From Desulfovibrio gilichinskyi (GTDB lineage: Bacteria > Desulfobacterota > Desulfovibrionia > Desulfovibrionales > Desulfovibrionaceae), in the NCBI RefSeq assembly GCF_900177375.1, contig NZ_FWZU01000005.1, forward strand, positions 248,001 through 312,000: DNA of 64,000 bases, in the 5' to 3' direction. The translations under genes and the position numbers were made by a program. The notes beneath the pieces are model-generated. The model was not told where the DNA came from. It searched no databases and was given only the letters and a program-made list of their open reading frames with translations. Below, piece by piece: positions 1-64,000 of the stretch (position 1 is the stretch's first letter; the number at the start of each line of letters is the position of its first letter).

Positions 1-1381
1 CGATTGCGTCAGTTGTCATGAACATTTCAGGCATACCGCTTCCCTTAGGACCTTCGTAGCGGATGACTACTACGGAACCGGGCTTGATATTGCCGGCAAT
101 GATGCTGGTTTGAGCCTCTTCTTCACTGTCGAAGACCATAGCCGGGCCGACATGCTGGTGCATGTCAGGCAGTACTGCCGCATATTTCACAACTGCGCCT
201 TCAGGGGCTATATTGCCTTCCAAAACAGCTATGGAACCACTTTTCTTGGATTGTTCAGGAGTACGGATAACATCGTTCAGCGGGATGCTGTAACTTTTCA
301 GATAACCGTGGCAGCGGTCAAAGAAACCGTCTTTTTCTAGGATTTCCAGAGAATCACCGAGAGTACGGCCGGTAACAGTCATAACGTCAAGGTCAAGCTG
401 ATCCCGCAGCAAATGCTGCACCATGGGAACGCCTCCTGCAAACCAGAAAAGTTCAGCTGTATACTTTCCGCTAGGCTGTATGTTGGTTAGATATTTGATT
501 TCCTGGCCAATGGCATCAAATTCTTTAGGATCTATATCTATGCCGACTTCATGGGCAATTGCCGGCATATGGATGAAAGCATTGGTGCTGCCGCCGATGG
601 CTGCGTGAACTTTCATGGCGTTGATGAAGTTTGCTTTTGTGAGGATCTTGCGTGCAGTAATGCCTTTTTCGGCCAGATACATGATTTGCTTACCTGCCGC
701 ACGGGCCATGCGTCTAATTTCAGACATGGTTGCCGGCATGAGTGCTGTTCCCGGTAAGGCCATGCCCAGAGCTTCGGACATGCACTGCATTGTGCTTGCA
801 GTTCCCATGAATTGGCATGCACCACAGGACGGGCAGCCTGTGAGCTGATAATTTTTCATTTCCGCGAGGTCAACATGCCCTTTTTTCTTGCGTGCTGAGA
901 GCGGTCCGGCAAGGCCGGAAGTGGAGTTATTCGGTCCTGAGCGCATGGCTCCGCCGGGAATATGAATGGTAGGTATATCCATTCTGGCTGCGGCCATAAG
1001 GTGGGCTGGAGTGGATTTATCGCATCCTGACAGCAATAGCATGCCGTCCCAAGGGATGACGGAAGCATGAATTTCGACCATATCCGCAATGATACCGCGG
1101 GAGCAGAGGATGAAGTTCATGCCTTCATGACCCTGTGCCCAGCCGTCGCATATATCCGTGACGTGGAACTTAGCAGGGCGTCCGCCGGCTTCATATACTC
1201 CGATAGAGGCTTCTTCGCTCAGGACATCTAAATGATAACTTCCGGGGTGGCTGTCTCCTTGAACATCATCAATAATAATCTGGGGCTTGTTAACATCTTC
1301 TCTTGTCCAGTTCATACCCATCATAAGGGCATCAATCTGCGACCATAGGTCTCGCACGCGTTCGCATTTTTGTTTTTGCAT
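1..1381 (-). CDS. IlvD/Edd-family aldonate dehydratase (YjhG/YagF-like), 3' end outside window
   Basis: The N-terminal 460 residues of a dihydroxy-acid/aldonate dehydratase are visible; the gene runs off the left edge. Three cysteine sites that normally hold the Fe-S cluster can be seen: Cys78 in DICDG, Cys120 in SGCDKS and the cluster GCPSCGAC at about residues 182-189. Family enzymes dehydrate 2,3-dihydroxy acids to 2-keto-3-deoxy acids. The cysteine cluster is followed by QFMGTASTM rather than the usual biosynthetic IlvD pattern, and the neighbours are an aldolase and a permease, so I infer a catabolic sugar-acid dehydratase (xylonate/gluconate type), not the branched-chain amino acid enzyme. 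The start at 1381 follows AAGGA about 9 bases upstream. It is the last visible gene of a minus-strand operon. The exact sugar acid cannot be read from sequence. Confidence 0.85.
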   Translation of the reverse strand, partial: MQKQKCERVRDLWSQIDALMMGMNWTREDVNKPQIIIDDVQGDSHPGSYHLDVLSEEASIGVYEAGGRPAKFHVTDICDGWAQGHEGMNFILCSRGIIADMVEIHASVIPWDGMLLLSGCDKSTPAHLMAAARMDIPTIHIPGGAMRSGPNNSTSGLAGPLSARKKKGHVDLAEMKNYQLTGCPSCGACQFMGTASTMQCMSEALGMALPGTALMPATMSEIRRMARAAGKQIMYLAEKGITARKILTKANFINAMKVHAAIGGSTNAFIHMPAIAHEVGIDIDPKEFDAIGQEIKYLTNIQPSGKYTAELFWFAGGVPMVQHLLRDQLDLDVMTVTGRTLGDSLEILEKDGFFDRCHGYLKSYSIPLNDVIRTPEQSKKSGSIAVLEGNIAPEGAVVKYAAVLPDMHQHVGPAMVFDSEEEAQTSIIAGNIKPGSVVVIRYEGPKGSGMPEMFMTTDAI

Positions 1382-1396
1382 AGCTTTCTATCCTTT

Positions 1397-1417
1397 GCCC
1401 CCCCCCTAAAGAGGGGG
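1397..1417. terminator. GC hairpin in the gap before the dehydratase gene
   Basis: A run of nine C (1398-1406) is separated by a short loop from GGGGGC (1412-1417), so it can form a strong short hairpin. On the plus strand it is followed by a loose T tract. On the transcribed minus strand it lies just upstream of the dehydratase ribosome binding site with no U tract, so there it may act as an mRNA processing or stability element rather than a terminator. Confidence 0.4.
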
Positions 1418-1515
1418 CTTTCTTTACTGTCATTCGTTATAAACGGATGGGAATGATCAAATAACATCATGGACTATCGGATTACATCCGAAGAGCGTCC
1501 ATTTTTTTAAGATAA

Positions 1516-2418
1516 TTAGAGGCCAGCCTCTGCGAGGATTTCTGTGAAGCGTTTTTTAATATCTTCTTCTGGCTCAGTAGCAGGAGCTGCAACGCCTGTC
1601 GGAATATCTGATCCAGTGAACCGGACAGCTTCTTTGAGTAGCCAGGAGAATGGTACGTCCAGCGTGTAAAGCTGCGAAAGAATGCTGAGGCGCGGAATCA
1701 GTGTTTTTAAGCTCTCCATGTCATTATTTTTGAAAGCCTTGTATATGCCGCAGGTTATTTCAGGTGCAAAGTTTGATGTTCCAGGAATAGCACCGTCACC
1801 ACCGAGCATTAAGGTAGTAAACAGGTATTCATCGAATCCGCAGATGATTTTAAAATCTTTACGTGCGCTTTTGACTTGGAAAATAAGGTCACGGATGTGG
1901 CTGATGCAATCTACCGTATCCTTGATGCCGATGATGTTCGGGCAGTCTAAGGCAATGCGTTTAACCAGTGCAGGGGACAAATCTTGTCCTGTCAGAGCGG
2001 GGAAATTGTACATCACTACAGGTAGAGAAACGGATTCTGCGATTGTGCGGTAGTGCTTATACAGTCGGTCTTCATTCATGAGTGAGTAGTATGGATTTAC
2101 GACAATCACTGCATCAGCTCCGATTGAAGCCGCATGTTCGCTCAGTTCGATAACTTCCGCAGTGCCGCATGCTCCGGTACCGATGATAACGGGTTTACGT
2201 CCGGCAACTTTTGCTACGCAGAATTCTGCAACCTGCTTGCGAACAGCATTCGTGAGCTGTGAAAACTCACCGGCACTTCCAAGGAAGAGCAGGCCGTCTA
2301 CATCGCTTTCAACCAGTCTGTCGATAAAAACGCCCATTCCTTTGCTGTCGAATTCGCCGTTGTCATTGAAAATAGTCGGTACTGGTGGAATAATTCCCTC
2401 TAAAGAATATAAAGACAT
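1516..2418 (-). CDS. yagE: DHDPS/NAL-family 2-keto-3-deoxy-aldonate aldolase (YagE/YjhH type)
   Basis: A 300-residue class I aldolase of the dihydrodipicolinate synthase superfamily, the usual length. The carboxylate-binding loop appears as GSAGEF (47-52), the catalytic tyrosine is Tyr137 (MYNFPALTGQDLSP) and the Schiff-base lysine is Lys166 (GIKDT). Segments such as VDGLLFLGSAGEFSQL and NFPALTGQDLSPALVK closely match what I remember of E. coli YagE, which cleaves 2-keto-3-deoxy-gluconate/xylonate to pyruvate plus an aldehyde. The gene follows the permease and precedes the dehydratase, the order expected for a non-phosphorylative sugar-acid pathway. AAGGAG lies 7 bases before the ATG. N-acetylneuraminate lyase is less likely given the neighbours. 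Confidence 0.88.
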   Translation of the reverse strand: MSLYSLEGIIPPVPTIFNDNGEFDSKGMGVFIDRLVESDVDGLLFLGSAGEFSQLTNAVRKQVAEFCVAKVAGRKPVIIGTGACGTAEVIELSEHAASIGADAVIVVNPYYSLMNEDRLYKHYRTIAESVSLPVVMYNFPALTGQDLSPALVKRIALDCPNIIGIKDTVDCISHIRDLIFQVKSARKDFKIICGFDEYLFTTLMLGGDGAIPGTSNFAPEITCGIYKAFKNNDMESLKTLIPRLSILSQLYTLDVPFSWLLKEAVRFTGSDIPTGVAAPATEPEEDIKKRFTEILAEAGL

Positions 2419-2531
2419 TGATAACTCCTTTTTTAGTATGGAACTTTTGTTCCAAAATTATGGTAAATATTAAATCGTCTTTTGTGTAGGGACCCAGACG
2501 AAATTATTTATATTGAACGTGGTCAGCTCAG

Positions 2532-3947
2532 CTATATCAAGCCCATCGAGACAAAGGTTGCTAAAGAGATGATACCTATTACACCACCGATAGCGCGTGG
2601 GAGAGTAAGGTATTTCAGGCCTTGTTTTGTGTTCAGGTTGAAGAACTGGGTCATTATCCAGAAACCACTGTCGTTCAAGTGACTGAATATCATGGTTCCG
2701 CAGCCGATGGACAGAGTCGCAGCAACCGGGGACAGTCCAAGTGAGTCCATCATGGGAAGAACTATAGCGGCAGCGGTCAAACCTGCGGTTGTCATGGAGC
2801 CCACAGCGGTCATTATTATCGAGGCTGTGAAGAAGGGAATAAGAATCGGAAGCAGGCTTGTTCCTGCTACGATGACACCAAGTTCTTTGATGACCGGAGC
2901 AGCTTTAAGTATGCCACCCATGGCTCCACCCATAGCGGTAATGAGCAATGGAAGAAGAGCAACCATGAGTCCTCTGCCTACCCATGTTCCAAATATTAGT
3001 TCTTTCAGAGACTTATCATTGTTGCCGGTGGTGCGGAAATGATGAGCTTTAACTTTTTCAGACTTGATGAACCCAAGGATTATGGTGAATACGACGCCCA
3101 GCAATAATGCGATAACTCTGTCTCCAACGGAAGTGAAGAAGGTAAGAGATGTTCCGCTGTCTTTCATATATACCTTTGCAAAAGATGCAAAAGTAATCAG
3201 TACTACTGGAATCAGTATTGGAAGCATGGAGAAAAAGGCGTTTGGCAGTCCTGGTTCATGGATGACAATATCTTCAATCTTATCAGATTTGGCAGGCTCG
3301 AAACCTTCAACAAAGTCTTCTCTAGGGGCAATCCATTCTTTAGCTGCCCAGCCGCGCAGTATCAGCCATGTGCCGAAGAATGCTATTGCGGAAATAGTTG
3401 TTCCCCAGAAAATGGTCAAACCAAGGTCAGCGCCATACATAAGGGCGATTGCGAGGATACCGGGGGTTGGCGGAACCAGACCGTGAGTAAGTCCAAGTCC
3501 CATACTGATGAAAGCGGACATGGAGGACATTGATATTTTTTTACGTACTGACAAGATGGAGGCGATTGGAGCGGTCAGCACCATGGTTATGTCGCCAAAT
3601 ACTGGAATGGAGACGATGAAAGCTGTAAGTGCGGGGGCAAGTTCCAAAGCGCGCCCACGGAACAACCTGATGAAAAAGTTGGAAATTGCCGTGGCTGCGC
3701 CGGTATCCTGAATACCCATTGCCAAAATGGAACCCAGGATGATGGTAACGCCAATGCCTTTTAAAGTTCCGCCGAACCCTGCATTGATCAGATTGACCGA
3801 TCCTATAATTCCGTTATTCAGAGCCAGTCCAAGTCCAAGGCTGGTAAAGAAAAGCGCAAGAACTGGATGCATTTTTACTTTCATGATCAGCAGCATTAAG
3901 AAAATAATAGCAACTGCTAGAACTACTAGAAAAAATATTGGAGTCAT
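2532..3947 (-). CDS. GntP-family gluconate/aldonate:H+ symporter
   Basis: A 471-residue, very hydrophobic protein with many predicted membrane helices and the typical GntP text: MHPVLALFF near the N terminus, GTLKGIGVTIILGSILAMGI at about 60-80, VFGDITMVLTAPI, and a C-terminal HLNDSGFWIMTQFF. Members import gluconate and related sugar acids with protons across the inner membrane. It lies upstream of the aldolase and dehydratase on the same strand, so it is the likely uptake step of the pathway. AGAGGG precedes the ATG at 3947. The long upstream region carries two copies of the putative IclR operator. Confidence 0.9.
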   Translation of the reverse strand: MTPIFFLVVLAVAIIFLMLLIMKVKMHPVLALFFTSLGLGLALNNGIIGSVNLINAGFGGTLKGIGVTIILGSILAMGIQDTGAATAISNFFIRLFRGRALELAPALTAFIVSIPVFGDITMVLTAPIASILSVRKKISMSSMSAFISMGLGLTHGLVPPTPGILAIALMYGADLGLTIFWGTTISAIAFFGTWLILRGWAAKEWIAPREDFVEGFEPAKSDKIEDIVIHEPGLPNAFFSMLPILIPVVLITFASFAKVYMKDSGTSLTFFTSVGDRVIALLLGVVFTIILGFIKSEKVKAHHFRTTGNNDKSLKELIFGTWVGRGLMVALLPLLITAMGGAMGGILKAAPVIKELGVIVAGTSLLPILIPFFTASIIMTAVGSMTTAGLTAAAIVLPMMDSLGLSPVAATLSIGCGTMIFSHLNDSGFWIMTQFFNLNTKQGLKYLTLPRAIGGVIGIISLATFVSMGLI

Positions 3948-4220
3948 TGTTTCCCTCTTTTTAAATTTGAGTCGGAAGCAAAGGCAAGGCCTGTACCGAC
4001 ATTTCTGTTTTAACTATTCTCCTAGAAAAAGCACATGTTGTGCGTAGAACCCACTTTCAGTCAAATACCGCACAGGGAAAAATAATACTTGTAATTATTA
4101 ACCTCCTTCACGCCGGGGCCACTATGCTGCTACCGGTTCCGGCAGTTATGAGTTCAGAACATTGCGCACTGCTCTTTTGATCCTCATAAGTGGTCCACTC
4201 CCCCCACAATTGATTTTTAA

Positions 4221-4239
4221 TGTGCGATATTGTCGCACA
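4221..4239. promoter_or_regulatory. Probable IclR operator, copy 1
   Basis: TGTGCGA and TCGCACA form a perfect 7-base inverted repeat around a TATTG core. The same 19-base pattern recurs at 4436 and over the regulator's own leader at 5252, so it is probably the binding site of the neighbouring IclR-type protein. Confidence 0.7.
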
Positions 4240-4435
4240 TTGTCCACATTATCCTGCCCAATATTAAATAATATTACATAATATCGTTATTACTCACTAA
4301 ATATATTAATTAAGTGAGGTTGCTTGTAGTCATTATCACTGTTTAAAACGTTTTGAACCGCAGTTTGGAATATCTAGCTGCATTTATGAACACATTTTTA
4401 CCGCAAAGCGGGGTTTTAATATTCTAACTATTATT

Positions 4436-4454
4436 TGTGCGACAATATAGCACG
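4436..4454. promoter_or_regulatory. Probable IclR operator, copy 2
   Basis: TGTGCGACAATATAGCACG matches the reverse complement of copy 1 except at two positions in the right arm. It lies immediately downstream of the IclR stop codon, so it belongs to the control region of the permease operon. Confidence 0.6.
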
Positions 4455-4480
4455 CTGTTCACATAGTGTGTGAAAAAAAA

Positions 4481-5239
4481 TTAAATGGCTGCGCTGATTT
4501 GTTTAGCAACGGTGGTGATCGTTTCAGACACCTGAGCGACCATTTTTGATGAAATACCTGCTTTAGCTCCTGAAAGGCTGACTGAAGCAACAACTTCTCC
4601 GTTTTGCGCAAAGATAGGAGCTGCAATACACATCAACCCTGCAACGTGTTCCTCATCGTCGATACTGAATCCACGCTTACGGATTGTTTCAAGTTCTTGC
4701 TGCAGTTCATCCACACTCGTAATACAGTTTGGTCCCCGCCGTTCAAGCGGCACCATCTGTTTGAGCAATCGTTCCCGTCTGGTTTCGGGCATGAAAGCAA
4801 GTAAACATTTGCCTACAGCTGTACAGTACATGGGGTTTTCTGCTCCGACTTCCGATTGCATAAAGATCGCATTTTTCCCCCGTATTTTTTCAATATAGAC
4901 CACCATACCGTTGCGTTCAACAGTCAGATGAACTGTTTCCGAAAACTCTTGAACAAGTTTTTCCAGAAATGGAGTGGCTCTACGGACCAGAATACTGTGT
5001 CTCCGCACTTGTCCACCGAGTCGAAGCAACTTGAGTCCTAGGGAATAGCGGGAGTCTCTGGGATTTTGTTCCAGATAGCCTTTTTGAGCCAAGGTACTGA
5101 TTAAGCTGAAAGCTGTACTTTTACTGAGATCAAGCAGGTTGGCGATTTCAGTTACGCTCAGTTCTTTGGTTGAGCTATTGTATAACTCCAATATGCTCAA
5201 CGCTCTAACTACTGATTGTATTTGTCTGCCTTCACCCAT
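4481..5239 (-). CDS. IclR-family regulator of the aldonate operon
   Basis: About 252 residues with the IclR layout: an N-terminal winged helix-turn-helix (LSVTEIANLLDLSKSTAFSL) and a C-terminal effector domain ending in the typical GEVVASVSLSGAKAGIS. IclR proteins bind small organic acids and usually repress or activate one catabolic operon. I chose the ATG at 5239 because AGGAG stands 8 bases upstream. An in-frame ATG at 5269 would put the first codons inside the operator dyad at 5252-5268 and has no ribosome binding site. The gene order regulator-permease-aldolase-dehydratase resembles the E. coli yjhIHGF locus, which also has an IclR-type regulator. The effector is probably a sugar acid or its keto-deoxy derivative. 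Confidence 0.88.
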   Translation of the reverse strand: MGEGRQIQSVVRALSILELYNSSTKELSVTEIANLLDLSKSTAFSLISTLAQKGYLEQNPRDSRYSLGLKLLRLGGQVRRHSILVRRATPFLEKLVQEFSETVHLTVERNGMVVYIEKIRGKNAIFMQSEVGAENPMYCTAVGKCLLAFMPETRRERLLKQMVPLERRGPNCITSVDELQQELETIRKRGFSIDDEEHVAGLMCIAAPIFAQNGEVVASVSLSGAKAGISSKMVAQVSETITTVAKQISAAI

Positions 5240-5251
5240 GCCTTTTTCTCC

Positions 5252-5268
5252 TGTGCGACATTGTCGCA
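5252..5268. promoter_or_regulatory. Probable IclR operator, copy 3 (autoregulatory)
   Basis: TGCGACA-T-TGTCGCA is a perfect inverted repeat just upstream of the IclR ribosome binding site. Its sequence is nearly the same as the two dyads in the permease leader, which suggests autoregulation. Confidence 0.7.
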
Positions 5269-5564
5269 TTGTGTTTACTGTCCTGATCCATAACTGCCAG
5301 CTGTTTTGGGACTTGTCAACTCTTTGGATAATAATTAGGGTTCATTCTGTGCCTTTTTTTAGAGATACAGGTAAAGACTGAGTGTAATTTCCAAAATATT
5401 TGCAATATATTTGAGTAAACTTTTCTGGCAATGATCAAAGATAATAAATTAGAACTCAAATTCTAACTTAACCTCTCTTGACGTCACTGCGATTATTTTG
5501 AATCATAAGTCCGGTGTCCGTTTTGGCGTAAAGACTGCTAATAAAAAAATAAGACTGGTTAAAA

Positions 5565-5882
5565 ATGGAAAATATAGAAAATATTAATCGCGGTTCAAAA
5601 ATTATAATTCTTAAATCTGAAAACACATATTCAGCTGATGTTGAGACATTTATTCCGCAGGGTGTATGTTCAACAATGATCAACTTTGCAGTGGAAGACG
5701 GTAAGCTTGTTTACGTAGATTTTACCGGTGGCTGTCCGGGAAATCTCAAGGCTATATCTGCGTTGATTACTGATATGCCTGTTCAAGAAATTGTCGGTAA
5801 GCTCAAAGGCATCACCTGCGGTAACAAGAGTACCTCTTGCGCCGATCAGTTATGCAAAGCTCTTGATGGGTATATGAAATAG
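5565..5882 (+). CDS. TSCPD-domain protein (TIGR03905 type)
   Basis: A 105-residue protein that is almost entirely one TSCPD domain: FIPQGVCS, then VDFTGGCPGNLKAIS, then GITCGNKSTSCADQL. The cysteines in GVCS, GGCPGN, CGN and TSCADQ are the conserved ones. The same domain occurs at the C terminus of many adenosylcobalamin-dependent ribonucleotide reductases, and here the gene faces nrdJ across a shared terminator. Its biochemical role is not established; an accessory part in NrdJ function or redox handling is inference. No clear Shine-Dalgarno precedes the ATG. A start further downstream would cut into the domain. Confidence 0.8.
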   Translation: MENIENINRGSKIIILKSENTYSADVETFIPQGVCSTMINFAVEDGKLVYVDFTGGCPGNLKAISALITDMPVQEIVGKLKGITCGNKSTSCADQLCKALDGYMK

Positions 5883-6020
5883 AAAAGCTGATGATGGAAT
5901 AGTGAACTGTAATATGAATTATTGGAATGGGACGTTGCGTGCATATATTTCGTCGTGGGTGTAGGTGAATTCGCCGTATAGATTTTTCCGGTGGGATAAT
6001 GTTTTGTGTTAAAAAATAGA

Positions 6021-6056
6021 AAATCCGGAAGGTGATAAATTCACCTTCCGGATTTT
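6021..6056. terminator. Bidirectional terminator between the TSCPD gene and nrdJ
   Basis: A 15-base perfect stem (AAATCCGGAAGGTGA with its complement at 6041-6055) is flanked by an A run on the left and a T run on the right, so it can stop transcription from both converging genes. Confidence 0.9.
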
Positions 6057-6095
6057 TTGTAAGAATATAAAAACCTTATAAACTAGCGTATGTGA

Positions 6096-8780
6096 TTAGC
6101 CGCAGGTCGTGTAACCGCAGGCTTTACATATTTTACATCCGCCCTCAGGTACGTAAGCTTTTTTGCCGCATTCAGGGCATGGGCTTCCAAGTTCTTTGGA
6201 AACTATGGTTTGATCATCCATATCAAGTGATATGTAGTTGCGCAGGATGCGGGAGATAATGGCAGCCGCATCGATTATATTGTAGCTGGAACGGTCCAGC
6301 TGCGTAATAATGCGGTCGATAGGCATGCCCACGCGAAGCAGAAGACTGGTTAAACGGGTGATTGTTTCCCATAGAGAATATTTCTCCTGAAAAACCTGCT
6401 CGTTATAGATACCTGATCCGGTTAAGCCTGCTTCTTTTGGCAGCTTGACGAATATTTCAATAGGGTTGCCGGATTCATCTACGGATACAATGATATACAT
6501 CTTGGACCCTTTCCATGTAACCCTATGGCGCTCTGCCCGTTCGATATCATTCAGCTCTCTTTCACGTAAGCTCGGGAATTGTCCGAGCATTGTGGGATCA
6601 GCGTCCTGCGTATCTTCTTTCTTGCTCAGTACACCTTTTTTACAACCGTTGCGGAAGACAGTCACTCCTTTGAGGCCGTGTCTCCATGCTTCAATGTAAA
6701 TCTGGAAGATGGTTTCCCGTGGTGTATCTTCGGAAAGATTAATGGTCGAAGAAATGGAACTGTCTGTGAATTCCTGAACAGCGGCCTGCAAACGGATGCG
6801 GTCCATATAGTCAAGTTCATCAGATTGAACGTAATTCAATTTCTCTTTAAGTTGCAGAGCCGTATACTTGCCGAACAGCTCTTCCTGATTAGTTTCAAGC
6901 ATCCATTTCAGCGGAGGCATATGGATGAACTCAAAAACTTTTCCAGCTTCAAGGCGGGTTTCGCGGGTGTAGCTGAAAAGAAACGCAGGTTCGATTCCGG
7001 ATGTGCAGTTGTCAGACATGATGGAAATGGAACCTGAAGGCCCGACGGTGTTGAAAGCCGTATGGCGCAGACCGTTATCCATAATCTTTTTCTGTAACTT
7101 TTTGGGCAGTCCGAGGTTTGTGATGTACGGGCATTCCAGAAACCGTTTTCTGGCCTCAGGAGCTTTTAAAGCTTCCACAACCCCGAAGCGTCCGGCTATA
7201 TCCGCGCTGACAGATATTTCGGTTATGGCTTTATCCCGAAGGATCTTTTTGATGAAGTCTATTGACTCTTCGCTGCCGTAGCGCATGCCGAGCATCGCAA
7301 GCATGTCGCCAAGTCCGGTGAATTCTATGCCGATCCGTTTACCGTACTTGTCTGCATCCCTATGCTGCTGAAGAGGATGCTTGCTCTGGTTCAGATCAGA
7401 CATGGTATCCATAAAGGCAACGGTGCGCGTTAAGTCATCGCGGAACAGGTCTTCGTCGAACTGAGCTTCCTTCGTGAAGGGATTAACTACATATTTGAAC
7501 AGAACCATGGCTCCTAAGAGGCAGTTGTTCCAGTAGCCGAGTCCTTGTTCACCGCAGGGGTTGGTGGACATTGGTTTAAGGCGCAAAGGGTCGATGAATG
7601 TACCGGGGGTATTGCGCTGAGTCGTATCCTGATAAAGGATTCCCGGGTCGCCGGACTGCCATGCGGAACTGCTGATTTCTTCAAGCAATCCCCGTGCTTT
7701 GACTGTTGTATATGGCTTGAAAGGAAGGCCGAATTCCTGCCAGCGGCTGTAGTCTCCGTCCCAGAGAAGGTTATAAACTGAATTGACGGGGTCGAAGATG
7801 TCTGACTTCTCGTTGCGCCGTCTGGAAGGAGAAAATAAAAGTGTGCCTTCAGGAAGGTCCGCCTGTTTCTCATTCACGGGTAGATCAGGTTTGACTTTTA
7901 TCTGATACTTTTCCGGATCAAGGGCTGTCACTTTGTAGATGATTTCAGCTTCAAGGCGATCTCCCACTTGAGGATCAAGGGCATTATAGACCTCAGGCAG
8001 CAATTGCAAAGTCGCTGCATCACATATCTTGCCTGTCACTTTATTCATTTCAGGAAAAACAAACGTCCAGTCCTTGTCGTCTTCCACAGCCTGCATGAAT
8101 TCGTCAGTAATTTTGAGGCTTATATTGGCCCCGAATACATCCTGAGTTTTTCCTGTAAGGGAGTCCACACCGAAAATTTCTTCAGGTTTACTTTTGCTCC
8201 AGATAAAACGGCGGGTGTCAGGATGCCTGATATCCATTGATATCATGAGTGCGCCGCGTCTGCCGTTTTGGCCTATGGTGTTTGTCAGTTCACTGAAAAG
8301 AGGCATGAAGCTGACAGCTCCGGAAGATGTGACAGCTGCGTTATTCACAGGGTCGCCGGAAGGGCGCAATATGGTAATATCTATCCCGCTGCCGCCGCGG
8401 TAAGAATAAGTCCGTGCGAGTTTTTTCTGAGCTTCGAAGATACCTTCTAAGGAGTCTGATTCGATTTTTGCTAAATAACAGTTGCTGAGGGAACATTTAG
8501 CGTAGTCGTTGCCGAGGCCGGATAGAATAGATCCGGCAGGTATGAAGCGTCCTGCTTGAAGCATTTCGCACACCTGTTCGTTTTCCTGATTTTCAAAGCT
8601 GGAGTGCTTTAAAAATTCGCGGCAAAGCCTGTTTTTAACATCACCAAATGAGTGTTCCTGAAGGTGTCCCTTGCTGTCACGGATCTGATATTTTTTAGAG
8701 CTGACTGTTTCTTGAAAGCGTCTGTGCTCTTCTAAGGCCATTTTGGCGGATTCACGAGTGATAACTGGTTGTTTGGTCAT
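6096..8780 (-). CDS. nrdJ: Adenosylcobalamin-dependent (class II) ribonucleotide reductase
   Basis: An 894-residue class II reductase that makes deoxyribonucleotides without oxygen, using adenosylcobalamin as radical source. The active-site motif NPCGEQ is at 407-412 (Asn, Cys and Glu of the catalytic trio). An N-terminal KCSLSNCYL holds one half of the redox cysteine pair, and a glycine-rich TYSYRGGSGIDI follows. The C terminus carries a zinc-ribbon-like tail with CPECGKK and CKICKACGYTTCG, probably the mobile redox or metal tail. The segment at about 735-860, rich in ITRLTSLLLRVGM-type text, resembles the TSCPD-linked C-terminal region of this family. No cobalamin riboswitch precedes it, in contrast to nrdD at 37.7 kb. 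It is monocistronic. Confidence 0.95.
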   Translation of the reverse strand: MTKQPVITRESAKMALEEHRRFQETVSSKKYQIRDSKGHLQEHSFGDVKNRLCREFLKHSSFENQENEQVCEMLQAGRFIPAGSILSGLGNDYAKCSLSNCYLAKIESDSLEGIFEAQKKLARTYSYRGGSGIDITILRPSGDPVNNAAVTSSGAVSFMPLFSELTNTIGQNGRRGALMISMDIRHPDTRRFIWSKSKPEEIFGVDSLTGKTQDVFGANISLKITDEFMQAVEDDKDWTFVFPEMNKVTGKICDAATLQLLPEVYNALDPQVGDRLEAEIIYKVTALDPEKYQIKVKPDLPVNEKQADLPEGTLLFSPSRRRNEKSDIFDPVNSVYNLLWDGDYSRWQEFGLPFKPYTTVKARGLLEEISSSAWQSGDPGILYQDTTQRNTPGTFIDPLRLKPMSTNPCGEQGLGYWNNCLLGAMVLFKYVVNPFTKEAQFDEDLFRDDLTRTVAFMDTMSDLNQSKHPLQQHRDADKYGKRIGIEFTGLGDMLAMLGMRYGSEESIDFIKKILRDKAITEISVSADIAGRFGVVEALKAPEARKRFLECPYITNLGLPKKLQKKIMDNGLRHTAFNTVGPSGSISIMSDNCTSGIEPAFLFSYTRETRLEAGKVFEFIHMPPLKWMLETNQEELFGKYTALQLKEKLNYVQSDELDYMDRIRLQAAVQEFTDSSISSTINLSEDTPRETIFQIYIEAWRHGLKGVTVFRNGCKKGVLSKKEDTQDADPTMLGQFPSLRERELNDIERAERHRVTWKGSKMYIIVSVDESGNPIEIFVKLPKEAGLTGSGIYNEQVFQEKYSLWETITRLTSLLLRVGMPIDRIITQLDRSSYNIIDAAAIISRILRNYISLDMDDQTIVSKELGSPCPECGKKAYVPEGGCKICKACGYTTCG

Positions 8781-9694
8781 TCTTTTTCAAGGTCCTTTGA
8801 AGGGATTTTCCACGTATTCCTTTACTCACAGAGCAAAACACTAGCGATATCGCAAACGGAAAGTTGCGGACATGCAAGGTCCTCACAGTGAGAAAAAGGT
8901 ATTAGCTTGTGGTGCAGGCGGCCCAGAAGGCTATTTCTGCAGAATTTTTTGGGGCCGAATGATTTTTAAGGTCTTAAAAGACAGACTCATTCGGTAGATG
9001 GAAAATATCTGCATAATGCAGACATGCTTCAGGCAGGGGAGCTGGCTTTTTTTATTCATAATGAACAAAAAATACAGCGGCAGAACCGCCCCGGAATCTG
9101 ACCGGGTTCCCTTTTCAAAATTTAGAAAAACTAAATTCCTGAAGTGCAAAATCAACGTAGGACAGTTTACCAAACCATCATTTTTGGTCAAGACCTTTCT
9201 AGAGTTTTTCATGACTGAAGCTTGTCAGCCCTTGGGAGAGTAAGTGTGGGATGGAGATATTAACTGGTTTTCCACAGGTATGTGTTTCTGTTCGTAACTA
9301 TTTAACCAGCTGTTTTGTAAATAATTGTTGAAAATTGTAACTAGCGATCGGTTGGTCTGAAATATGGAAATTATTTTGCTGATGAATTTTAGTAATTCAA
9401 ACTTCAACTTCTCATAACTGTGCGAGCAGCTCAGAAAATAAAGCTCAATTTTATTTAGTTGAAATAGATGCTTTTTTATTGTGCCGTTTGCCTCGTATAA
9501 TGTTTAAATTTCTCTCGTCATTAATCCATGTTGTAAAAATAATTCAGGCGAATTTCTACTTAGCAATAGCAATTGTCCATATATAGGGAAAATTACAATA
9601 AATTAATAAATATATTGAAATAGCTGAGTTTAAAGCGGTATAAAACTTTGGGACTTGATTTCTGTGTTGAAAAATAAATTATTATTAAGCTCAA
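8781..9694. other. Long intergenic region upstream of nrdJ
   Basis: No coding sequence is supported in these roughly 910 bases; short open frames on both strands lack ribosome binding sites and family features. The nrdJ promoter should lie at the left end on the minus strand, where a small palindrome GCGATATCGC sits at 8844-8853. A long nested dyad at 8955-8994 is listed separately. From about 9240 rightward the DNA is strongly AT-rich and shows nothing I can name before the decayed aldehyde dehydrogenase begins. Confidence 0.6.
8955..8994. repeat. Nested inverted repeat upstream of nrdJ
   Basis: CCGAATGA (8955-8962) pairs with TCATTCGG (8987-8994). Directly inside, TTTTTAAG can pair with CTTAAAAG around a GT loop. 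Together this is an extended hairpin about 175 bases upstream of nrdJ. It could be a terminator relic or a regulatory dyad. Confidence 0.5.
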
Positions 9695-10560
9695 CAGTTT
9701 ACCGAAAAAGTTATCGCTATGGCTCCTAAAGGAGGAGCCCGTGACGCTGCGCTCGCTTTGGAAGCAGCAAGTTCAGCTCAGAAAAGCTGGGCGGCTAAAT
9801 CCTGCATTGAACGCACCGGTTATCTTAAAAAATGGCCGAAATTATCAGGGCTAACCGTGAAAAGGTGGCACGAACTTTAGCCGAAGAGCAAGCTAAAATT
9901 TTACCTCTCGCCCAAGTGTAAATTGATGCGACAGCCGAATATTTTGACTATTACGCCGGATGGGCACGTAAATACGAGGGCGAGGTTATTCAGAGTGATA
10001 ATCCAAAAGAAAATATACTTCTCTATCGTCAGCCTATCGGTGTTGTTGTCGGTGTCTGCCCTTGGAACTTCCCTTTCTTTGTCATGGCCCGCAATGTAGC
10101 TCCTTCCTTGCTGACAGGTTGTACCATTGTTTTAAAACCGTGCAGTGAAACTCCGAACACCACTTTTGAATTTGCCAAGCTGATTTCCAGCATAAGGCTG
10201 CCAAAAGGTATGCTTAACTTTGTATCCGGCGGCGGTAGCTCTTTGGGTGATGCTTTGGTCAGAAGCCCTCAGGTAGGTCTGGTTACTCTGACAGGCAGTG
10301 TGGATACAGGGCCGCGTATCATTTCTGCTTCTGCTGAAAATATTACTAAAACTTTACTTGAACTGGGCGGAAAGGCGCCGGGTATCATTTGCGCAGACTG
10401 CGCCATGGATATGGCCGTTAAAGCAGTTGTTGATTCCAGAATAATATTCTCCGGCCAGGTCAGCAACTGCGCTGAGCGTGTCTATGTAGAAGCTGAAGTT
10501 TACGACGAGTTTATGGATAAGCTGCTTGAATAGGAAGTTGCTTTAAAGGGTCTTGCCAAT
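9695..10560 (+). pseudogene. aldA: Decayed AldA-like aldehyde dehydrogenase
   Basis: Translated pieces align in order with residues about 30-310 of lactaldehyde/glycolaldehyde dehydrogenase AldA: EKVIAMAPKGGARDA, then IERTGYLKK, then EYFDYYAGWARKYEGEVIQS, PWNFPFFVMARNVAPSLLTG and LELGGKAPGIICADCAMD. At least four lesions are visible. The first about 30-40 codons are missing. One A is lost in the A6 run at 9827-9832 (frameshift before MAEIIRANR). There is an in-frame TAA at 9919-9921. The last about 170 codons are absent after the stop at 10531. The motif that should read GQVCNCAERV reads GQVSNCAERV, so the catalytic cysteine is serine. A shortened protein from 10084 could still be made but could not be an active dehydrogenase. 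Confidence 0.88.
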
Positions 10561-10587
10561 CGACCAGCCATTTTGTAGAAATATTTT

Positions 10588-11052
10588 ATGACTCCAGCAA
10601 TTAATACAGCTAAAAAATTTAAAATTAAGTATACTGTTCACGAGTATGAACACGATCCAGCCGCAGAAGCCTATGGCAAAGAAGCTGCTGAGAAATTGGG
10701 TGTTGAGCCTGAACGTGTTTTTAAAACGCTTGTAGTAGCGAACGAAAAGCAACTTTTCGTAGCAATAGTGCCTGTCTTAAAGCATCTTGATCTAAAATTG
10801 CTGGCTAAGGCTGCCGGAGTTAAAAAGATCGCTATGGCGGATGTAAAACTTGTTGAACGGACCACCGGTTATGTAGTCGGCGGCGTCAGCCCGCTTGGTC
10901 AGAAAAAGTTGCTGCCGACCTTCATTGATTCCTCCGCCGAAAACCACGAAACAATTTTTGTCAGTGCCGGACGCAGGGGAATGGACATTGAGCTTTCTCC
11001 GCATGATCTTGCAACTCCGCTTAAAGGGACTTTTGCGGCCATCGCAAAATAA
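10588..11052 (+). CDS. ybaK: YbaK/EbsC-family Cys-tRNA(Pro) deacylase
   Basis: A 154-residue protein of the YbaK family, which hydrolyses cysteine wrongly attached to tRNA-Pro. Family text runs through the whole length: YEHDPAAEAYGKEAAEKLG, VFKTLVV, the lysine-containing LDLKLLAKAAGVKKIAMAD, TGYVVGGVSPLGQKKLLPT and RGMDIELSPHDL. The lysine that corresponds to the catalytic Lys46 lies in VFKTL. It follows the decayed aldehyde dehydrogenase and precedes an alcohol dehydrogenase. No functional link to either is evident. Confidence 0.93.
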   Translation: MTPAINTAKKFKIKYTVHEYEHDPAAEAYGKEAAEKLGVEPERVFKTLVVANEKQLFVAIVPVLKHLDLKLLAKAAGVKKIAMADVKLVERTTGYVVGGVSPLGQKKLLPTFIDSSAENHETIFVSAGRRGMDIELSPHDLATPLKGTFAAIAK

Positions 11053-11139
11053 TTTTTGCCTTCAGCCTTCTACATTGTGTCCGTTGCTGAAAACTATCTG
11101 GTCATTTTAACTAAACCGTATTCATTGCGGAGGTAATTC

Positions 11140-12327
11140 ATGAATTTTGAATTTCAGAATCCGACACGACTTATTTTTGGCGCAGGATCGCTTTCCAGAC
11201 TGGGCGAAGTTGTTAGTGAATATGGTCAAAAAGCATTGATAGTAACAGGCGGGGGCAGTATTAAACGCAGCGGTATTTTTGACCGCGCAGTTGTAAGTTT
11301 AAAGGGAGCAGGAATTCCCTTTGCACAGTGTGCAGGTGTAGAACCTAATCCTCGCATTTCTTCTGTTGTGCGCGGCGCAGAAACAGTTCGCACAGAGGGA
11401 TGTGACGTAATTATCGCTTTGGGCGGAGGCAGTACTATAGATGCCGCTAAGGTTATTGCCGCGGCTGTTTTTTATGACGGTGATCCGTGGGATATGATCC
11501 GCCACGGAGATGAAAAACTCTACGTCCCGCTTAAAGCCTTGCCGATAATAGCTGTCCCGACTTTAGCCGCGACAGGTTCGGAGGCGAACAGTACCGCAGT
11601 CATTTCCAATGAGGAAACTCTCATTAAATCTTCCATTTCAAATAACTGTCTCTATCCTCGTGTTGCTGTGGTCGATCCGGAGCTGACTGTCAGTGTCCCT
11701 AAGGATCAGACCGCTTATGGCGTATGTGATACCATCATTCATGTTACAGAGACTTATTTTAACGGGATAGGCGGTACGCCGATTCAGGATCGCTTTGCCG
11801 AGGGAGTGATACTCACCGCCATGGAATGGGGGCCGAAAGCTCTTGCTGACGGAACCGACATCGAAGCCAGAGCGCAAATTCAGTGGGCAGCTTTGGTCGC
11901 GCTTAACGGATGGCTACAGGTAGGAACCGACAGCAGCCGTCCGGTGCATAAGATCGAGCATACGCTGTCTGCTCATCATGACGTAACGCACGCGGCAGGT
12001 CTTTCGGCTGTTAATCAGTCATGGATGCGGTTTGCCGCTAAAACTCGTCCTGAAAGATTCGTGCAGTTTGCGCAGCGTATTTTCGGGCTGATTCCAAAAT
12101 CTCCAGACGATATGGATTGTGCAATGGAAGGTATTGACCGCTTCGAAGAATTTATGAAGTCTATCGGTTGCCCGACAAGCTTGTCTGAAATAGGCATCGG
12201 TGATGAACTGTTTTCCCGCTACGCCGATGATATTCTGTTTCTTGCCAAAGACAGGTATGGCAACCTTCCCGGACGGCCGACAATGAACAGAGATGATATC
12301 TTAGAGTTGTTGCGCGCGTCGCTTTAG
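11140..12327 (+). CDS. Iron-containing alcohol dehydrogenase, YqhD/BDH type (copy A)
   Basis: A 395-residue NAD(P)H-dependent group III alcohol dehydrogenase, full length. The cofactor loop GGGS is at 95-98. The metal ligands are Asp197 and His201 (YGVCDTIIHV), His270 and His284 (in HKIEHTLSAHHDVTH). The phrase IQDRFAEGVILTAMEWGPKAL is shared with E. coli YqhD, a broad aldehyde reductase, so I favour aldehyde detoxification or reduction. GGAGG stands 6 bases before the ATG. A near-identical paralogue lies 1.2 kb downstream, with an AraC-type regulator between them, as yqhC lies beside yqhD in E. coli. Confidence 0.92.
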   Translation: MNFEFQNPTRLIFGAGSLSRLGEVVSEYGQKALIVTGGGSIKRSGIFDRAVVSLKGAGIPFAQCAGVEPNPRISSVVRGAETVRTEGCDVIIALGGGSTIDAAKVIAAAVFYDGDPWDMIRHGDEKLYVPLKALPIIAVPTLAATGSEANSTAVISNEETLIKSSISNNCLYPRVAVVDPELTVSVPKDQTAYGVCDTIIHVTETYFNGIGGTPIQDRFAEGVILTAMEWGPKALADGTDIEARAQIQWAALVALNGWLQVGTDSSRPVHKIEHTLSAHHDVTHAAGLSAVNQSWMRFAAKTRPERFVQFAQRIFGLIPKSPDDMDCAMEGIDRFEEFMKSIGCPTSLSEIGIGDELFSRYADDILFLAKDRYGNLPGRPTMNRDDILELLRASL

Positions 12328-12338
12328 ACTTTGTTTAA

Positions 12339-12358
12339 TGCTGTTACAGCATTCTGTC
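12339..12358 (+). terminator. Weak terminator after alcohol dehydrogenase A
   Basis: ATGCTGT and AGCAT form a short stem followed by a T-rich stretch (TCTGTCTTTTT). It separates the gene from the converging AraC-type gene. Confidence 0.45.
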
Positions 12359-12384
12359 TTTTTGACTTAAGATGAGCTGAAAGA

Positions 12385-13305
12385 TTAAATCTCTTGCAGT
12401 CTCTTAATGTCTCTTAAAGGTGGCGCACCAAATTGCCGGCTGTATTCTCTGGTAAACTGGGAAGGGCTTTCGTAGCCGACCTGAAATGCTGCACTTGTTA
12501 CGTCCTGACGTTCCGTTAACATCAATCTTCTTGCTTCATGCAACCTTATCCACTTTTGAAACTGGAGTGGGCTCATTGCCGTTAGTGACCTGAAATGATG
12601 ATGAAATGTAGATGTGCTCATCCCTACACGCGCTGCAAGGTCATTAATCCTAAGCTGTTTTGTATAATTCTCTTTTAACCAGTCGATAGCTTGCGTGATT
12701 GCTTGGCTATGGCTGCCTGTCATGGCCAGTTGCTGCAGGCGTGGTCCTTGTTCACTAATAAGTAAACGATAAAGAATTTCACGCTGAATAAGCGGGGCGA
12801 TAACCGGAATATTTTCCGGCTCATCAAGTAAATCTAGCAATCTTTTAAATAAATTCAACAACGGGGCCGTGAGTTTGCCGACAGCTATTCCACGTTTTGA
12901 TTGCTTAGGGCAGGGGCTCTTAAAGTTGCTGTCCACCATGAGTTGCGCAATCTCTCTTAGATCAAGTTTCAGCACCAGCCCTAGGTATGGCTTTTGTTTA
13001 TCGGCTTCAATTACTTGAGCTAATATTGGCAGACCTACGGATGTAATAAGAAAGTGATTGGAGTCGTATACATATTCTTCATCACTTAGGAACACTCGCT
13101 TGGCTCCTTGGGCGACTAAGCAGATACTCGGATCATGCATGTAACTCGTCGGTTCTGAGAGTTTGTCATATTTGCGAAGCAGCAACCCGGGAATTTTTGT
13201 TGTCAGACGAAAATCGTTTTCGGTCCATCGGGCAATTTTATCTGCCAGAGCTTCACGTACTTCTCCTAAATCATCTGAGGGTGTAAATTGTGTATTGCTA
13301 TTCAT
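12385..13305 (-). CDS. AraC-family regulator (YqhC-like)
   Basis: A 306-residue regulator with an N-terminal AraC_N cupin-type domain (about 25-190, including DPSICLVAQGAKRVFL) and a C-terminal pair of helix-turn-helices (AITQAIDWLKENYTKQLRINDLA and PSQFTREYSRQFGAPPLRD). The architecture matches E. coli YqhC, which activates the aldehyde reductase gene yqhD in response to aldehydes. Its place between two YqhD-type genes supports the same role here, which is inference. It converges with copy A and is divergent from copy B, so the 13306-13491 gap probably carries both promoters. AGAGAATCAGA precedes the ATG. Confidence 0.9.
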   Translation of the reverse strand: MNSNTQFTPSDDLGEVREALADKIARWTENDFRLTTKIPGLLLRKYDKLSEPTSYMHDPSICLVAQGAKRVFLSDEEYVYDSNHFLITSVGLPILAQVIEADKQKPYLGLVLKLDLREIAQLMVDSNFKSPCPKQSKRGIAVGKLTAPLLNLFKRLLDLLDEPENIPVIAPLIQREILYRLLISEQGPRLQQLAMTGSHSQAITQAIDWLKENYTKQLRINDLAARVGMSTSTFHHHFRSLTAMSPLQFQKWIRLHEARRLMLTERQDVTSAAFQVGYESPSQFTREYSRQFGAPPLRDIKRLQEI

Positions 13306-13491
13306 TCTGATTCTCTTTGCAATTGGGCCTTTATCGGAATTGTGTATTTGTAAACAAGTTGTTTGTAGTATTTTTCGGACGATCAGGCAAAAATCTGACA
13401 GGATCAGTCTATCTTTTCAGTAGTTATCGGCAGTAAAGATACTTAGCAACAGCAAGTTAAAATAAAACAGTATTCATTTAGGAGGTAACTC

Positions 13492-14679
13492 ATGAATTTT
13501 GAATTTCATAACCCGACACGTTTAATTTTCGGCGCAGGATCACTCTCCAAACTTGGGGAAGTTGTAGCTGAACATGGCAAAAAAGCATTGATAGTTACCG
13601 GAGGAGGCAGCGTCAAGCGTAGTGGTACTTTCGACCGCGCAGTAGAGAGTCTGAAGGATGCGGGTGTTTTGTTTGCACAGTGTTCAGGCGTAGAGCCGAA
13701 TCCGAGAATTTCTACAGTGGTACGCGGCGCAAATATAGCTCGAGAGGAGGGATGTGATGTGATCGTAGCCTTGGGTGGCGGCAGCACTATGGACGCAGCT
13801 AAAGTTATGGCTGCGGCAGTCCTCTATGATGGCGATCCATGGAATATGATTCGTCACGGCCAGGACCAAGTATATACTCCGGCAAAAGCGTTACCTGTCA
13901 TCACTGTTCCTACTTTGGCGGCAACAGGTTCAGAGACAAATTGCGGCGCAGTTATCACTAATGAAGAAACTTCCGTGAAGTCTTTTGTAGCCGATAAGTG
14001 TTTCTATCCTCGTGTTGCGATTGTTGATCCGGAATTGACATTGAGCGTGCCGAAGAATCAGACCGCTTACGGAGTGTGTGATCTTATCACCCATGTTACC
14101 GAAACCTATTTTAACGGAATAGGCGGCACTCCGATTCAGGATCGTTTTGCTGAAGGAGTCATTTTAACCGCTATGGAGTGGGGACCTAAAGCAATTGCTG
14201 ATGGTAAGAATTTAGAAGCACGCACTCAAGTTCAATGGGCCGCACTGGTTGCACTCAATGGGTGGTTGCAGGTTGGAACGGATTATAGAATGCCTGTTCA
14301 TATGATTGAACATACTCTTTCTGCCCATCATGATGTGGCTCATGGAGCGGGTTTGTCGGCTATCAATCCATCATGGATGCGTTTTGCTGCTAAGTCTCGC
14401 CCGGAAAGATTTGTTCAGTTTGCTCAGCGGATTTTCGGGATTGTTCCTAAAGCACCTGATGATATGGATTGTGCAATGAAAGGAATCGATCGTTTCGAAG
14501 ACTTTTTGAGGTCTATAGATTGTCCGACAAGTTTATCTGAAATAGGCATCGGTGACGAACTGTTATCCCGCTATGCTGACGATACACTGTTGGTTGCTAA
14601 AGATGAAAATGGTAATCTTTCAGGACGTCCGGCAATGAATAGAGATGATATAATCGAGATGTTGCGGGCGGCGCTCTAA
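13492..14679 (+). CDS. Iron-containing alcohol dehydrogenase, YqhD/BDH type (copy B)
   Basis: The same length (395 residues) and layout as the copy at 11140, with the same GGGS loop and Asp/His ligands (YGVCDLITHV and HMIEHTLSAHHDVAH). By eye the proteins share well over three quarters of residues, while the DNA differs at many third positions, so the duplication is not recent. Differences fall near the active site (TDYRMPVHMIEH versus TDSSRPVHKIEH), which could change substrate range. AGGAGG is 6 bases before the ATG. Divergent from the AraC-type gene, it is the likely main target of that regulator. Confidence 0.92.
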   Translation: MNFEFHNPTRLIFGAGSLSKLGEVVAEHGKKALIVTGGGSVKRSGTFDRAVESLKDAGVLFAQCSGVEPNPRISTVVRGANIAREEGCDVIVALGGGSTMDAAKVMAAAVLYDGDPWNMIRHGQDQVYTPAKALPVITVPTLAATGSETNCGAVITNEETSVKSFVADKCFYPRVAIVDPELTLSVPKNQTAYGVCDLITHVTETYFNGIGGTPIQDRFAEGVILTAMEWGPKAIADGKNLEARTQVQWAALVALNGWLQVGTDYRMPVHMIEHTLSAHHDVAHGAGLSAINPSWMRFAAKSRPERFVQFAQRIFGIVPKAPDDMDCAMKGIDRFEDFLRSIDCPTSLSEIGIGDELLSRYADDTLLVAKDENGNLSGRPAMNRDDIIEMLRAAL

Positions 14680-14702
14680 ATAGTATGTATTCAAAGAACT
14701 AA

Positions 14703-14753
14703 AGCCGTTTCCGTTAGTCTTAACTCTGAGATTAACGGAGCGGCCTATTTTTA
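14703..14753. terminator. Imperfect terminator between converging genes
   Basis: CCGTTA and TAACGG arms, with flanking GCCG/CGGC, make an interrupted stem followed by TATTTTT. It separates alcohol dehydrogenase B from the Crp/Fnr gene on the other strand. Confidence 0.5.
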
Positions 14754-14758
14754 CCTGT

Positions 14759-15439
14759 CTAACACAATAAATTCCCATCACGGCAAGTTTCCAGCCGTTC
14801 TTTATTAATCAACCTCACGCTCGTCCCGTCAACTTCAATGAGTTTTTCTTTACTCATCTTTTTCATTGCTCTCGAAAGGGCTTCCGGCGTGACACCTATG
14901 ATTTTTGAAAGTTCCCTGTAAGAAATTCCTAACTTCAACCAGCCCTCTTCACTTTGACTCAGAAAATACGCTGCTAAACGGGACGGAATCTGCTTGAGTG
15001 AAAGTGAATCAATCATGACCATTGCATCTTTAAGGCGCTTCGCCATGACGCTCATCATATTAAGCAGAATAGACGGGTCTTCCTGAATTAAAGTCTGAAA
15101 TTTGGATGGACTGATAAAAAGCACTTTGCTGTCTTCGAGTGCGCTTAGATTTGCGGGCATTTTCCCGTCAGAAAAAGTTGAACAGAGGCAAAAAGGCTCT
15201 CCCGGACCGAAAACGAAAATGGTCTGTTCTTTTCCGTCTTCCGCTAATTTAAATAGTTTTACTTTGCCTGAAAGCAGAACATGCATGCCTTTTAAAAACT
15301 TAGCTTCACTAAAATAAATTGCTTTTTTAGGAATGTCGCTCACAACCGCATTTTCTGCTAACCGCGTAAGATTGGGATCATCCAGATTTGAAAAAATAGG
15401 GAATTCAGTGATGATCTTTTTTAGCTCTTCTTTTTCCAT
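14759..15439 (-). CDS. Crp/Fnr-family transcription regulator
   Basis: About 226 residues: an N-terminal cyclic-nucleotide-type beta barrel (KAIYFSEAKFLKGMHVLLSGKVKL) and a C-terminal winged helix (SYRELSKIIGVTPEALSRAMKKM). I use the ATG at 15439 because AGGA lies 7 bases upstream; the open frame extends to 15499 but has no ribosome binding site there. There is no N-terminal four-cysteine Fe-S motif of true FNR, so the signal is likely something else (haem/NO or a small molecule, as for HcpR-like regulators). An FNR-type palindrome lies 25 bases upstream and probably serves autoregulation and the divergent gene region. Confidence 0.88.
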   Translation of the reverse strand: MEKEELKKIITEFPIFSNLDDPNLTRLAENAVVSDIPKKAIYFSEAKFLKGMHVLLSGKVKLFKLAEDGKEQTIFVFGPGEPFCLCSTFSDGKMPANLSALEDSKVLFISPSKFQTLIQEDPSILLNMMSVMAKRLKDAMVMIDSLSLKQIPSRLAAYFLSQSEEGWLKLGISYRELSKIIGVTPEALSRAMKKMSKEKLIEVDGTSVRLINKERLETCRDGNLLC

Positions 15440-15463
15440 CTTATTATCCTGAAATTTAATAAA

Positions 15464-15479
15464 ATTGATCGAGATCAAT
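15464..15479. promoter_or_regulatory. FNR-type palindrome (Crp/Fnr operator)
   Basis: ATTGATC-GA-GATCAAT is a perfect inverted repeat and fits the classic TTGATNNNNATCAA consensus exactly. It lies between the Crp/Fnr gene start and the divergent ACR3 remnant. Confidence 0.75.
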
Positions 15480-15586
15480 GTAAGTTTTTTGGTGAGCACG
15501 TAGAAGGGTATCTACACGGCATCATAAAGTGGCTTTTCTAAACGGGTCGGCCGGAATTAATACCCTGCACTAATGGAGTATGCATT

Positions 15587-15855
15587 ATGTGGAAATTTTT
15601 ACAAAAAATCACCAAAAAAATGACCGTTTGGTAGGTAAATGCTTTCTCCCGCGGGGCGACGCAATTGCTCTTGTCTAAGGGGCGGTCATGCGGAATCTCT
15701 CAATTGCTTTAGCTATTGCGATCAACGCCTTCGGTCCGCAAGGATCAGATGCCGCTCTGGTTATTGCTCTGGCATATATTGTACAGGTGCAATCCGCCGC
15801 TTGGTATGTAAAATTTACTGCAAAAATATTTGATTTTTCAGCTGAAGCGGCATGA
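15587..15855 (+). pseudogene. Internally deleted ACR3/bile-acid-symporter-family transporter
   Basis: The start reads MWKFLQKITKKMTVW and then stops at a TAG. This resembles the first residues of ACR3-type (arsenite) transporters. In another frame the C terminus follows: LPRGDAIALV, a TAA at 15676-15678 where the family has a tyrosine codon, then MRNLSIALAIAINAFGPQ and YIVQVQSAAWYVKF up to a TGA at 15853. About 250 central codons are missing. A ribosome binding site (GGAG) still precedes the first ATG. Together these show a deletion, a frame change and a point stop in a once intact gene. It lies between a Crp/Fnr gene and the CoA-disulfide reductase gene. Confidence 0.8.
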
Positions 15856-15967
15856 TATTAAAAGCAACAAAGTAACAAGAATAATTAAAATATAATATTT
15901 TGTTAAATTTGATAAAAGCGGTATTCTCCCGCTGAACATATAACACTCTGTAGAGAGGAGATATTTC

Positions 15968-17662
15968 ATGAGTTCACAGAATATAGTTGTCATCGGCGGC
16001 TCTGCTGCCGGACCGAAAGCCGCAGCCCGTGCAAAACGACTTGATCAGGCCGCAAACGTTACTCTTCTGCAAAAAGCTCCGGAGATGTCTATGGCATCTT
16101 GTGGATACCCTTATTATATCGGCGGAAATTTTGATAATCGTGACCAGTTGCTTTCTACTCCTACCGGAGTTGTGCGTAATGAAGCTTTTTTTGCCGGAGC
16201 TAAAGGCGTGCAGGCGCGGGTTAATACGGAGGTAACCGCTATTGACCGGATTAAAAAGGTTGTATCATGTGTGAATGTCATTACCGGTGAAAAAGACACT
16301 GTCCCTTATGACAAGCTGGTAATCTGCTCAGGTGCAACTCCCCGTCATCCCCCTATTAAGGGTATCAATCTGGAGGGCGTGCAGGCTTTGTCAGAGATGC
16401 GTGATGCTGACAAACTTCGTGAACTTCGTGATTCAGGCAAAGTTAAAGATGTAGTTATTGTCGGCGGTGGACTGATCGGCATTGAGGTCTGCGAAGCTCT
16501 TGCCGATTCCGGCATGAATGTGAACGTAGTTGAAATGCTGTCTCAGTTGCTGATGTTTTTGGATTGGGAGCTTGCTAAACTGGTGGAAAAACATGTGGCA
16601 TCCAAAGGGGTCACTGTTCACACTGAAAATGGTGTAGCTGAATTTATGGGCGAAAATGGAAAACTTACCGGCGTAAAATTAAATGATGGTTCAGTTGTTC
16701 CATGTGAGCTGGCGGTGGTTTCTATAGGGGTGGTTCCTAATGTTGATCTGGCTAGAGCCTCGGGGCTTGAGATAGGTGGTTTCGGGGGTATCGTTGTGGA
16801 TGAACACATGCGGACTTCCGATTCTAATATCTATGCAGCAGGGGACTGCGTAGAGATTCCTAACCGTATCACAGGCAAGAAAACTTATGCACCTTACGGA
16901 GATCTTGCCAATCTTGAAGCCAGAGTTGCCGCTGATAATATTGTTCTTGGCGACAGTTCTACTTTCCCCGGCACTGTTAACAGCGGTATCTGCAAGGTCT
17001 TTAATTTCAGTGCAGGTTCCACGGGAATGTCGGAAAAACGCGCTGAGGCAGAAGGGTATGAGGTAGTGACAGCCACTAATGCAAGCCCTGATAAACCCGG
17101 ATTTATGGGTGCAAAATTACTTGTTTCCAAGATGGTTGCAGATGCGAAAACCGGACGTATACTCGGATTTCAGTGCGTAGGAACCGGCGAAGTTAATCGT
17201 CAGGTCGCCGAAGCCGCAATGGCGGTTATGAATGGCAATACTATTTATGACATAGGCGTAGCGGATCTTCCGTATGCTCCTCCTTTTTCGTTGGCGATCG
17301 ACCATTTCATAGCTACTGCACATATTTTGGAAAACAAAATGGCAGGGCTGATGACAGGTATCTGCAATGCCGAGGTTAAAGAGATGATTGATGGCGGTAC
17401 TGCTCCTTTTATTCTGGATGTACGTTCGCCTGTTGAGTTCAAAGAAATGCGCCTTAATGTCGGTGAAACTTTGATTCCTTTAGGAACGCTTCGGAATTCT
17501 CTGGACAAGCTCCCAAGCGACAAGAGTGCGGAGATTATAACATTTTGCAAAATATCTATGCGCGGTTATGAAGCACAGCGAGTGCTTGAAGCAAATGGTT
17601 GGACTAATGTTAAAGTTATGGAAGGCGGCATAATGGCCTGGCCTTTTAAAGTTGAATTCTAG
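15968..17662 (+). CDS. CoA-disulfide reductase-like flavoprotein with C-terminal rhodanese domain
   Basis: A 564-residue fusion. Residues 1-450 form an FAD/NAD(P)H disulfide reductase: FAD-binding GGSAAGPKAA, redox cysteine Cys45 in MASCGYPYYIGG, second dinucleotide fold VVIVGGGLIGIE and the FAD signature IYAAGDC. Residues about 460-564 form a rhodanese domain (FILDVRSPVEFKEMR) with candidate catalytic Cys527 in ITFCKISMRG. Known CoADR-Rhd enzymes reduce CoA disulfides/persulfides or polysulfide using NAD(P)H in the cytoplasm. This fits an anaerobe with sulfur metabolism. GAGAGGAG precedes the ATG. It is followed by a strong terminator, so it is monocistronic or follows the dead transporter gene. 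Confidence 0.92.
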   Translation: MSSQNIVVIGGSAAGPKAAARAKRLDQAANVTLLQKAPEMSMASCGYPYYIGGNFDNRDQLLSTPTGVVRNEAFFAGAKGVQARVNTEVTAIDRIKKVVSCVNVITGEKDTVPYDKLVICSGATPRHPPIKGINLEGVQALSEMRDADKLRELRDSGKVKDVVIVGGGLIGIEVCEALADSGMNVNVVEMLSQLLMFLDWELAKLVEKHVASKGVTVHTENGVAEFMGENGKLTGVKLNDGSVVPCELAVVSIGVVPNVDLARASGLEIGGFGGIVVDEHMRTSDSNIYAAGDCVEIPNRITGKKTYAPYGDLANLEARVAADNIVLGDSSTFPGTVNSGICKVFNFSAGSTGMSEKRAEAEGYEVVTATNASPDKPGFMGAKLLVSKMVADAKTGRILGFQCVGTGEVNRQVAEAAMAVMNGNTIYDIGVADLPYAPPFSLAIDHFIATAHILENKMAGLMTGICNAEVKEMIDGGTAPFILDVRSPVEFKEMRLNVGETLIPLGTLRNSLDKLPSDKSAEIITFCKISMRGYEAQRVLEANGWTNVKVMEGGIMAWPFKVEF

Positions 17663-17712
17663 ATAACTCACATTTCCTTTTGTTGTAACACGTGGTTGCA
17701 AGTAATTAATAC

Positions 17713-17748
17713 GGAACACCCTTATTTATATGAGGGTGTTCTTTTTTA
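17713..17748 (+). terminator. Terminator after the CoA-disulfide reductase gene
   Basis: GAACACCCT pairs with AGGGTGTTC around an AT loop and is followed by TTTTTT. Confidence 0.9.
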
Positions 17749-17943
17749 TGCGTGCTCTGCCTGCCGATTGGTTGCTTGACTCGGGGTGGAGTAAGGAATT
17801 ATAAGCAGAAAAATAGTTTAATTCAAAATTAAATCCCCGATATAATGGACTGTAAAAAATACAAGCGGAAAGTATAAAGCTTTAGCCTGCTGAATTTTAT
17901 TTTTTCAATAATATAATCCGACATATTCTAAGAGTAATTACCT

Positions 17944-18042
17944 ATGACTGTTGAAAAGCCTTTGGTGTCAATAATGATACCGACTTATAATCAACCTGAG
18001 TTTTTGCCTGAAGCCGTAGAATCAGCTTTAAAACAGACTTAT
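17944..18042 (+). pseudogene. 5' stub of a family-2 glycosyltransferase
   Basis: The first about 33 codons are the standard start of a GT-A (GT2) glycosyltransferase: PLVSIMIPTYNQPEFLPEAV then SALKQTY. Normally P-N-L-E-I-I-V-V-D-D-G-S follows, but the match ends abruptly at about 18042, at the stop codon of a glycosyltransferase gene on the other strand. A likely 3' remnant of the same gene lies at 19541-19918. Confidence 0.75.
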
Positions 18043-19124
18043 TTATATCCTTTTTTTTCAATTTTATTAAGTGCCGTAAGCAAGTCTTGCTTTTGTAATT
18101 CTGATGTATATTCTAAAGAAATTTGTTTTCCGTTTTTAATTAGCTTCTCACATTTATCTCTTTTTAAAGCTGTTTGTAAGCTTAGAGTCAGTTCTTCAGT
18201 TGATTCTGGATTAAAATAAAGGGCGTAGGAACCTGTTGTCTGTTTGCAAAGATTTTGAAACATATTGTGGGCTGGAATATCGGATAAAACACAAAGGCAT
18301 CCTGCAGCCATACCTTCTAAAGCTGGCATGCCAAATCCTTCCGAGAGTGATGGTGATACGACTATATTTGTCTTTCCGTACAAAATGGCCATTTCTTTTT
18401 CGTTCAGTTGAGAATAGTATTCGTCAACTATTCCTGATTTTATTTCTTCTGGGTGTATCTTCGTCGGAGAAACACGTATAAAATGAATAGGAGTTGTTTT
18501 TTTAATTTCTTTAATAGCTTCAAAAACTCTAGCAATATTTTTAAGATTTAAACGATAATCGCCAATACTTAAGATTGAATTATGAACTTTATTTGTGCTA
18601 GAAACTGAATCAAATAAAGAATGATTGACGGTATTTCTTATGAAATCGTAATCTTTATTGTATTTATTTGTAAACTCATGCGCTACGATATGACATGGCG
18701 TCCATGCAATAATTTTAGAGTTATAATACTTCTCGATACCTATTTTTTGTAATTTAGATTTTGTCTTTAGAAAAAAGCGACCAGCAAGTGATGCATATTT
18801 GGCCCTTTTGGCTTTTTCTGAATAATAAGTTCGTAAATCGTTTAGTTCATGTCGTTGATAAAACATAACAGGAGAAGGCATTTGAGGTTTCAAGCATGAT
18901 TTTAGATCACGCAATCTCGTTGAAATGATAATGTCAACTTGCCCAGCTATTTCTTTAGTATCACTTATTATAATAGGTCGTTTATGAAATGGGTACTGTG
19001 TCTGAATATTTTTTACAAAGAGCTTAGCCTGATATCCCAATTCATCAAGAAGTTGAAGGTGTTGATTAATAACTTTTGTCCCACCTGTTAGTGTCAGATC
19101 TGAAAGGTAATATCCTATTTTCAT
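18039..19124 (-). CDS. GT4-type glycosyltransferase
   Basis: A 361-residue GT-B glycosyltransferase. The C-terminal nucleotide-sugar domain has VVSPSLSEGFGMPALEGMAAGC, the E-x7-E type motif of GT4 enzymes. The N terminus starts MKIGYYLSDLTLTGGTKVIN, typical of sugar transferases that build surface polysaccharide. Codon usage is strikingly AT-rich compared with neighbours, so I infer lateral acquisition. It sits inside the remains of a GT2 gene, on the opposite strand. The donor and acceptor sugars are unknown. Confidence 0.85.
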   Translation of the reverse strand: MKIGYYLSDLTLTGGTKVINQHLQLLDELGYQAKLFVKNIQTQYPFHKRPIIISDTKEIAGQVDIIISTRLRDLKSCLKPQMPSPVMFYQRHELNDLRTYYSEKAKRAKYASLAGRFFLKTKSKLQKIGIEKYYNSKIIAWTPCHIVAHEFTNKYNKDYDFIRNTVNHSLFDSVSSTNKVHNSILSIGDYRLNLKNIARVFEAIKEIKKTTPIHFIRVSPTKIHPEEIKSGIVDEYYSQLNEKEMAILYGKTNIVVSPSLSEGFGMPALEGMAAGCLCVLSDIPAHNMFQNLCKQTTGSYALYFNPESTEELTLSLQTALKRDKCEKLIKNGKQISLEYTSELQKQDLLTALNKIEKKGYK

Positions 19125-19540
19125 TTTATAGCTCCATTAAATTTTTTCTTAATATGTCTTCACGTTTTATGATTTGTGGTTAATTGGTTTGGGAGAGCCA
19201 CGGATCAATCAGAGCAAAGTTTTTCGAGAGTTCTTATTGAAGAATAAATAATTTAATTAATTATCATCAAAGTTTCAATTACTTGAGAAAGATGGAGAAG
19301 GCTATGTGAAATTCTTGCATTTCATAATATGAAAAAGCAAAATTTTTTGCTGATTTATTTGAAAGTAATATCAAAACCTAATAAAGAATATTCAGAAAAA
19401 TATAAATATTAATTTAAAGCGATTGGATACTTTCCAACTTTATTGCGAGCTCACAACAAGTATCAAGAACATCCCAAGGTGTGAGTCTGCCGAATTGAAG
19501 TCAATAGAGGAAGAGTCAGTAATTATTAGCATTAAGGATT
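19125..19540. other. AT-rich gap beside the inserted glycosyltransferase
   Basis: No gene is supported. Stops are frequent in all frames and there is no ribosome binding site with a plausible start. It probably includes the promoter of the minus-strand glycosyltransferase and decayed sequence from the interrupted GT2 gene. Confidence 0.5.
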
Positions 19541-19918
19541 ATGCAGACAGGAAAAATCGGGGTAATTCCTTCGGAAGCAATGGTTCGTCGTCGGCATGGT
19601 GGTAACGTTAGTTGTTCTTTGACGGTTGACACCTTTATAGCAGATATAGCAAGCTTCATTGCTCCATTGCGAATGGATGAGGGGATTAAAACAATTGTGC
19701 CCAGAGATTGGATGAAAAGCTGGGTTAAAAAATACACTTTTCATAAAGGAAAAGATAACGCTTATAAGATATTAAAAAATTTACATTCTAATGAAGATTA
19801 TTTTAAATATTTAGGAGCCATATGGGGCTTTTTGCCTTACGTAGCTTCCTGTATTTTTATTCAGCCTAAAAATATCTTAAGAGTCTGTAGAAACTATCTT
19901 TTTAAAGCGGTGTAATCA
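19541..19918 (+). pseudogene. Probable 3' remnant of the family-2 glycosyltransferase
   Basis: An open stretch encoding about 124 residues that begins in mid-domain. The phrase VRRRHGGNVS resembles the RxHGGN(V/M)S motif found near the end of many GT2 proteins. The rest (VPRDWMKSWVKKYTF and a hydrophobic LGAIWGFLPYVASCIF) would fit a variable C-terminal tail. No Shine-Dalgarno stands before the ATG. I infer it is the other end of the gene whose start is at 17944. It could instead be an unrelated small protein. Confidence 0.5.
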
Positions 19919-20007
19919 TTTTAGGATACTTAATTATTTTTTTATCCTGCTCTGGAATTTAAACAATCCAAACTTATTCCGTACAAAGTGCAAAGTTTTG
20001 TTCTCTG

Positions 20008-20041
20008 GTTAACCCTCAGTTAACCTGTGTTTCTGTTAATG
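20008..20041 (+). promoter_or_regulatory. OmpR-type direct repeats upstream of the RND operon
   Basis: GTTAACC occurs at 20008 and 20019, an 11-base period, and GTTAATG follows at 20035. Tandem repeats of this period are typical targets of OmpR/PhoB-class regulators such as the one encoded at 25020 in the same gene group. Confidence 0.5.
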
Positions 20042-20128
20042 TTTAATTTCTTCAAATTTTGTAATCACTAAATTCCGTACAGGAATTCCGTTGCATAACA
20101 GCTGGCAGAAAAAGCCACAGGAGTAAAT

Positions 20129-21319
20129 ATGCTTAAATATAACAAAATTTTTCTAACTATCGCTGCAATTGCAGTAGTAACTTCTTTTGTTTTTATTGGT
20201 TCAGGTTGCAAGAATAACGACCCGGCGCAGGCCACTGATCAGCCTCATCAAAGAGCTGTTCAAGTTGATGTTGCCGAGGTTACGACAACTTTCATACGTA
20301 AAGAAATTGAACTCCCCGGGCGTATCTCTGCGCGCAGAATTGCACAGGTTCGCGCAAGAGTTGCTGGAATTGTTCTTAGTAGAGATTTTAAGGAAGGCAG
20401 TCACGTAGAAAAAGGTCAGCCTTTATTTCATATAGATCCTGCCCAGTTCAATGCGGCCTTGTCTTTGGCGAAAGCAGATCTTGCAAAAGCTGAGGCTAAC
20501 ATGGTTGATCTGGCGGCTACAGCTGACCGCTACAGCAAACTTATTAAGACTAACTCTATCAGTCAGTCGGAATATGACACCGCTATTAATTCTTACAGGG
20601 CAGCCAAAGCGAGCAAAGATGCCGCAGAGGCCGCTGTAAAAACAGCCTCTTTAAGTCTCAGCTACGCCACTGTTGAAGCTCCTATTTCCGGTAGAATCGG
20701 ACGAGCTTTCATAACAGAAGGAGCTTTGGTTGGTGAAGGTGAAGCTACGCATCTGGCTACAATCCAGCAGCTCAATCCTATCTATGCAGATATTAATGAA
20801 CCTGTTTCAGAATATCTCAAGCTCAAAGCTACAATGAACAAGGCTGTTCATGATGAAAACGCTACGGATGTGACTGTCTCTGTTGATAATGTTGACTATG
20901 TTGCAAAAGGGAAACTTCTTTTTTCTGATGTAACCGTCGATCAAAAAAGCGGGCAGGTTTCACTTAGAAGTGAATTCCCGAATGACGATGGAATGCTGCT
21001 TCCGGGTATGTTTGTGCGTATAAAGATCAAACTTGGCGACAGTCAGGAAGTTATTCTGGTTCCGCAGCGCGCAGTCATGCTCGGTCAGGGCGGAACTGCT
21101 CAGGTCTATGTTGTTGACAGTCAGAATATAGTTCAGCCTCGCGCAGTAAAAACCGGATCTATGGAAGGCAGTCTCTGGCAGATTATTGAAGGTCTGAAAA
21201 CCGGAGAAAAGGTAGTTGTAAACGGAACCGGTAAGCTAAAGCCGGGAATGACTGTCTCCATAAAAAATGTCGAGAAGCCTAACATAGCATCAAATAATAC
21301 TGACAGTAAGCAGCAGTAA
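20129..21319 (+). CDS. RND efflux periplasmic adaptor (membrane fusion protein), lipoprotein
   Basis: A 396-residue MexA/AcrA-type adaptor. The N terminus has a lipoprotein signal ending in FIGSGCK, so the mature protein would start at the cysteine and be anchored in the inner membrane. The barrel-sandwich hybrid half-motifs bracket an alpha hairpin (RVRARVAGIVLSRDFKEGSHV, and VEAPISGRIGRAFITEGALV). The adaptor links the permease at 21343 to an outer membrane channel. The two genes are 23 bases apart. No TolC-type gene is present in the window, so the channel must be supplied from elsewhere. Confidence 0.93.
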   Translation: MLKYNKIFLTIAAIAVVTSFVFIGSGCKNNDPAQATDQPHQRAVQVDVAEVTTTFIRKEIELPGRISARRIAQVRARVAGIVLSRDFKEGSHVEKGQPLFHIDPAQFNAALSLAKADLAKAEANMVDLAATADRYSKLIKTNSISQSEYDTAINSYRAAKASKDAAEAAVKTASLSLSYATVEAPISGRIGRAFITEGALVGEGEATHLATIQQLNPIYADINEPVSEYLKLKATMNKAVHDENATDVTVSVDNVDYVAKGKLLFSDVTVDQKSGQVSLRSEFPNDDGMLLPGMFVRIKIKLGDSQEVILVPQRAVMLGQGGTAQVYVVDSQNIVQPRAVKTGSMEGSLWQIIEGLKTGEKVVVNGTGKLKPGMTVSIKNVEKPNIASNNTDSKQQ

Positions 21320-21342
21320 AATCAGATTAGAGATAAAAACAT

Positions 21343-24300
21343 ATGTCACAATTTTTTATTGATAGACCTAACTTTGCTTGGGTTGTTGCTATATTTATTT
21401 TATTGGCCGGGATTTTGTCTATTCCAGGCATGGCTGTCGAAAAACTTCCGCAGGTTGCTCCTCCGCAGATTACTATTGAAGCAGTGTACCCCGGAGCTTC
21501 AGCCACGACTATTAACGACTCCGTAGTCAGTCTTATTGAAGAGGAGCTGAACGGCGCCAAAGGACTGCTGTATTATGAGTCTACCAGTAGTTCTACAGGT
21601 TCTGCAAAGATAACCGTTACCTTCAAGCCGGGAACAAGCCCGGATATGGCTCAGGTTGATGTACAGAACCGTGTACAAAAGGCTGAGTCGCGTTTGCCCC
21701 AGTCTGTCAGAGATCAGGGTGTGACTATTGAACAGGCCAACTCAGGCTTTTTGATGATCTATGCTTTGCGCTATAAAAATGATGTCGCAGGCAAAGATCC
21801 CCAGCCTTTGGCAGATACTATGGCCCGGAATCTTAATAACGAAATTCGCCGAGTTGACGGTGTGGGAACCTTGCAGTTCTTTGCATCTGAAAGTGCGATG
21901 CGTGTCTGGGTTGATCCTCAGAAACTTCTCAGTTACGGCCTTGATCTTTCTGATGTAGCTAGAGCCATTAAAGCTCAGAATGTGCAGGTTCCTGCGGGGA
22001 GTTTCGGCGGGCGTCCTGTTGCTTCAGACCAGGAACTTATGGCTACATTTATGGTTCAGGGGCTTCTTGAAACTCCTGAAGAATTCGGGAAGATTCTGCT
22101 GCATGCCGGTCTGGACGGGTCGACCGTTTATCTTTCAGACGTTGCCAGGATTGAAATAGGCCCTGAGTCTTATAATGTTGTTTCCCGTCTAAACGGGACT
22201 CCCTCAGCTGCTGCTGCGGTTCAGCTTGCTCCGGGAGCTAACGCCCTCGGAACTGTTCAGCGCGTAAGGGCTCGTCTTGACGAGCTTGCCAAGACAATTC
22301 CTTCTGATATGGAACTTACCATTCCTTTGGATACTTCTACTTTTGTTGATGTCGCCATCGAAAAAGTTCTTCATACTTTACTCGAAGCTATTACCCTTGT
22401 CTTTTTAGTAATGTTCCTGTTTTTGCAGAAATTCCGTTACACAATCATTCCTACAATTGTTGTTCCGGTGTGTGTGCTCGGCTCATTTGCTGTCATGAAC
22501 GCAGTCGGTTTTTCTATCAACATGATGACAATGTTCGGCATGGTTTTAGCCATCGGTATTCTTGTTGATGATGCTATTGTTGTTGTTGAAAACGTAGAGC
22601 GAATTATGGCTACGGAAGGGTTGCCGCCACGTGAAGCAACAATCAAAGCCATGGGACAGATTTCCGGCGCAATTGTCGGTATTACTCTGGTTCTTTCAGC
22701 TGTATTTCTTCCGCTGGGATTCATGAGCGGTTCTGTCGGTGTTATTTACCGCCAGTTCGCAATTTCAGTTGCTGTTTCAATTTTGATATCAGGATTTTTA
22801 GCACTGACTCTGACTCCAGCTCTTTGTGCTACAATACTTAAGCCTATTCCAAAAGGGCATCATGAATCTAAAGGCGGTTTCTTCGGATGGTTTAACCGGT
22901 TCTTTGCAAGACTTGGAGCCCGTTATCAACGCCTTACCGGAGCACTTGTTACCAGAACTGTAAGATGCATGGCGGTTTATGCAGTCATGCTCGGAGTTCT
23001 CGGATTTTTTTACATGCAACTACCGGAATCATTTGTACCGACAGAGGATCTTGGACATATAATTGTCAACATTCAGCTTCCCCCGGGGGCAACTTATTCA
23101 AGAACCCTTGATGTCACAAAAGATATCGAAAGTTACTTTAAATCACGTCCTGCTGTTGAATCAACCTTTACTGTTATCGGGTTCAGTTTTTCCGGTCTTG
23201 GAGAAAATGCCGGTATAGCTTTCCCCATCTTTAAGGATTGGTCAGAGCGCGGAAAGGGACAGTCCGCAGGGGATGAGGTCGGCATGGCCAATCGGGTTCT
23301 TTCTCAGAATACGGACGGATCTATTTTTGCTGTTACCCCTGCTCCTGTTGACGGAATGGGTAATACAGGCGGATTTGCACTGCGTCTTCAGGACCGCGGC
23401 GGCGTAGGGCGTGGCGTGCTTGCACAAGCGTTGGGAATGGTCCTTGCAAAAGCTAATGCATCGCCTATTATTGCTTACGCTATGCCTCAGGGGTTGCCGG
23501 ATGCTCCGCAGTTCAGGCTTGTTATAGACCGCGAAAAAGCTGAAACTCTCGGTGTCAGCTTTGCAGATATAAAAAATGTTCTTTCAAGTGCTTACGGGTC
23601 CAGCATGGTCGCGGACTTCGTTAATGCCGGAAGGGTGCAGCGAGTCGTTATTCAGGCTGACGCTGAAAGCCGTAAAAATCCTAAAAGTTTAGATAATCTG
23701 TATGTTCAAAACTCAAGAGGCGGTCAGGTCCCTTTGAGGTCCTTAATCAGTACTAAATGGGAGACCGGGCCGGTACAGATTGTTCGCTATAACGGTTACA
23801 ATGCATTCAAAGTAATGGGTGATGCCGCTCCGGGACATAGTTCCGGTGAAGTTATGACCGAACTTGAAAAAATTATGAAAGATCTCCCTCCTGGAATAGG
23901 TTATGAGTGGACTGAACTTTCCTATCAGGAAAAGTTTGCAGGCGGGCAGGCTCCAATATTATTTGCTCTGGCATTGCTTGTAGTATTTCTGTTGCTGGTT
24001 GCACTTTATGAAAACTGGGCTATTCCGTTTTCCGTTATGCTGATTGTTCCGATCGGAGCACTCGGCGCGGTTGCCGCGGTGACAATCTTGCATATGTCCA
24101 ACGACGTTTACTTTAAAGTCGGGTTGATCACTATTATCGGCCTTGCGGCAAAGAACGCTATTCTTATTGTTGAAGTGGCTAAACAGTATTATGCTGAAGG
24201 GTTCAGCCTGAAAGAATCAGCGATTAAAAGTGCCGGTTTGCGTTTCAGACCTATCATTATGACTTCCATGGCTTTTATCCTTGGTGTTTTTCCGCTTGCT

Positions 24301-24492
24301 CTTGCAACCGGAGCCGGAGCTGCAAGTCAGAAGGCTCTCGGAGTAGGGGTTATCGGAGGAATGATCAGTGCGACAGGACTCGGGGTAATTTTTGCTCCGA
24401 TATTCTTTGTTGCGGTGCTTTCGGTCGTTGAAAAATTCAAGGGAAAGAAAACTGATGACCATGACCATTCTACACCGATTGAGCATAGTTAA
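21343..24492 (+). CDS. RND multidrug efflux permease (AcrB/MexB, HAE1 family)
   Basis: A 1,049-residue inner-membrane pump, the standard length. It starts with MSQFFIDRPNFAWVVAIFIL, has the proton-relay aspartates in AIGILVDDAIVVVENVER (about residues 400-420), and the second-half relay region GLAAKNAILIVEVAK (about 935-950). Family members expel hydrophobic drugs, solvents or dyes in exchange for protons. It pairs with the upstream adaptor and is followed by a two-component system, which probably controls it. Confidence 0.95.
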   Translation: MSQFFIDRPNFAWVVAIFILLAGILSIPGMAVEKLPQVAPPQITIEAVYPGASATTINDSVVSLIEEELNGAKGLLYYESTSSSTGSAKITVTFKPGTSPDMAQVDVQNRVQKAESRLPQSVRDQGVTIEQANSGFLMIYALRYKNDVAGKDPQPLADTMARNLNNEIRRVDGVGTLQFFASESAMRVWVDPQKLLSYGLDLSDVARAIKAQNVQVPAGSFGGRPVASDQELMATFMVQGLLETPEEFGKILLHAGLDGSTVYLSDVARIEIGPESYNVVSRLNGTPSAAAAVQLAPGANALGTVQRVRARLDELAKTIPSDMELTIPLDTSTFVDVAIEKVLHTLLEAITLVFLVMFLFLQKFRYTIIPTIVVPVCVLGSFAVMNAVGFSINMMTMFGMVLAIGILVDDAIVVVENVERIMATEGLPPREATIKAMGQISGAIVGITLVLSAVFLPLGFMSGSVGVIYRQFAISVAVSILISGFLALTLTPALCATILKPIPKGHHESKGGFFGWFNRFFARLGARYQRLTGALVTRTVRCMAVYAVMLGVLGFFYMQLPESFVPTEDLGHIIVNIQLPPGATYSRTLDVTKDIESYFKSRPAVESTFTVIGFSFSGLGENAGIAFPIFKDWSERGKGQSAGDEVGMANRVLSQNTDGSIFAVTPAPVDGMGNTGGFALRLQDRGGVGRGVLAQALGMVLAKANASPIIAYAMPQGLPDAPQFRLVIDREKAETLGVSFADIKNVLSSAYGSSMVADFVNAGRVQRVVIQADAESRKNPKSLDNLYVQNSRGGQVPLRSLISTKWETGPVQIVRYNGYNAFKVMGDAAPGHSSGEVMTELEKIMKDLPPGIGYEWTELSYQEKFAGGQAPILFALALLVVFLLLVALYENWAIPFSVMLIVPIGALGAVAAVTILHMSNDVYFKVGLITIIGLAAKNAILIVEVAKQYYAEGFSLKESAIKSAGLRFRPIIMTSMAFILGVFPLALATGAGAASQKALGVGVIGGMISATGLGVIFAPIFFVAVLSVVEKFKGKKTDDHDHSTPIEHS

Positions 24493-24570
24493 GCTTAAAT
24501 AAATAACCTGCTTCCTGATAACAGGTTACCCTTATATTAACCCCTCCTTCTTTATTATAGTACCCTTATA

Positions 24571-24597
24571 CAGGGAGAGCTTGCTTAGCTCTCCCTG
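24571..24597. terminator. Hairpin between the efflux permease and the DUF4405 gene
   Basis: CAGGGAGAGCT and AGCTCTCCCTG form a perfect 11-base stem with a 5-base loop. No T tract follows directly, so it may attenuate or protect the transcript rather than end it fully. Confidence 0.5.
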
Positions 24598-24639
24598 CAA
24601 AAATACCGATAGCTGTGATATATATAAGTTGGAGATGAT

Positions 24640-24984
24640 ATGTTTAAAAAACTGACCGACCGATCCTTTCTTTCCCCGATTGTGGCCTTCACTTTTCTTC
24701 CTGTTGCTATCACCGGTATTCTTTTGCTTCTGCATTTAAGTTTTCAGGGAATGAAAAATATTCATGAATGGTTAGGGCTGACCTTCACCACTTTTTGTGT
24801 CTTTCATATTGCTGTAAACTGGAGAATTTTCTCTAAATATTTTAGCAGAAAAGAGACTCGCTCGGCATTGCTTTTGGCTGTTGTGTTGACCTGTCTTTGT
24901 GGGGTAATAGGTACCAGTAACGGACCTTTTGAGCAGTGGACTCACAGGGTGAAAATTGTGCATGGTCAAGTCTTACACAAGTGA
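24640..24984 (+). CDS. DUF4405 small membrane protein
   Basis: A 114-residue protein with three hydrophobic segments (about 12-33, 45-62, 77-92). Histidines lie in or near helices (IHEWLGLTFTTFCVFHIAVNW), the pattern of DUF4405 proteins, which resemble the membrane part of b-type cytochromes. Haem binding is inference. It lies between the efflux genes and the response regulator on the same strand with GGAG before the ATG, so it may be part of the sensory or redox side of the cluster. Confidence 0.75.
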   Translation: MFKKLTDRSFLSPIVAFTFLPVAITGILLLLHLSFQGMKNIHEWLGLTFTTFCVFHIAVNWRIFSKYFSRKETRSALLLAVVLTCLCGVIGTSNGPFEQWTHRVKIVHGQVLHK

Positions 24985-25019
24985 CTTTTTTTATCTGGTA
25001 AAGAATATAGGAGCGCCTT

Positions 25020-25706
25020 GTGGGAATAGCCGTATTACTTGTAGAAGATGATTATGATCTGGCGGCTGCCGTGGTAGGGTCGCTTGAGCTTGAAGGTTTT
25101 ATTTGCGACCATGCTGCAAATGGTCCTCATGGATATGAATTAGCTTCCACCAATACTTATGATGTTCTTCTGCTTGATGTGATGCTCCCCGGATTAAGCG
25201 GAATAGGGGTGTGCGAAAAGCTTCGCAAAGATGGAGTGACTACTCCTATCCTAATGCTTACGGCGCGTGATACCTTAGATGATAAAATATCCGGGTTTAA
25301 TGCCGGAACGGATGACTACCTGACTAAGCCGTTTAATATGGAAGAATTGTTGCTTCGCATCAGGGCGTTATCTAAAAGGTTCAGCCGCCAGTCCCGGAAA
25401 CTTTCAGTGGTTGACCTTGAAATGAATCTTGATACGCATGAAGCAATTCGAAGTGGCAATCCTATACAGCTGACTCCTACAGAATGGAAATTACTCGAAG
25501 TGCTGGCCGTACATAGTCCTAAAGTTGTATCCAGAGTACAGTTGGAGCAGACTGTGTGGGGAGATTCCATCCCTTCCCAGAGTCTTTTAAAAGTTTATTT
25601 GAACAAGCTTCGTAAAAAAGTTGATATCCCCGCTTTGCCGCCTATAATTCAAACTTTACCCGGAGTCGGAGTTGTTTTGAAGCTGGTTGATGATCATGAA
25701 GAATAG
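25020..25706 (+). CDS. OmpR-family response regulator
   Basis: A 228-residue regulator starting at GTG with AGGAG 7 bases upstream. The receiver domain has the acidic pair in LVEDD, phospho-acceptor Asp in LLLDVMLPG (about residue 52), Thr in LMLTARD and Lys in DDYLTKPF. The C-terminal winged helix (LTPTEWKLLEVLAVHSPKVV and SLLKVYLNKLRKKV) is complete. It overlaps the kinase gene, so the two are translationally coupled. Direct repeats upstream of the efflux adaptor gene are plausible targets. Confidence 0.93.
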   Translation: MGIAVLLVEDDYDLAAAVVGSLELEGFICDHAANGPHGYELASTNTYDVLLLDVMLPGLSGIGVCEKLRKDGVTTPILMLTARDTLDDKISGFNAGTDDYLTKPFNMEELLLRIRALSKRFSRQSRKLSVVDLEMNLDTHEAIRSGNPIQLTPTEWKLLEVLAVHSPKVVSRVQLEQTVWGDSIPSQSLLKVYLNKLRKKVDIPALPPIIQTLPGVGVVLKLVDDHEE

Positions 25707-26949
25707 TCAAAGCATCAAAAAGCTTGTTCTGCTCTTTGTGCTTATAGCCTGCTCTCTGCTGGTCATTTCTTATTCAATTCTGGTAAATATTTTTTTTGAA
25801 AAAGGGCTGGTCCTAGCTGTTCAGCACCGTCTGGAGCTGGAATCAAACTTTTATGCCGCAGCATATGAAAAAGATAAAGGCACAAGACTTCCAGATGCCG
25901 CTAATTTTAAAACATTTCAAGATTATGAAGGGTTACCTGCTGAGATTAAAGAAAAAGTCGGACCTGATTTTCCAGCAGGTGAATTTGATATTGTGCACTC
26001 TGTCAAAAACGAGAATGAATTTCACTTTATTTATTCGTGGAAACGGTCTGACGGTAAGGTCTTGTATTTTGTATACAGTCTGGGAGATGCCGATAAGTCG
26101 GAGCTTATACTTTCAACTCTCCACGGGATTGCTTATTATACAATAGCGACAGGGCTGATTTTGTTTTTGGGGATAATTTTAGTTGCTCTGCTTATCATCC
26201 GTCGCATAACCAAGCTTGTAATGCGGCTTACTGATTGGGCTGTCAATTTGAACAATGATAATGTCGAAAAGACTATCGGAGATTTTCAATATAAAGAACT
26301 TAACCAGCTTGCAGTTTTGTTCCAGAGGAATATGCGTCGTCAGCTTGCGGGTATTCAGCGGGAACAGAAATTTCTGAGAAATGCCAGCCACGAACTGCGC
26401 ACACCTGTAGCTGTCTTGCAAAGTAATCTTGACTGGTTGAACCGGCTTGGAGCTGATGAAGAAGAAAAATTCAAGCGGCCCCTAAGCAGCATGGAGAAAG
26501 CTGTTAACAATATGAAAGAGCTGATTACCACGCTCTTATGGATCAACAAAAAAGATATCGATTCTATGCCTAAGCATGAGATTAAAGTCGATGATCAATT
26601 GCAAAATATTATTGATGAGAATTCGTACCTGCTGGCTAATAAAAAAGTACAGGTTAAAATGGAACTGCCACCTCAAGTTGTTTCGGCTCCGGAAACTTTA
26701 GCCCGCATTGTCTGGAGTAATATTATTCGAAACTCTTTCCAGCATACATATCAGGGGGAGATCAATATTTCCTTGTTAGAGGGCATGTTGACTGTGACTA
26801 ATGATCTTATCCCGGATGCTGCAGAGAGCATCAGTGAAGGGTTTGGACTTGGTCTGATGCTCATTCAGGATTTGACCGATTCCCTCGGCTGGCACTTGAC
26901 TGTTAATGAACGATCAACTTCTTATTCGGTCAGGCTGCAAATGGATTAA
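25690..26949 (+). CDS. Sensor histidine kinase partner of the OmpR-type regulator
   Basis: About 419 residues. Two membrane helices (about 10-33 and 150-171) bracket a periplasmic sensor of about 115 residues. A HAMP-like linker, the H box NASHELRTPV (His about 234) and an ATPase domain with N box RIVWSNIIRNSFQH and G box EGFGLGLML follow. The classical second ATP-lid motif DxGxG is not evident: the sequence goes from NDLIPDAAESI directly to EGFGLG, as in some shortened kinases. Starts at 25690 or 25696 are both possible inside the regulator gene's last codons. The stimulus is unknown. Confidence 0.9.
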   Translation: MIMKNSQSIKKLVLLFVLIACSLLVISYSILVNIFFEKGLVLAVQHRLELESNFYAAAYEKDKGTRLPDAANFKTFQDYEGLPAEIKEKVGPDFPAGEFDIVHSVKNENEFHFIYSWKRSDGKVLYFVYSLGDADKSELILSTLHGIAYYTIATGLILFLGIILVALLIIRRITKLVMRLTDWAVNLNNDNVEKTIGDFQYKELNQLAVLFQRNMRRQLAGIQREQKFLRNASHELRTPVAVLQSNLDWLNRLGADEEEKFKRPLSSMEKAVNNMKELITTLLWINKKDIDSMPKHEIKVDDQLQNIIDENSYLLANKKVQVKMELPPQVVSAPETLARIVWSNIIRNSFQHTYQGEINISLLEGMLTVTNDLIPDAAESISEGFGLGLMLIQDLTDSLGWHLTVNERSTSYSVRLQMD

Positions 26950-27057
26950 ATTCGATGCTGCCTGGTCTGTTGGTTCCGGTTGCAATATTACGAGATGAGG
27001 ATTGCTCCGTCATGAATATTATATTCGTATGAGTATAGGCAAATCCTCAGCTCTTTA

Positions 27058-27882
27058 TTAGATTTTGTGGAATGGATTAACCCTTCTGTCAAGATTTCCT
27101 AGAATAGTAACTTCGTTTACTCCGGCAACTTGCGAAGCTGTTGTTATTATTTGGTCAAATAAATTAGTTTTAAGGCTTTTAGGAAGTTTGGTAGCTGTTA
27201 TGGTAATGTTCCCATCGCGGCAATCAACATCAGCCAGTGGAGCAATATTTATTATTGCAACCTTTACTGCAGCAGCTAAGGCTTTATCCATAATTATTCT
27301 TTTAGACTCTTCAGTTGTTTTAAAGGTATCTTTTTGAACTGCGTGGCAGATAATATCTACAGCATCTGAAACTGAGAACGCTCCGATATGGATGGTCATG
27401 TCATAGAGTCTGCTGTCCCATGTATCGATACCGTAGGTTTTAAGTCCCCATTTTCTGCGCTCTTCATCATCTTTCTTTAGTATGTATCTGGCCTCGTCTA
27501 CGGTGATATTTTCTCTTTTTACTTCTTCTCTGACTCTGTCCTCCAAATCTGCGGTAATTCTGAGCTTAAAGACATGCGGAATGTCTAAGAGGAAGTAGTG
27601 GCCGGCAAGACCATGGTAAACTAAGTTGTCCTTTTGAGCTTGTTGTAAAAGCGAACTGCGAATATGTGCAAGATACCTTTCTTTACCATTGGTAAAGCGT
27701 TCAAGAACTGACGGGGAATCATGGAGAGCACGGATGAGTTTAATTTCAGGGATACCGAATTCTTTTGATGAATCTAAAAGAATATCTCTGGAGGTACATC
27801 TGTAACCGAGTCGCTCAGCTACTTTTTCTGCAATTTCTTTTCCGTAACTGTATGAACCTCTTGAAATAGTGATAATTGCCAC
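27058..27882 (-). CDS. Cytidylate kinase-like family protein with C-terminal BON-like domain
   Basis: A 274-residue protein starting at GTG with AAGGAG 6 bases upstream. Residues 1-190 fit the cytidylate-kinase-like family: ITISRGSYSYGKEIAEKVA is the P-loop region in its relaxed form, and HGLAGHYFLLDIPHVFKLRI with DDEERRKWGLKTYG follow. The last 80 residues (VKVAIINIAPLADVDCRDGNITITA ... VAGVNEVTILGN) resemble a BON-type domain seen in some of these proteins. The substrate is not known; real Cmk activity is unlikely to be its main role. Confidence 0.8.
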   Translation of the reverse strand: MAIITISRGSYSYGKEIAEKVAERLGYRCTSRDILLDSSKEFGIPEIKLIRALHDSPSVLERFTNGKERYLAHIRSSLLQQAQKDNLVYHGLAGHYFLLDIPHVFKLRITADLEDRVREEVKRENITVDEARYILKKDDEERRKWGLKTYGIDTWDSRLYDMTIHIGAFSVSDAVDIICHAVQKDTFKTTEESKRIIMDKALAAAVKVAIINIAPLADVDCRDGNITITATKLPKSLKTNLFDQIITTASQVAGVNEVTILGNLDRRVNPFHKI

Positions 27883-28040
27883 TGTTAGCTCCTTGATCTT
27901 AAAAGTAGAGAGAGTTTGTGATGTATATTTTAGAATATGCCGAAAATGAAATAAAGGCTATTCCTCTATAAACAATAATAAAGGAAAAATAATAAAGCGA
28001 AAAGGATAAAGGAATGTGTGAACTTGCGTTTCCGATATTG

Positions 28041-29357
28041 TCAGATTTTGAAGAAGTCCATTTCCTGCTCGGTAAGGCGTAAAACAGGGTTTGAATTTTC
28101 AGCATAAATGTTGAAAACAATTACTCGCAGATTTATTCTATATGACTTGTCATATTCGGATTGCATGGTGAAATGCCACTCATTGTCACCAAGTATTTCA
28201 TCTAATGATATAAAGTTCCGGTGTGAAGTAATTATATGCAATGCTGCATTCAGAATCTCTGAAAAAACGCTATTGTTTTTGTTGAATATGACAAGAATCG
28301 CTTTGCTGTCATGCCATGAATCATGTTGCAGGAGCTTGTCAACCGTTTCTATAAACCTTGCTTCACTGCTCCATATTTTGCAAATTCCTGTAACAACGCT
28401 TTTCCCACCTTGCGAAACGGTTATGGTTGTTTTGCCTTCCTTCAGAAAAATATCCTTTCCGGTACTGTCTTCAAACTGGGTGTTAAGGGTGGAAATAATG
28501 ATATCGCGCAACTCATTATCATTATGAACTTTGAAAACGTGAGGAGTTCTCTCACAACTTGAACCGGTGTGTCTGATAACTCTGATAATTTTTATGAAAT
28601 CCTCTTTAGAGATTGTATGATCAGAGTCAGCCGCTGAATTGGTTAGTGGTAACGGGATAAGTCTTTGGCGTGTGTTGATAGGGCTGAAGTCGGCAGAACC
28701 ATCTCTGGATTTCATGCTTATCATTGATCTCTTGCTGAGTATTGCTAATTGGTGAAGTTTCGCTATCCGCTGTGTTACAGCTTCTTCAACCGTTTCTTGA
28801 AGTTCATTTGTGTATTGCTGAATATCTAAATTTTGCCAGTGAAGATGTTTTTTGATCTTTCTTAAATCACTCATAAATTCAGTTTTAATAAGATCCAGTT
28901 CAATATGCTGATGCTGGCTGTAATCTTTAATAAGTCTGCCATTTTCGATGCCGAAAGCAAGGCTTCCTTCTTCATTAAAAGTGCTCGGGCGTAACAGCCA
29001 AAGACGTTCATCACCGGAAAAGGGGATTTCAATGCGGATCTTGCTGACATCACTGAAGTTCAGACTTCTTTTGCCTTCAGACACCTGACTTGGAGCGTTT
29101 GGTGCATCTTTTCTGTATTTGACAGGGCGTTGAGCTTTTATAAAATGCCCATATAGTTTTAATTCATTTAATGAATTTTCAGCAACCAAGCGTGCTACAG
29201 TTTTATTAGCTGGGATATTGAGAAAATCTTTCCCGTTGATAGACTCAACCTGAGAGGTAATACTGCTCAAGTTATTTTTGAATAATAAAGCAATATCATA
29301 CTCGTTGAAAAGTTTTTTGTAGTCGATTTTTCTCATCTCGGCTTCCGCATTCCTCAT
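28041..29357 (-). CDS. Uncharacterised protein with a degenerate nuclease-like C-terminal domain
   Basis: A 438-residue cytoplasmic protein with no named match that I can support. Residues about 150-215 are rich in charged heptad-like sequence (possible coiled coil). From about 280 to 375 the order LRDIIISTLNTQFE, then GKTTITV, then ICKIW, then KAILVIFNK recalls the family whose consensus reads RDxILxxLNxxF, GKTDIxI, ECKxW, AxxxFNKN, a PD-(D/E)xK nuclease-like fold. Here the acidic residues (D in GKTD, E in ECK) are replaced by T and I, so catalysis is unlikely. The start may be the ATG at 29357 or 29336. A -24/-12-like promoter lies 164 bases upstream. Confidence 0.6.
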   Translation of the reverse strand: MRNAEAEMRKIDYKKLFNEYDIALLFKNNLSSITSQVESINGKDFLNIPANKTVARLVAENSLNELKLYGHFIKAQRPVKYRKDAPNAPSQVSEGKRSLNFSDVSKIRIEIPFSGDERLWLLRPSTFNEEGSLAFGIENGRLIKDYSQHQHIELDLIKTEFMSDLRKIKKHLHWQNLDIQQYTNELQETVEEAVTQRIAKLHQLAILSKRSMISMKSRDGSADFSPINTRQRLIPLPLTNSAADSDHTISKEDFIKIIRVIRHTGSSCERTPHVFKVHNDNELRDIIISTLNTQFEDSTGKDIFLKEGKTTITVSQGGKSVVTGICKIWSSEARFIETVDKLLQHDSWHDSKAILVIFNKNNSVFSEILNAALHIITSHRNFISLDEILGDNEWHFTMQSEYDKSYRINLRVIVFNIYAENSNPVLRLTEQEMDFFKI

Positions 29358-29520
29358 AAAAAACAGGAATCAGTTAAAATAATCTTAACACTTTTCAAAT
29401 AGGTATAGATCCTTAAATGTGTATTATAATATAAGTAGAATATAAGATGACAAAATTATATTGTATTTTTATAAATAAATTGTAAAGAACGTCAAAATAA
29501 TGATCTTTTAAATAAAATTA

Positions 29521-29536
29521 TGCATATGATGTGCCA
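29521..29536 (-). promoter_or_regulatory. Possible sigma-54 promoter
   Basis: On the minus strand the sequence is TGGCACATCATATGCA. Compared with TGGCACGNNNNTTGCW it differs at two positions and keeps the GG and GC elements at the right spacing. The nearest downstream gene is the 438-residue protein ending at 28041. Confidence 0.4.
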
Positions 29537-29583
29537 ATTGTCTATGGTTGTATAGATGAATATGCGGAGATGGTGCAGTCATT

Positions 29584-29613
29584 AAAAGGTCCGAGCTGTG
29601 AAGTCCGGACCTT
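29584..29613. terminator. Terminator downstream of allE
   Basis: AAAGGTCCG and CGGACCTTT form a 9-base stem, A/T-flanked on both sides. It lies 38 bases past the stop of the minus-strand allE gene. Confidence 0.65.
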
Positions 29614-29651
29614 TGTTCTTAAGACAGATGAGCGGTGAGTATAGGATAAAT

Positions 29652-30431
29652 TTATAAAGGTTCGTCCCTATGACAATCTTTGGAGTAAATGTATTCCATG
29701 CGTGTAAGCCCGGTTCCATAGCATGCCTGTTTGCAGAAAGGAGCAAACCAGATGAAATCTTCTGCCTCGACCGGAATCCATGTGTTGTCCAGTAAGTAGA
29801 GACCTTGTCCTTCATAGATATATGCACCATGTTCTTGAACATGGGTTTCCACAAAGGGATGGCAGCCGCCGGGAAGGAATGCGAGAGTATGAAAATTCAT
29901 ATCAAACGCTTCATCAACTGGGAGAAGGTCGCGCACGAAAACGTTATCCATTCCATCATAGATTCTTTCTGTGATGCTTTTAATACTGCCTGTAATTATC
30001 CATGGTTTTTTCACGGCAGGATCAGGATGCGGAATAAATTTTTGTTTGTAGAGAAGAATGCGGACCTCTCCGTCTCCGTTTGAATTAAATTCAATGCCTT
30101 TACCCGGAGGAGAGTAAATGTAGCCGCCTTCTTCGAGTTTTTCCTGCTTACCGTCAACTGTTACCGTCAGCGAGCCTTTGCCGTCCATTACAAAAAGAAC
30201 GGCTTCAACGTTCTCGGATTTGGCGTATGGAATTGTTGTTTTACCAGTGTTGCTGACAGTGCCGACCATTTGAACGAATCCTGCCCCTAATTTGGGCGAA
30301 GCAAGAATGGTCATTGCACAGTTTTTGATGCCCGGCACAACGTTAATGACTCTTCCTTCCGGCGAAATGACAGCGTACTTGTTGGGTTCGATTACGGATC
30401 TGTTTTTTAGAAACCCATCTGGATATGGCAT
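29652..30431 (-). CDS. allE: (S)-ureidoglycine aminohydrolase (bicupin)
   Basis: A 259-residue bicupin of the AllE/YlbA family, which converts ureidoglycine to ureidoglycolate and ammonia in allantoin breakdown. Family text spans the length: PGIKNCAMTILASPKLGAGF in the first cupin, and the metal-binding ETHVQEHGAYIYEGQGLYLL with the end YIYSKDCHRDEPL in the second. The Mn ligands Glu, His, His and Gln are all present in ETHVQEHG and nearby. No allantoinase, allantoate amidohydrolase or ureidoglycolate enzyme is nearby, so this copy is an orphan and may serve another ureide or a scavenging role. Confidence 0.9.
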   Translation of the reverse strand: MPYPDGFLKNRSVIEPNKYAVISPEGRVINVVPGIKNCAMTILASPKLGAGFVQMVGTVSNTGKTTIPYAKSENVEAVLFVMDGKGSLTVTVDGKQEKLEEGGYIYSPPGKGIEFNSNGDGEVRILLYKQKFIPHPDPAVKKPWIITGSIKSITERIYDGMDNVFVRDLLPVDEAFDMNFHTLAFLPGGCHPFVETHVQEHGAYIYEGQGLYLLDNTWIPVEAEDFIWFAPFCKQACYGTGLTRMEYIYSKDCHRDEPL

Positions 30432-30880
30432 TTTGTGCTCCTAGGTGATCAAAGCAGCAGAAGAGTACTTCTGCGAAATAGATTGAAAAAGTTAATCAGG
30501 AGAAAGGGTGTGGCATCCTTCCCCCGAATTATTGAATCAGACAAAAGATGTGTATGTTTATTTGCCGAATTTTTCACGCCATATTTTGCCGGTCTGTTCC
30601 ATATCAGCCTGTGCAGTCCATACTTAAAACCTTTTACGAACTTTCCTTGAATTTTCTTTTGTGCTAAGGTGAAATATATTTGTATTGGCCTGAGCTTGAT
30701 TGTTAATAAATTCACAATAGCAAGTCGTTTTTGTGACACTTTTCCTAAAATTTATTTATTTCTTGTGAATATAAGAACTAATTTGCCTGTTTCGTGTTTG
30801 ATTAGCGATTGCCTGCTTATCATGTTAATAAGTGATACAGCGTCTTTTGCAAACGCTACTACTAATATGGGAGCACGAGT
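30432..30880. other. Gap between allE and the chemoreceptor gene
   Basis: Divergent promoters are expected here: one for allE at the left and one for the chemoreceptor gene at the right. Short open frames have no ribosome binding site or family features. The sequence is AT-rich towards the chemoreceptor. I see no clear operator. Confidence 0.45.
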
Positions 30881-33301
30881 ATGAAACTTAAAGCTAAATT
30901 TATTTTACCGCAGACACTGATAATAATTTTATTAGGGTGTCTTAGCGTATTTGTTATAGTTAATTCTTTTAAATCATTGCAGGAGATGTATCTGTCCTCT
31001 GTTGTTGATAACGCGTTTTCTTCTGTAACTACAGGAATTGATTCAACAACAAAAGATGCTCAAGATATTGCAGCACTTTTTTCACAACGTACTGATGTCG
31101 TAGAAGCTTTTGAACTGGCTGCGTCCGGAAATATAGATGACGAGAACTCTGCTGAGTCACAGCAGGCAAGAGAAATGCTTCGCAAAACACTAAGCCTGGA
31201 CCTTAAAGGGTATGAAGATTTGGGCACAGGTAAGTTGCAGTTGCATTTTCACTTGCCCAATGGACGAAGCCTTGTCAGACTTTGGCGCAAAAAACAGGCT
31301 AAGCGAGATGGTAAGTGGGTAGATATTTCTGATGACATATCAAGTTTCAGGCAAACAGTTCTTGATGTCAATAAGCAGGGTACTCCTGTAGGCGGGATTG
31401 AGCTTGGACGAGGTGGTTTTGCCATAAGAGGTCTTGTTCCGGTTAAAGATAAATCAGGCAAGGCTTTGGGTTCTGTTGAAGTCCTTAAAAATTTCAAGCC
31501 CATACTTCAAAATGTGGAAGACGCCGGAATCGAAACAATGCTGTTTATGAACAAGGACTTGTTAAATACTGCAACTGCATTGCAGGATGCAGCTAAGTTT
31601 CCTGTTTTATTTCAGAATTACGTGTTGGTAAGTGCTATTAATAAAGATAAGAATCTTTCACTAGTCAATAAAGAACTGCTCGACAAAGGCCGTAAAGGCC
31701 GGGTTATAACCAATCGTGGCCGCATTGCTTTGGCGGCTCTTCCTATAAAAGATTACCGCGGAAATCAGATCGGAATCTTGGTGGGAGTTATTAATCTTTC
31801 GGATATGGTCGCTTTGTCTGAAAAAGCCAATATTGTGTTTATCGGCAGTATCGCCGCAATGCTTATTGTTCCACTCTTCCTCATGATGTTTATTCTGAGA
31901 AAAGCTATTTTAAGCCCTCTGAAGTTAATCTCAGGTAAGATCGATGATATAATTTTGGACCGGGCTGACCTTGGAAGCTCAATTGCTATTAAATATAATG
32001 ATGAAATAGGCGATATGACAGCTGTATTTAACAGGCTGCTCAGCAAGCTCCATATCATGGTAAAGGAAATGGAAGTTTATGTGCATGTTCTTAATGCCGT
32101 TCCTGATCCTATTTTCGCTGTGGATGATACGGAGCAGGTTATAATGGCAAATACGGCTATGTCCGAATTGTCCGCGCTCAGTGATCAGGAACTTATGAAC
32201 AGCAAGTGTACTGATGTTTTCCGTAATACAACATGTGAATCAGAACAATGCTCTGTCCACATGTGCAAGAAAAGCGGACGTCAGGAGATTGCAGACGTTG
32301 TAAAGATGAAGGATTCTGCAAGGAAGGATGTATATATTCAGGCTGTTTCAGACATTTTGAAAGATAAGAACGGGAGCCTGCTTGGATATGTAACTGTCGC
32401 AAGAAACGTGACGGATCTAATCATTAAAGAGCAAAATATTAATGAGCAGTTGGAAAGGATTAACGAGGTTAATAAATCTACCGCTTTAGTTGCCGGTAAC
32501 ATTTACAGATATTCCGAGGATCTTGAAAAAGAAATGGGCTCAGTAAATGAGTCGGTTGGTGTCCAGCATCAGCGGCTTGCTGAAACGTCCACTGCCATGG
32601 AGCAGATGAACGTAAGTGTGCTTGCTGTTGCTGAAAGTGCTTCAAGTGCTTCAGGTAAATCTCTTCATACAAGAGATATGGCGCAGGATGGTGCGAATAT
32701 TGTTGGTGAAACACGTAATGCCATAACCGCGGTTCGTAATCAGACTGAATCCTTGAACGAGATTATGGATCAGCTTGGCACTCAGGCGCAAAGCATTGGC
32801 GGAGTTCTGGGCGTGATTAATGACATTGCTGATCAGACGAATCTGCTTGCTCTTAATGCCGCCATTGAAGCCGCCCGCGCAGGTGAAGCCGGCCGAGGTT
32901 TCGCAGTTGTTGCCGATGAAGTAAGGAAGCTTGCGGAAAAAACAGTTGCTGCCACAAAAGAAGTTGAAGTTGTCATTAAGGGCATTCAAGATCATGCAAA
33001 AAGTTCAAAGGATTTAACCGCAAAAACAGCTTCACTGGTCGTTGCTGCTGCGGAGTCTGCGGAAAAATCCGGAACATCTTTGAAAGCTATTGTTGAGCTG
33101 GCAGATGAATCTGCTGCAGATGTGAGTAATATTGCCGCTGCGGCTGAAGAGCAGTCAGCCAGTTCAGAGGAGATAAACAGAGCTATGCATGACGTGAACG
33201 AACTTGCATTATCTGTTTCAGAGCGAGTAAAAGATTCTGCAAACTCACTTAATAATTTAGTGAAACTTGCAGAGGAGTTAGACGAAATCTCGAATAAGTA
33301 G
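30881..33301 (+). CDS. Methyl-accepting chemotaxis protein with dCache_3 and PAS domains
   Basis: An 806-residue receptor. A membrane helix at about 9-28 is followed by a periplasmic double-Cache domain. The stretch [15 protein letters not shown] ... [11 protein letters not shown] ... GGIELGRGG is the dCache_3 signature. A second helix (about 308-332) leads to HAMP, a PAS domain at about 400-500 containing [20 protein letters not shown] (possible redox or metal cysteines), and a signalling domain with the hairpin tip [20 protein letters not shown]. No terminal pentapeptide for CheR is present. GGGAG precedes the ATG. A strong terminator follows. Confidence 0.92.
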
Positions 33302-33324
33302 AGATTCAGTATCAGAATGATTCA

Positions 33325-33357
33325 AGGGCCGGGACGCAAGTTCCGGCCCTTTTTTTT
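33325..33357 (+). terminator. Terminator after the chemoreceptor gene
   Basis: AGGGCCGG and CCGGCCCT form the stem, followed by eight T. Confidence 0.92.
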
Positions 33358-33451
33358 GCTTAACGATCAGAAATGACAGACTAAAAAGCGTGGTGAATAA
33401 ATTATCAGTATGAAAGTATCTTGAGAAGTGTCGATAATTAAACATGATAAG

Positions 33452-33488
33452 TTGACAAAGATTATTATTTGGCTAAATTGCCAAATAA
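33452..33488 (+). promoter_or_regulatory. Promoter with overlapping ArsR-like operator
   Basis: TTGACA at 33452-33457 is a perfect -35; TAAATT at 33474-33479, after 16 bases, is a fair -10. The -10 is exactly the loop of a perfect 9-base inverted repeat (TTATTTGGC at 33465-33473 and GCCAAATAA at 33480-33488). Dyads of the ATATTTG/CAAATAT sort are typical of ArsR/SmtB repressors. A repressor bound here would block RNA polymerase. Confidence 0.65.
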
Positions 33489-33573
33489 ACAAATAGTAAA
33501 TTGCAGTTATAGTTTAAATGTGAAAGCCACCAGGCAAAACAAATGTAGACTACTGCGAAAAAGGAGATTTTAT

Positions 33574-33804
33574 ATGAAAGTTCAAGTGTTGGGACCTGGA
33601 TGTCCAAAGTGTAAAAAAGTAGAGAAAATAGTCAGGGAAGCGATAGCCGAAGCAGGAATCGAAGCAGAAGTGGTAAAGGTATCTGATTTTCAGGAAATAG
33701 CTTCTTTCGGAGTATTTTCAACTCCTGCCGTTGCAATTGATGGTGATGTAAAGGTTGTGGGAAGAGTTCCCAGTAAAGATGAAATTCTTGAATGGATAAA
33801 ATAG
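33574..33804 (+). CDS. Small thioredoxin-like (redox-active disulfide) protein
   Basis: A 76-residue glutaredoxin/thioredoxin-fold protein of the redox-active disulfide protein family, with CPKC at residues 10-13 (LGPGCPKCKK) and the cis-proline in VFSTPAV. It starts at the ATG at 33574, with AAGGAG 8 bases upstream; in-frame sequence upstream back to 33469 has no ribosome binding site. It is the first gene of a four-gene plus-strand operon that ends with a CcdA-type electron channel. It probably passes reducing power to or from the other thiol proteins. Confidence 0.88.
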   Translation: MKVQVLGPGCPKCKKVEKIVREAIAEAGIEAEVVKVSDFQEIASFGVFSTPAVAIDGDVKVVGRVPSKDEILEWIK

Positions 33805-33828
33805 AAATTATTAAGGGGATTAATAGTT

Positions 33829-34203
33829 ATGTCTAAATGTGATTGCGCATGTGGTAGCGCTCCTGAATTTGTCTTTTCGTGCTCTGGAGCCGCTGATGTA
33901 GGCGAAATGGCTGATCAGGCTGCTCGTCAACTGTCACGTGAAGGATGTTTGAAAATGTTCTGCCTTGCAGGCATAGGTGGTAGAGTTTCCGGTATCATGA
34001 AAAGTACCGAAGCGGCGTCTAAAATTGTTGTAATTGATGGATGCCCGCTTAATTGTGCTAGAAAGACTCTTGAGGAAGCAGGTTTCTCAGGTTTTGAGCA
34101 CCTGCAGCTTGATAATCTTGGGCTTAAAAAAGGTGTAGCAAAGACCTCTCCGGAAAATATTAAGTTGGTCGTAGATTCTGTAAATACTCTTTTGAAAGGA
34201 TAA
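33829..34203 (+). CDS. DGC-type putative zinc-binding protein
   Basis: A 124-residue protein. It starts MSKCDCACGSA and has FSCSGAADVGEMADQAARQL, KMFCLAGIGG and the DGCPLNCARKTLE motif that defines the DGC domain family. The cysteines are well spaced to bind a metal. Function is not established. In other anaerobes such genes sit with small thioredoxins and permeases in ArsR-regulated groups, as they do here; this is from memory. It lies 24 bases after the preceding gene and 2 bases before the next. Confidence 0.85.
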   Translation: MSKCDCACGSAPEFVFSCSGAADVGEMADQAARQLSREGCLKMFCLAGIGGRVSGIMKSTEAASKIVVIDGCPLNCARKTLEEAGFSGFEHLQLDNLGLKKGVAKTSPENIKLVVDSVNTLLKG

Positions 34204-34205
34204 CT

Positions 34206-34631
34206 ATGAGATCTGCAAAAGTTATATTTTATCTGGTCATACTGACTCTTGCAATGAGTCTGCTGAACGCTTGTTCTTCTGAGGCCGGTGATGCTGAAAA
34301 AGTAATAACTCCTTCGGAGTTAATTTCCGGCAAGCCGCAAGACGTACCTATTCCCGGCATGGTTACCATGGTGGATATCGGTGCTCATTCTTGTATTCCG
34401 TGTAAAATGATGACGCCTATTATTGAAAAGCTTTCTAAGGAATACGCCGGACGCGTTGCTATAGCCTTTATTGATGTCTGGCAAAATCGTGATGAGGCTC
34501 CGAAATATGGAGTTAGAACAATTCCTACACAGATTTTCTATGATGCCGCCGGAAACGAAAAATATCGGCATGAAGGGTTTTTGGGTGAAAAAGACATAGT
34601 CAGCAAGCTTATAGAACTTGGTGTTAAATAG
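34206..34631 (+). CDS. Exported thioredoxin-like lipoprotein
   Basis: A 141-residue protein. A signal peptide ends in SLLNACSS, a lipobox, so it is likely membrane-anchored on the periplasmic side. The thioredoxin fold carries the active-site HSCIPCKMM (CxxC) and the cis-proline loop RTIPTQIFYD. With the adjacent CcdA-type membrane protein it forms a likely thiol-reducing relay across the membrane. Confidence 0.88.
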   Translation: MRSAKVIFYLVILTLAMSLLNACSSEAGDAEKVITPSELISGKPQDVPIPGMVTMVDIGAHSCIPCKMMTPIIEKLSKEYAGRVAIAFIDVWQNRDEAPKYGVRTIPTQIFYDAAGNEKYRHEGFLGEKDIVSKLIELGVK

Positions 34632-34639
34632 GAGACGGA

Positions 34640-35341
34640 GTGGAGCACTTCTTTTTAACCGTTAACTCCTGGATGACAGGAGGCACAGCCCTCGCAGCTC
34701 TCGGCTGTTTTTTCTGGGGAGTAGTCAGTGTGCTGTTTTCTCCCTGTCATCTGGCCTCTATCCCATTGATTGTCGGATATGTGGGTGGACAGAAGGAACT
34801 TGTAAAGGGCAAAAAAGCCGCTCTTTACGCGACCATTTTTACAGCAGGGCTGTTTATAACCATTGCTCTGATAGGAATGATATGCGCTTTGCTCGGGCGT
34901 ATGTTGGGTGATGTCGGTCCATATTGGACTGTGCTAGTTGGGCTTGTTCTCATTTGGGTTGCTTTGGATATGTTAGGGGTCTCTGGATGCTCAATATCCG
35001 GAGGGCTTATGTCGAAATTAAAGGTTAAAGGAAAGTCCGGAGCCTTTGTTCTGGGGTTAGCCTATGGAGTATTATCCGGTTCATGTACTTTCGGTTTTAT
35101 TGCTCCTATTTTAGCGGTTATTACCGTGCAAAATCAGATTTTCACAGGAATTGTTTACATTGTGCTTTTCGGCATAGGGCATTGCATTCCTATTGTTATT
35201 GCAGGAGGATCTGCGTCTCTGGTTCAAAAAATGTTATTAAATCAGAGTTGGCAGCGTGGCGGAATCTTCTTTCGCCGCCTTGCAGGAATTTTAATAGCAT
35301 CAATGGGGGTATATTTTGTTATTCAGCCATTTATGAATTAA
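34640..35341 (+). CDS. CcdA/DsbD-type transmembrane electron carrier
   Basis: A 233-residue membrane protein starting at GTG, with six or so helices. The key cysteines are in VLFSPCHLASIP (helix 1) and GSCTFGFIAPIL (helix 4), each followed by proline-containing segments as in CcdA. It would move electrons from cytoplasmic thioredoxin to the exported thioredoxin-like lipoprotein encoded just upstream. An extra SGCSISGG lies in the loop. The stop overlaps the stop of the converging acetyltransferase gene by 4 bases. Confidence 0.9.
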   Translation: MEHFFLTVNSWMTGGTALAALGCFFWGVVSVLFSPCHLASIPLIVGYVGGQKELVKGKKAALYATIFTAGLFITIALIGMICALLGRMLGDVGPYWTVLVGLVLIWVALDMLGVSGCSISGGLMSKLKVKGKSGAFVLGLAYGVLSGSCTFGFIAPILAVITVQNQIFTGIVYIVLFGIGHCIPIVIAGGSASLVQKMLLNQSWQRGGIFFRRLAGILIASMGVYFVIQPFMN

Positions 35342-35766
35342 TCTTTACTAATATAATTCATCTGTTTCATCTTTTCCATATCTATAAAAGATCCCATCGC
35401 GGTCAGCATTGTTTTGAATCCGAGTTTTTCATAAAAGCCCTGTTTGCCGGGAACAGCATACAGAATGACATTTTGATTTTGCAGTTTTTCCAAAATGCCG
35501 TTCATTATTAATCTGCCGATACCTTTACTTTGATATTCAGGCAGCAAACACAGGTCGTATATTGCGGCGCAAGTAACACCGTCCGAAAGAGCTCGGCCAA
35601 AGCCGATTATACGGTTTGAATCCCATGCAAAACAGACTACAGCGCTGTTTTCAGAGGCAATCATTAGCTTGACTGGGTCCCGTGTTCCTAAAGGTGCTTT
35701 TTCGAATATTTCGCATACACTTTTCCAATCAATGTTTTCCAGATCAAAACGCAAAAAGATTTCCAT
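35338..35766 (-). CDS. GNAT-family N-acetyltransferase
   Basis: A 142-residue single-domain acetyltransferase. The acetyl-CoA-binding motif A is LCLLPEYQSKGIGRLIMNGI (Q/R-x-x-G-x-G/A form), followed by the FYEKLGFK region near the end. Substrate unknown. It converges with the CcdA-type gene, with a 4-base overlap of stop codons, and is divergent from the metal-efflux-like operon. Confidence 0.85.
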   Translation of the reverse strand: MEIFLRFDLENIDWKSVCEIFEKAPLGTRDPVKLMIASENSAVVCFAWDSNRIIGFGRALSDGVTCAAIYDLCLLPEYQSKGIGRLIMNGILEKLQNQNVILYAVPGKQGFYEKLGFKTMLTAMGSFIDMEKMKQMNYISKD

Positions 35767-35907
35767 TTTGCCTCACAAAATATCAATAGTTTAGTATGTT
35801 AGCATGCTATTGCCTTAGTAAATTGTATTTTGAAAAACATACTCGTGAATGTTATTATTTGTCTAGTCTGATGTGGTTGTGGTCTGCCTTTTCTATTGTA
35901 AATATAG

Positions 35908-35920
35908 TTTGACTATCAAG
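35908..35920. promoter_or_regulatory. Probable MarR operator, distal copy
   Basis: TTTGACTATCAAG, preceded by ATAG, is an imperfect copy of the palindrome at 35956, 48 bases away. Confidence 0.5.
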
Positions 35921-35955
35921 CTAATTTTGTGCAAAGAGTTTTGAAGCACGAATAG

Positions 35956-35968
35956 TTTGATAATCAAA
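35956..35968. promoter_or_regulatory. Probable MarR operator, proximal copy
   Basis: TTTGAT-A-ATCAAA is a perfect palindrome 20 bases before the start of the membrane protein gene. Both copies share ATAGTTTGA and ATCAA. The MarR-type gene in the same operon is the natural ligand. Confidence 0.65.
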
Positions 35969-35987
35969 TTATATTTAGGGGATCAAA

Positions 35988-36716
35988 ATGGAATTTGAAA
36001 CTATATTTCTGGTGGCACTGCAAAGCAGTTTTTTTATCGGCCTCATTCATGGTATTAATCCATGCGGGCATTCGTGGCTTATGCTTGCTCCTTTTGTTTA
36101 CGGTGAGAAAAAAGGAAGCCGTGTTTTTTCACTGACTTCCGCTTTTGTAATGGGAACATCAATTGCCTGTCTTCTTATCGGTTTTACATTGGGATCTATT
36201 TCTTTGGCCATTCCGGCATCATTTGAATACGTCGTGGATATTGTGACCGTTTGTGTCTTGATCGGTTTAGGGGCAATCTTAATAGTTAAGCCGGAATTGC
36301 TCCATAGCCATGACCACGAGCATGGGCCTGATGAGCACAGTCACGAGCATGAACACAGTCACGCTCATGATCATGATTGCCAGTGCGGAAACGATTGTGA
36401 AGCTAAATCTGCAATTCGCAGTGTGACTTTCTGGAGTCTTTTTTCAATCGGTTTCTTCAATATGCTTGTGCCGTGTCCAACTGTTGCAATTATGTACTCA
36501 TACGCGCTTGATTCCGGCAGTGTTTTCAAGGGAACAGCCGTTTTTGCAAGTTATGCCATAGGAACAGGAATAGCTCTTTCTGCCGTGATTTACGCTATTT
36601 ATAAGGCTGCCGGTTTTATCCGTACTTTGGAACAGGGATGGGTTGAGCCTCTTGTAATGAGAACCGCCGGAGTTATGACAATAGCTTTCGGAATTTACAG
36701 CTATACAACTATGTAA
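35988..36716 (+). CDS. Six-helix metal/sulfite-export-like membrane protein with His-rich loop
   Basis: A 242-residue protein with about six membrane helices. The N-terminal HGINPCGHSWLML and mid-protein NMLVPCPTVAIMYSYAL motifs are typical of the NicO/RcnA-UreH-TauE-like group. Between helices 3 and 4 lies a loop packed with histidine and acidic residues (HSHDHEHGPDEHSHEHEHSH region), as in nickel/cobalt exporters. I infer divalent metal export or delivery. It is cotranscribed with a MarR regulator 16 bases downstream. AGGGGAT precedes the ATG. Confidence 0.8.
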   Translation: MEFETIFLVALQSSFFIGLIHGINPCGHSWLMLAPFVYGEKKGSRVFSLTSAFVMGTSIACLLIGFTLGSISLAIPASFEYVVDIVTVCVLIGLGAILIVKPELLHSHDHEHGPDEHSHEHEHSHAHDHDCQCGNDCEAKSAIRSVTFWSLFSIGFFNMLVPCPTVAIMYSYALDSGSVFKGTAVFASYAIGTGIALSAVIYAIYKAAGFIRTLEQGWVEPLVMRTAGVMTIAFGIYSYTTM

Positions 36717-36732
36717 ATAATATGGAGTGCTA

Positions 36733-37149
36733 ATGAGTCCTTTAAATAAACTAAATCAGAGTGTTATAGAATTTTATGAAAAGTTGTCATCTTGGGAGAA
36801 TGATATTGTCCGCGGGAAGGGGATTACTCTTCCTCAGATGCACACTCTGGAGGTGCTCGGCAGTCAGCAGCCTATGCGGATGAAAGAGCTTGCACAGGGG
36901 ATGGGGATAACAACCGGAACCCTGACCGTTCTCGTAGACAGACTTGAAAGCAAAGGTTTTGTATGCCGCAAGCCTCACGATTCTGATCGTCGCTCTATTC
37001 TTGTTGAATTGACCGAATCCGGTGAAGCCATGTTTGCAGAACATGATCGGTTACATCTGCGTCTGATTGATGAGCTTACTGCTGAAATCTCAGACTCCGA
37101 GCGTGAAGTTTTTTTGAGTTGTCTTGAAAAAATGAATAAAGCATTTTGA
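36733..37149 (+). CDS. MarR-family transcription regulator
   Basis: About 138 residues. The winged helix is in the middle (QPMRMKELAQGMGITTGTLT, then VDRLESKGFVCRKPHDSDRRSILVELT, the wing with its conserved DxRxxxV pattern). I use the ATG at 36733, which has GGAG 5 bases upstream; the GTG 6 bases earlier overlaps that ribosome binding site. The two repeats upstream of the operon are its likely binding sites, giving feedback control of the exporter. Confidence 0.9.
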   Translation: MSPLNKLNQSVIEFYEKLSSWENDIVRGKGITLPQMHTLEVLGSQQPMRMKELAQGMGITTGTLTVLVDRLESKGFVCRKPHDSDRRSILVELTESGEAMFAEHDRLHLRLIDELTAEISDSEREVFLSCLEKMNKAF

Positions 37150-37305
37150 GTTATTTAAATTTGTCATAAAATTTCTCATGAAAACAAATTGTTAAAAAGT
37201 TATGAACAAAAAACGAACAATTGTGGAAAAGTGATGTTCGTTATCTTTCCATCCTTACTCTCGCAAGGGATTTCAGAGAACTTTCACGAAAATGTCTAGA
37301 AGTTC

Positions 37306-37333
37306 TTGACCCAAAGCTGAGGTTTGATAAACT
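37306..37333 (+). promoter_or_regulatory. Likely promoter of the nrdD leader
   Basis: TTGACC at 37306-37311 and TAAACT at 37328-37333 are separated by 16 bases. The predicted transcript would start near 37340, directly before the riboswitch fold. Confidence 0.55.
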
Positions 37334-37344
37334 CTCCTGAGTCG

Positions 37345-37478
37345 TTTTTGAACTTCAGCTGTCCGGAAATTTCGGATAATTTCAGGAGATCCGGTTAGAA
37401 TCCGGGGCGGTTCTGCCGCTGTGAAATTTCTTCGCTAAGGAGAAATAAAAGCCAGCCCCCTGACTGAAGCCTGCCTGC
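37345..37478 (+). ncRNA. Cobalamin riboswitch upstream of nrdD
   Basis: The sequence holds the conserved core in order: a GGTTAGAATCC element at 37393, then GCGGTTCTGCCGCTGTGAAA (the B12 box region, 37407-37426), then AGCCAG and GCCTGCC close to the 3' end. This fits the standard cobalamin aptamer with a slightly variant B12 box. A terminator-like hairpin begins in its 3' strand. The gene below, nrdD, encodes the B12-independent reductase, so cobalamin should lower its expression. Confidence 0.85.
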
Positions 37479-37496
37479 CTTTTGCAGGCATTTATT
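37472..37496 (+). terminator. Riboswitch expression-platform hairpin
   Basis: TGCCTGC-CTTTT-GCAGGCA is a perfect 7-base stem followed by TTTATT. Its left arm overlaps the aptamer's 3' CCTGCC, so ligand binding could decide whether it forms. Confidence 0.6.
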
Positions 37497-37700
37497 CCAT
37501 TTTCCGGAGAGCCAATAAAACTTACGGCTTCCGGTCTAAAGTCCTGCAGGATGAGCCTTCCGGGCTGCCTGCGCCATAAGCTCAGATCAGAATCTCCATA
37601 CGGGAGCCAAGTAAGTCAGCAACTTTTCCGTTGCGCCTCTTCTAGTGCTTTGCTTTGTGGATGATGTTCTGTGCGGACAACCACTTAACAGGTAATATTG
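37497..37700 (+). other. Unexplained structured leader between riboswitch and nrdD
   Basis: About 200 bases of leader remain after the riboswitch hairpin. There are further small hairpins (CTCC-ATAC-GGGAG at about 37593-37606 and GCAAC-TTTTCC-GTTGC at 37619-37634). A 60-codon open frame here has no ribosome binding site and no family features. I cannot assign a known RNA family. Confidence 0.4.
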
Positions 37701-39791
37701 ATGCCAAAACAAATTTTGAAACGTGATGGAAGACTTGAGTCATGGTCAACAGCCAGAATCTCTGAAGCAATTTTCAAGGCTCTTAAAGCAAGCGGAATAA
37801 AAGATCCTCTCTTGAGTAAGCGTCTGGGCAAAAAAGTTGAGCAGAAGCTTGCAGAATTCGACGTTCCTGAGCAGGAAACAGTTCAGGATATGGTGCAGTT
37901 GGTTCTGATGGAAAGCCGCCTCTATTCCGTTGCAGAGCGTTACATTATATATCGTGAAAAAAGACGTGAACTTCGTAAACAGGATGAAGCTTATCTGGAT
38001 ATTACCGGAACGATTGAAAGTTATCTGGATCGTTCAGACTGGCGCGTAAATGAAAACTCAAATATGGGACATTCCTTTCAGGGACTCATGCTGCACATGT
38101 CAGGAGCTGTTCAGGCTCGCTACTGCCTTGAAAAATATCCTGAAGAAATCAGACTTGCTCACGAGCATGGTTATTTTCATATCCACGATCTTTCTTTCGG
38201 CCTTGCAGGATATTGCGCAGGCTGGTCACTCCGCGATCTGCTGATTGAAGGGTTCGGTCTTCGCGGCCGCTGCTCATCTTCTCCGGCTAAGCATTTTGAT
38301 TCTGTTACCGGACAGATGGTCAATTTTCTTGGAACATTACAGAATGAATGGGCCGGAGCTCAGGCTTTCAACAACGTAGATACTTATCTTGCTCCTTTTG
38401 TCAGACATGACGGCCTTGATTATACCCGTGTTAAGCAGATTATCCAGAAGTTGATATTCAACCTGAATACCACTTCCCGCTGGGGCGGACAGAGTCCTTT
38501 CACCAATTTCACTTTTGATATGGTTCCTCCTAAGCACATTGCCAGCGAGCCTGTTATCATCGGCGGAGAATTTCAGGATACCACTTACGGTGAATATGCT
38601 GCTGAAATGGAGATGATTAATAAAGCGTTTGTAGAAGTCATGCTCGAAGGTGATTCTGACGGACGTATTTTTTCCTTCCCGATTCCTACTTACAACGTAA
38701 CTCCTGATTTTCCTTGGGAAACTGAAGTTGGTGAACTGCTTCTGGAAATGACCGCCAAATACGGCGCACCGTATTTCCAGAACTTCATCAATTCCGACAT
38801 GAATCCGGAAGATGTCCGCTCCATGTGCTGCCGTCTGCAGATGGATGTCAGAGAAATCCGCAAAAAAACAGGCGGTCTTTTCGGCGCAGGTGACCTGACC
38901 GGTTCTATCGGTGTTGTTACTCTTAATCTTCCTAAGCTTGCTTACCTTGCTCAGGGTGAGGAAGACTTCCTTGACCTCGTTTCGGAATATGCGACTCTTG
39001 CCAAGGATTCTTTGGAGTTCAAGCGCAAGCTGGTTTCAGCCAACTTTGAAAGCGGTATGTTCCCGTTCTCACAGCATTACTTGAAAAACGGATTTAAGGG
39101 ACATTTCAGTACCATCGGATTGATCGGCGGTAACGAAGCATGTCATAATATGCTTGGTAAAGGCATTGAAACTGAAGCCGGAACCAGATTAATGCAGCGT
39201 GTTCTTAACCATTTGCGTGATCTAGTTGTTAAGTTTCAGGAAGAAACAGATAATCTGTACAATCTTGAAGCAACTCCCGGTGAAGGCACATGCTATCGTC
39301 TGGCTAAGATTGATAAGAATCTCTATGCGGATATTTACACTGCAGGGGACGAAGTACCTTACTACACAAATTCAACTCTGCTGCCTGCCGGAGCAACGGA
39401 AGATGTTGTTTATGCTCTTGAACATCAGAATAAATTGCAGACACTTTATAATGGTGGAACAGTTTTTCATACTTTCCTTGGTGAAGCTGTTTCAGATACA
39501 AAAGCGTTACGTAATTTCATAATCAAGGCCATGACCAATACTAAGATTCCATATATATCAGTAACTCCTACTTTCTCAATCTGCGATGATCACGGTTATC
39601 TGTACGGTGAACATTTTGAATGCCCTACCTGCGGTAAGGATGCGGAAGTCTACACCCGTATCGTGGGCTATTATCGCCCTGTTAACCGCTGGAATAAAGG
39701 TAAGCAGGAAGAATACAAAGACAGGGCTGAATATGGACATTCTTCGTGCGGGTGCAGTGCTCCCGGTGGAATCGTCGTAGAATCCTTATAG
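37701..39791 (+). CDS. nrdD: Anaerobic (class III) ribonucleoside-triphosphate reductase
   Basis: A 696-residue glycyl-radical enzyme with an N-terminal ATP-cone (QILKRDGRLESWSTARI, about 3-90). The catalytic core has active-site cysteines around RSMCCRLQMD and NEACHNMLG. The C terminus has a zinc site (CPTCGK and CGCS) and the glycyl radical loop YTRIVGYYRPVNRWN with Gly at about 656. It makes dNTPs without oxygen or cobalamin. The ATG at 37701 is preferred over the TTG directly before it. The activase gene nrdG is not adjacent. Expression is probably controlled by the cobalamin riboswitch in its leader. Confidence 0.95.
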   Translation: MPKQILKRDGRLESWSTARISEAIFKALKASGIKDPLLSKRLGKKVEQKLAEFDVPEQETVQDMVQLVLMESRLYSVAERYIIYREKRRELRKQDEAYLDITGTIESYLDRSDWRVNENSNMGHSFQGLMLHMSGAVQARYCLEKYPEEIRLAHEHGYFHIHDLSFGLAGYCAGWSLRDLLIEGFGLRGRCSSSPAKHFDSVTGQMVNFLGTLQNEWAGAQAFNNVDTYLAPFVRHDGLDYTRVKQIIQKLIFNLNTTSRWGGQSPFTNFTFDMVPPKHIASEPVIIGGEFQDTTYGEYAAEMEMINKAFVEVMLEGDSDGRIFSFPIPTYNVTPDFPWETEVGELLLEMTAKYGAPYFQNFINSDMNPEDVRSMCCRLQMDVREIRKKTGGLFGAGDLTGSIGVVTLNLPKLAYLAQGEEDFLDLVSEYATLAKDSLEFKRKLVSANFESGMFPFSQHYLKNGFKGHFSTIGLIGGNEACHNMLGKGIETEAGTRLMQRVLNHLRDLVVKFQEETDNLYNLEATPGEGTCYRLAKIDKNLYADIYTAGDEVPYYTNSTLLPAGATEDVVYALEHQNKLQTLYNGGTVFHTFLGEAVSDTKALRNFIIKAMTNTKIPYISVTPTFSICDDHGYLYGEHFECPTCGKDAEVYTRIVGYYRPVNRWNKGKQEEYKDRAEYGHSSCGCSAPGGIVVESL

Positions 39792-39825
39792 TTAATTCAT
39801 GGATTTTAGTTAAGTTAATGATTAT

Positions 39826-39866
39826 CAGGTCCGGAAGGGGGTTCTCTTTCGGACCTTTTTTATTTA
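39826..39866 (+). terminator. Terminator after nrdD
   Basis: GGTCCGGAAG and CTTTCGGACC form an almost perfect 10-base stem followed by TTTTTTATTT. Confidence 0.9.
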
Positions 39867-39966
39867 AAATTCATGATAAAGTATTTTACTGCAAAATCTT
39901 GCAGAAGTTTCCGTGCAAGGTTAATTTGTGCCTGTGAACAGTAAAAATTTAACCACTTATTAATTT

Positions 39967-40197
39967 ATGATATTATCTTCCAGCCAGTTAAGGGCCTTGC
40001 GCCAGAGAAATGATGAAGAACTTCGCAAAGGTAATTTTGCGAAATACGGATACCCTGCGAATACAATACAGGATCTTCTCCAAACTATTGAAGCTTTAAA
40101 AAGCGAAAAGAAAAAATGGAAGAAAGTAGCTCAGGAGCGGGGAGAATTGTTAGGTAGACTAACGGGGATGCTTGAGGAATATAACAAGCAGAAATGA
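39967..40197 (+). CDS. Small charged, coiled-coil-like protein of unknown function
   Basis: A 76-residue protein rich in Lys, Arg and Glu. The N terminus is SSSQLRALRQRNDEELRKG, and the C-terminal half (about 35-74) has heptad-like leucine spacing, so a helical or coiled-coil protein is likely. It has its own strong terminator directly downstream, which supports a real gene, but no Shine-Dalgarno is evident before the ATG. I do not recognise the family. It is free-standing between nrdD and a chemoreceptor gene. Confidence 0.55.
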   Translation: MILSSSQLRALRQRNDEELRKGNFAKYGYPANTIQDLLQTIEALKSEKKKWKKVAQERGELLGRLTGMLEEYNKQK

Positions 40198-40221
40198 ATT
40201 TACTTTAAATCGGAATTATAG

Positions 40222-40250
40222 CCGCATTGCGAAAGCAATGCGGTTTTTTT
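40222..40250 (+). terminator. Terminator after the small protein gene
   Basis: CCGCATTGC-GAAA-GCAATGCGG: a perfect 9-base stem with a GNRA-type tetraloop and seven T. Confidence 0.95.
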
Positions 40251-40403
40251 GGGATTTGAAAATCGTATTTTAAATCTAATGATAAAATATATAATAAATA
40301 ATTTTTATATTGGTTGTGTTACTTTCTGTTTCCGTAGTTGGTGAGACACTATTTTTAGGAGCACTGCCTGTAAGGAGTGAATCCTTTTTTACAGGAGATA
40401 AGT

Positions 40404-42716
40404 ATGAAAGTTAAAAGTATTAATACAAAATTAGCCTTTTGGATTACAGGGATTGTATTTGCCTGTATCGTAGTTTTTGTTGTCGTTGTCAGTTCACTTA
40501 CCAATAACGCCGTTTTTGAAATTCAAAAGCAGAATATGGAAGTCTTGAATTTGAAGTTGGTTCAGGAAGCAGAAAGCTTTCTAGATATTTCACGACTTGA
40601 CCTGAAAGGCTATGCCAGCAACCGCGAATATCTTCATTCATTCGTGGATTCTTATGTTCGTGCCGGCATAAATAAATCTTTGAAGAGTAGGATTGAGGAA
40701 CATGGCGGTATGCAAGCCATGGCAGGTTTTGATAAAACCGGGAAAATTATTTTTGGTCTGGATAATAAAGGTGAAAATCTTGCAGGCCTTAATTGGGGAA
40801 ACAAAGAGTATGTTCAAGATATTCTTAATGGGAAGGACTTTTCCATTTCTGATATTATCAAGCTGAAAGGGGATAACAGTCATGTTGTTATGATGGCTGT
40901 TCCTGTAAAGGATCCCGGTGGGCGAATGTTCGGAGGTTTTCTTATTGGTCTGGATTGGGATAAATATGCTAACGATTTAATTCATGATGTCAGTATCGGT
41001 AAGCATGGCTATGCATATATTATCAGCAGTGACGGACATTTTCTTGCTCATAAGGACCCTAGTCTTGTTGGAGAAGATGTCTCCGCGTATGATTTTATAA
41101 AGAAAACTCTTTCCGCTAAAAAAGGTTTCATCTCGTATGAATGGCAGGGCCAAGAAAAAGTCCAGTCGTTCATGAATGTTCCTATGACAGGCTGGGTTGT
41201 GTGTATGTCTGCGTATGTTTCAGATTTAACAGAGGCCGCAACCTATGAAAGGAATATTTTGATAGCCATGGGATTCGGTATGATTTTGTTTTTGGTTGGA
41301 ACCATTGTTTTTATTACGCGTAAGCAGGTGATTGCCCCGATGGATCTGATTAAAGATTTCACCTCAGAAATTTCGCAGGGTAATTTTAAGGCCGAGCTTG
41401 ATGGAATCTTTACCTGCGAACTGTTAGAGCTTTCTGATAACATCAAGCACATGGTTGCAGAGCTTAAAAACAAGCTTGGATTTTCTGAAGGAGTTCTCAA
41501 GGGAATATCGACTCCCTGTATTGTTGCTGATGCTAACGAGAAGGCCCTTTTTGTAAATCAATATATGTTGGATCTTTTCAATCGGCCGGGAGTGCCCGCA
41601 GATTACATAGGCAGAACCGTTGGTGATGTTGTTTATGGAGAACCTTCACGCTCAACCATTGTAACTAAAGCTATTAAAGAAAATCGTGAGCATAATAATT
41701 TAGAAATGGATCTTAACCATCCAAGTGGTGATGCCTTCAATTTGCTGGTAAATGTCTCACCTCTGTTCGACCTTGATGAACGCATGCTAGGCGCAATTTT
41801 AATGGCGACCGATATGACGGAGATCAAAAAGCAACAGCGAATTATTGAAGAAAAAAATATCATGATTTCTGATGCCGCTGAAAGTGCAACAGAAATTTCA
41901 AATCAAGTCGCCAGTTTTTCGGAAGCCCTTGCAGCTCAGATTGAGCAGTCCAGCAGAGGGGCTGAAGAACAGAGTGCAATGGCCAGTGAAGCCGCTACCG
42001 CAATGGACGAGATGAACTCAACTGTTTTTGAAGTAGCTCGCAATGCCTCAACTGCAGCAGGTAGCGCTGATGTCGCTCAGGAAAAAGCTCTTGCCGGTGA
42101 TAAGATGGTTGTTAAAGCCGTTGAAACCATTGCGGAAGTTCATGCCATCTCTGATGCTTTGAGTCATGATATGGCGGAACTCGGCACGCAGGCTGAAGGT
42201 ATCGGGCATATTATGGGCGTTATTACTGATATTGCCGATCAGACAAATCTTCTTGCTTTGAACGCTGCTATTGAAGCAGCAAGAGCAGGAGAAGCAGGAC
42301 GGGGCTTCGCGGTAGTTGCTGATGAAGTAAGGAAACTTGCAGAAAAGACTATGACAGCTACGGGTGAAGTCGGATCTTATATTACCCAGATTCAAAATAG
42401 CACCCGTAAGAATATTGTAAGTGCTGAAAAATCGACAGAATCTATTTTGACAGTTACCGAGCTGATTAATAAGTCCGGTGATATCTTGAAAGAGATAGTT
42501 GCCAGTATCTCGGAAACGAGTGATCAGGTTCGCAGCATTGCAACCGCTTCGGAACAGCAATCTGCAGCCAGTGAAGAAATAAGCCGTTCAACAGGCCAAA
42601 TCAATACTATTGCCGGAGAAACAGCCCAGGCAATGACAGAGTCTGCTGAGGCCGTAAGCCGATTGACATCTCTTGCCCGTGAATTGAATGCGATCATTGC
42701 TAAGATGCAGGGCTGA
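40404..42716 (+). CDS. Methyl-accepting chemotaxis protein with dCache_1 and PAS domains
   Basis: About 770 residues, starting at the ATG at 40404 with CAGGAG 7 bases upstream; in-frame sequence back to 40377 has no such site. A helix (about 10-32) is followed by a double Cache_1 sensor ([14 protein letters not shown], then [22 protein letters not shown] and [21 protein letters not shown]). A second helix, HAMP and PAS (about 365-480) come next, and then the signalling domain with [20 protein letters not shown]. The Cache text suggests binding of small organic ligands such as amino acids. Its signalling core closely resembles that of the chemoreceptor at 30881, while the sensors differ. Confidence 0.92.
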
Positions 42717-42752
42717 TAAGATTATTTAACATTCTTTAAAGCAACCACGAAT

Positions 42753-42796
42753 AAGCCCCCCTGTAGAATTAAATTCTACAGGGGGGCTTTTTTTTT
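42753..42796. terminator. Strong bidirectional terminator
   Basis: AAGCCCCCCTGTAGAATT pairs perfectly with its complement to the right, an 18-base stem with essentially no loop, followed by nine T. It serves the chemoreceptor gene on the plus strand and nhaB on the minus strand. Confidence 0.93.
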
Positions 42797-42815
42797 ACGG
42801 TATAAAACTAATTAT

Positions 42816-44306
42816 TTATAACAACCACCAGACTGCGCCGAGTCCGGTAAATGTCATTACGATTGTGTACGGAAATGCCAGCTTAACCATTTCTCCGTAA
42901 GAGAGTCTGATCAGAGGCGCAATTGCGGACGTGAGCAGGAACAGGAATGCTGCCTGTCCGTTAGGAGTGGCCACACTTGGGATGTTTGTTCCTGTGTTAA
43001 TGGCTACAGCCAGCAGATCGAACTGTTCTTTGGTAATTGCGCCGCTCAGGAATGCCGCCTTTGTTTCTGATATGTATACCGTTGCAACGAATACGTTATC
43101 GGAAATCATGGAAAGTATGCCGTTCGCCAGATAGTAGGCTGCGAGCTGAACTTTTCCTTCAAGTCCCAGTACTAAATGAATAACCGGAGCAAAAAGATGC
43201 TGTTCGTGAATGACCGCAACTATGGAGAAGAATACAACCAGAAGAGCTGTAAACGGAAGAGCTTCTTCAAATGCATGGCCTATGCGATGTTCTTCTGTTA
43301 CGCCGTTAAGAGCTGTAAGAGTTACTATGATGGTCAGACCTATGAGTCCTACTTCCGCAAGGTGGAAAGCCAGAGCGAATATTAAAAAGACAGCTGCACA
43401 AGCCTGAATAAGCAGGGCCGCTTTTTGTGTAAAGCTCATCTGCTCATCTTTTTTAATGTCTTCTTCTTCAAGAATCTGGCGGACACTGTCAGGGAGTTTA
43501 AAGCCGTATCCGAAAAAGCCGGTGACTTCGAGGGCCACACAAGTCAGAAGGCCCATAGCCAGAACCGGCATGGAGACTGGAGCTGTTCTATAGAAAAACT
43601 CCATAAATTCCCAGTTCATAACATGCCCGATGAGCAGATTCTGAGGCTCTCCTACTATGGTACACACTCCTCCGAGGGCTGTACCGACGGCTCCGTGCAT
43701 AAGAAGGTTCCTTAAGAAACCTCTGAATTCTCCAAGATGGTTGGCACACTCTTCCGTCAGAGAGGTGTCATCTGTCAGTGAGCATTGACCTGAAGATGCA
43801 AATCTATGGTATATTGCATAAAATCCGTATGCAACGGCAATAAGAACTGCTGTAACAGTAAGAGCATCAAGGAAGGCAGACAGAAATGCACCTGAAAAAC
43901 AGAACAGCAGCGAAATAACGATTTTTGATTTGATGCGAAGAAGTATCTTTGTAAAGGCATACTGGAGCATGTCCTTCATAAAGTAGATACCGGCAACCAT
44001 GAACATTAAAAGAAGAATAACCGGGAAGTTGTGCAATGTTTCGTTATAGACCGACTTCGGGGAAGCCATGCCTAAGATAATGGCTTCAATTGCGAGAAGC
44101 CCACTCGCCGGCAGTGGATAGCATTTTAAGGCCATTGCAAGTGTAAAAATGAATTCTGCAATCAAAACCCATCCGGTAATAAACGGGCCTGAAACAGCCA
44201 GAAGTATCGGGTTGAGAACTAGAAATCCGATTATGGTCAGTTTGTACCAATCCGGTGAGTTACCGAGAAAGTTTTTCTGAAGGGCTTGTGAAATTGTTTT
44301 GGGCAC
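42816..44306 (-). CDS. nhaB: Na+/H+ antiporter NhaB
   Basis: A 496-residue, about 12-helix antiporter. Characteristic text includes [21 protein letters not shown] at the N terminus, [40 protein letters not shown] and [20 protein letters not shown]. NhaB expels Na+ in exchange for protons across the inner membrane. It is the last gene of a minus-strand operon that starts at 48366, together with a DASS permease that probably brings in a Na+-coupled substrate, so import and removal of Na+ are paired. Confidence 0.95.
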
Positions 44307-44353
44307 GAAGTACTCCTTTTTATTAGCTCGTTACAGGAAAAACCATTTTGAGA

Positions 44354-45793
44354 CTAAAGCTCACTAGGCTCTAACGGGTCGATTGACAGTTCCGGGTAAA
44401 GGCCTTTCAAATCACCTTCCGGATAAGGCTGAAGAATATTGAAAGAGATGTCCTGAGTCTGCTGGGCATGCCCTGCTTTTTCATCTGATCCGTCCCAGAA
44501 AGCTCCATTGCATTCAAGGATATGTTCAATCCGAAGTCTGAATCTCTCAACAAATTTAGCACCGATGCCTTCAAACGTCAGGTTTCCGAGGCGGAACTGA
44601 CCTTTGAGAGCTGCAAAATCAGTTAGAGAAAGAGAGTGCATCTCAAGGTCTTCCTGCTTGCTGATATATCCCCACACAAGACAGTTTTCGGGTATTTTGA
44701 TCGGCTCCTGAGCATCAATAATTGTGTGAGGCATGATGATTGATTTTGCCCCGACTTCAATTTGACATTCTTTTTTGCCATTCAAAAAAGAGTTGAATCC
44801 GACAAACACATGGCGTTGCAGGTGGCTGTAAATAACCTTTCCACCGTGCGCGGTAACGTCTTCACCGTCATAGACTGAATTAATTATATAACAGTTTTCC
44901 TGTGCATTGGAGCCAGGCCCCAGAATTGAATCCTCAAGGTAGGCTCTCTGAGCGATAAGAACATTTTTATCAACTTTACATGTTCCTTTGATTACCGCGT
45001 AAGGGCTGACTGACGCCCCTTCCGGTACATCAATCATATTTTCAGGATTCACAGCGGAGTAAATGGGAATAAAGTCTTCTTTTCTCTCCGCAAAAAAGTC
45101 CATGAACATGCCTTTAGGTCTGCTGTCTTCAATGCGGATATATTTAGCGAGGACTTCAGTCGGGAACTGATAGTTGAATTCAAAGGCTCCGTCGGCCTTG
45201 ACCCATACGCGTCCGGGGCGGATTCGTTTATGCGAAAGCTCACCAGCCTGAACGTATGAGTAAGATCCTATGGCGCAATCATGACAGATGGATAGATCAA
45301 CAGTTGAAAAAGGTTCCAGAAAACATCCTTCAACAGACGTGCCGTGGATGTTTGCGTAATGCAGGGAGACGGTGTTTGATATTTTGAAAACTTCCAGGTT
45401 CTCAGGATCGTGTGAATTATTGTGAACCAGCGTTTTCATTAGAAAACTGTCTCTGATGTAAATAACTTCATCATCACGAAGTTTTATGTTGTGACCGCTC
45501 ACGGCAACAAGATGCCCCTTCCGTTTCAGTTCATCACCGCGAATGTCGCTTTTATGAAGAATTGAATGGTCAACAACACATTTCCCAAGAAAGTACGTTC
45601 CACCGACACTTGAATGTCGGAAGTGGAATTTGAGAGGGTGAGTGTTCGTTAAAGAGTAGAATGCGTAGTACAGTGCGAAACTGTCTTTGGGGATGAGGTC
45701 CTTGATGAAAGGACCAACATCGACAAGCGGCTCACGAAGATTGATATTCACGCGATGCACGATATGGTCGATAAGCTTATTCAGCTGTTTCAT
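44354..45793 (-). CDS. Left-handed beta-helix (hexapeptide-repeat) protein
   Basis: A 479-residue protein. The middle (about 75-380) is a long series of short imperfect repeats with isoleucine/valine spacing (VSPYAVIKGTCKVDKNVLIA, AYLEDSILGPGSNAQENCYI, IEVGAKSIIMPHTII), as in hexapeptide acyl- or nucleotidyltransferases. No catalytic domain is recognisable and the enzyme activity is unknown. A position between a DASS-type permease and NhaB, in an operon with a CBS-domain protein, argues for a role in ion or metabolite homeostasis. Upstream there is a 40-base perfect palindrome. Confidence 0.7.
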   Translation of the reverse strand: MKQLNKLIDHIVHRVNINLREPLVDVGPFIKDLIPKDSFALYYAFYSLTNTHPLKFHFRHSSVGGTYFLGKCVVDHSILHKSDIRGDELKRKGHLVAVSGHNIKLRDDEVIYIRDSFLMKTLVHNNSHDPENLEVFKISNTVSLHYANIHGTSVEGCFLEPFSTVDLSICHDCAIGSYSYVQAGELSHKRIRPGRVWVKADGAFEFNYQFPTEVLAKYIRIEDSRPKGMFMDFFAERKEDFIPIYSAVNPENMIDVPEGASVSPYAVIKGTCKVDKNVLIAQRAYLEDSILGPGSNAQENCYIINSVYDGEDVTAHGGKVIYSHLQRHVFVGFNSFLNGKKECQIEVGAKSIIMPHTIIDAQEPIKIPENCLVWGYISKQEDLEMHSLSLTDFAALKGQFRLGNLTFEGIGAKFVERFRLRIEHILECNGAFWDGSDEKAGHAQQTQDISFNILQPYPEGDLKGLYPELSIDPLEPSEL

Positions 45794-45855
45794 TTCCTTC
45801 TCGCTTTTTATTTGTGCCGGAAGTCGTAGGTGGAAACCGGAACTGGTTGATATAC

Positions 45856-45895
45856 AACCTGAACGGTTCCGGCATATGCCGGAACCGTTCAGGTT
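45856..45895. repeat. 40-base perfect palindrome inside the sodium operon
   Basis: AACCTGAACGGTTCCGGCAT (45856-45875) is followed directly by its exact reverse complement. It lies in the 134-base gap between the permease and beta-helix genes. No strong T tract follows in either direction, so it may be an mRNA processing or partial termination element that sets different expression levels. Confidence 0.85.
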
Positions 45896-45927
45896 CCTTT
45901 ACAATTCGTTCCTATACCTTGTTATCG

Positions 45928-47400
45928 CTAACCGGGCAAGGTTACAGGCATTCCCATGATAGGCCAAAGAACTAAAACCGCAAAACCTACTACGATCAGT
46001 AATATTATGCTGGCCGGTATTCCATAGAGAAAGAATTCTCCAGGGGTGAATTGTCCGGAATCATAAGCGATGGCGTTAGGAGCTGCGCCTACCAGCAACA
46101 GAAACGGCATACCCGCAACTGCAAGGGCTACGAACAGAATTACTTCCGGAGCTACTCCTAAGTAAGGAGCAATAACCAGAGCAACCGGCAGTGAAATTGC
46201 AATTGCGGCTACGTTCATAATGAAGTTGGTCATCATCAGGACGAAGAAGGCTATGGACATTACAAAGATGAACCAGTGCGCATTTTGAAAGATAGTCAGC
46301 CAGTTTACAGCCATCCACTTTGCTGCGCCTGTTTCCCACAGGCAGAAACCTATAGACATGGCTCCTGCGAAGAGAAGAATAATGTTCCATGGAATATCTT
46401 CGAGATCATTGATATCGAGGATTTTGAAAATAAAAAATGAGATTGAAGAAACTAGAATAAGTGCGGTTTTATCAATAGCTTTAAGTTCAGGGATAAACGA
46501 TCTTAAGCTCATTATAAGGATAATTGATCCCACAAGGACTGCCGCCATTATTTCATCACGGCTGAGCGGGCCCATCTGCTTGTTCAGTTCTCTTGCTTTT
46601 TCCCGCAGTCCGGGAATGGTCGCCTTTTCGGGTTTGAGGACGATCATAAAGAATCCCCAAAGCAGGAATACCATACCCCAGCCTATAGGGGCCATGTAGT
46701 AGGTCAGTTCAAAGAAAGTGATATCTTTTCCTAAAATCTCTTGGAAAAAGCCGATGGCAACGGCGCCGCGCGCAGCACCGAGAAGAGTAATAACGGAACC
46801 GGCGCCTGCAATATAGGCCATGCCTATAAAGAGTCCTTTCCCGAATTTAGTGGGCTTGTCTCCTTCACCGTACAACGCGTAAATTGCTAAAAGGAGCGGA
46901 TAGATTGTAGCTGCGACCGCGGTGTGAGCCATAATATGGGTCAGCAGGGCGGTGACAATGAAAACGCCGAGATAAATATTCTTTGTTTTTTCGCCGACGA
47001 TGATCAGCATCTTGTATGCAAGGCGTTTGGTAAGTCCGGTCTTGGTGAAGACAAGTCCGATCATTATGGAAGCAAAAATAAAGAGAACAGAAGGGTCCAT
47101 GAAATCTTTAAATGCGACTTTTGCAGGGCGGATGAAAAACATAGCCTGCAATACGCCGATTGCCAGTGATGTTACGCCGATTGGAACAACTTCAAATACC
47201 CACCAGACTCCGGCCAGCAGGAAAACTCCGATTGCTCCTTTGGCTTCCTGAGACAGTATAAAATGCTCCCCCATAGGGTCGATAGCATCAGGCCATGCCG
47301 GGCAATAGTAAACCACTGTGAACAGAGTTAAACCGAGCAGCATGAAGAAAAGTCTTTTAAAATCAAAAGATTTTGATTGTGATAGAGTGGCAGTGCTCAT
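45928..47400 (-). CDS. DASS (SLC13)-family Na+-coupled anion/dicarboxylate transporter
   Basis: A 490-residue transporter with about 11-12 helices. Typical DASS text includes GVWWVFEVVPIGVTSLAIGVL, VLFIFASIMIGLVFTKTGL, TAVAATIYPLLLAIY, GMAYIAGAGSVITLLGAARG and the C-terminal VGAAPNAIAYDSGQFTPGEF. Members import sulfate or C4-dicarboxylates with Na+. Substrate cannot be decided; either would suit a sulfate reducer. It lies 7 bases downstream of the CBS-domain gene. Confidence 0.9.
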   Translation of the reverse strand: MSTATLSQSKSFDFKRLFFMLLGLTLFTVVYYCPAWPDAIDPMGEHFILSQEAKGAIGVFLLAGVWWVFEVVPIGVTSLAIGVLQAMFFIRPAKVAFKDFMDPSVLFIFASIMIGLVFTKTGLTKRLAYKMLIIVGEKTKNIYLGVFIVTALLTHIMAHTAVAATIYPLLLAIYALYGEGDKPTKFGKGLFIGMAYIAGAGSVITLLGAARGAVAIGFFQEILGKDITFFELTYYMAPIGWGMVFLLWGFFMIVLKPEKATIPGLREKARELNKQMGPLSRDEIMAAVLVGSIILIMSLRSFIPELKAIDKTALILVSSISFFIFKILDINDLEDIPWNIILLFAGAMSIGFCLWETGAAKWMAVNWLTIFQNAHWFIFVMSIAFFVLMMTNFIMNVAAIAISLPVALVIAPYLGVAPEVILFVALAVAGMPFLLLVGAAPNAIAYDSGQFTPGEFFLYGIPASIILLIVVGFAVLVLWPIMGMPVTLPG

Positions 47401-47407
47401 ATCTGAA

Positions 47408-47977
47408 TTACTCCTTGATCGTATCCGTAGTTTCTATTGCACAGGAAAGGATTGACTCTCTTACTTTTTCAAAGACATCACCAAGGCGAAGTACCCCTGT
47501 GATTGTTTTGTCCTTTTTAACAAGAATAGGCTGATGGATGCCTACAATGTAAGAGTGGAGAGCTTTGTCCAGACTGTCGTCCTCTTCTAAAATTTCAGAG
47601 AGAGCAGCCGTGTACATTATCTTTTCAATTTTAACGTCGCTGATGCGTTTGCAAAGAGTATGCATAGGTTCATCCCAAAGATTGAAATCCTTAAAAACTC
47701 TTTGAACGAAATTTTTATCCAGAAAGTTATTCTGATTCTTGGAAAGGAGTTTGAAATAGGAAGGCTCCATATGCATGAAAATATCAAGGATCGTCAGCTT
47801 GCCGACTATATTTCTATTTTCGTCTTCCACAAGAATGTCGCGGTGGGGATGGGATAACTTTTTATCTTCTCCCTCTTTGACCAGTTTGAGCATGGCCTGA
47901 TGAACTGTAGTGTCTTTACTGACACGGCTGTATTCTTTCACCGGAATCATGACATCTTTTACTTTAATGTCTTCCAT
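47408..47977 (-). CDS. CBS-domain-pair protein
   Basis: A 189-residue protein with two CBS-type motifs: residues 1-65 (VKDVMIPVKEYSRVSKDTTVHQAM ... NIVGKLTILDIF) and about 115-180 (KIEKIMYTAALSEI ... ITGVLRLGDVFEKV). Such pairs bind adenosine nucleotides or sense ionic strength and regulate transporters or enzymes. Placed 7 bases before the DASS permease gene, it probably modulates that transporter or a neighbour; this is inference. It follows the receiver-like gene by 2 bases. Confidence 0.85.
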   Translation of the reverse strand: MEDIKVKDVMIPVKEYSRVSKDTTVHQAMLKLVKEGEDKKLSHPHRDILVEDENRNIVGKLTILDIFMHMEPSYFKLLSKNQNNFLDKNFVQRVFKDFNLWDEPMHTLCKRISDVKIEKIMYTAALSEILEEDDSLDKALHSYIVGIHQPILVKKDKTITGVLRLGDVFEKVRESILSCAIETTDTIKE

Positions 47978-47979
47978 GT

Positions 47980-48366
47980 TTACCCCCTGTAGCGGTTGTC
48001 GGCGGAGCGCAACGTCTTGATTAAAACTGCAATGTCGACTGGAACTGGAACTTCAGCACATGCTCCCAGATTCATAGCCTCAATTGAGAGTGGAATCGTG
48101 TTGTGCCGAGTAATTAAAATAATCTTTAAGTCAGGAACGATTGTTGTAATGTTTTTCATAAATGAAAGTGAATTTCTTCCAAATCCGGATAAACCAAGTA
48201 CAATGGTCTGCAACTTGTTTTTTATTATAAACTTATGAGCTTCATCCAGATTGTCGGACTCAAAAACGCTCAGCCCCTCTCTTCTGAGCCTTGTAGCTAA
48301 GTTTTCGCGAAATTCCGTGTCATTTTCAACAATCATTATTTTCATTTGGCCGAGTGTATGTTTCAC
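47980..48366 (-). CDS. Degenerate response-regulator receiver domain protein
   Basis: A stand-alone receiver of 128 residues, but key residues are changed. The phospho-acceptor position has glycine (Gly58 in TIVLGLSGF, normally LD), and the conserved lysine is valine (Val106 in AEVPVPV, normally KP). The first acidic cluster survives partly (VENDTEF) and Thr86 is present. It can hardly be phosphorylated in the normal way and may act as a constitutive or ligand-binding scaffold. It is the first gene of the sodium operon, just below a -24/-12 promoter. The start could be 48366 or the ATG at 48345. Confidence 0.8.
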   Translation of the reverse strand: MKHTLGQMKIMIVENDTEFRENLATRLRREGLSVFESDNLDEAHKFIIKNKLQTIVLGLSGFGRNSLSFMKNITTIVPDLKIILITRHNTIPLSIEAMNLGACAEVPVPVDIAVLIKTLRSADNRYRG

Positions 48367-48410
48367 TTGCTAACCGTAAACTCGGCTTTTGCAACGTGTG
48401 CCGGGGAATG

Positions 48411-48426
48411 AGCATTCTGTATGCCA
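48411..48426 (-). promoter_or_regulatory. Sigma-54 (-24/-12) promoter of the sodium operon
   Basis: On the minus strand TGGCATACAGAATGCT matches TGGCACGNNNNTTGCW at all but three positions, with GG and GC at the right spacing. It lies 45 bases before the receiver-like gene. The adjacent gene cluster encodes a sigma-54 activator. Confidence 0.7.
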
Positions 48427-48501
48427 TAAGAAAATAAGTAATTCATAACAGCTTCTTAAATGTAGTGGAAGGTTTTAGCTTACTTTTTGTTGGCACTTAT
48501 T

Positions 48502-48550
48502 GAAACAATATGAAACGTTGGCAGTGACTCTTTTTGAAACAAAAAGAAAC
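48502..48550 (-). promoter_or_regulatory. Probable upstream activator sites (four GAAAC repeats)
   Basis: GAAAC occurs at 48502, 48512, 48536 and 48546: two pairs with a 10-base period, 24 bases apart. They are 76-139 bases upstream of the -12/-24 promoter, where an enhancer-binding protein would bind. Confidence 0.6.
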
Positions 48551-48608
48551 AACGCTGAACTGCAAGCGAAAATATTATTAAGGATATAGAGAGTTATGAG
48601 GAAAGGGC

Positions 48609-48944
48609 TTAGGAAGAATAGAAATTCGAACCGGCTGCGAGCTGCTGGTTCTTGTGGGCATCAATTACTTTTTTTATCGGGCCGATTACATTATCGAGCA
48701 CTTTGATGCCCTTCCATACTAAATACTGGTAATGCTCGTCATCAATTCCGCCGCAGATTACAGTGTCGGTTTTATCAGATGTTGCAAGGGCGCATAAATC
48801 TTCAGCGGAAGCTTGCGGAAGAACAATAATTCGTTCGTCATAGTCTCCGTTTGACCTTATTTTGACTAAGAGAACGTCAGTGGCAAGGTCGAAGCGCGGA
48901 GCTACTTCGTCGTTAAATAAGGGAATGAGTAGTTTCTTATCCAT
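48609..48944 (-). CDS. NifX/NifB-like (dinitrogenase iron-molybdenum cofactor fold) protein
   Basis: A 111-residue single-domain protein. It starts LLIPLFNDEVAPRFDLATDVLL and ends VICGGIDDEHYQYLVWKGIKVL, which is the Nitro_FeMo-Co fold. Family members bind metal clusters or act as small redox-linked accessory proteins; a nitrogenase role is not implied, since no nif genes are near. It lies 4 bases after the sigma-54 activator gene and is cotranscribed with it. It may report metal or redox status to that activator. Confidence 0.8.
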   Translation of the reverse strand: MDKKLLIPLFNDEVAPRFDLATDVLLVKIRSNGDYDERIIVLPQASAEDLCALATSDKTDTVICGGIDDEHYQYLVWKGIKVLDNVIGPIKKVIDAHKNQQLAAGSNFYSS

Positions 48945-48948
48945 CTGA

Positions 48949-50349
48949 TTATCCGTTAATGGAGTGTTTTTTTATTTTGCGCCAGAATGTGGATCTGCTC
49001 CAGCCGAGGGAATTGGCTGCATCGGCTTTTCGTCCGCCGTTTTTAATCAAAGCTTCCATAATCATTTGCTTTTCTGCATGGTCCCAGCTTTCAGCAGGGT
49101 TGTATTCTTTTTGTATAGTTTGTTCTGAGGATGTTTTTGCGGATTCAATTACAGGGCGCAAAATGTCCTGCTCTGTAAGGTATGCAGGAAGATGCTCTGT
49201 CCCGATGCAGTCCCGGTCACAGAAATTTACTGCGTACTCCACAATGTTACTAAGTTCACGGACATTTCCCGGGAAGTTGTAACCAAGAAGTATTTTGGCT
49301 ACTTTTTTAGTGAAACCCCTAATTTTCTTATTAAATTTTTTGCTGTATTCTTTTAAAAAATGATTCTTAAGAAGAAGAATATCTTCCCCCCTTTCTCTAA
49401 GCGGCGGCAGGTGAAGATGAACTACGTTCAGTCTGAAAAGCAGGTCAGCTCGGAACATTTTGTCGTGAACCATTTGCTTTAAATCCCGATGCGTCGCAAC
49501 AATTATCCGCACATTTGCTTTGAATCCTTTTGAACTTCCAAGCGGGTAAATCTCCCTGTCATCAAGAAACGAGAGCAGTTTAACTTGAAGGGACAGTGGC
49601 AGATCGCCTACTTCCGTCAGGAAAAATGATCCGTTGTGGGCCAGTTTGATGCGTCCGGGGCGGTTTTCATGTGCTCCTGTAAAAGCCCCTTTCACGTGGC
49701 CGAAAAGTTCTGATTCTAGCAGTGTTTCCGGCAAAGCTCCGCAGTTAACTTTGATAAACGGACCTCCTGCGCGGTCGGATGTGTTATGCAGAGCCTCGGC
49801 AAGTACATCTTTTCCTGTTCCGGTTTCTCCGGTGATGAGAACAGATGAATCCGTAGCGGCTATGCTCGGGATCATACTGAAAACTTTCACCATTTGCGGG
49901 CTTGTCCCGATAAGTCCGCCGACTGAATAGGCTTTGCTAGCGCTACTGCTCAGCTCCGCAACCTGCCGGATATCTTGAATTGTTTCTACAAAACCAGAGA
50001 GCTTGTTGTCGCCGGAAAAAATGGGAGCGATGGTCAGCCTGATAGGAATTTTGATTCGTGACCGGTCTATAATATCGGCATCTGTTGCAATGGAATTGAA
50101 GCTTGTTTTACCTGCCATTACAGGGCAGCCTCTAAAGCAGTAATCGCAGCGGAGCCCCAGCATGCATTTGAGGCCGATTACGGAATCAGGTTCGGCTCCT
50201 GTCATGATCTGCCATGTGCGGTTTACTATTTCTATTCTGCCGTTGATATCAAGGATAGCAATGCCTATAGGGACTTCATCAAGAAGGTCCGGCAGAAGAA
50301 TCTGCTGATCTAAAAGTTCGCTTACAGGGTATGATTTTTCGTTTTTCAC
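48949..50349 (-). CDS. Sigma-54-dependent activator with PAS sensor
   Basis: A 466-residue enhancer-binding protein. The N-terminal PAS domain (about 20-140) carries four cysteines, Cys62, Cys68, Cys71 and Cys75 (KCMLGLRCDYCFRGC), which could bind an Fe-S cluster or metal. The AAA+ domain (about 145-390) has Walker A GETGTGKDVL, the sigma-54 contact loop GAFTGA and FLTEVGDLP in place of FLDEIG. A Fis-type helix-turn-helix closes the protein (GGRKADAANSLGWSRSTFWRKI). It probably activates the operon starting at 48366 through the GAAAC repeats and -24/-12 promoter nearby. Confidence 0.92.
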   Translation of the reverse strand: MKNEKSYPVSELLDQQILLPDLLDEVPIGIAILDINGRIEIVNRTWQIMTGAEPDSVIGLKCMLGLRCDYCFRGCPVMAGKTSFNSIATDADIIDRSRIKIPIRLTIAPIFSGDNKLSGFVETIQDIRQVAELSSSASKAYSVGGLIGTSPQMVKVFSMIPSIAATDSSVLITGETGTGKDVLAEALHNTSDRAGGPFIKVNCGALPETLLESELFGHVKGAFTGAHENRPGRIKLAHNGSFFLTEVGDLPLSLQVKLLSFLDDREIYPLGSSKGFKANVRIIVATHRDLKQMVHDKMFRADLLFRLNVVHLHLPPLRERGEDILLLKNHFLKEYSKKFNKKIRGFTKKVAKILLGYNFPGNVRELSNIVEYAVNFCDRDCIGTEHLPAYLTEQDILRPVIESAKTSSEQTIQKEYNPAESWDHAEKQMIMEALIKNGGRKADAANSLGWSRSTFWRKIKKHSING

Positions 50350-50498
50350 GGGGCCAAGTTAACATGCCTTACGTTAGAAAGTCATCTTTATAAGTATGAA
50401 AAAAAGGTTTATTTCTGGATAATTGGTTACAAAGTGTTGCTTACAGTTCGTACTTTTCAAAGCTCTGTTTTTGGGGTTATATTCGGTCAGGAAAAACT

Positions 50499-51488
50499 AT
50501 GAATACATATATATTTATACCGCCGGTCAGAAAGCCTACCGGAGGTATCACCGTTTTTTGTCAGATAGCCTCTATCCTTGCGCGTCAGGGAAAGAATGTC
50601 CGCCTTGTTCTGCGTGAAGCAGGCAGCTGGATGCCCCCTTTACTTGAAGGAGATCCGAAGCCGATTTTGTGGGATGAGCTAAAGCTTTGTAAAGATGATC
50701 TATGGCTTGTGCCGGAAGGATGGGTAAACAGCCTTGCTCCCGGTCTTAATTCCGGCGCAAAGTGCGTTGTTTACTGTCAGAATTGGGCGTATCTTTTTTC
50801 TTCTTTGCCGGAAGGCGTTTCATGGCGGAATCTGCCTGTTTCATTCTTAGCTGTATCGCATCCTGTTGAATGGTTTATGCAGCAGACCCTTGGCACCATT
50901 TCGCCCATATTAAGGCCCGGTATAGATACAAATCTTTTCTATCCGCCTGAAAATATTGCTGATGGCCCGCTTAGAATTGCTTACATGCCGCGTAAAAACA
51001 AAGCATTAGTCAGTCAGATTAAATCTATTTTCGAAACCCGTAATCCAAACTGTGATGTGCGCTGGGTTGAAATTGCCAATATGGACGCACAGGGGGTGGC
51101 TGCTGCTTTAAGAACCAGCCATATTTTTCTGGTATCAGGATTCCCTGAAGGATGCCCGCTTCCGCCGCTTGAAGCTCTTGCATCCGGTTGTATACCCGTA
51201 GGTTTTTCCGGCTTCGGCGGGTGGGATTACATGCGCCAGCTTGATGGAGCTGTTTTTAAACCATGGTGGCCGCTGCGTGATGTTGAATGGTCCGGCAACG
51301 GATTCTGGTCGGCTGACGCGGATGTGCTTGATGCGGCGTTTAATCTTGAAAAGGCTCTTAATCTATGGCGCGAAGGCGGTGCTGCGCTTGACAGCGCACT
51401 GGCCTCAGGGCAACAAACCGTCCGTTCCTATACGCTGGAAATTCAGGCCGAAACAGTTCGCAAGATATGGGATAATTTTCAAAGTTAA
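50499..51488 (+). CDS. GT4-like glycosyltransferase
   Basis: A 329-residue GT-B-type transferase. It starts MNTYIFIPPVRKPTGGITVF, and the sugar-nucleotide-binding region is HIFLVSGFPEGCPLPPLEALASG, with the E-x7-E pattern. It heads a plus-strand group with TatD, WecG and, further on, a TPR-GT41 protein, so surface glycan or protein glycosylation is the likely context. AGGAAAAACT precedes the ATG. The stop is 10 bases before the tatD start. Confidence 0.82.
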   Translation: MNTYIFIPPVRKPTGGITVFCQIASILARQGKNVRLVLREAGSWMPPLLEGDPKPILWDELKLCKDDLWLVPEGWVNSLAPGLNSGAKCVVYCQNWAYLFSSLPEGVSWRNLPVSFLAVSHPVEWFMQQTLGTISPILRPGIDTNLFYPPENIADGPLRIAYMPRKNKALVSQIKSIFETRNPNCDVRWVEIANMDAQGVAAALRTSHIFLVSGFPEGCPLPPLEALASGCIPVGFSGFGGWDYMRQLDGAVFKPWWPLRDVEWSGNGFWSADADVLDAAFNLEKALNLWREGGAALDSALASGQQTVRSYTLEIQAETVRKIWDNFQS

Positions 51489-51498
51489 GATTAAAAAT

Positions 51499-52320
51499 AT
51501 GTCAAAAAAGAATAAAGTAAGATCATTGCCGCAGACTGTCGGCATAAATGTACCCGGCGTTGAAACTCATGCACACCTTGATATGGAAGATTTTAAAGAA
51601 GATCTGCCTGAAGTAATGGCAAGGGCTAAAGAATGCGGAATTGCGAAGATAGGTAATATTTTTCTAGGATCGCAGATATACGAAGCGAATCGCACTCTTT
51701 TTGATGCATATCCTGAAGTGTTTTTCCTGCTCGGAATTCATCCCAATGATGCAGATAAATATACCGATGCGGAGGGAGAAGCCATTCGCGCTGCATTCAA
51801 GTCGGACAGCCGTTTGAAAGCCGTCGGCGAAATCGGGCTGGATTTCTACTGGGACGATGTTTCCCCTGATGTTCAGGAAAAAGCTTTCCGCGCTCAGCTT
51901 GCACTTGCTGATGAACTTGATGTTCCCGTTGTGATCCACAGCCGTGATGCCCATGAAAAAACTTTGGAAGTTTTGGACGATTACGGTTGGTCCGGCAAAC
52001 CGCTGCTCTGGCACTGCTTCGGTTCTGATATTGCCACAGCGAAAAGGATTCTTGATAACGGCTGGTACATCTCCATCCCGGGGCCGATTACCTACAAGAA
52101 GAATGAAGAGGCGCAGGAAGCCGCAAAGTATATTCCGCTTGAGCGGATGGTTCTTGAAACAGATTGTCCTTACCTTTCTCCTGAACCGTGGCGCGGCAAG
52201 CGCAATGAACCAGCGTATGTGGTCTTCACTGCCGCAAAGGTAGCGGAGCTTAAAGGAATGGACGTAAATGAGCTTTGGGCTGCCTGTGCTAAGAATGCAT
52301 ATGATTTTTTCAGGCTGTAG
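51499..52320 (+). CDS. TatD-family metal-dependent hydrolase
   Basis: A 273-residue TIM-barrel hydrolase; the ATG at 51499 gives the standard TatD length. Metal ligands are visible in order: ETHAHLD (two His), VGEIGLDFYW (Glu), VVIHSRDA (His), LLWHCFGS (His) and VLETDCPYL (Asp). TatD proteins act as 3'-5' deoxyribonucleases in DNA quality control. Linkage with glycosyltransferases looks like operon sharing rather than pathway membership. Confidence 0.92.
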   Translation: MSKKNKVRSLPQTVGINVPGVETHAHLDMEDFKEDLPEVMARAKECGIAKIGNIFLGSQIYEANRTLFDAYPEVFFLLGIHPNDADKYTDAEGEAIRAAFKSDSRLKAVGEIGLDFYWDDVSPDVQEKAFRAQLALADELDVPVVIHSRDAHEKTLEVLDDYGWSGKPLLWHCFGSDIATAKRILDNGWYISIPGPITYKKNEEAQEAAKYIPLERMVLETDCPYLSPEPWRGKRNEPAYVVFTAAKVAELKGMDVNELWAACAKNAYDFFRL

Positions 52321-52341
52321 TTTTTTATATGAGTATAATTA

Positions 52342-53115
52342 ATGATTGAAAGCGACAAAATTATACGGTTCATGGGGTTGCGCATGCACACATGGACTAT
52401 GAGCGAAACCGTGGATGAGATTTTCAGTCGGTTAAAGTACGGGCTGTTCACTCAGCATGTGGTGGTTAATGCGGCTAAGCTTATAAATATGGACCGGGAT
52501 AAATCGCTTCGTGAATCTGTTGAAGGTTCTGATATCATTAATATTGACGGCATGAGTATAGTCTGGGGGGCGCGCTTTTTAGGGCATGATGTAAAGGAGA
52601 GAGTCGCGGGCTTTGATCTGTTTTATGCACTTCTGGATCGTGCACGAGAAGAAGGTGAGCCTGTTTTTCTGCTGGGCGCTAAGCCGGAAGTTGTGGAAAA
52701 AGCGGCCGCAAATCTAAGAATAAAATATCCTGAGCTTAATATAGCAGGCTTTCACCACGGCTATTTTTGGGATGACGAAGAATCTGTTGTAAAAGAAATT
52801 GCCAAGTCCGGCGCAAAGTTGCTCTTTGTCGCCATTACCTCACCTAAAAAAGAAAATTTCATTCATCGCTGGCAGCAAGAGCTGGGCGTAAACTTCGTAA
52901 TGGGCGTTGGCGGAACATTCGATATTGCCGCCGGAATATCTAAGCGCGCACCTGAATTTATGCAAAAACACGGGCTGGAATGGTTTTATCGTTTGGTTCA
53001 GGAACCGCGCAGAATGTGGAAGCGGTATCTTGTTACTAATGCTTTGTTTGCTGTGAAATTGCTTAAGTTTAAGATTTTTGGGCGGTTTGCCAGCCGTGAT
53101 AAAGATATTTTTTAA
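52342..53115 (+). CDS. wecG: WecG/TagA/CpsF-family glycosyltransferase (GT26)
   Basis: A 257-residue enzyme. Typical text: VVNAAKLINMDRDKSLRE, then NIDGMSIVWGARFLG, then VFLLGAKPEVVEKAA, FIHRWQQELGVNFVMGVGGTFDIAAG and EWFYRLVQEPRRMWKRYL. Members add N-acetylmannosamine(uronate) or similar sugars to lipid-linked intermediates at the membrane. No Shine-Dalgarno is clear, and translation may be coupled to tatD. The last about 25 codons are repeated in degenerate form after the KAP gene, at 55116-55187. Confidence 0.9.
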   Translation: MIESDKIIRFMGLRMHTWTMSETVDEIFSRLKYGLFTQHVVVNAAKLINMDRDKSLRESVEGSDIINIDGMSIVWGARFLGHDVKERVAGFDLFYALLDRAREEGEPVFLLGAKPEVVEKAAANLRIKYPELNIAGFHHGYFWDDEESVVKEIAKSGAKLLFVAITSPKKENFIHRWQQELGVNFVMGVGGTFDIAAGISKRAPEFMQKHGLEWFYRLVQEPRRMWKRYLVTNALFAVKLLKFKIFGRFASRDKDIF

Positions 53116-53182
53116 GAAAATTGTAGAGTGGATTAAACAAATATTTACTTCTTCGTAGTCAGGCGAAGAAAGGATTCCTAAG

Positions 53183-55108
53183 ATGTTGAATCAGCATATT
53201 ACCGATTATCTTCAATACTACGTGGATTCTAAGAAGAACCCTGATCATGCGGTAATGCTTAATGGACCTTGGGGGTCTGGGAAAACTTGGTTTATTAAGG
53301 AATTTGTTAAGGATTTTACCCCCACATATCAAGAAGTAATGAAGTTTTTTCATGTAAGTTTATATGGGACAAAATCCATAGAAGATATTGACGGTGAACT
53401 TTTTCGGCAAGCACATCCATTTTTGTCTTCAAGGTCTATGATAATAGGCAAGGCCGTAGCAAAAGGGTTTATGAAAGGGTTTTTGAAAATAGATTTAGAC
53501 GGAGATGGAAAAGAAGATTTTAAGATTGAGCCAAATGATTTAAAGGGGGCTGTTACAGCTGATGATTTAGAAGAAATCAAGCCTGTTCTTATCTTTGATG
53601 ATTTGGAACGATGTCCAATCGATATTATAGAGTTGCTGGGTTACATTAACCATTTTGTTGAAATACAGGGATATAAGGTTATCATCTTAGCGCATGAAGA
53701 TGCTTTAAAAAAGAGATGGGAGAAAGCTAAAGATGGTAAAACATCTCATCGCTACGAAGAGATTAAAGAAAAGTTAGTAGGTAAAACGTTTACAGTTGAA
53801 CCTAATGTTAGTGCCGCGATTAGTTCATTTGTTGATGATATTGAGCATGAGAAAAGCAAAGTCATATGCAAAAAGAATATTGAAGCTATCGAAATAATTT
53901 TTAATGAGTCTACATATAATAATTTGCGGCATATAAAGCGAGGGATTTGGGACTACTCTCTATTTGTGAATACTATTTCTGACAACGCTACAATTATGGC
54001 TAATGATGATTTTCTTAGTGATATGCTTAATTTGTTTTTGATTTATACGATTGAAGCTCGGAAGGGAATTATGAAAACAATGCATGATATAACAAATCCT
54101 TTAATACAGGTGATGATGGAAAAATATCGAGATGAAAAACCTTCAGAAGTCAGTACCGCTTTAAAAAAATATTCAATTGTTAATGCTGAAAATGCTCTTA
54201 TTCGTTCTGAGATATGGGATTTTCTTCTTTTTTCAAAGAATGCAGTGTCTATATCTACGGTTGAAGAATCAATTTTAAGTACTTTTTATTTTTATAATGA
54301 GTCAACACCTGCATGGAAAAGATTATGGAGATATTACGATCTTGAAGATTCAGAATTTAGGGAACTTAAAAAAATAGTAGAAATTCAATTTAGTGAGTGT
54401 GATTTTGAATGCCCTCAAATACTTCTCCATGTTTTTGGCATTTTTTTACAATTGAATAAGGAAAATCTTATAAAATTAGATAAGCAAGAACTGGTTTCAC
54501 GAGCAAATATGAATGTTGATATATTATTACAAAGAGGACTTTTATATACCAAAGACGTCTTAAGTAACGAGTACCTTGCCTTTAAACTTGATCGAGGATG
54601 GGATGGGCTCGGATATCATTGCGTTGAAAGTGAATTATTTATAAATGTGTGGAATTATATTAAAGCACAACTTTTAGTTGGCAAGCAATCTTTTTTAGAG
54701 GAAAAGTCTAAATATTTGTCGGTATTAATGGCTAAAGATCCAAATGCCTTTTTACAGTTAATTGTCCATACAAATTATGGAGAGAATCATTTTTTTGATA
54801 AACCTGTTCTACAGTATATTTGCCCGGTAGAGTTTGCTAGATGTTTTGCTAATTTAAGTAATGCAGGCAAAATGAGCATTCATAGCGCGATTTCTTTACG
54901 GTATGAAGCTTTTCGGGTTGATGCTCTTGTCGAAGAAGCAGAATGGCTTGAAAATGTACGCAGAGAAATAGAAAAAGAATCAATAAAATATCAAAATGAA
55001 GTGAGTTCAATTCATTTCGCCACCATGAATAATTATATTGATAACTCACTAAGAGATTTAAAAGAAGCAAAAGAAAAAGCCGCTTCATTAACCACCCCTC
55101 ATACATAA
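53183..55108 (+). CDS. KAP-family P-loop NTPase
   Basis: A 641-residue protein with an N-terminal KAP-type NTPase domain. Walker A is GPWGSGKTW (about 28-36) and Walker B is PVLIFDDLERCPID (about 133-146), followed by VIILAHEDALKKRW as in STAND-like KAP proteins. No membrane segments are obvious in the P-loop domain, unlike classic KAP proteins. The large C-terminal part (about 260-641) is helical with no named domain and ends in a charged coiled-coil-like tail. KAP proteins are common in phage defence islands, but a role here is inference. Base composition is much more AT-rich than the neighbours. AAGGA precedes the ATG. Confidence 0.8.
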   Translation: MLNQHITDYLQYYVDSKKNPDHAVMLNGPWGSGKTWFIKEFVKDFTPTYQEVMKFFHVSLYGTKSIEDIDGELFRQAHPFLSSRSMIIGKAVAKGFMKGFLKIDLDGDGKEDFKIEPNDLKGAVTADDLEEIKPVLIFDDLERCPIDIIELLGYINHFVEIQGYKVIILAHEDALKKRWEKAKDGKTSHRYEEIKEKLVGKTFTVEPNVSAAISSFVDDIEHEKSKVICKKNIEAIEIIFNESTYNNLRHIKRGIWDYSLFVNTISDNATIMANDDFLSDMLNLFLIYTIEARKGIMKTMHDITNPLIQVMMEKYRDEKPSEVSTALKKYSIVNAENALIRSEIWDFLLFSKNAVSISTVEESILSTFYFYNESTPAWKRLWRYYDLEDSEFRELKKIVEIQFSECDFECPQILLHVFGIFLQLNKENLIKLDKQELVSRANMNVDILLQRGLLYTKDVLSNEYLAFKLDRGWDGLGYHCVESELFINVWNYIKAQLLVGKQSFLEEKSKYLSVLMAKDPNAFLQLIVHTNYGENHFFDKPVLQYICPVEFARCFANLSNAGKMSIHSAISLRYEAFRVDALVEEAEWLENVRREIEKESIKYQNEVSSIHFATMNNYIDNSLRDLKEAKEKAASLTTPHT

Positions 55109-55115
55109 ATCAAAA

Positions 55116-55187
55116 AATCGGAAACGGTACCTAATCAGGAAAATTTTGTTTGCTGTGAAATTGAATAAGTGTAAATTATTCTGGTAA
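55116..55187 (+). pseudogene. Degenerate copy of the wecG 3' end
   Basis: Read in frame, the sequence encodes NRKRYLIRKILFAVKL, then NKCKLFW and a TAA stop. The intact wecG has MWKRYLVTNALFAVKL followed by LKFKIFG at 53020-53082. The 19 bases at 55145-55163 are identical to 53043-53061. The two copies bracket the KAP gene. Confidence 0.8.
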
Positions 55188-55191
55188 AAAA

Positions 55192-55626
55192 ATGTCTAAA
55201 ATAATTAGAGAATCCATTGCAGCAGATTATCCTCTTCTTAGTGAAATCTGGCTCCGTGCTTCCATAAAGGCCCATTCTTTTGTTCCAGATGAATTTTGGG
55301 AAAGTAAGGTAGATATTATGCGTGATGAATATCTGCCAGCATCTGAAACTTGGGTTATTGAAAACGGTTGTAGCTTGGCCGGATTCTTTTGTCTTGTGGA
55401 TGATGTGCTTGCAGCTATCTTTATTGCTCCGGAATGGCAGAAGAATGGTTTTGGTTCTCGGTTAATGGAGAAAGCAAAGAAGCTGCGTACACGGTTGGAA
55501 TTATCCGTTTATACTGCTAACTCCAGTGCAATTGATTTTTATAAATTTCACGGTTTTAATATTGTTGATAAGCGGCAGGACGTGCATACTTCATGTTCTG
55601 AGTTTGTTATGGAGTGGAAAGGTTAA
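55192..55626 (+). CDS. GNAT-family N-acetyltransferase
   Basis: A 144-residue acetyltransferase with IREAT/IRESIAADYP-type start, acetyl-CoA motif AIFIAPEWQKNGFGSRLMEK and the C-terminal SAIDFYKFHGFNIV. It resembles E. coli YiaC/YjaB-type enzymes; the substrate is unknown. Its start lies 5 bases after the stop of the wecG relic, and no strong Shine-Dalgarno is visible. Confidence 0.87.
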   Translation: MSKIIRESIAADYPLLSEIWLRASIKAHSFVPDEFWESKVDIMRDEYLPASETWVIENGCSLAGFFCLVDDVLAAIFIAPEWQKNGFGSRLMEKAKKLRTRLELSVYTANSSAIDFYKFHGFNIVDKRQDVHTSCSEFVMEWKG

Positions 55627-55667
55627 CAGTTTACGCTTTCGGGCTGAGTAACACATGAGGAATTCTT

Positions 55668-58070
55668 GTGAATCCAGATGAAAACGGACAATTATGTGAT
55701 GAACTGAAGCTTATTTCAGACCGTGCTTACTCGCTTTTTTCTGCGGGGCAGGTAGAACCTGCACAGGCTCTTTGGTCCCGTGTTGTAAAGCTTGATCCTG
55801 ATCACGCTGTTGCTCTTTTCATGCTCGGTCTATGCGCTCAGAAGCGTGGTGATCACACTGCTGCTGTTGATTTTCTTACACGCGCTTCCATCCTCATTCC
55901 TAATGAAGCTGATATTCTTAATTCCCTTGGTGTTTCTCTAAAAAATCTAGGCCGTCCGGCAGAGGCTTTTATTGTTTTTGAGCGGGCTTTGGCTTTGCAG
56001 CCGGATGACGGTTTTGCTGCATTTAATGCTGGCACGGTCCTGATGGCTCTTGGCCGTCTGGATGAAGCCGCGCGATATTTTAAAATTTCCGCTCAAACTG
56101 CGGAGCTTCACGCTGACGCACTGGAAGCTTTGATTCAAGTCTTATGCAAGCTTGATAAGGACAATGAAGCCTTGCCTGTCTGTGAGAATCTTATTGTTGC
56201 GGACCCTCGAAATCCGGCCGGACATTTCTGGCTTTGTGATATTCTGGCCCGTTTGAACAAGCCGGAGCAGGCTCTTCCTCATTCTCGGTGTGCGGTGGAC
56301 CTTGCTCCTGATAATCCTGTGTATCTGTCTCAACTTGGCGATATTCTGCATAAGCTTGGTCGAAATGATGATGCTGTTTTGCGTTACCGTGACTCCTTGG
56401 AACATGATCCTGTTGATGTCAGTACTCGTAATAATCTTGGTGCGGCTTTAAAAACACTTGGTAAGTACGGGCTGGCGGAAGAAGAGTTTAAGCGTTGCCT
56501 TGAAATTGATCCGAATCATCTCTCCGCTCTGGTTAATCTAGGTGTTTCAGCTAAGGAATCAGGGGATGCCGCTAAGGCTTCAGGGTATTTTGAACGGGCT
56601 GTCTCCATTGCCCCTGCTGATCTGGATCTTAAACTTTATCTGTGTATGAGTCGCATCCCTTTTTATTATGACAGTGATGAAAAAATAACCCTTTGCCGCG
56701 AAAAGTATGAGCATGATTTGAATGATCTTTACAGCGCAGTTGCCAACGCTGAGATAAACGGTGATAAAAAATCTCTGGCAAAGCTTGCTGACGCAGTGGG
56801 AAAGCTTCAGCCTTATTATCTGCCGTATCAGGGGCAGTGTGACCGTAAGCTTATGAAAACTTACGGCTTTGTAATTTCCAAAGCTGTGAATGTAAGTTTT
56901 TCAGAAACAGTCACGAAGGGGCAAAGTTCATTCCCCGTCATACCAATGGTCCCCAAAGAAGGGGAGCGCATACGGGTAGGTATTGTCTCGGGACATTTTC
57001 GCAATCATTCTGTTTGGAAGATGCCTGTTAAGGGGTGGGTGTCCGGCCTTGATCGTAAACGATTTGAAGTCATCGGCTACAGCACTTCTCAGTTGGTTGA
57101 TAGTGAAACAGATGTTGCGCGGCAGACTTTTGATAGTTTCAGAGATAATCTGAAAACGGTTACGGCTCTGGCTGAGTCCGTGGGCGGTGATGCTCCGCAT
57201 GTCTTGATTTACCCGGAACTTGGAATGGACCCGCTTTGCGCTAAGTCGGCTTGTTTACGGTTGGCTCCGGTTCAATGCGTGTCTTGGGGGCATCCTGAAA
57301 CCAGCGGCCTGGAAAGCATAGACTACTTTCTCTCCAGTGATTTGATGGAACCTGTAGATGGTCAGGAACATTACAGTGAACAGTTAGTCCGGCTGCCGGG
57401 GCTGGGTATCGATTATATTTATTCTTTGCCTGATCCAAGCGGAGATAGTCGGGCTGATTTCGGCCTTGCTAAAACAGATGTTGTTTATCTGTGTTTGCAG
57501 ACACTTTATAAGTATTTGCCGCAGCAGGACAAAGTTTTTGCCGAGATAGCGAAGCGTGTTCCTGATTCACGCTTTGTATTTATTGAAAACAGCGGAGCGA
57601 GTCATCTTAACCGTCGTTTTCGTACCCGTCTTGAAAAGGTTTTCAGCGGGGCAGGTTTGAACCAACATGAACGGCTGGTCTTTTTGCCCTCGCTGCCGGG
57701 TGATCGCTTTCAGGCATTGATAGGTTTGGGTGATGTCTTTTTAGATTCTTTCGGCTGGTCCGGCTGTAATTCAAGTCTTGAGGCCATGTCTAAAAATGTT
57801 GCACCAGTGACATTTCCCGGCATGCTCATGCGGGGCAGGCATACGGCGGCGTTTCTTAAGCGCATGGATCTTGGCGAGCTGATAGCTTCTTCTGTCGAAG
57901 ATTATGTCGAGAAAGCCGTTCTCCTTGGACTTGATCCGGATTATCGCCGCAAAATGGCAAACCTTATTCGTGAACGCATCAATCTCTGCTATGACGGCAG
58001 TGACGCAGTGAAAGGCTTAGAGAGTTTCCTTGAGGAAGCCGTTCGCCTGCTGCCTAAGATCGATTCTTAA
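55668..58070 (+). CDS. TPR protein with SPINDLY/O-GlcNAc-transferase-like (GT41) domain
   Basis: An 800-residue protein starting at GTG with GAGGAATT upstream. Residues about 1-330 are tetratricopeptide repeats (e.g. AVALFMLGLCAQKRGDHTAA, AAFNAGTVLMALGRLDEAA, STRNNLGAALKTLGKYGLAE). Residues about 425-800 are a GT41-like domain: VGIVSGHFRNHSVWKM, APVQCVSWGHPETSGLESID, SEQLVRLPGLG and RLVFLPSLPGDRFQALIGLGDVFLDSFGWSG. Such proteins glycosylate other proteins or surface structures such as flagellin, but the target is unknown. It is the end of the plus-strand glycosylation group and converges on the cobalamin gene. Confidence 0.88.
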   Translation: MNPDENGQLCDELKLISDRAYSLFSAGQVEPAQALWSRVVKLDPDHAVALFMLGLCAQKRGDHTAAVDFLTRASILIPNEADILNSLGVSLKNLGRPAEAFIVFERALALQPDDGFAAFNAGTVLMALGRLDEAARYFKISAQTAELHADALEALIQVLCKLDKDNEALPVCENLIVADPRNPAGHFWLCDILARLNKPEQALPHSRCAVDLAPDNPVYLSQLGDILHKLGRNDDAVLRYRDSLEHDPVDVSTRNNLGAALKTLGKYGLAEEEFKRCLEIDPNHLSALVNLGVSAKESGDAAKASGYFERAVSIAPADLDLKLYLCMSRIPFYYDSDEKITLCREKYEHDLNDLYSAVANAEINGDKKSLAKLADAVGKLQPYYLPYQGQCDRKLMKTYGFVISKAVNVSFSETVTKGQSSFPVIPMVPKEGERIRVGIVSGHFRNHSVWKMPVKGWVSGLDRKRFEVIGYSTSQLVDSETDVARQTFDSFRDNLKTVTALAESVGGDAPHVLIYPELGMDPLCAKSACLRLAPVQCVSWGHPETSGLESIDYFLSSDLMEPVDGQEHYSEQLVRLPGLGIDYIYSLPDPSGDSRADFGLAKTDVVYLCLQTLYKYLPQQDKVFAEIAKRVPDSRFVFIENSGASHLNRRFRTRLEKVFSGAGLNQHERLVFLPSLPGDRFQALIGLGDVFLDSFGWSGCNSSLEAMSKNVAPVTFPGMLMRGRHTAAFLKRMDLGELIASSVEDYVEKAVLLGLDPDYRRKMANLIRERINLCYDGSDAVKGLESFLEEAVRLLPKIDS

Positions 58071-58073
58071 TTT

Positions 58074-60716
58074 CTACATCCCGAGTGCATTATAAACCGC
58101 CTGCATATCGACATTCTCCCGCACGACTTTTGCGAGCCTGTCCAGCGCGTCTTCCATTCCGAAGGTGGTCTGGATAGTTTCAAGCTTGGGCAGACCTTTT
58201 TTCTCGCGCAGGGAATCAATAAACCAGCGTCTGAACTCGTCGGCATCGAAAATGCCATGCATGTAGGTCCCCCAGATCATGCCGGATTTAATTCCGAATC
58301 CTAGAACCTTAGCGATAGGAACCGATCCGGTCAGCCCTTTGGGAACGATCATGGCGCGTACTGTCGGCAACAGCGGTTCTGTTTTTCCGTGATGGATTTC
58401 ATAACCGCTGACATCCATTTTGCTTAACCCGTGGGTTCCGTTGATACGGGTCAGAGTTTTTTCCTGTCCCAGAGTTGTCTGGAGCGGGAGCAAACCTAAT
58501 CCGTCTGCGGTCAATACTTCAGATTCTATTTCATCCGGGTCGCTGATGTATTGGCCAAGCATTTGAAGTCCGCCGCATATGCCTATTATTTCGGATTTTT
58601 CTTTAAGGTTTAAAATTGCCTGTGCAAGTCCGCTTTCTTTGATATGTGCAAGGTCCGAAAGGGTGCTTTTGCTGCCGGGAATAATGATGGCGTCAGGGGT
58701 TCCCATATCATCGGGATTGTCTACAATTCGTAAGTTTACATCAGGCTCACCTTTCAGCGCATCAAGGTCCGTGAAATTTGAAATGCGCGGCAGGTCGATG
58801 CAGACTATATCCACATAGTCGCGGTGTTTGCCACGGCTGCCGGACTTGCCGATGTCCTGTTTAAATGAAACTGAATCTTCATCCGGTAAACCTAGGTTTT
58901 CTATGTGCGGAATTACTCCTAGAACTGGTTTTCCGGTGCGATCAAGCGTGAAATTAAGTGCGGGGGTAAGCAGTGATGCATCCCCTCTGAATTTATTAAG
59001 CAGAAATCCGCAGACCATTTTGCGCTCATGCGCATCGATTAAGTCCATGGTTCCGGAAAGTGCTGCAAACACTCCTCCGCGATCGATATCACCAGTGATA
59101 ATAACTTTCGCTTCGGCATATTCAGCCATTGCCATATTAACTATGTCGTGCTGTTTTAGATTAATTTCCGCAGGGCTTCCGGCTCCTTCAATCACCATGA
59201 TGTCGCGGTCAACACTTAAGGAATCGTAAGCATTTTTAACAGCTTCAAACGCTGTGGGCTTATATTTTACGTAGTCCAGAACTTTCATGTTTCCGACAGG
59301 TTTGCCCATGATGATTATCTGCGAGCCCGTGTTGCTGTTCGGTTTAAGCAGAACCGGATTCATGCGGACATCAGGAGCCTGTTTACATGCCGCGGCCTGA
59401 GTAACCTGCGCCCGTCCCATTTCCAGACCTGCGTCAGTGACAAAGGAATTGAGTGACATGTTCTGCGCTTTAAACGGAGCGACTTTGTATCCGTCCTGTA
59501 GAAAGATTCTGCAAAACGCAGCCGCAAGAATGGATTTACCAGCATTGGAACAGGTTCCCTGAATCATGAGTGCCGGAGTTTTCTTCGCCTTTGTAGCGAC
59601 GACTTCCATGCCGGTAAAGGAGCGCAAGCCGTCGATAAGTTTATTGTTCTCCTTCGCTGTCCTCACCGCTATGCGGAAATATGTGGAGTCCAGGCCGTCG
59701 AAGTTGTCGCATTGGCGCACGGCAATGTTATTTTTTATCAGGTGTTCAATGAGCCCTGTTGCATCCATGCCGACTCGTTGAACCTGACAGAGCATAAAAT
59801 TTGCTTGTGCAGGAAAAGTCCTTATGCCCGGTATTTTGGCGATTCCTTGAACTAATTCTTCACGCAGACGGGTGGTGGTTTCAATGGTCCGGCGCGCGTA
59901 ATCTTCATCTTTTATGCAGCGCAGTCCCACTTTCTGGGCGAGCAGGTTTACGGACCAGCAAGGCAGGATGTTTTTAAGTGCCATAATGATATCCGGCGAA
60001 GCAAATGCGAGGCCGAGGCGCAGGCCCGGTATGGCGTAAAATTTGGTCAGTGATAGAATCGTAATGACGTTGGGAGGACGTTTGCCGGTAAGCCTTTCGA
60101 TATTAGGGATGAAGTCCGCAAAGGATTCATCAACAATAAAACGTGAATCAGGATGGGTGCGTGCAATTTTTTTTAGTTCTTCCGGGTCAAATGCTGTGCC
60201 CGTGGGATTATTAGGCTGAGCCAGAAATACCAATGCAGGTGAAGTTGATAGGAAAGATGAAAGTTTATCGAAATCAGGCGCAAATCCTTTTTGCGGATCT
60301 AAAGGAATCTGTTCGGTTTTAAGACCTGCGATTAAACATGAACGCTCATAATCCACATAACAGGGAACCGGTATCACTGCACGTTTGAATCCGCCAAGGC
60401 GGGTAATCGCGCTGATAAGTTCGGAGGCTCCGTTTCCTGCAATACATTCTGTCGGCCATACGGAATATTTCTGACAGGCGGCAAGAGTCAGTTCCGAGCT
60501 CTCAGGGTCAGGGTATTTGTCAACTTCATTAAGTGCGTTAACGACGACCTGTTGCAACCATGGCGGAGGTCCGAGGGGATTGATATTTGCGGAAAAATCA
60601 AGAAGTTCGGACGAAGAACATCCTGCCCGTTCAGCAAGTTTTTTAATGTTGCCGCCATGAGCGTATTTCTTTTCTTGTTCTGCCATATTAGTGATATTAT
60701 CCTGTGAGTCCTGCAT
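58074..60716 (-). CDS. Fused CobD (threonine-phosphate decarboxylase) - CbiP/CobQ (cobyric acid synthase)
   Basis: An 880-residue two-enzyme fusion. Residues 1-370 are a PLP-dependent CobD/CobC-type enzyme: NPLGPP, AQPNNPTGTAF, and the Schiff-base Lys225 in LSLTKFYAIPGLRLG. It would make (R)-1-aminopropan-2-ol phosphate. Residues about 380-880 are adenosylcobyric acid synthase: IQGTCSNAGKS (ATP site), FKAQNMSLNSFVT, the glutaminase nucleophile in IIGICGGLQMLG and the His in YEIHHGKTEP. Both act in the late steps of cobalamin synthesis, so fusing them is plausible. The protein feeds the cofactor needed by NrdJ. GGAGGGAG precedes the ATG. Confidence 0.93.
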   Translation of the reverse strand: MQDSQDNITNMAEQEKKYAHGGNIKKLAERAGCSSSELLDFSANINPLGPPPWLQQVVVNALNEVDKYPDPESSELTLAACQKYSVWPTECIAGNGASELISAITRLGGFKRAVIPVPCYVDYERSCLIAGLKTEQIPLDPQKGFAPDFDKLSSFLSTSPALVFLAQPNNPTGTAFDPEELKKIARTHPDSRFIVDESFADFIPNIERLTGKRPPNVITILSLTKFYAIPGLRLGLAFASPDIIMALKNILPCWSVNLLAQKVGLRCIKDEDYARRTIETTTRLREELVQGIAKIPGIRTFPAQANFMLCQVQRVGMDATGLIEHLIKNNIAVRQCDNFDGLDSTYFRIAVRTAKENNKLIDGLRSFTGMEVVATKAKKTPALMIQGTCSNAGKSILAAAFCRIFLQDGYKVAPFKAQNMSLNSFVTDAGLEMGRAQVTQAAACKQAPDVRMNPVLLKPNSNTGSQIIIMGKPVGNMKVLDYVKYKPTAFEAVKNAYDSLSVDRDIMVIEGAGSPAEINLKQHDIVNMAMAEYAEAKVIITGDIDRGGVFAALSGTMDLIDAHERKMVCGFLLNKFRGDASLLTPALNFTLDRTGKPVLGVIPHIENLGLPDEDSVSFKQDIGKSGSRGKHRDYVDIVCIDLPRISNFTDLDALKGEPDVNLRIVDNPDDMGTPDAIIIPGSKSTLSDLAHIKESGLAQAILNLKEKSEIIGICGGLQMLGQYISDPDEIESEVLTADGLGLLPLQTTLGQEKTLTRINGTHGLSKMDVSGYEIHHGKTEPLLPTVRAMIVPKGLTGSVPIAKVLGFGIKSGMIWGTYMHGIFDADEFRRWFIDSLREKKGLPKLETIQTTFGMEDALDRLAKVVRENVDMQAVYNALGM

Positions 60717-60925
60717 CCGCTCCCTCCGTGGAGTGAAGATTCATGAATTTAATCTTCTATAGCGTTTATTGGAATTGGATTCAAACTAATCATTAGCAGA
60801 AAAAATATGGGATAATATCTTAAAATTATACAAATTAATTGTTATATTTAATATTTGTGTAAAAGTTGCGGCTTCCCCGGAAACCCTTATTTCAGGCTCT
60901 CCGGGGAAGTCTGTGATGCCGCTTT

Positions 60926-61921
60926 TTAGCCGTTAACTCCTTTCATTCCTTCCTGATTATATCTGTCACCGAGAACTTTGTGCTCAATTAAAAGTTTGTC
61001 GATAACTTGCAATTCTTTGTCAGTGAAGGTCACATTTAATGAATTTATATTTGAATCAAGATTTTTGATTTTGGTTGTGCCCGGTATGGGAACGATGTTT
61101 TCGCCTTGTGCCATAACCCACGCCAGTGAAAGCTGTGCCAGTGAACAACCTTTTCCCTCTGCGATCAGGCTAAGGCTGTCTGCGATGGCTTTGTTGTTTT
61201 CATAAGCTTCTTTTTGAAAACGGGGCAGCATTTTCCTGACATCTGACGGATCATTTTCAGATAGCTTGCTGGAGCTTAAAAGACCGCGGCAGATAGGGCT
61301 GTATGGAACAAAAGTTACGCCCAGTTCCTGTGTCAGTGCGAGCATTTCTTTTTCCGGATCACGGGTTAACATTGAATATTCAGACTGCAATGCAGATACC
61401 GGATGAACGGCGTGTGCTCTGCGCAGGGTTTCCGCCGAAGCTTCGGATATTCCGATGGCTTTGATTTTGCCTTCTTTAACGAGCTTGGCCATTTCTCCGA
61501 TAGTTTCTTCAATCGGTGTATTCACATCAACTCGGTGAATGTAATATAAATCAATGTAATCTGTGCCCAGTCTGCGCAAACTTTCATGGCAGGATTTGCG
61601 CACGTATTCAGGCTTACCGGAGATGTCGCGTGCATATTCTCCGCTTGCCCGAACTATGCCGAATTTGGTTGCAATAATGGCTTGATCTCGCCTGTCTTTT
61701 AGCGCGGCAGCCAGAAGCCTTTCATTGTGACCATCTCCGTACATGTCGGCGGTATCGAAGAAATTTACACCTTTGTCGAGTGCATGATGGATAAGTTTCG
61801 TTGCCTGTTCTTCGGATGCCGGTTCGCCGTAGAATTCACTAAGCCCCATGCAACCGAGCCCTAGTTTTGAAATCTTGATATCACTGTTGCCTAATTTTTT
61901 AAGGTTTTTGATGTCAGCCAT
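60926..61921 (-). CDS. Aldo/keto reductase
   Basis: About 331 residues, starting at the ATG at 61921 with GGAG 8 bases upstream; the open frame extends further upstream without a ribosome binding site. Catalytic tetrad residues are visible: Asp and Tyr in FFDTADMYGDGHNE, Lys in IIATKFG and His in LYYIHRVD. NADPH-binding text is near the end (VPIPGTTKIKNLDSNI). Similar enzymes reduce aldehydes or oxidised lipids. A LysR gene is divergent, so the reductase is its likely target. Confidence 0.92.
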   Translation of the reverse strand: MADIKNLKKLGNSDIKISKLGLGCMGLSEFYGEPASEEQATKLIHHALDKGVNFFDTADMYGDGHNERLLAAALKDRRDQAIIATKFGIVRASGEYARDISGKPEYVRKSCHESLRRLGTDYIDLYYIHRVDVNTPIEETIGEMAKLVKEGKIKAIGISEASAETLRRAHAVHPVSALQSEYSMLTRDPEKEMLALTQELGVTFVPYSPICRGLLSSSKLSENDPSDVRKMLPRFQKEAYENNKAIADSLSLIAEGKGCSLAQLSLAWVMAQGENIVPIPGTTKIKNLDSNINSLNVTFTDKELQVIDKLLIEHKVLGDRYNQEGMKGVNG

Positions 61922-62035
61922 TTTATACTCCGTTTGTTTTGGGTTAATTGGTAACTGAGTTTTTAAATATTCCTGACCGATAAATATGTCGAATATATCT
62001 TTCCAATCAGAGTAATATCTTTTATATATTATTGT

Positions 62036-62929
62036 ATGGAAACAAGACAACTTCGATATTTTGTAGCTGTGGCAGAGGAGCTTCATTTCGGTAACGCGGC
62101 GAAACGGCTTAATCTTTCACAGCCGCCGCTTAGCCAGCAGATTATGAAGTTTGAAGATGAGCTTGGCGTGAAGCTTTTTGAACGTAACAAGCGTTCAGTA
62201 AAATTGACAGCGGCAGGCAAGTCGCTTTTGCAGGATGCTTATGCAATCTTAAAATCTATTGCGAAGGCAAAGCATAATCTTCAGGAAGTTGCGCAAGGCA
62301 GGAAAGGGCAGCTCCGTTTAGGATATATAGGCCCTGCAATGGATGGAACGCTTGCTGATATTATTCGTGAATACAAAGCAAAGTATCCTGACGTAACTTT
62401 TATACTTGAGGAAATGCCGACTAATTTACAAATCAAAGAAGTTGCGCTGGGGCGAATTGATATAGGTGTGGTCAGGCTTTTTAGACATGATCTGGGTGAG
62501 CTTGAAGGGAAAGTCTTCCATAAAGAAAGGTACGCCGTTGCTGTGCCGTCCGCACATAAATTTTCTGGTAAATCTGAAATTAATGTTGCTGAACTGGCTG
62601 GGGAACCTTTGATTTTCCCACCGCGCGAAAGTCAGCCTCGTCTTTATGATGAATGGTTTAGAGTTTTTGCAGAAGCCGGATTCAGTCCTAAAATTGTACA
62701 GGAGTCTGTAACAAAATCAGCCTCTTTAGCTTTGGCTGCCGCAGGAATAGGGCTTGCGATTGTGCCGGAAAGTTTAGCAAAACGCAGACTTGACGGAGTG
62801 CAATTCAAAACACTTATCGGGGATATTCCCTCGCTTGAAATGCATATTCTTTATAACCCGAAGCAGGTTTTTCCTGCGCTAAATAACTTTTTGAAGGTTG
62901 TGAGTGGTATTTCCGAGTGTAATTTTTAG
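62036..62929 (+). CDS. LysR-family transcription regulator
   Basis: A 297-residue LysR regulator. The winged helix is at the N terminus (METRQLRYFVAVAEELHFGNAAKRLNLSQPPLS), with a C-terminal effector domain of the PBP2 type (GKVFHKERYAVAVPSAHKFS, and TKSASLALAAAGIGLAIVPE). It is divergent from the aldo/keto reductase with a 114-base AT-rich gap that holds both promoters. This is the classical layout for a LysR activator and its target. Confidence 0.92.
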   Translation: METRQLRYFVAVAEELHFGNAAKRLNLSQPPLSQQIMKFEDELGVKLFERNKRSVKLTAAGKSLLQDAYAILKSIAKAKHNLQEVAQGRKGQLRLGYIGPAMDGTLADIIREYKAKYPDVTFILEEMPTNLQIKEVALGRIDIGVVRLFRHDLGELEGKVFHKERYAVAVPSAHKFSGKSEINVAELAGEPLIFPPRESQPRLYDEWFRVFAEAGFSPKIVQESVTKSASLALAAAGIGLAIVPESLAKRRLDGVQFKTLIGDIPSLEMHILYNPKQVFPALNNFLKVVSGISECNF

Positions 62930-63030
62930 CTTAAATGTTGTAACGTTTACAATAGCTGTGGAAAAATATTTTGGATAAGTTTATATGTGATAATATAAAC
63001 AAATTATTTTAAAATTTATGAGTATATATA

Positions 63031-63861
63031 ATGTCGTTACATAATGTTATGAAAAGGTTTGCACTTAGTCTTATTATTTTGTTTTTATTTTGTTTTAATG
63101 CTTTTCCTTCTCCTGCAATTCGTATTTCATCAGTAGTATATCCTCCCATAACTTCTGAAAAAGTTCTTACTGGACTTGGTTATGGAATGTGTATTGATAT
63201 TGTGACCGAGGCTTTTAAAGCTGTCTCGGTTGGCGTTGATTATGACTTGTTGCCCATGTCCAGAAACGTTTGGTCTATTATACGCTTAAATGATGATGCC
63301 TGTTTAGGAACTATGGGGTGGTTCAGAAAAGCTGAAGCAGAAAAGCTTGTTGATTATGTGGATGTTGTTAATCTAAATTTCATGGGATTTTATAGGAAAA
63401 GCAGTTTTCCAGGTGGCGTATCCTTTAATTATCTGGATGAATTAAAGGATTACCGGTTTGGAAGTGTTCGCGGTAGCGGAAGCCAGAAAACACTTGAAGC
63501 TGCGAAACTAAAAGTCGATTTTGCACATGATATACGGTTAGTTTTTTTAAAATTGAATGCCCGCCGTACTGATTTTGCCGTGGCTTTTCGCGTAACGGGG
63601 AATTATCTTATAAAAAAACTGTTTCCAAATAATGTTGCTGATTATGCTTATATGGAAAAGCCGCTGCTTAAGGCTCCTATTTCGCTTATTTTCTTAAAAG
63701 ATAAAGTGAAGCTTAAGAAAAGATTTTTGGATGGGTTAAAAATAATCGCAAAGAATGGAACATACCACAATATTTTAGTAAGATATTACGGTGATGCGGG
63801 TATTCCTGACGGGACCATACCTGATTTTATATTGGAGAATATGGGGGCGGGTAAGGAGTAA
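63031..63861 (+). CDS. Periplasmic solute-binding protein (SBP_bac_3 type)
   Basis: A 276-residue protein. A signal peptide (ALSLIILFLFCFNAFPSPA) is followed by a family-3 binding domain: GYGMCIDIVTEAFKAV, CLGTMGWFRKAEAEKLVDYVDV, YRFGSVRGSGSQKTLEAA and a C-terminal LKKRFLDGLKIIAKNGTYHNI. No permease or ATPase gene is adjacent, so it may be a sensor-type binding protein rather than part of an ABC importer. The ligand, probably an amino acid or organic acid, is not known. Confidence 0.82.
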   Translation: MSLHNVMKRFALSLIILFLFCFNAFPSPAIRISSVVYPPITSEKVLTGLGYGMCIDIVTEAFKAVSVGVDYDLLPMSRNVWSIIRLNDDACLGTMGWFRKAEAEKLVDYVDVVNLNFMGFYRKSSFPGGVSFNYLDELKDYRFGSVRGSGSQKTLEAAKLKVDFAHDIRLVFLKLNARRTDFAVAFRVTGNYLIKKLFPNNVADYAYMEKPLLKAPISLIFLKDKVKLKKRFLDGLKIIAKNGTYHNILVRYYGDAGIPDGTIPDFILENMGAGKE

Positions 63862-63870
63862 ACCTTACCC
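63849..63870. terminator. Hairpin between converging genes
   Basis: GGTAAGG and CCTTACC are a 7-base perfect stem that spans the end of the binding-protein gene and the stop of the converging GGDEF gene. No clear T tract follows. Confidence 0.4.
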
Positions 63871-64000
63871 CTCAAAAACAACCCTATTCCGTCCGGCTCC
63901 TTTAGCCATATAAAGTCTTTTATCCGCCATTCTGAGCATCCTATCGCCTAAGATCAAGTCGCATTCGTTAAGATTGGCGACACCTGCGCTTATGGTGACT
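63865..64000 (-). CDS. GGDEF-domain diguanylate cyclase, C-terminal end only
   Basis: Only the last 44 codons are in the window. They read VTISAGVANL then RMLRMADKRLYMAKGAGRNRV and a stop, the universal end of a GGDEF domain (A-D-x-A-L-Y-x-A-K-x-x-G-R-N). The enzyme makes cyclic di-GMP; its sensor part lies beyond the right edge. Confidence 0.85.
   Translation of the reverse strand, partial: VTISAGVANLNECDLILGDRMLRMADKRLYMAKGAGRNRVVFEG

Follow-up and report, generated by a model that had tools for sequence, protein, structure and literature searches.

A gene for a KAP P-loop NTPase stands by itself between the 3' end of a wecG-type glycosyltransferase gene and a second, worn copy of that same 3' end in Desulfovibrio gilichinskyi (genome G000 of the 17 genomes compared from its genus). 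We favor the explanation that this is a single-gene insert: the KAP gene, which matches the candidate defense family PDC-S49, probably entered where wecG ends, with duplication of about 55-65 bp of that gene end by a step supplied in trans. The features on which this reading rests are listed here by their positions in the window, that is, the whole stretch of 64,000 nucleotides analyzed.

51448-52320, + strand: TatD-family DNase (Pfam TatD_DNase, 8.4e-76); constant left anchor of a variable slot, in 17/17 genus genomes
52342-53115, + strand: wecG/tagA-type glycosyltransferase; open frame (Pfam Glyco_tran_WecG, 4.8e-65)
53018-53082, + strand: UP, the upstream copy of the repeated wecG 3' end (exact core 53043-53061)
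53083-53112, + strand: C-terminal extension of wecG, 10 residues relative to six of eight relatives, from the comparison of wecG 3' ends
53150-53169, + strand: KAP leader with a short hairpin (TCTTCG...CGAAGA), which also precedes the KAP gene of G006
53183-55108, + strand: KAP P-loop NTPase, 641 aa, the putative inserted gene (Pfam KAP_NTPase, 6.4e-23; PADLOC candidate family PDC-S49)
55120-55184, + strand: DN, the worn second copy of this wecG 3' end, beyond KAP (core 55145-55163), continuing into what is best read as the native GNAT junction
55192-55626, + strand: GNAT acetyltransferase; open frame with a Pfam GNAT match, right neighbor of wecG in the KAP-free gene order
55668-58070, + strand: TPR protein with a Glyco_transf_41 match; variable slot gene, in 3/17 genus genomes
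58074-60716, - strand: a gene that we take to be a cobalamin-synthesis (CobQ-like) fusion; right anchor of the slot in 10/17 genomes, counting G000 (9 of the 16 relatives' loci plus the window)

A preliminary description of this DNA had placed the wecG, KAP and GNAT genes and both repeat copies just where open frames and Pfam matches put them, and its estimate of an AT-rich segment of about 2.1 kb agrees with a GC content of 33% for KAP, as opposed to 43% for the window, and with a distance of 2,102 bp between the copies. UP and DN align without gaps over 55 nt at 76% identity (53018-53072 and 55120-55174), and a local alignment has 47/61 identical positions (77%) with a score of 30, which none of 1000 shuffles reached (best shuffle 14). 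The 19 identical bases reported earlier at 53043-53061 and 55145-55163 are exact, and this core occurs nowhere else in the 3.96-Mb genome, even when up to 2 mismatches are allowed. Furthermore, a DNA profile made from the wecG 3' ends of eight other species finds DN at 55120-55184 (E 4.8e-4; about 160 kb scanned). Read by eye, the frame from 55116 translates to NRKRYLIRKILFAVKLNKCKLFW-stop, the same translation from which a parallel to the wecG C terminus had been drawn; this frame stays open for 23 codons, and by our count, also made by eye, 13/23 residues are as in wecG. Direct repeats this strong with a spacing of 1.5-3 kb were found at three places in 315 kb of sequence (28 stretches, of which 26 belong to the genus and 2 to G025, a genome of another genus), namely the window KAP gene, the KAP gene of G016 and a tandem dehydrogenase pair, both KAP loci having been included in the scan because they hold KAP. 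Only two copies are present in the window, not the series of repeats around single genes that makes up an integron cassette array. The only open reading frame of at least 80 aa on the + strand between the repeats is KAP itself, accompanied by one 85-aa frame on the - strand inside KAP; no integrase gene was found within the insert. Consistent with the earlier remark that the locus has no integrase, none was found among the six genes scanned with Pfam (GT4, TatD, wecG, KAP, GNAT and TPR). The hairpin in the KAP leader folds no better than shuffled sequences (z -1.0).

If KAP was inserted at the 3' end of wecG, as had been suggested, related genomes might be expected to have wecG joined directly to GNAT. 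We surveyed the interval between TatD and the CobQ-like gene in the genus by tblastn of the slot genes in 16 loci and from ORF lists for 10/17 genomes. TatD is on the left side in 17/17 genomes. It is followed by wecG-KAP-GNAT-TPR in G000, by wecG scar-GNAT-TPR in G009, by KAP-TPR in G006, by nothing but <30 bp in G005, and by wecG and GNAT, abutting and without KAP, in G014. wecG is the sole slot gene in G007, G013, G012, G015, G003 and G010 (an apparent GNAT start is retained beside it in G012), while G002 has a lipase-like gene and a weakly deacetylase-like gene ahead of wecG. GNAT occupies the slot in G016, G008 and G011, a GNAT fragment is present in G004, and G001 has neither wecG nor GNAT. 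In all, KAP occurs in the slot in 2/17 genomes, wecG of this kind in 9/17 and the TPR gene in 3/17. The clean, KAP-free wecG-GNAT junction that the preliminary description had named as a sign of a slot is therefore found in G014 and, in the form of a scar, in G009, where the first wecG bases are fused to the last ~60 wecG bases next to GNAT; the eight-species profile matches this scar at E 6.9e-9. Nor do all relatives keep KAP at this place, which would have spoken against an insertion: 15/17 genomes are without it. Because the DNA after DN matches the wecG-GNAT junction of these relatives, DN is best read as the native end of wecG at its junction with GNAT and KAP as an insert that would have gone in ahead of it.

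The same description had proposed an exchangeable defense slot, and this proposal holds only in part. The TatD-CobQ interval is a variable slot whose contents change between genomes (wecG, GNAT, TPR/GT41, the two G002 genes), but these contents are not defense-like: PADLOC, run on the window wecG, GNAT and TPR proteins and the two G002 genes (one copy of each), returned only weak or generic TPR or PrimPol matches. Other cargo between the same two repeats, which had been offered as a sign of such a slot, was not seen in the 17 genus genomes, and no other defense cargo was found at this site in the 16 tblastn loci and the ORF lists of 10/17 genomes, a sample of only 17 genomes.

A plausible scenario is that the 2.1-kb KAP segment came in at the wecG 3' end and that a copy of this end, ~55-65 bp long, was thereby left on the far side of KAP; wecG would have stayed readable because of this duplicated end beyond KAP. 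The idea that a mobile unit enters here and restores wecG thus appears sound as to insertion and inexact as to restoration, as the wecG frame of G000 overruns the end seen in six of eight relatives by 10 residues (the other two overrun it by 1 and 2). Since the insert has no recombinase, the duplication step would have to be supplied in trans, either by a site-specific recombinase or through a single crossover of a circle with a gene end on it.

There is an independent second case of a lone KAP gene bracketed by a doubled gene end. The KAP protein of G016 is 39% identical to that of the window, and its gene lies between the two copies of a 69-bp direct repeat (2 mismatches), which are 2,043 bp apart. 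This repeat takes in the lepB terminator, beginning directly behind the lepB stop codon. In G008, G004 and G003 there is just one terminator between lepB and the next gene, preceded in G003 by some additional bases. At both loci, long direct repeats of the target bound the insert on either side, and in related genomes the target is single-copy and empty; neither insert holds a recombinase.

A search of 348 genomes of the order recovered KAP genes of this type in 9 at E 1e-30 or better; a scan of close-relative contigs with the single KAP protein as query found nothing. From an alignment-based scan for KAP the best 80 of 312 loci were taken. Flanks of 500 bp were scored for 83 of 90 loci in one set and 39 of 41 in another, and the resulting 122 loci include at least two places counted twice (G143 = L146, G134 = L136), several near-identical prophage copies and a few loci whose frames were broken and whose ends are therefore misplaced. 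Flanking repeats with a score of 16 or more were detected at 3/122 of these loci (the window, G016 and L158) versus 9/1539 random placements, and we rejected the idea that flanking duplication is a family-wide feature of KAP. L158, from Wenyingzhuangia, was also rejected as an instance of the same mechanism: its KAP homologue sits within an array of 7-8 repeats, which is probably a cassette array. In G143, G345 and G134, which belong to the same bacterial family as the window genome, KAP is oriented with its 3' end facing that of a tRNA gene (~290 bp away in G134), which also speaks for the insertion reading; no close flanking repeat was scored in the 500-bp flanks. No clean empty sites for the tRNA-Leu and tRNA-Asp loci were found in the stretches of ten relatives that were compared, and the DNA after these tRNA genes differs between species in these stretches. 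The KAP gene of G025 is cut by contig ends. The immediate neighbors of 74 homologues (135 proteins of 120 to 900 aa) included TniQ 4 times, integrase 3 times and type I RM twice, these being counts without a control set among the 25 best-represented of 164 (Pfam) and 271 (PADLOC) families. With the insert's own left end as query, a search for a donor gave only short matches (best 26 bp, E 6e-4, in G013) along with the G006 KAP leader at E 2e-3. We also considered L108, a 'circular plasmid' record of 3,443 bp with KAP as its sole gene, as a circular form and rejected it, as it is identical to an internal piece of longer records; no exact repeat of at least 14 bases was found around this piece in 13 kb, and the record is probably an assembly fragment. 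Neither a circle nor an excised copy of the insert was seen.

Three other histories could account for the doubled wecG end. A larger island carrying an integrase may once have occupied the 3' end of wecG, with the 19-mer as att core, and deletion of the integrase and everything else would have left KAP between attL and attR. The exact core within an otherwise diverged repeat does look att-like, homologues are found next to tRNA genes, and at those KAP sites the tRNA 3' ends are repeated in some relatives, often ~10 kb or more apart; in G143, for example, a second copy of the tRNA-Leu terminator (50 bp, 84%) is 4.6 kb from the first. Carriage of the E. coli homologues in P2-like prophages is also in keeping with an island. 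We nevertheless consider this history unlikely. The two independent inserts are nearly equal in their minimal size (2,102 and 2,043 bp) and consist just of KAP and short leaders, and independent decay is not expected to stop at the same point twice; moreover, no integrase was noticed among the ORFs, read by eye, beside the KAP genes of G143 and G345. It is far less probable that a tandem wecG copy once preceded GNAT and gave way to KAP, with its last ~65 bp surviving, an option that the preliminary description had also raised. The open frame retained in DN would suit a former gene copy, but homology ends ~65 bp from the gene end, wecG is single where it abuts GNAT (G014, and the scar of G009), and the G016 case duplicates a terminator and not a gene.

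One old insertion with subsequent losses is a serious rival, although we think it somewhat improbable. Here KAP would have entered an ancestor common to G000, G005, G006 and G009, been inherited vertically and been lost in G005 and G009, the gene would not be mobile now and the repeat would be an old scar. In support of this, G006 has KAP in the same slot with ~88% DNA identity to the window gene in the leader and N terminus, and downstream of its KAP gene is a faint remnant resembling the wecG end (reached by 2 to 7 of 1000 shuffles; E 48, not significant, in the scan with the wecG-end profile), which may go back to an older insertion that G005 and G009 then lost. The divergence between UP and DN also suits an old event: a simple, recent duplication would have left DN less worn, for UP and DN are 77% identical while UP matches the G009 scar at 57/65 positions (88%). 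By eye, DN is more worn to the left of the core than to the right, a pattern compatible with an older event or with an incoming gene end that had already diverged. On the other hand, the KAP proteins of G000 and G006 are only 56-58% identical, with stretches down to 25%, whereas neighboring genes are 77-92% identical, and the G009 scar, which is joined directly to GNAT, is closer to UP than to DN (54/73). We had considered arguing from its wear that DN must predate the split of G000 and G009 but dropped this, as 4-fold sites are themselves only 63-77% identical between these genomes in four neighboring genes, though 91% identical in GNAT.

An insertion of KAP alone, with help in trans, remains our preferred reading. 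A bolder version of it, which we regard as doubtful, would make the PDC-S49 KAP genes of this group one-gene mobile units complete in themselves, whose entry into a gene 3' end or terminator duplicates 55-70 bp of the target, through an activity supplied in trans or through the NTPase itself. If the single-gene-unit reading is true, lone defense genes would move without any recognized mobile element.

As for what the inserted gene does, KAP belongs to family PF07693 (81.9 bits versus a cut-off of 20), and its P-loop and DD-E-R motifs (W30 G31 G33 K34 and D139 D140 E142 R143) are invariant in 53 sequences. PADLOC aligns residues 3-631 to positions 6-621 of the 624 in the PDC-S49 profile (E 4.7e-168), and the KAP proteins of G006, G016, G134, G143 and E. 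coli likewise match this profile over their full length. PDC genes are described as phage defense candidates in parts of PMC11514479; a full-text literature search for the name 'PDC-S49' found nothing. In the AlphaFold2 model (mean pLDDT 87), a P-loop domain is accompanied by a C-terminal part that is helical throughout. A sequence search of the PDB gave no match, and the best Foldseek hits, ORC subunits (E 6.5e-5) and RdrA of the RADAR defense system (E 1.9e-4), with query TM-scores both <0.3, would reflect only a shared ATPase fold of distant AAA+ type; Foldseek against viral predicted structures gave no match at E 0.001. E. coli homologues occur in 45 of 5,426 genomes. Each of the 10 that were inspected belongs to a P2-like prophage, where the P2-type portal gene is one to three genes away; the far side is taken by a DinI-like gene in 9/10 and by an IS3 copy in 1/10, and the companions vary (RES, ParA with SIR2, DprA, HNH or hypothetical proteins). 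The interval between replication endonuclease and portal in such prophages, in or beside which these 10 genes lie, is a defense hotspot, as set out in sections of PMC9519451 and also treated in sections of PMC9122126. Together with the full-length PDC-S49 match, this position strengthens the link between KAP and defense that had been suggested earlier, and the role remains a candidate one. KAP may act as an NTPase through its N-terminal P-loop domain (about residues 1-260), and its all-helical C-terminal part may sense phage infection and drive an abortive response that stops growth.

Several known systems resemble this locus in part. The defense system qatABCD contains a TatD-like protein, QatD, and here too a TatD-type gene (QatD profile match 5.8e-19) is near a P-loop NTPase gene. 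However, TatD is present in 17/17 genus genomes, 15 of them without KAP, and the window KAP was rejected as a QatA-type ATPase, since PDC-S49 and mad8 are the only PADLOC profiles that it matches at E 0.1 or better and no Qat profile is among them. The fit to PDC-S49 itself extends over the full profile and to the single-gene form, within a family that is itself only predicted. Tmn, as portrayed in portions of PMC11846954, is a KAP NTPase system with two unusual transmembrane domains that acts against phage; the window protein shares the KAP family with it but best fits another profile family, PDC-S49. The P2-like prophage hotspot (PMC9519451 and PMC9122126, in part) is where the 10 inspected of 45 E. 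coli homologues reside, one of them with an IS on the endonuclease side, whereas the window KAP is chromosomal, beside wecG, and has no phage gene among its six Pfam-scanned neighbors. Integrative elements that target tRNA genes likewise double a gene 3' end at the far end of the insert, but the insert described here is 2.1 kb, with one gene and no integrase.

The closest precedent is insertion with long target duplication (Nobusato et al. 2000, cited after PMC1643837 and PMC3031569), for which the cases given there are restriction-modification genes, with Helicobacter pylori as an example; a restriction-modification system with long target duplication also appears in an extract of PMC4978471. 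In these cases, as at wecG, a gene unit lies between long direct repeats of a target that is single-copy in a related genome. The difference is in the cargo and the site, as the two inserts hold no restriction-modification unit but a KAP NTPase gene by itself, one at the 3' end of a gene and one at a terminator, with duplications of 55-69 bp. Because the cargo is KAP and not a restriction-modification unit, we regard the locus as resembling a variant of this kind of insertion with a new cargo, not a new kind. A unit of nearly fixed size that turns up at two unrelated gene ends, each time with a duplication of 55-69 bp, offers definite places to look for excision, circles and empty sites, and so bears on how lone defense genes travel when no mobile element is visible. 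It would extend the pattern seen for restriction-modification genes to a different kind of candidate defense gene.

An internal deletion has removed wecG from G009, a genome of the same genus, at about 4900-4985 of its stretch L087, fusing the first bases of the gene to the last ~60; the endpoints of the deletion seem to be short AAGCG repeats. GNAT (window 55192-55626) has a 4-fold identity of 0.91 with its counterpart in L087, against 0.63-0.77 for four neighbour genes, and this difference suggests either recent exchange or unusual constraint. The constant left anchor of the slot, TatD (window 51448-52320), is probably an ordinary housekeeping TatD; it matches the PADLOC QatD profile (5.8e-19). 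In G006, of the same genus, this anchor lies immediately 5' of the KAP gene:

L089 4644-6497, minus strand, KAP gene of G006

Similarity between this protein and the window KAP is uneven: the N terminus is 95% identical, whereas identity falls to 25% in alignment columns ~80-140, where the window KAP is nearer to that of G016.

Among the 135 proteins immediately beside 74 KAP homologues, three match methionyl-tRNA synthetase and were placed, via gene length, at the Acinetobacter loci L153, L161 and L169. In these three species the same gene apparently lies 3' of KAP, and the two are again arranged 3' end to 3' end.

Elsewhere in the window, a tandem pair of 395-aa genes (11140-12327 and 13492-14679), which we take to be alcohol-dehydrogenase-like, forms a direct repeat, one part of which reaches 77% across 300 nt; an AraC-like regulator lies between the two genes on the opposite strand. 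PLSDB lists a 4.9-Mb E. coli chromosome (L107, NZ_CP141089.1) as a plasmid.

Copies of a tRNA-Leu 3' end plus terminator in G095 (L312 1383-1494 and 12420-12531, minus strand), with ~11 kb between them, resemble stacked integrated elements. The Wenyingzhuangia KAP homologue sits inside a repeat array (L158 915-9160) whose 7-8 units, each 124-224 nt long, are spaced at 0.7-2.1 kb, and which resembles a gene-cassette array.
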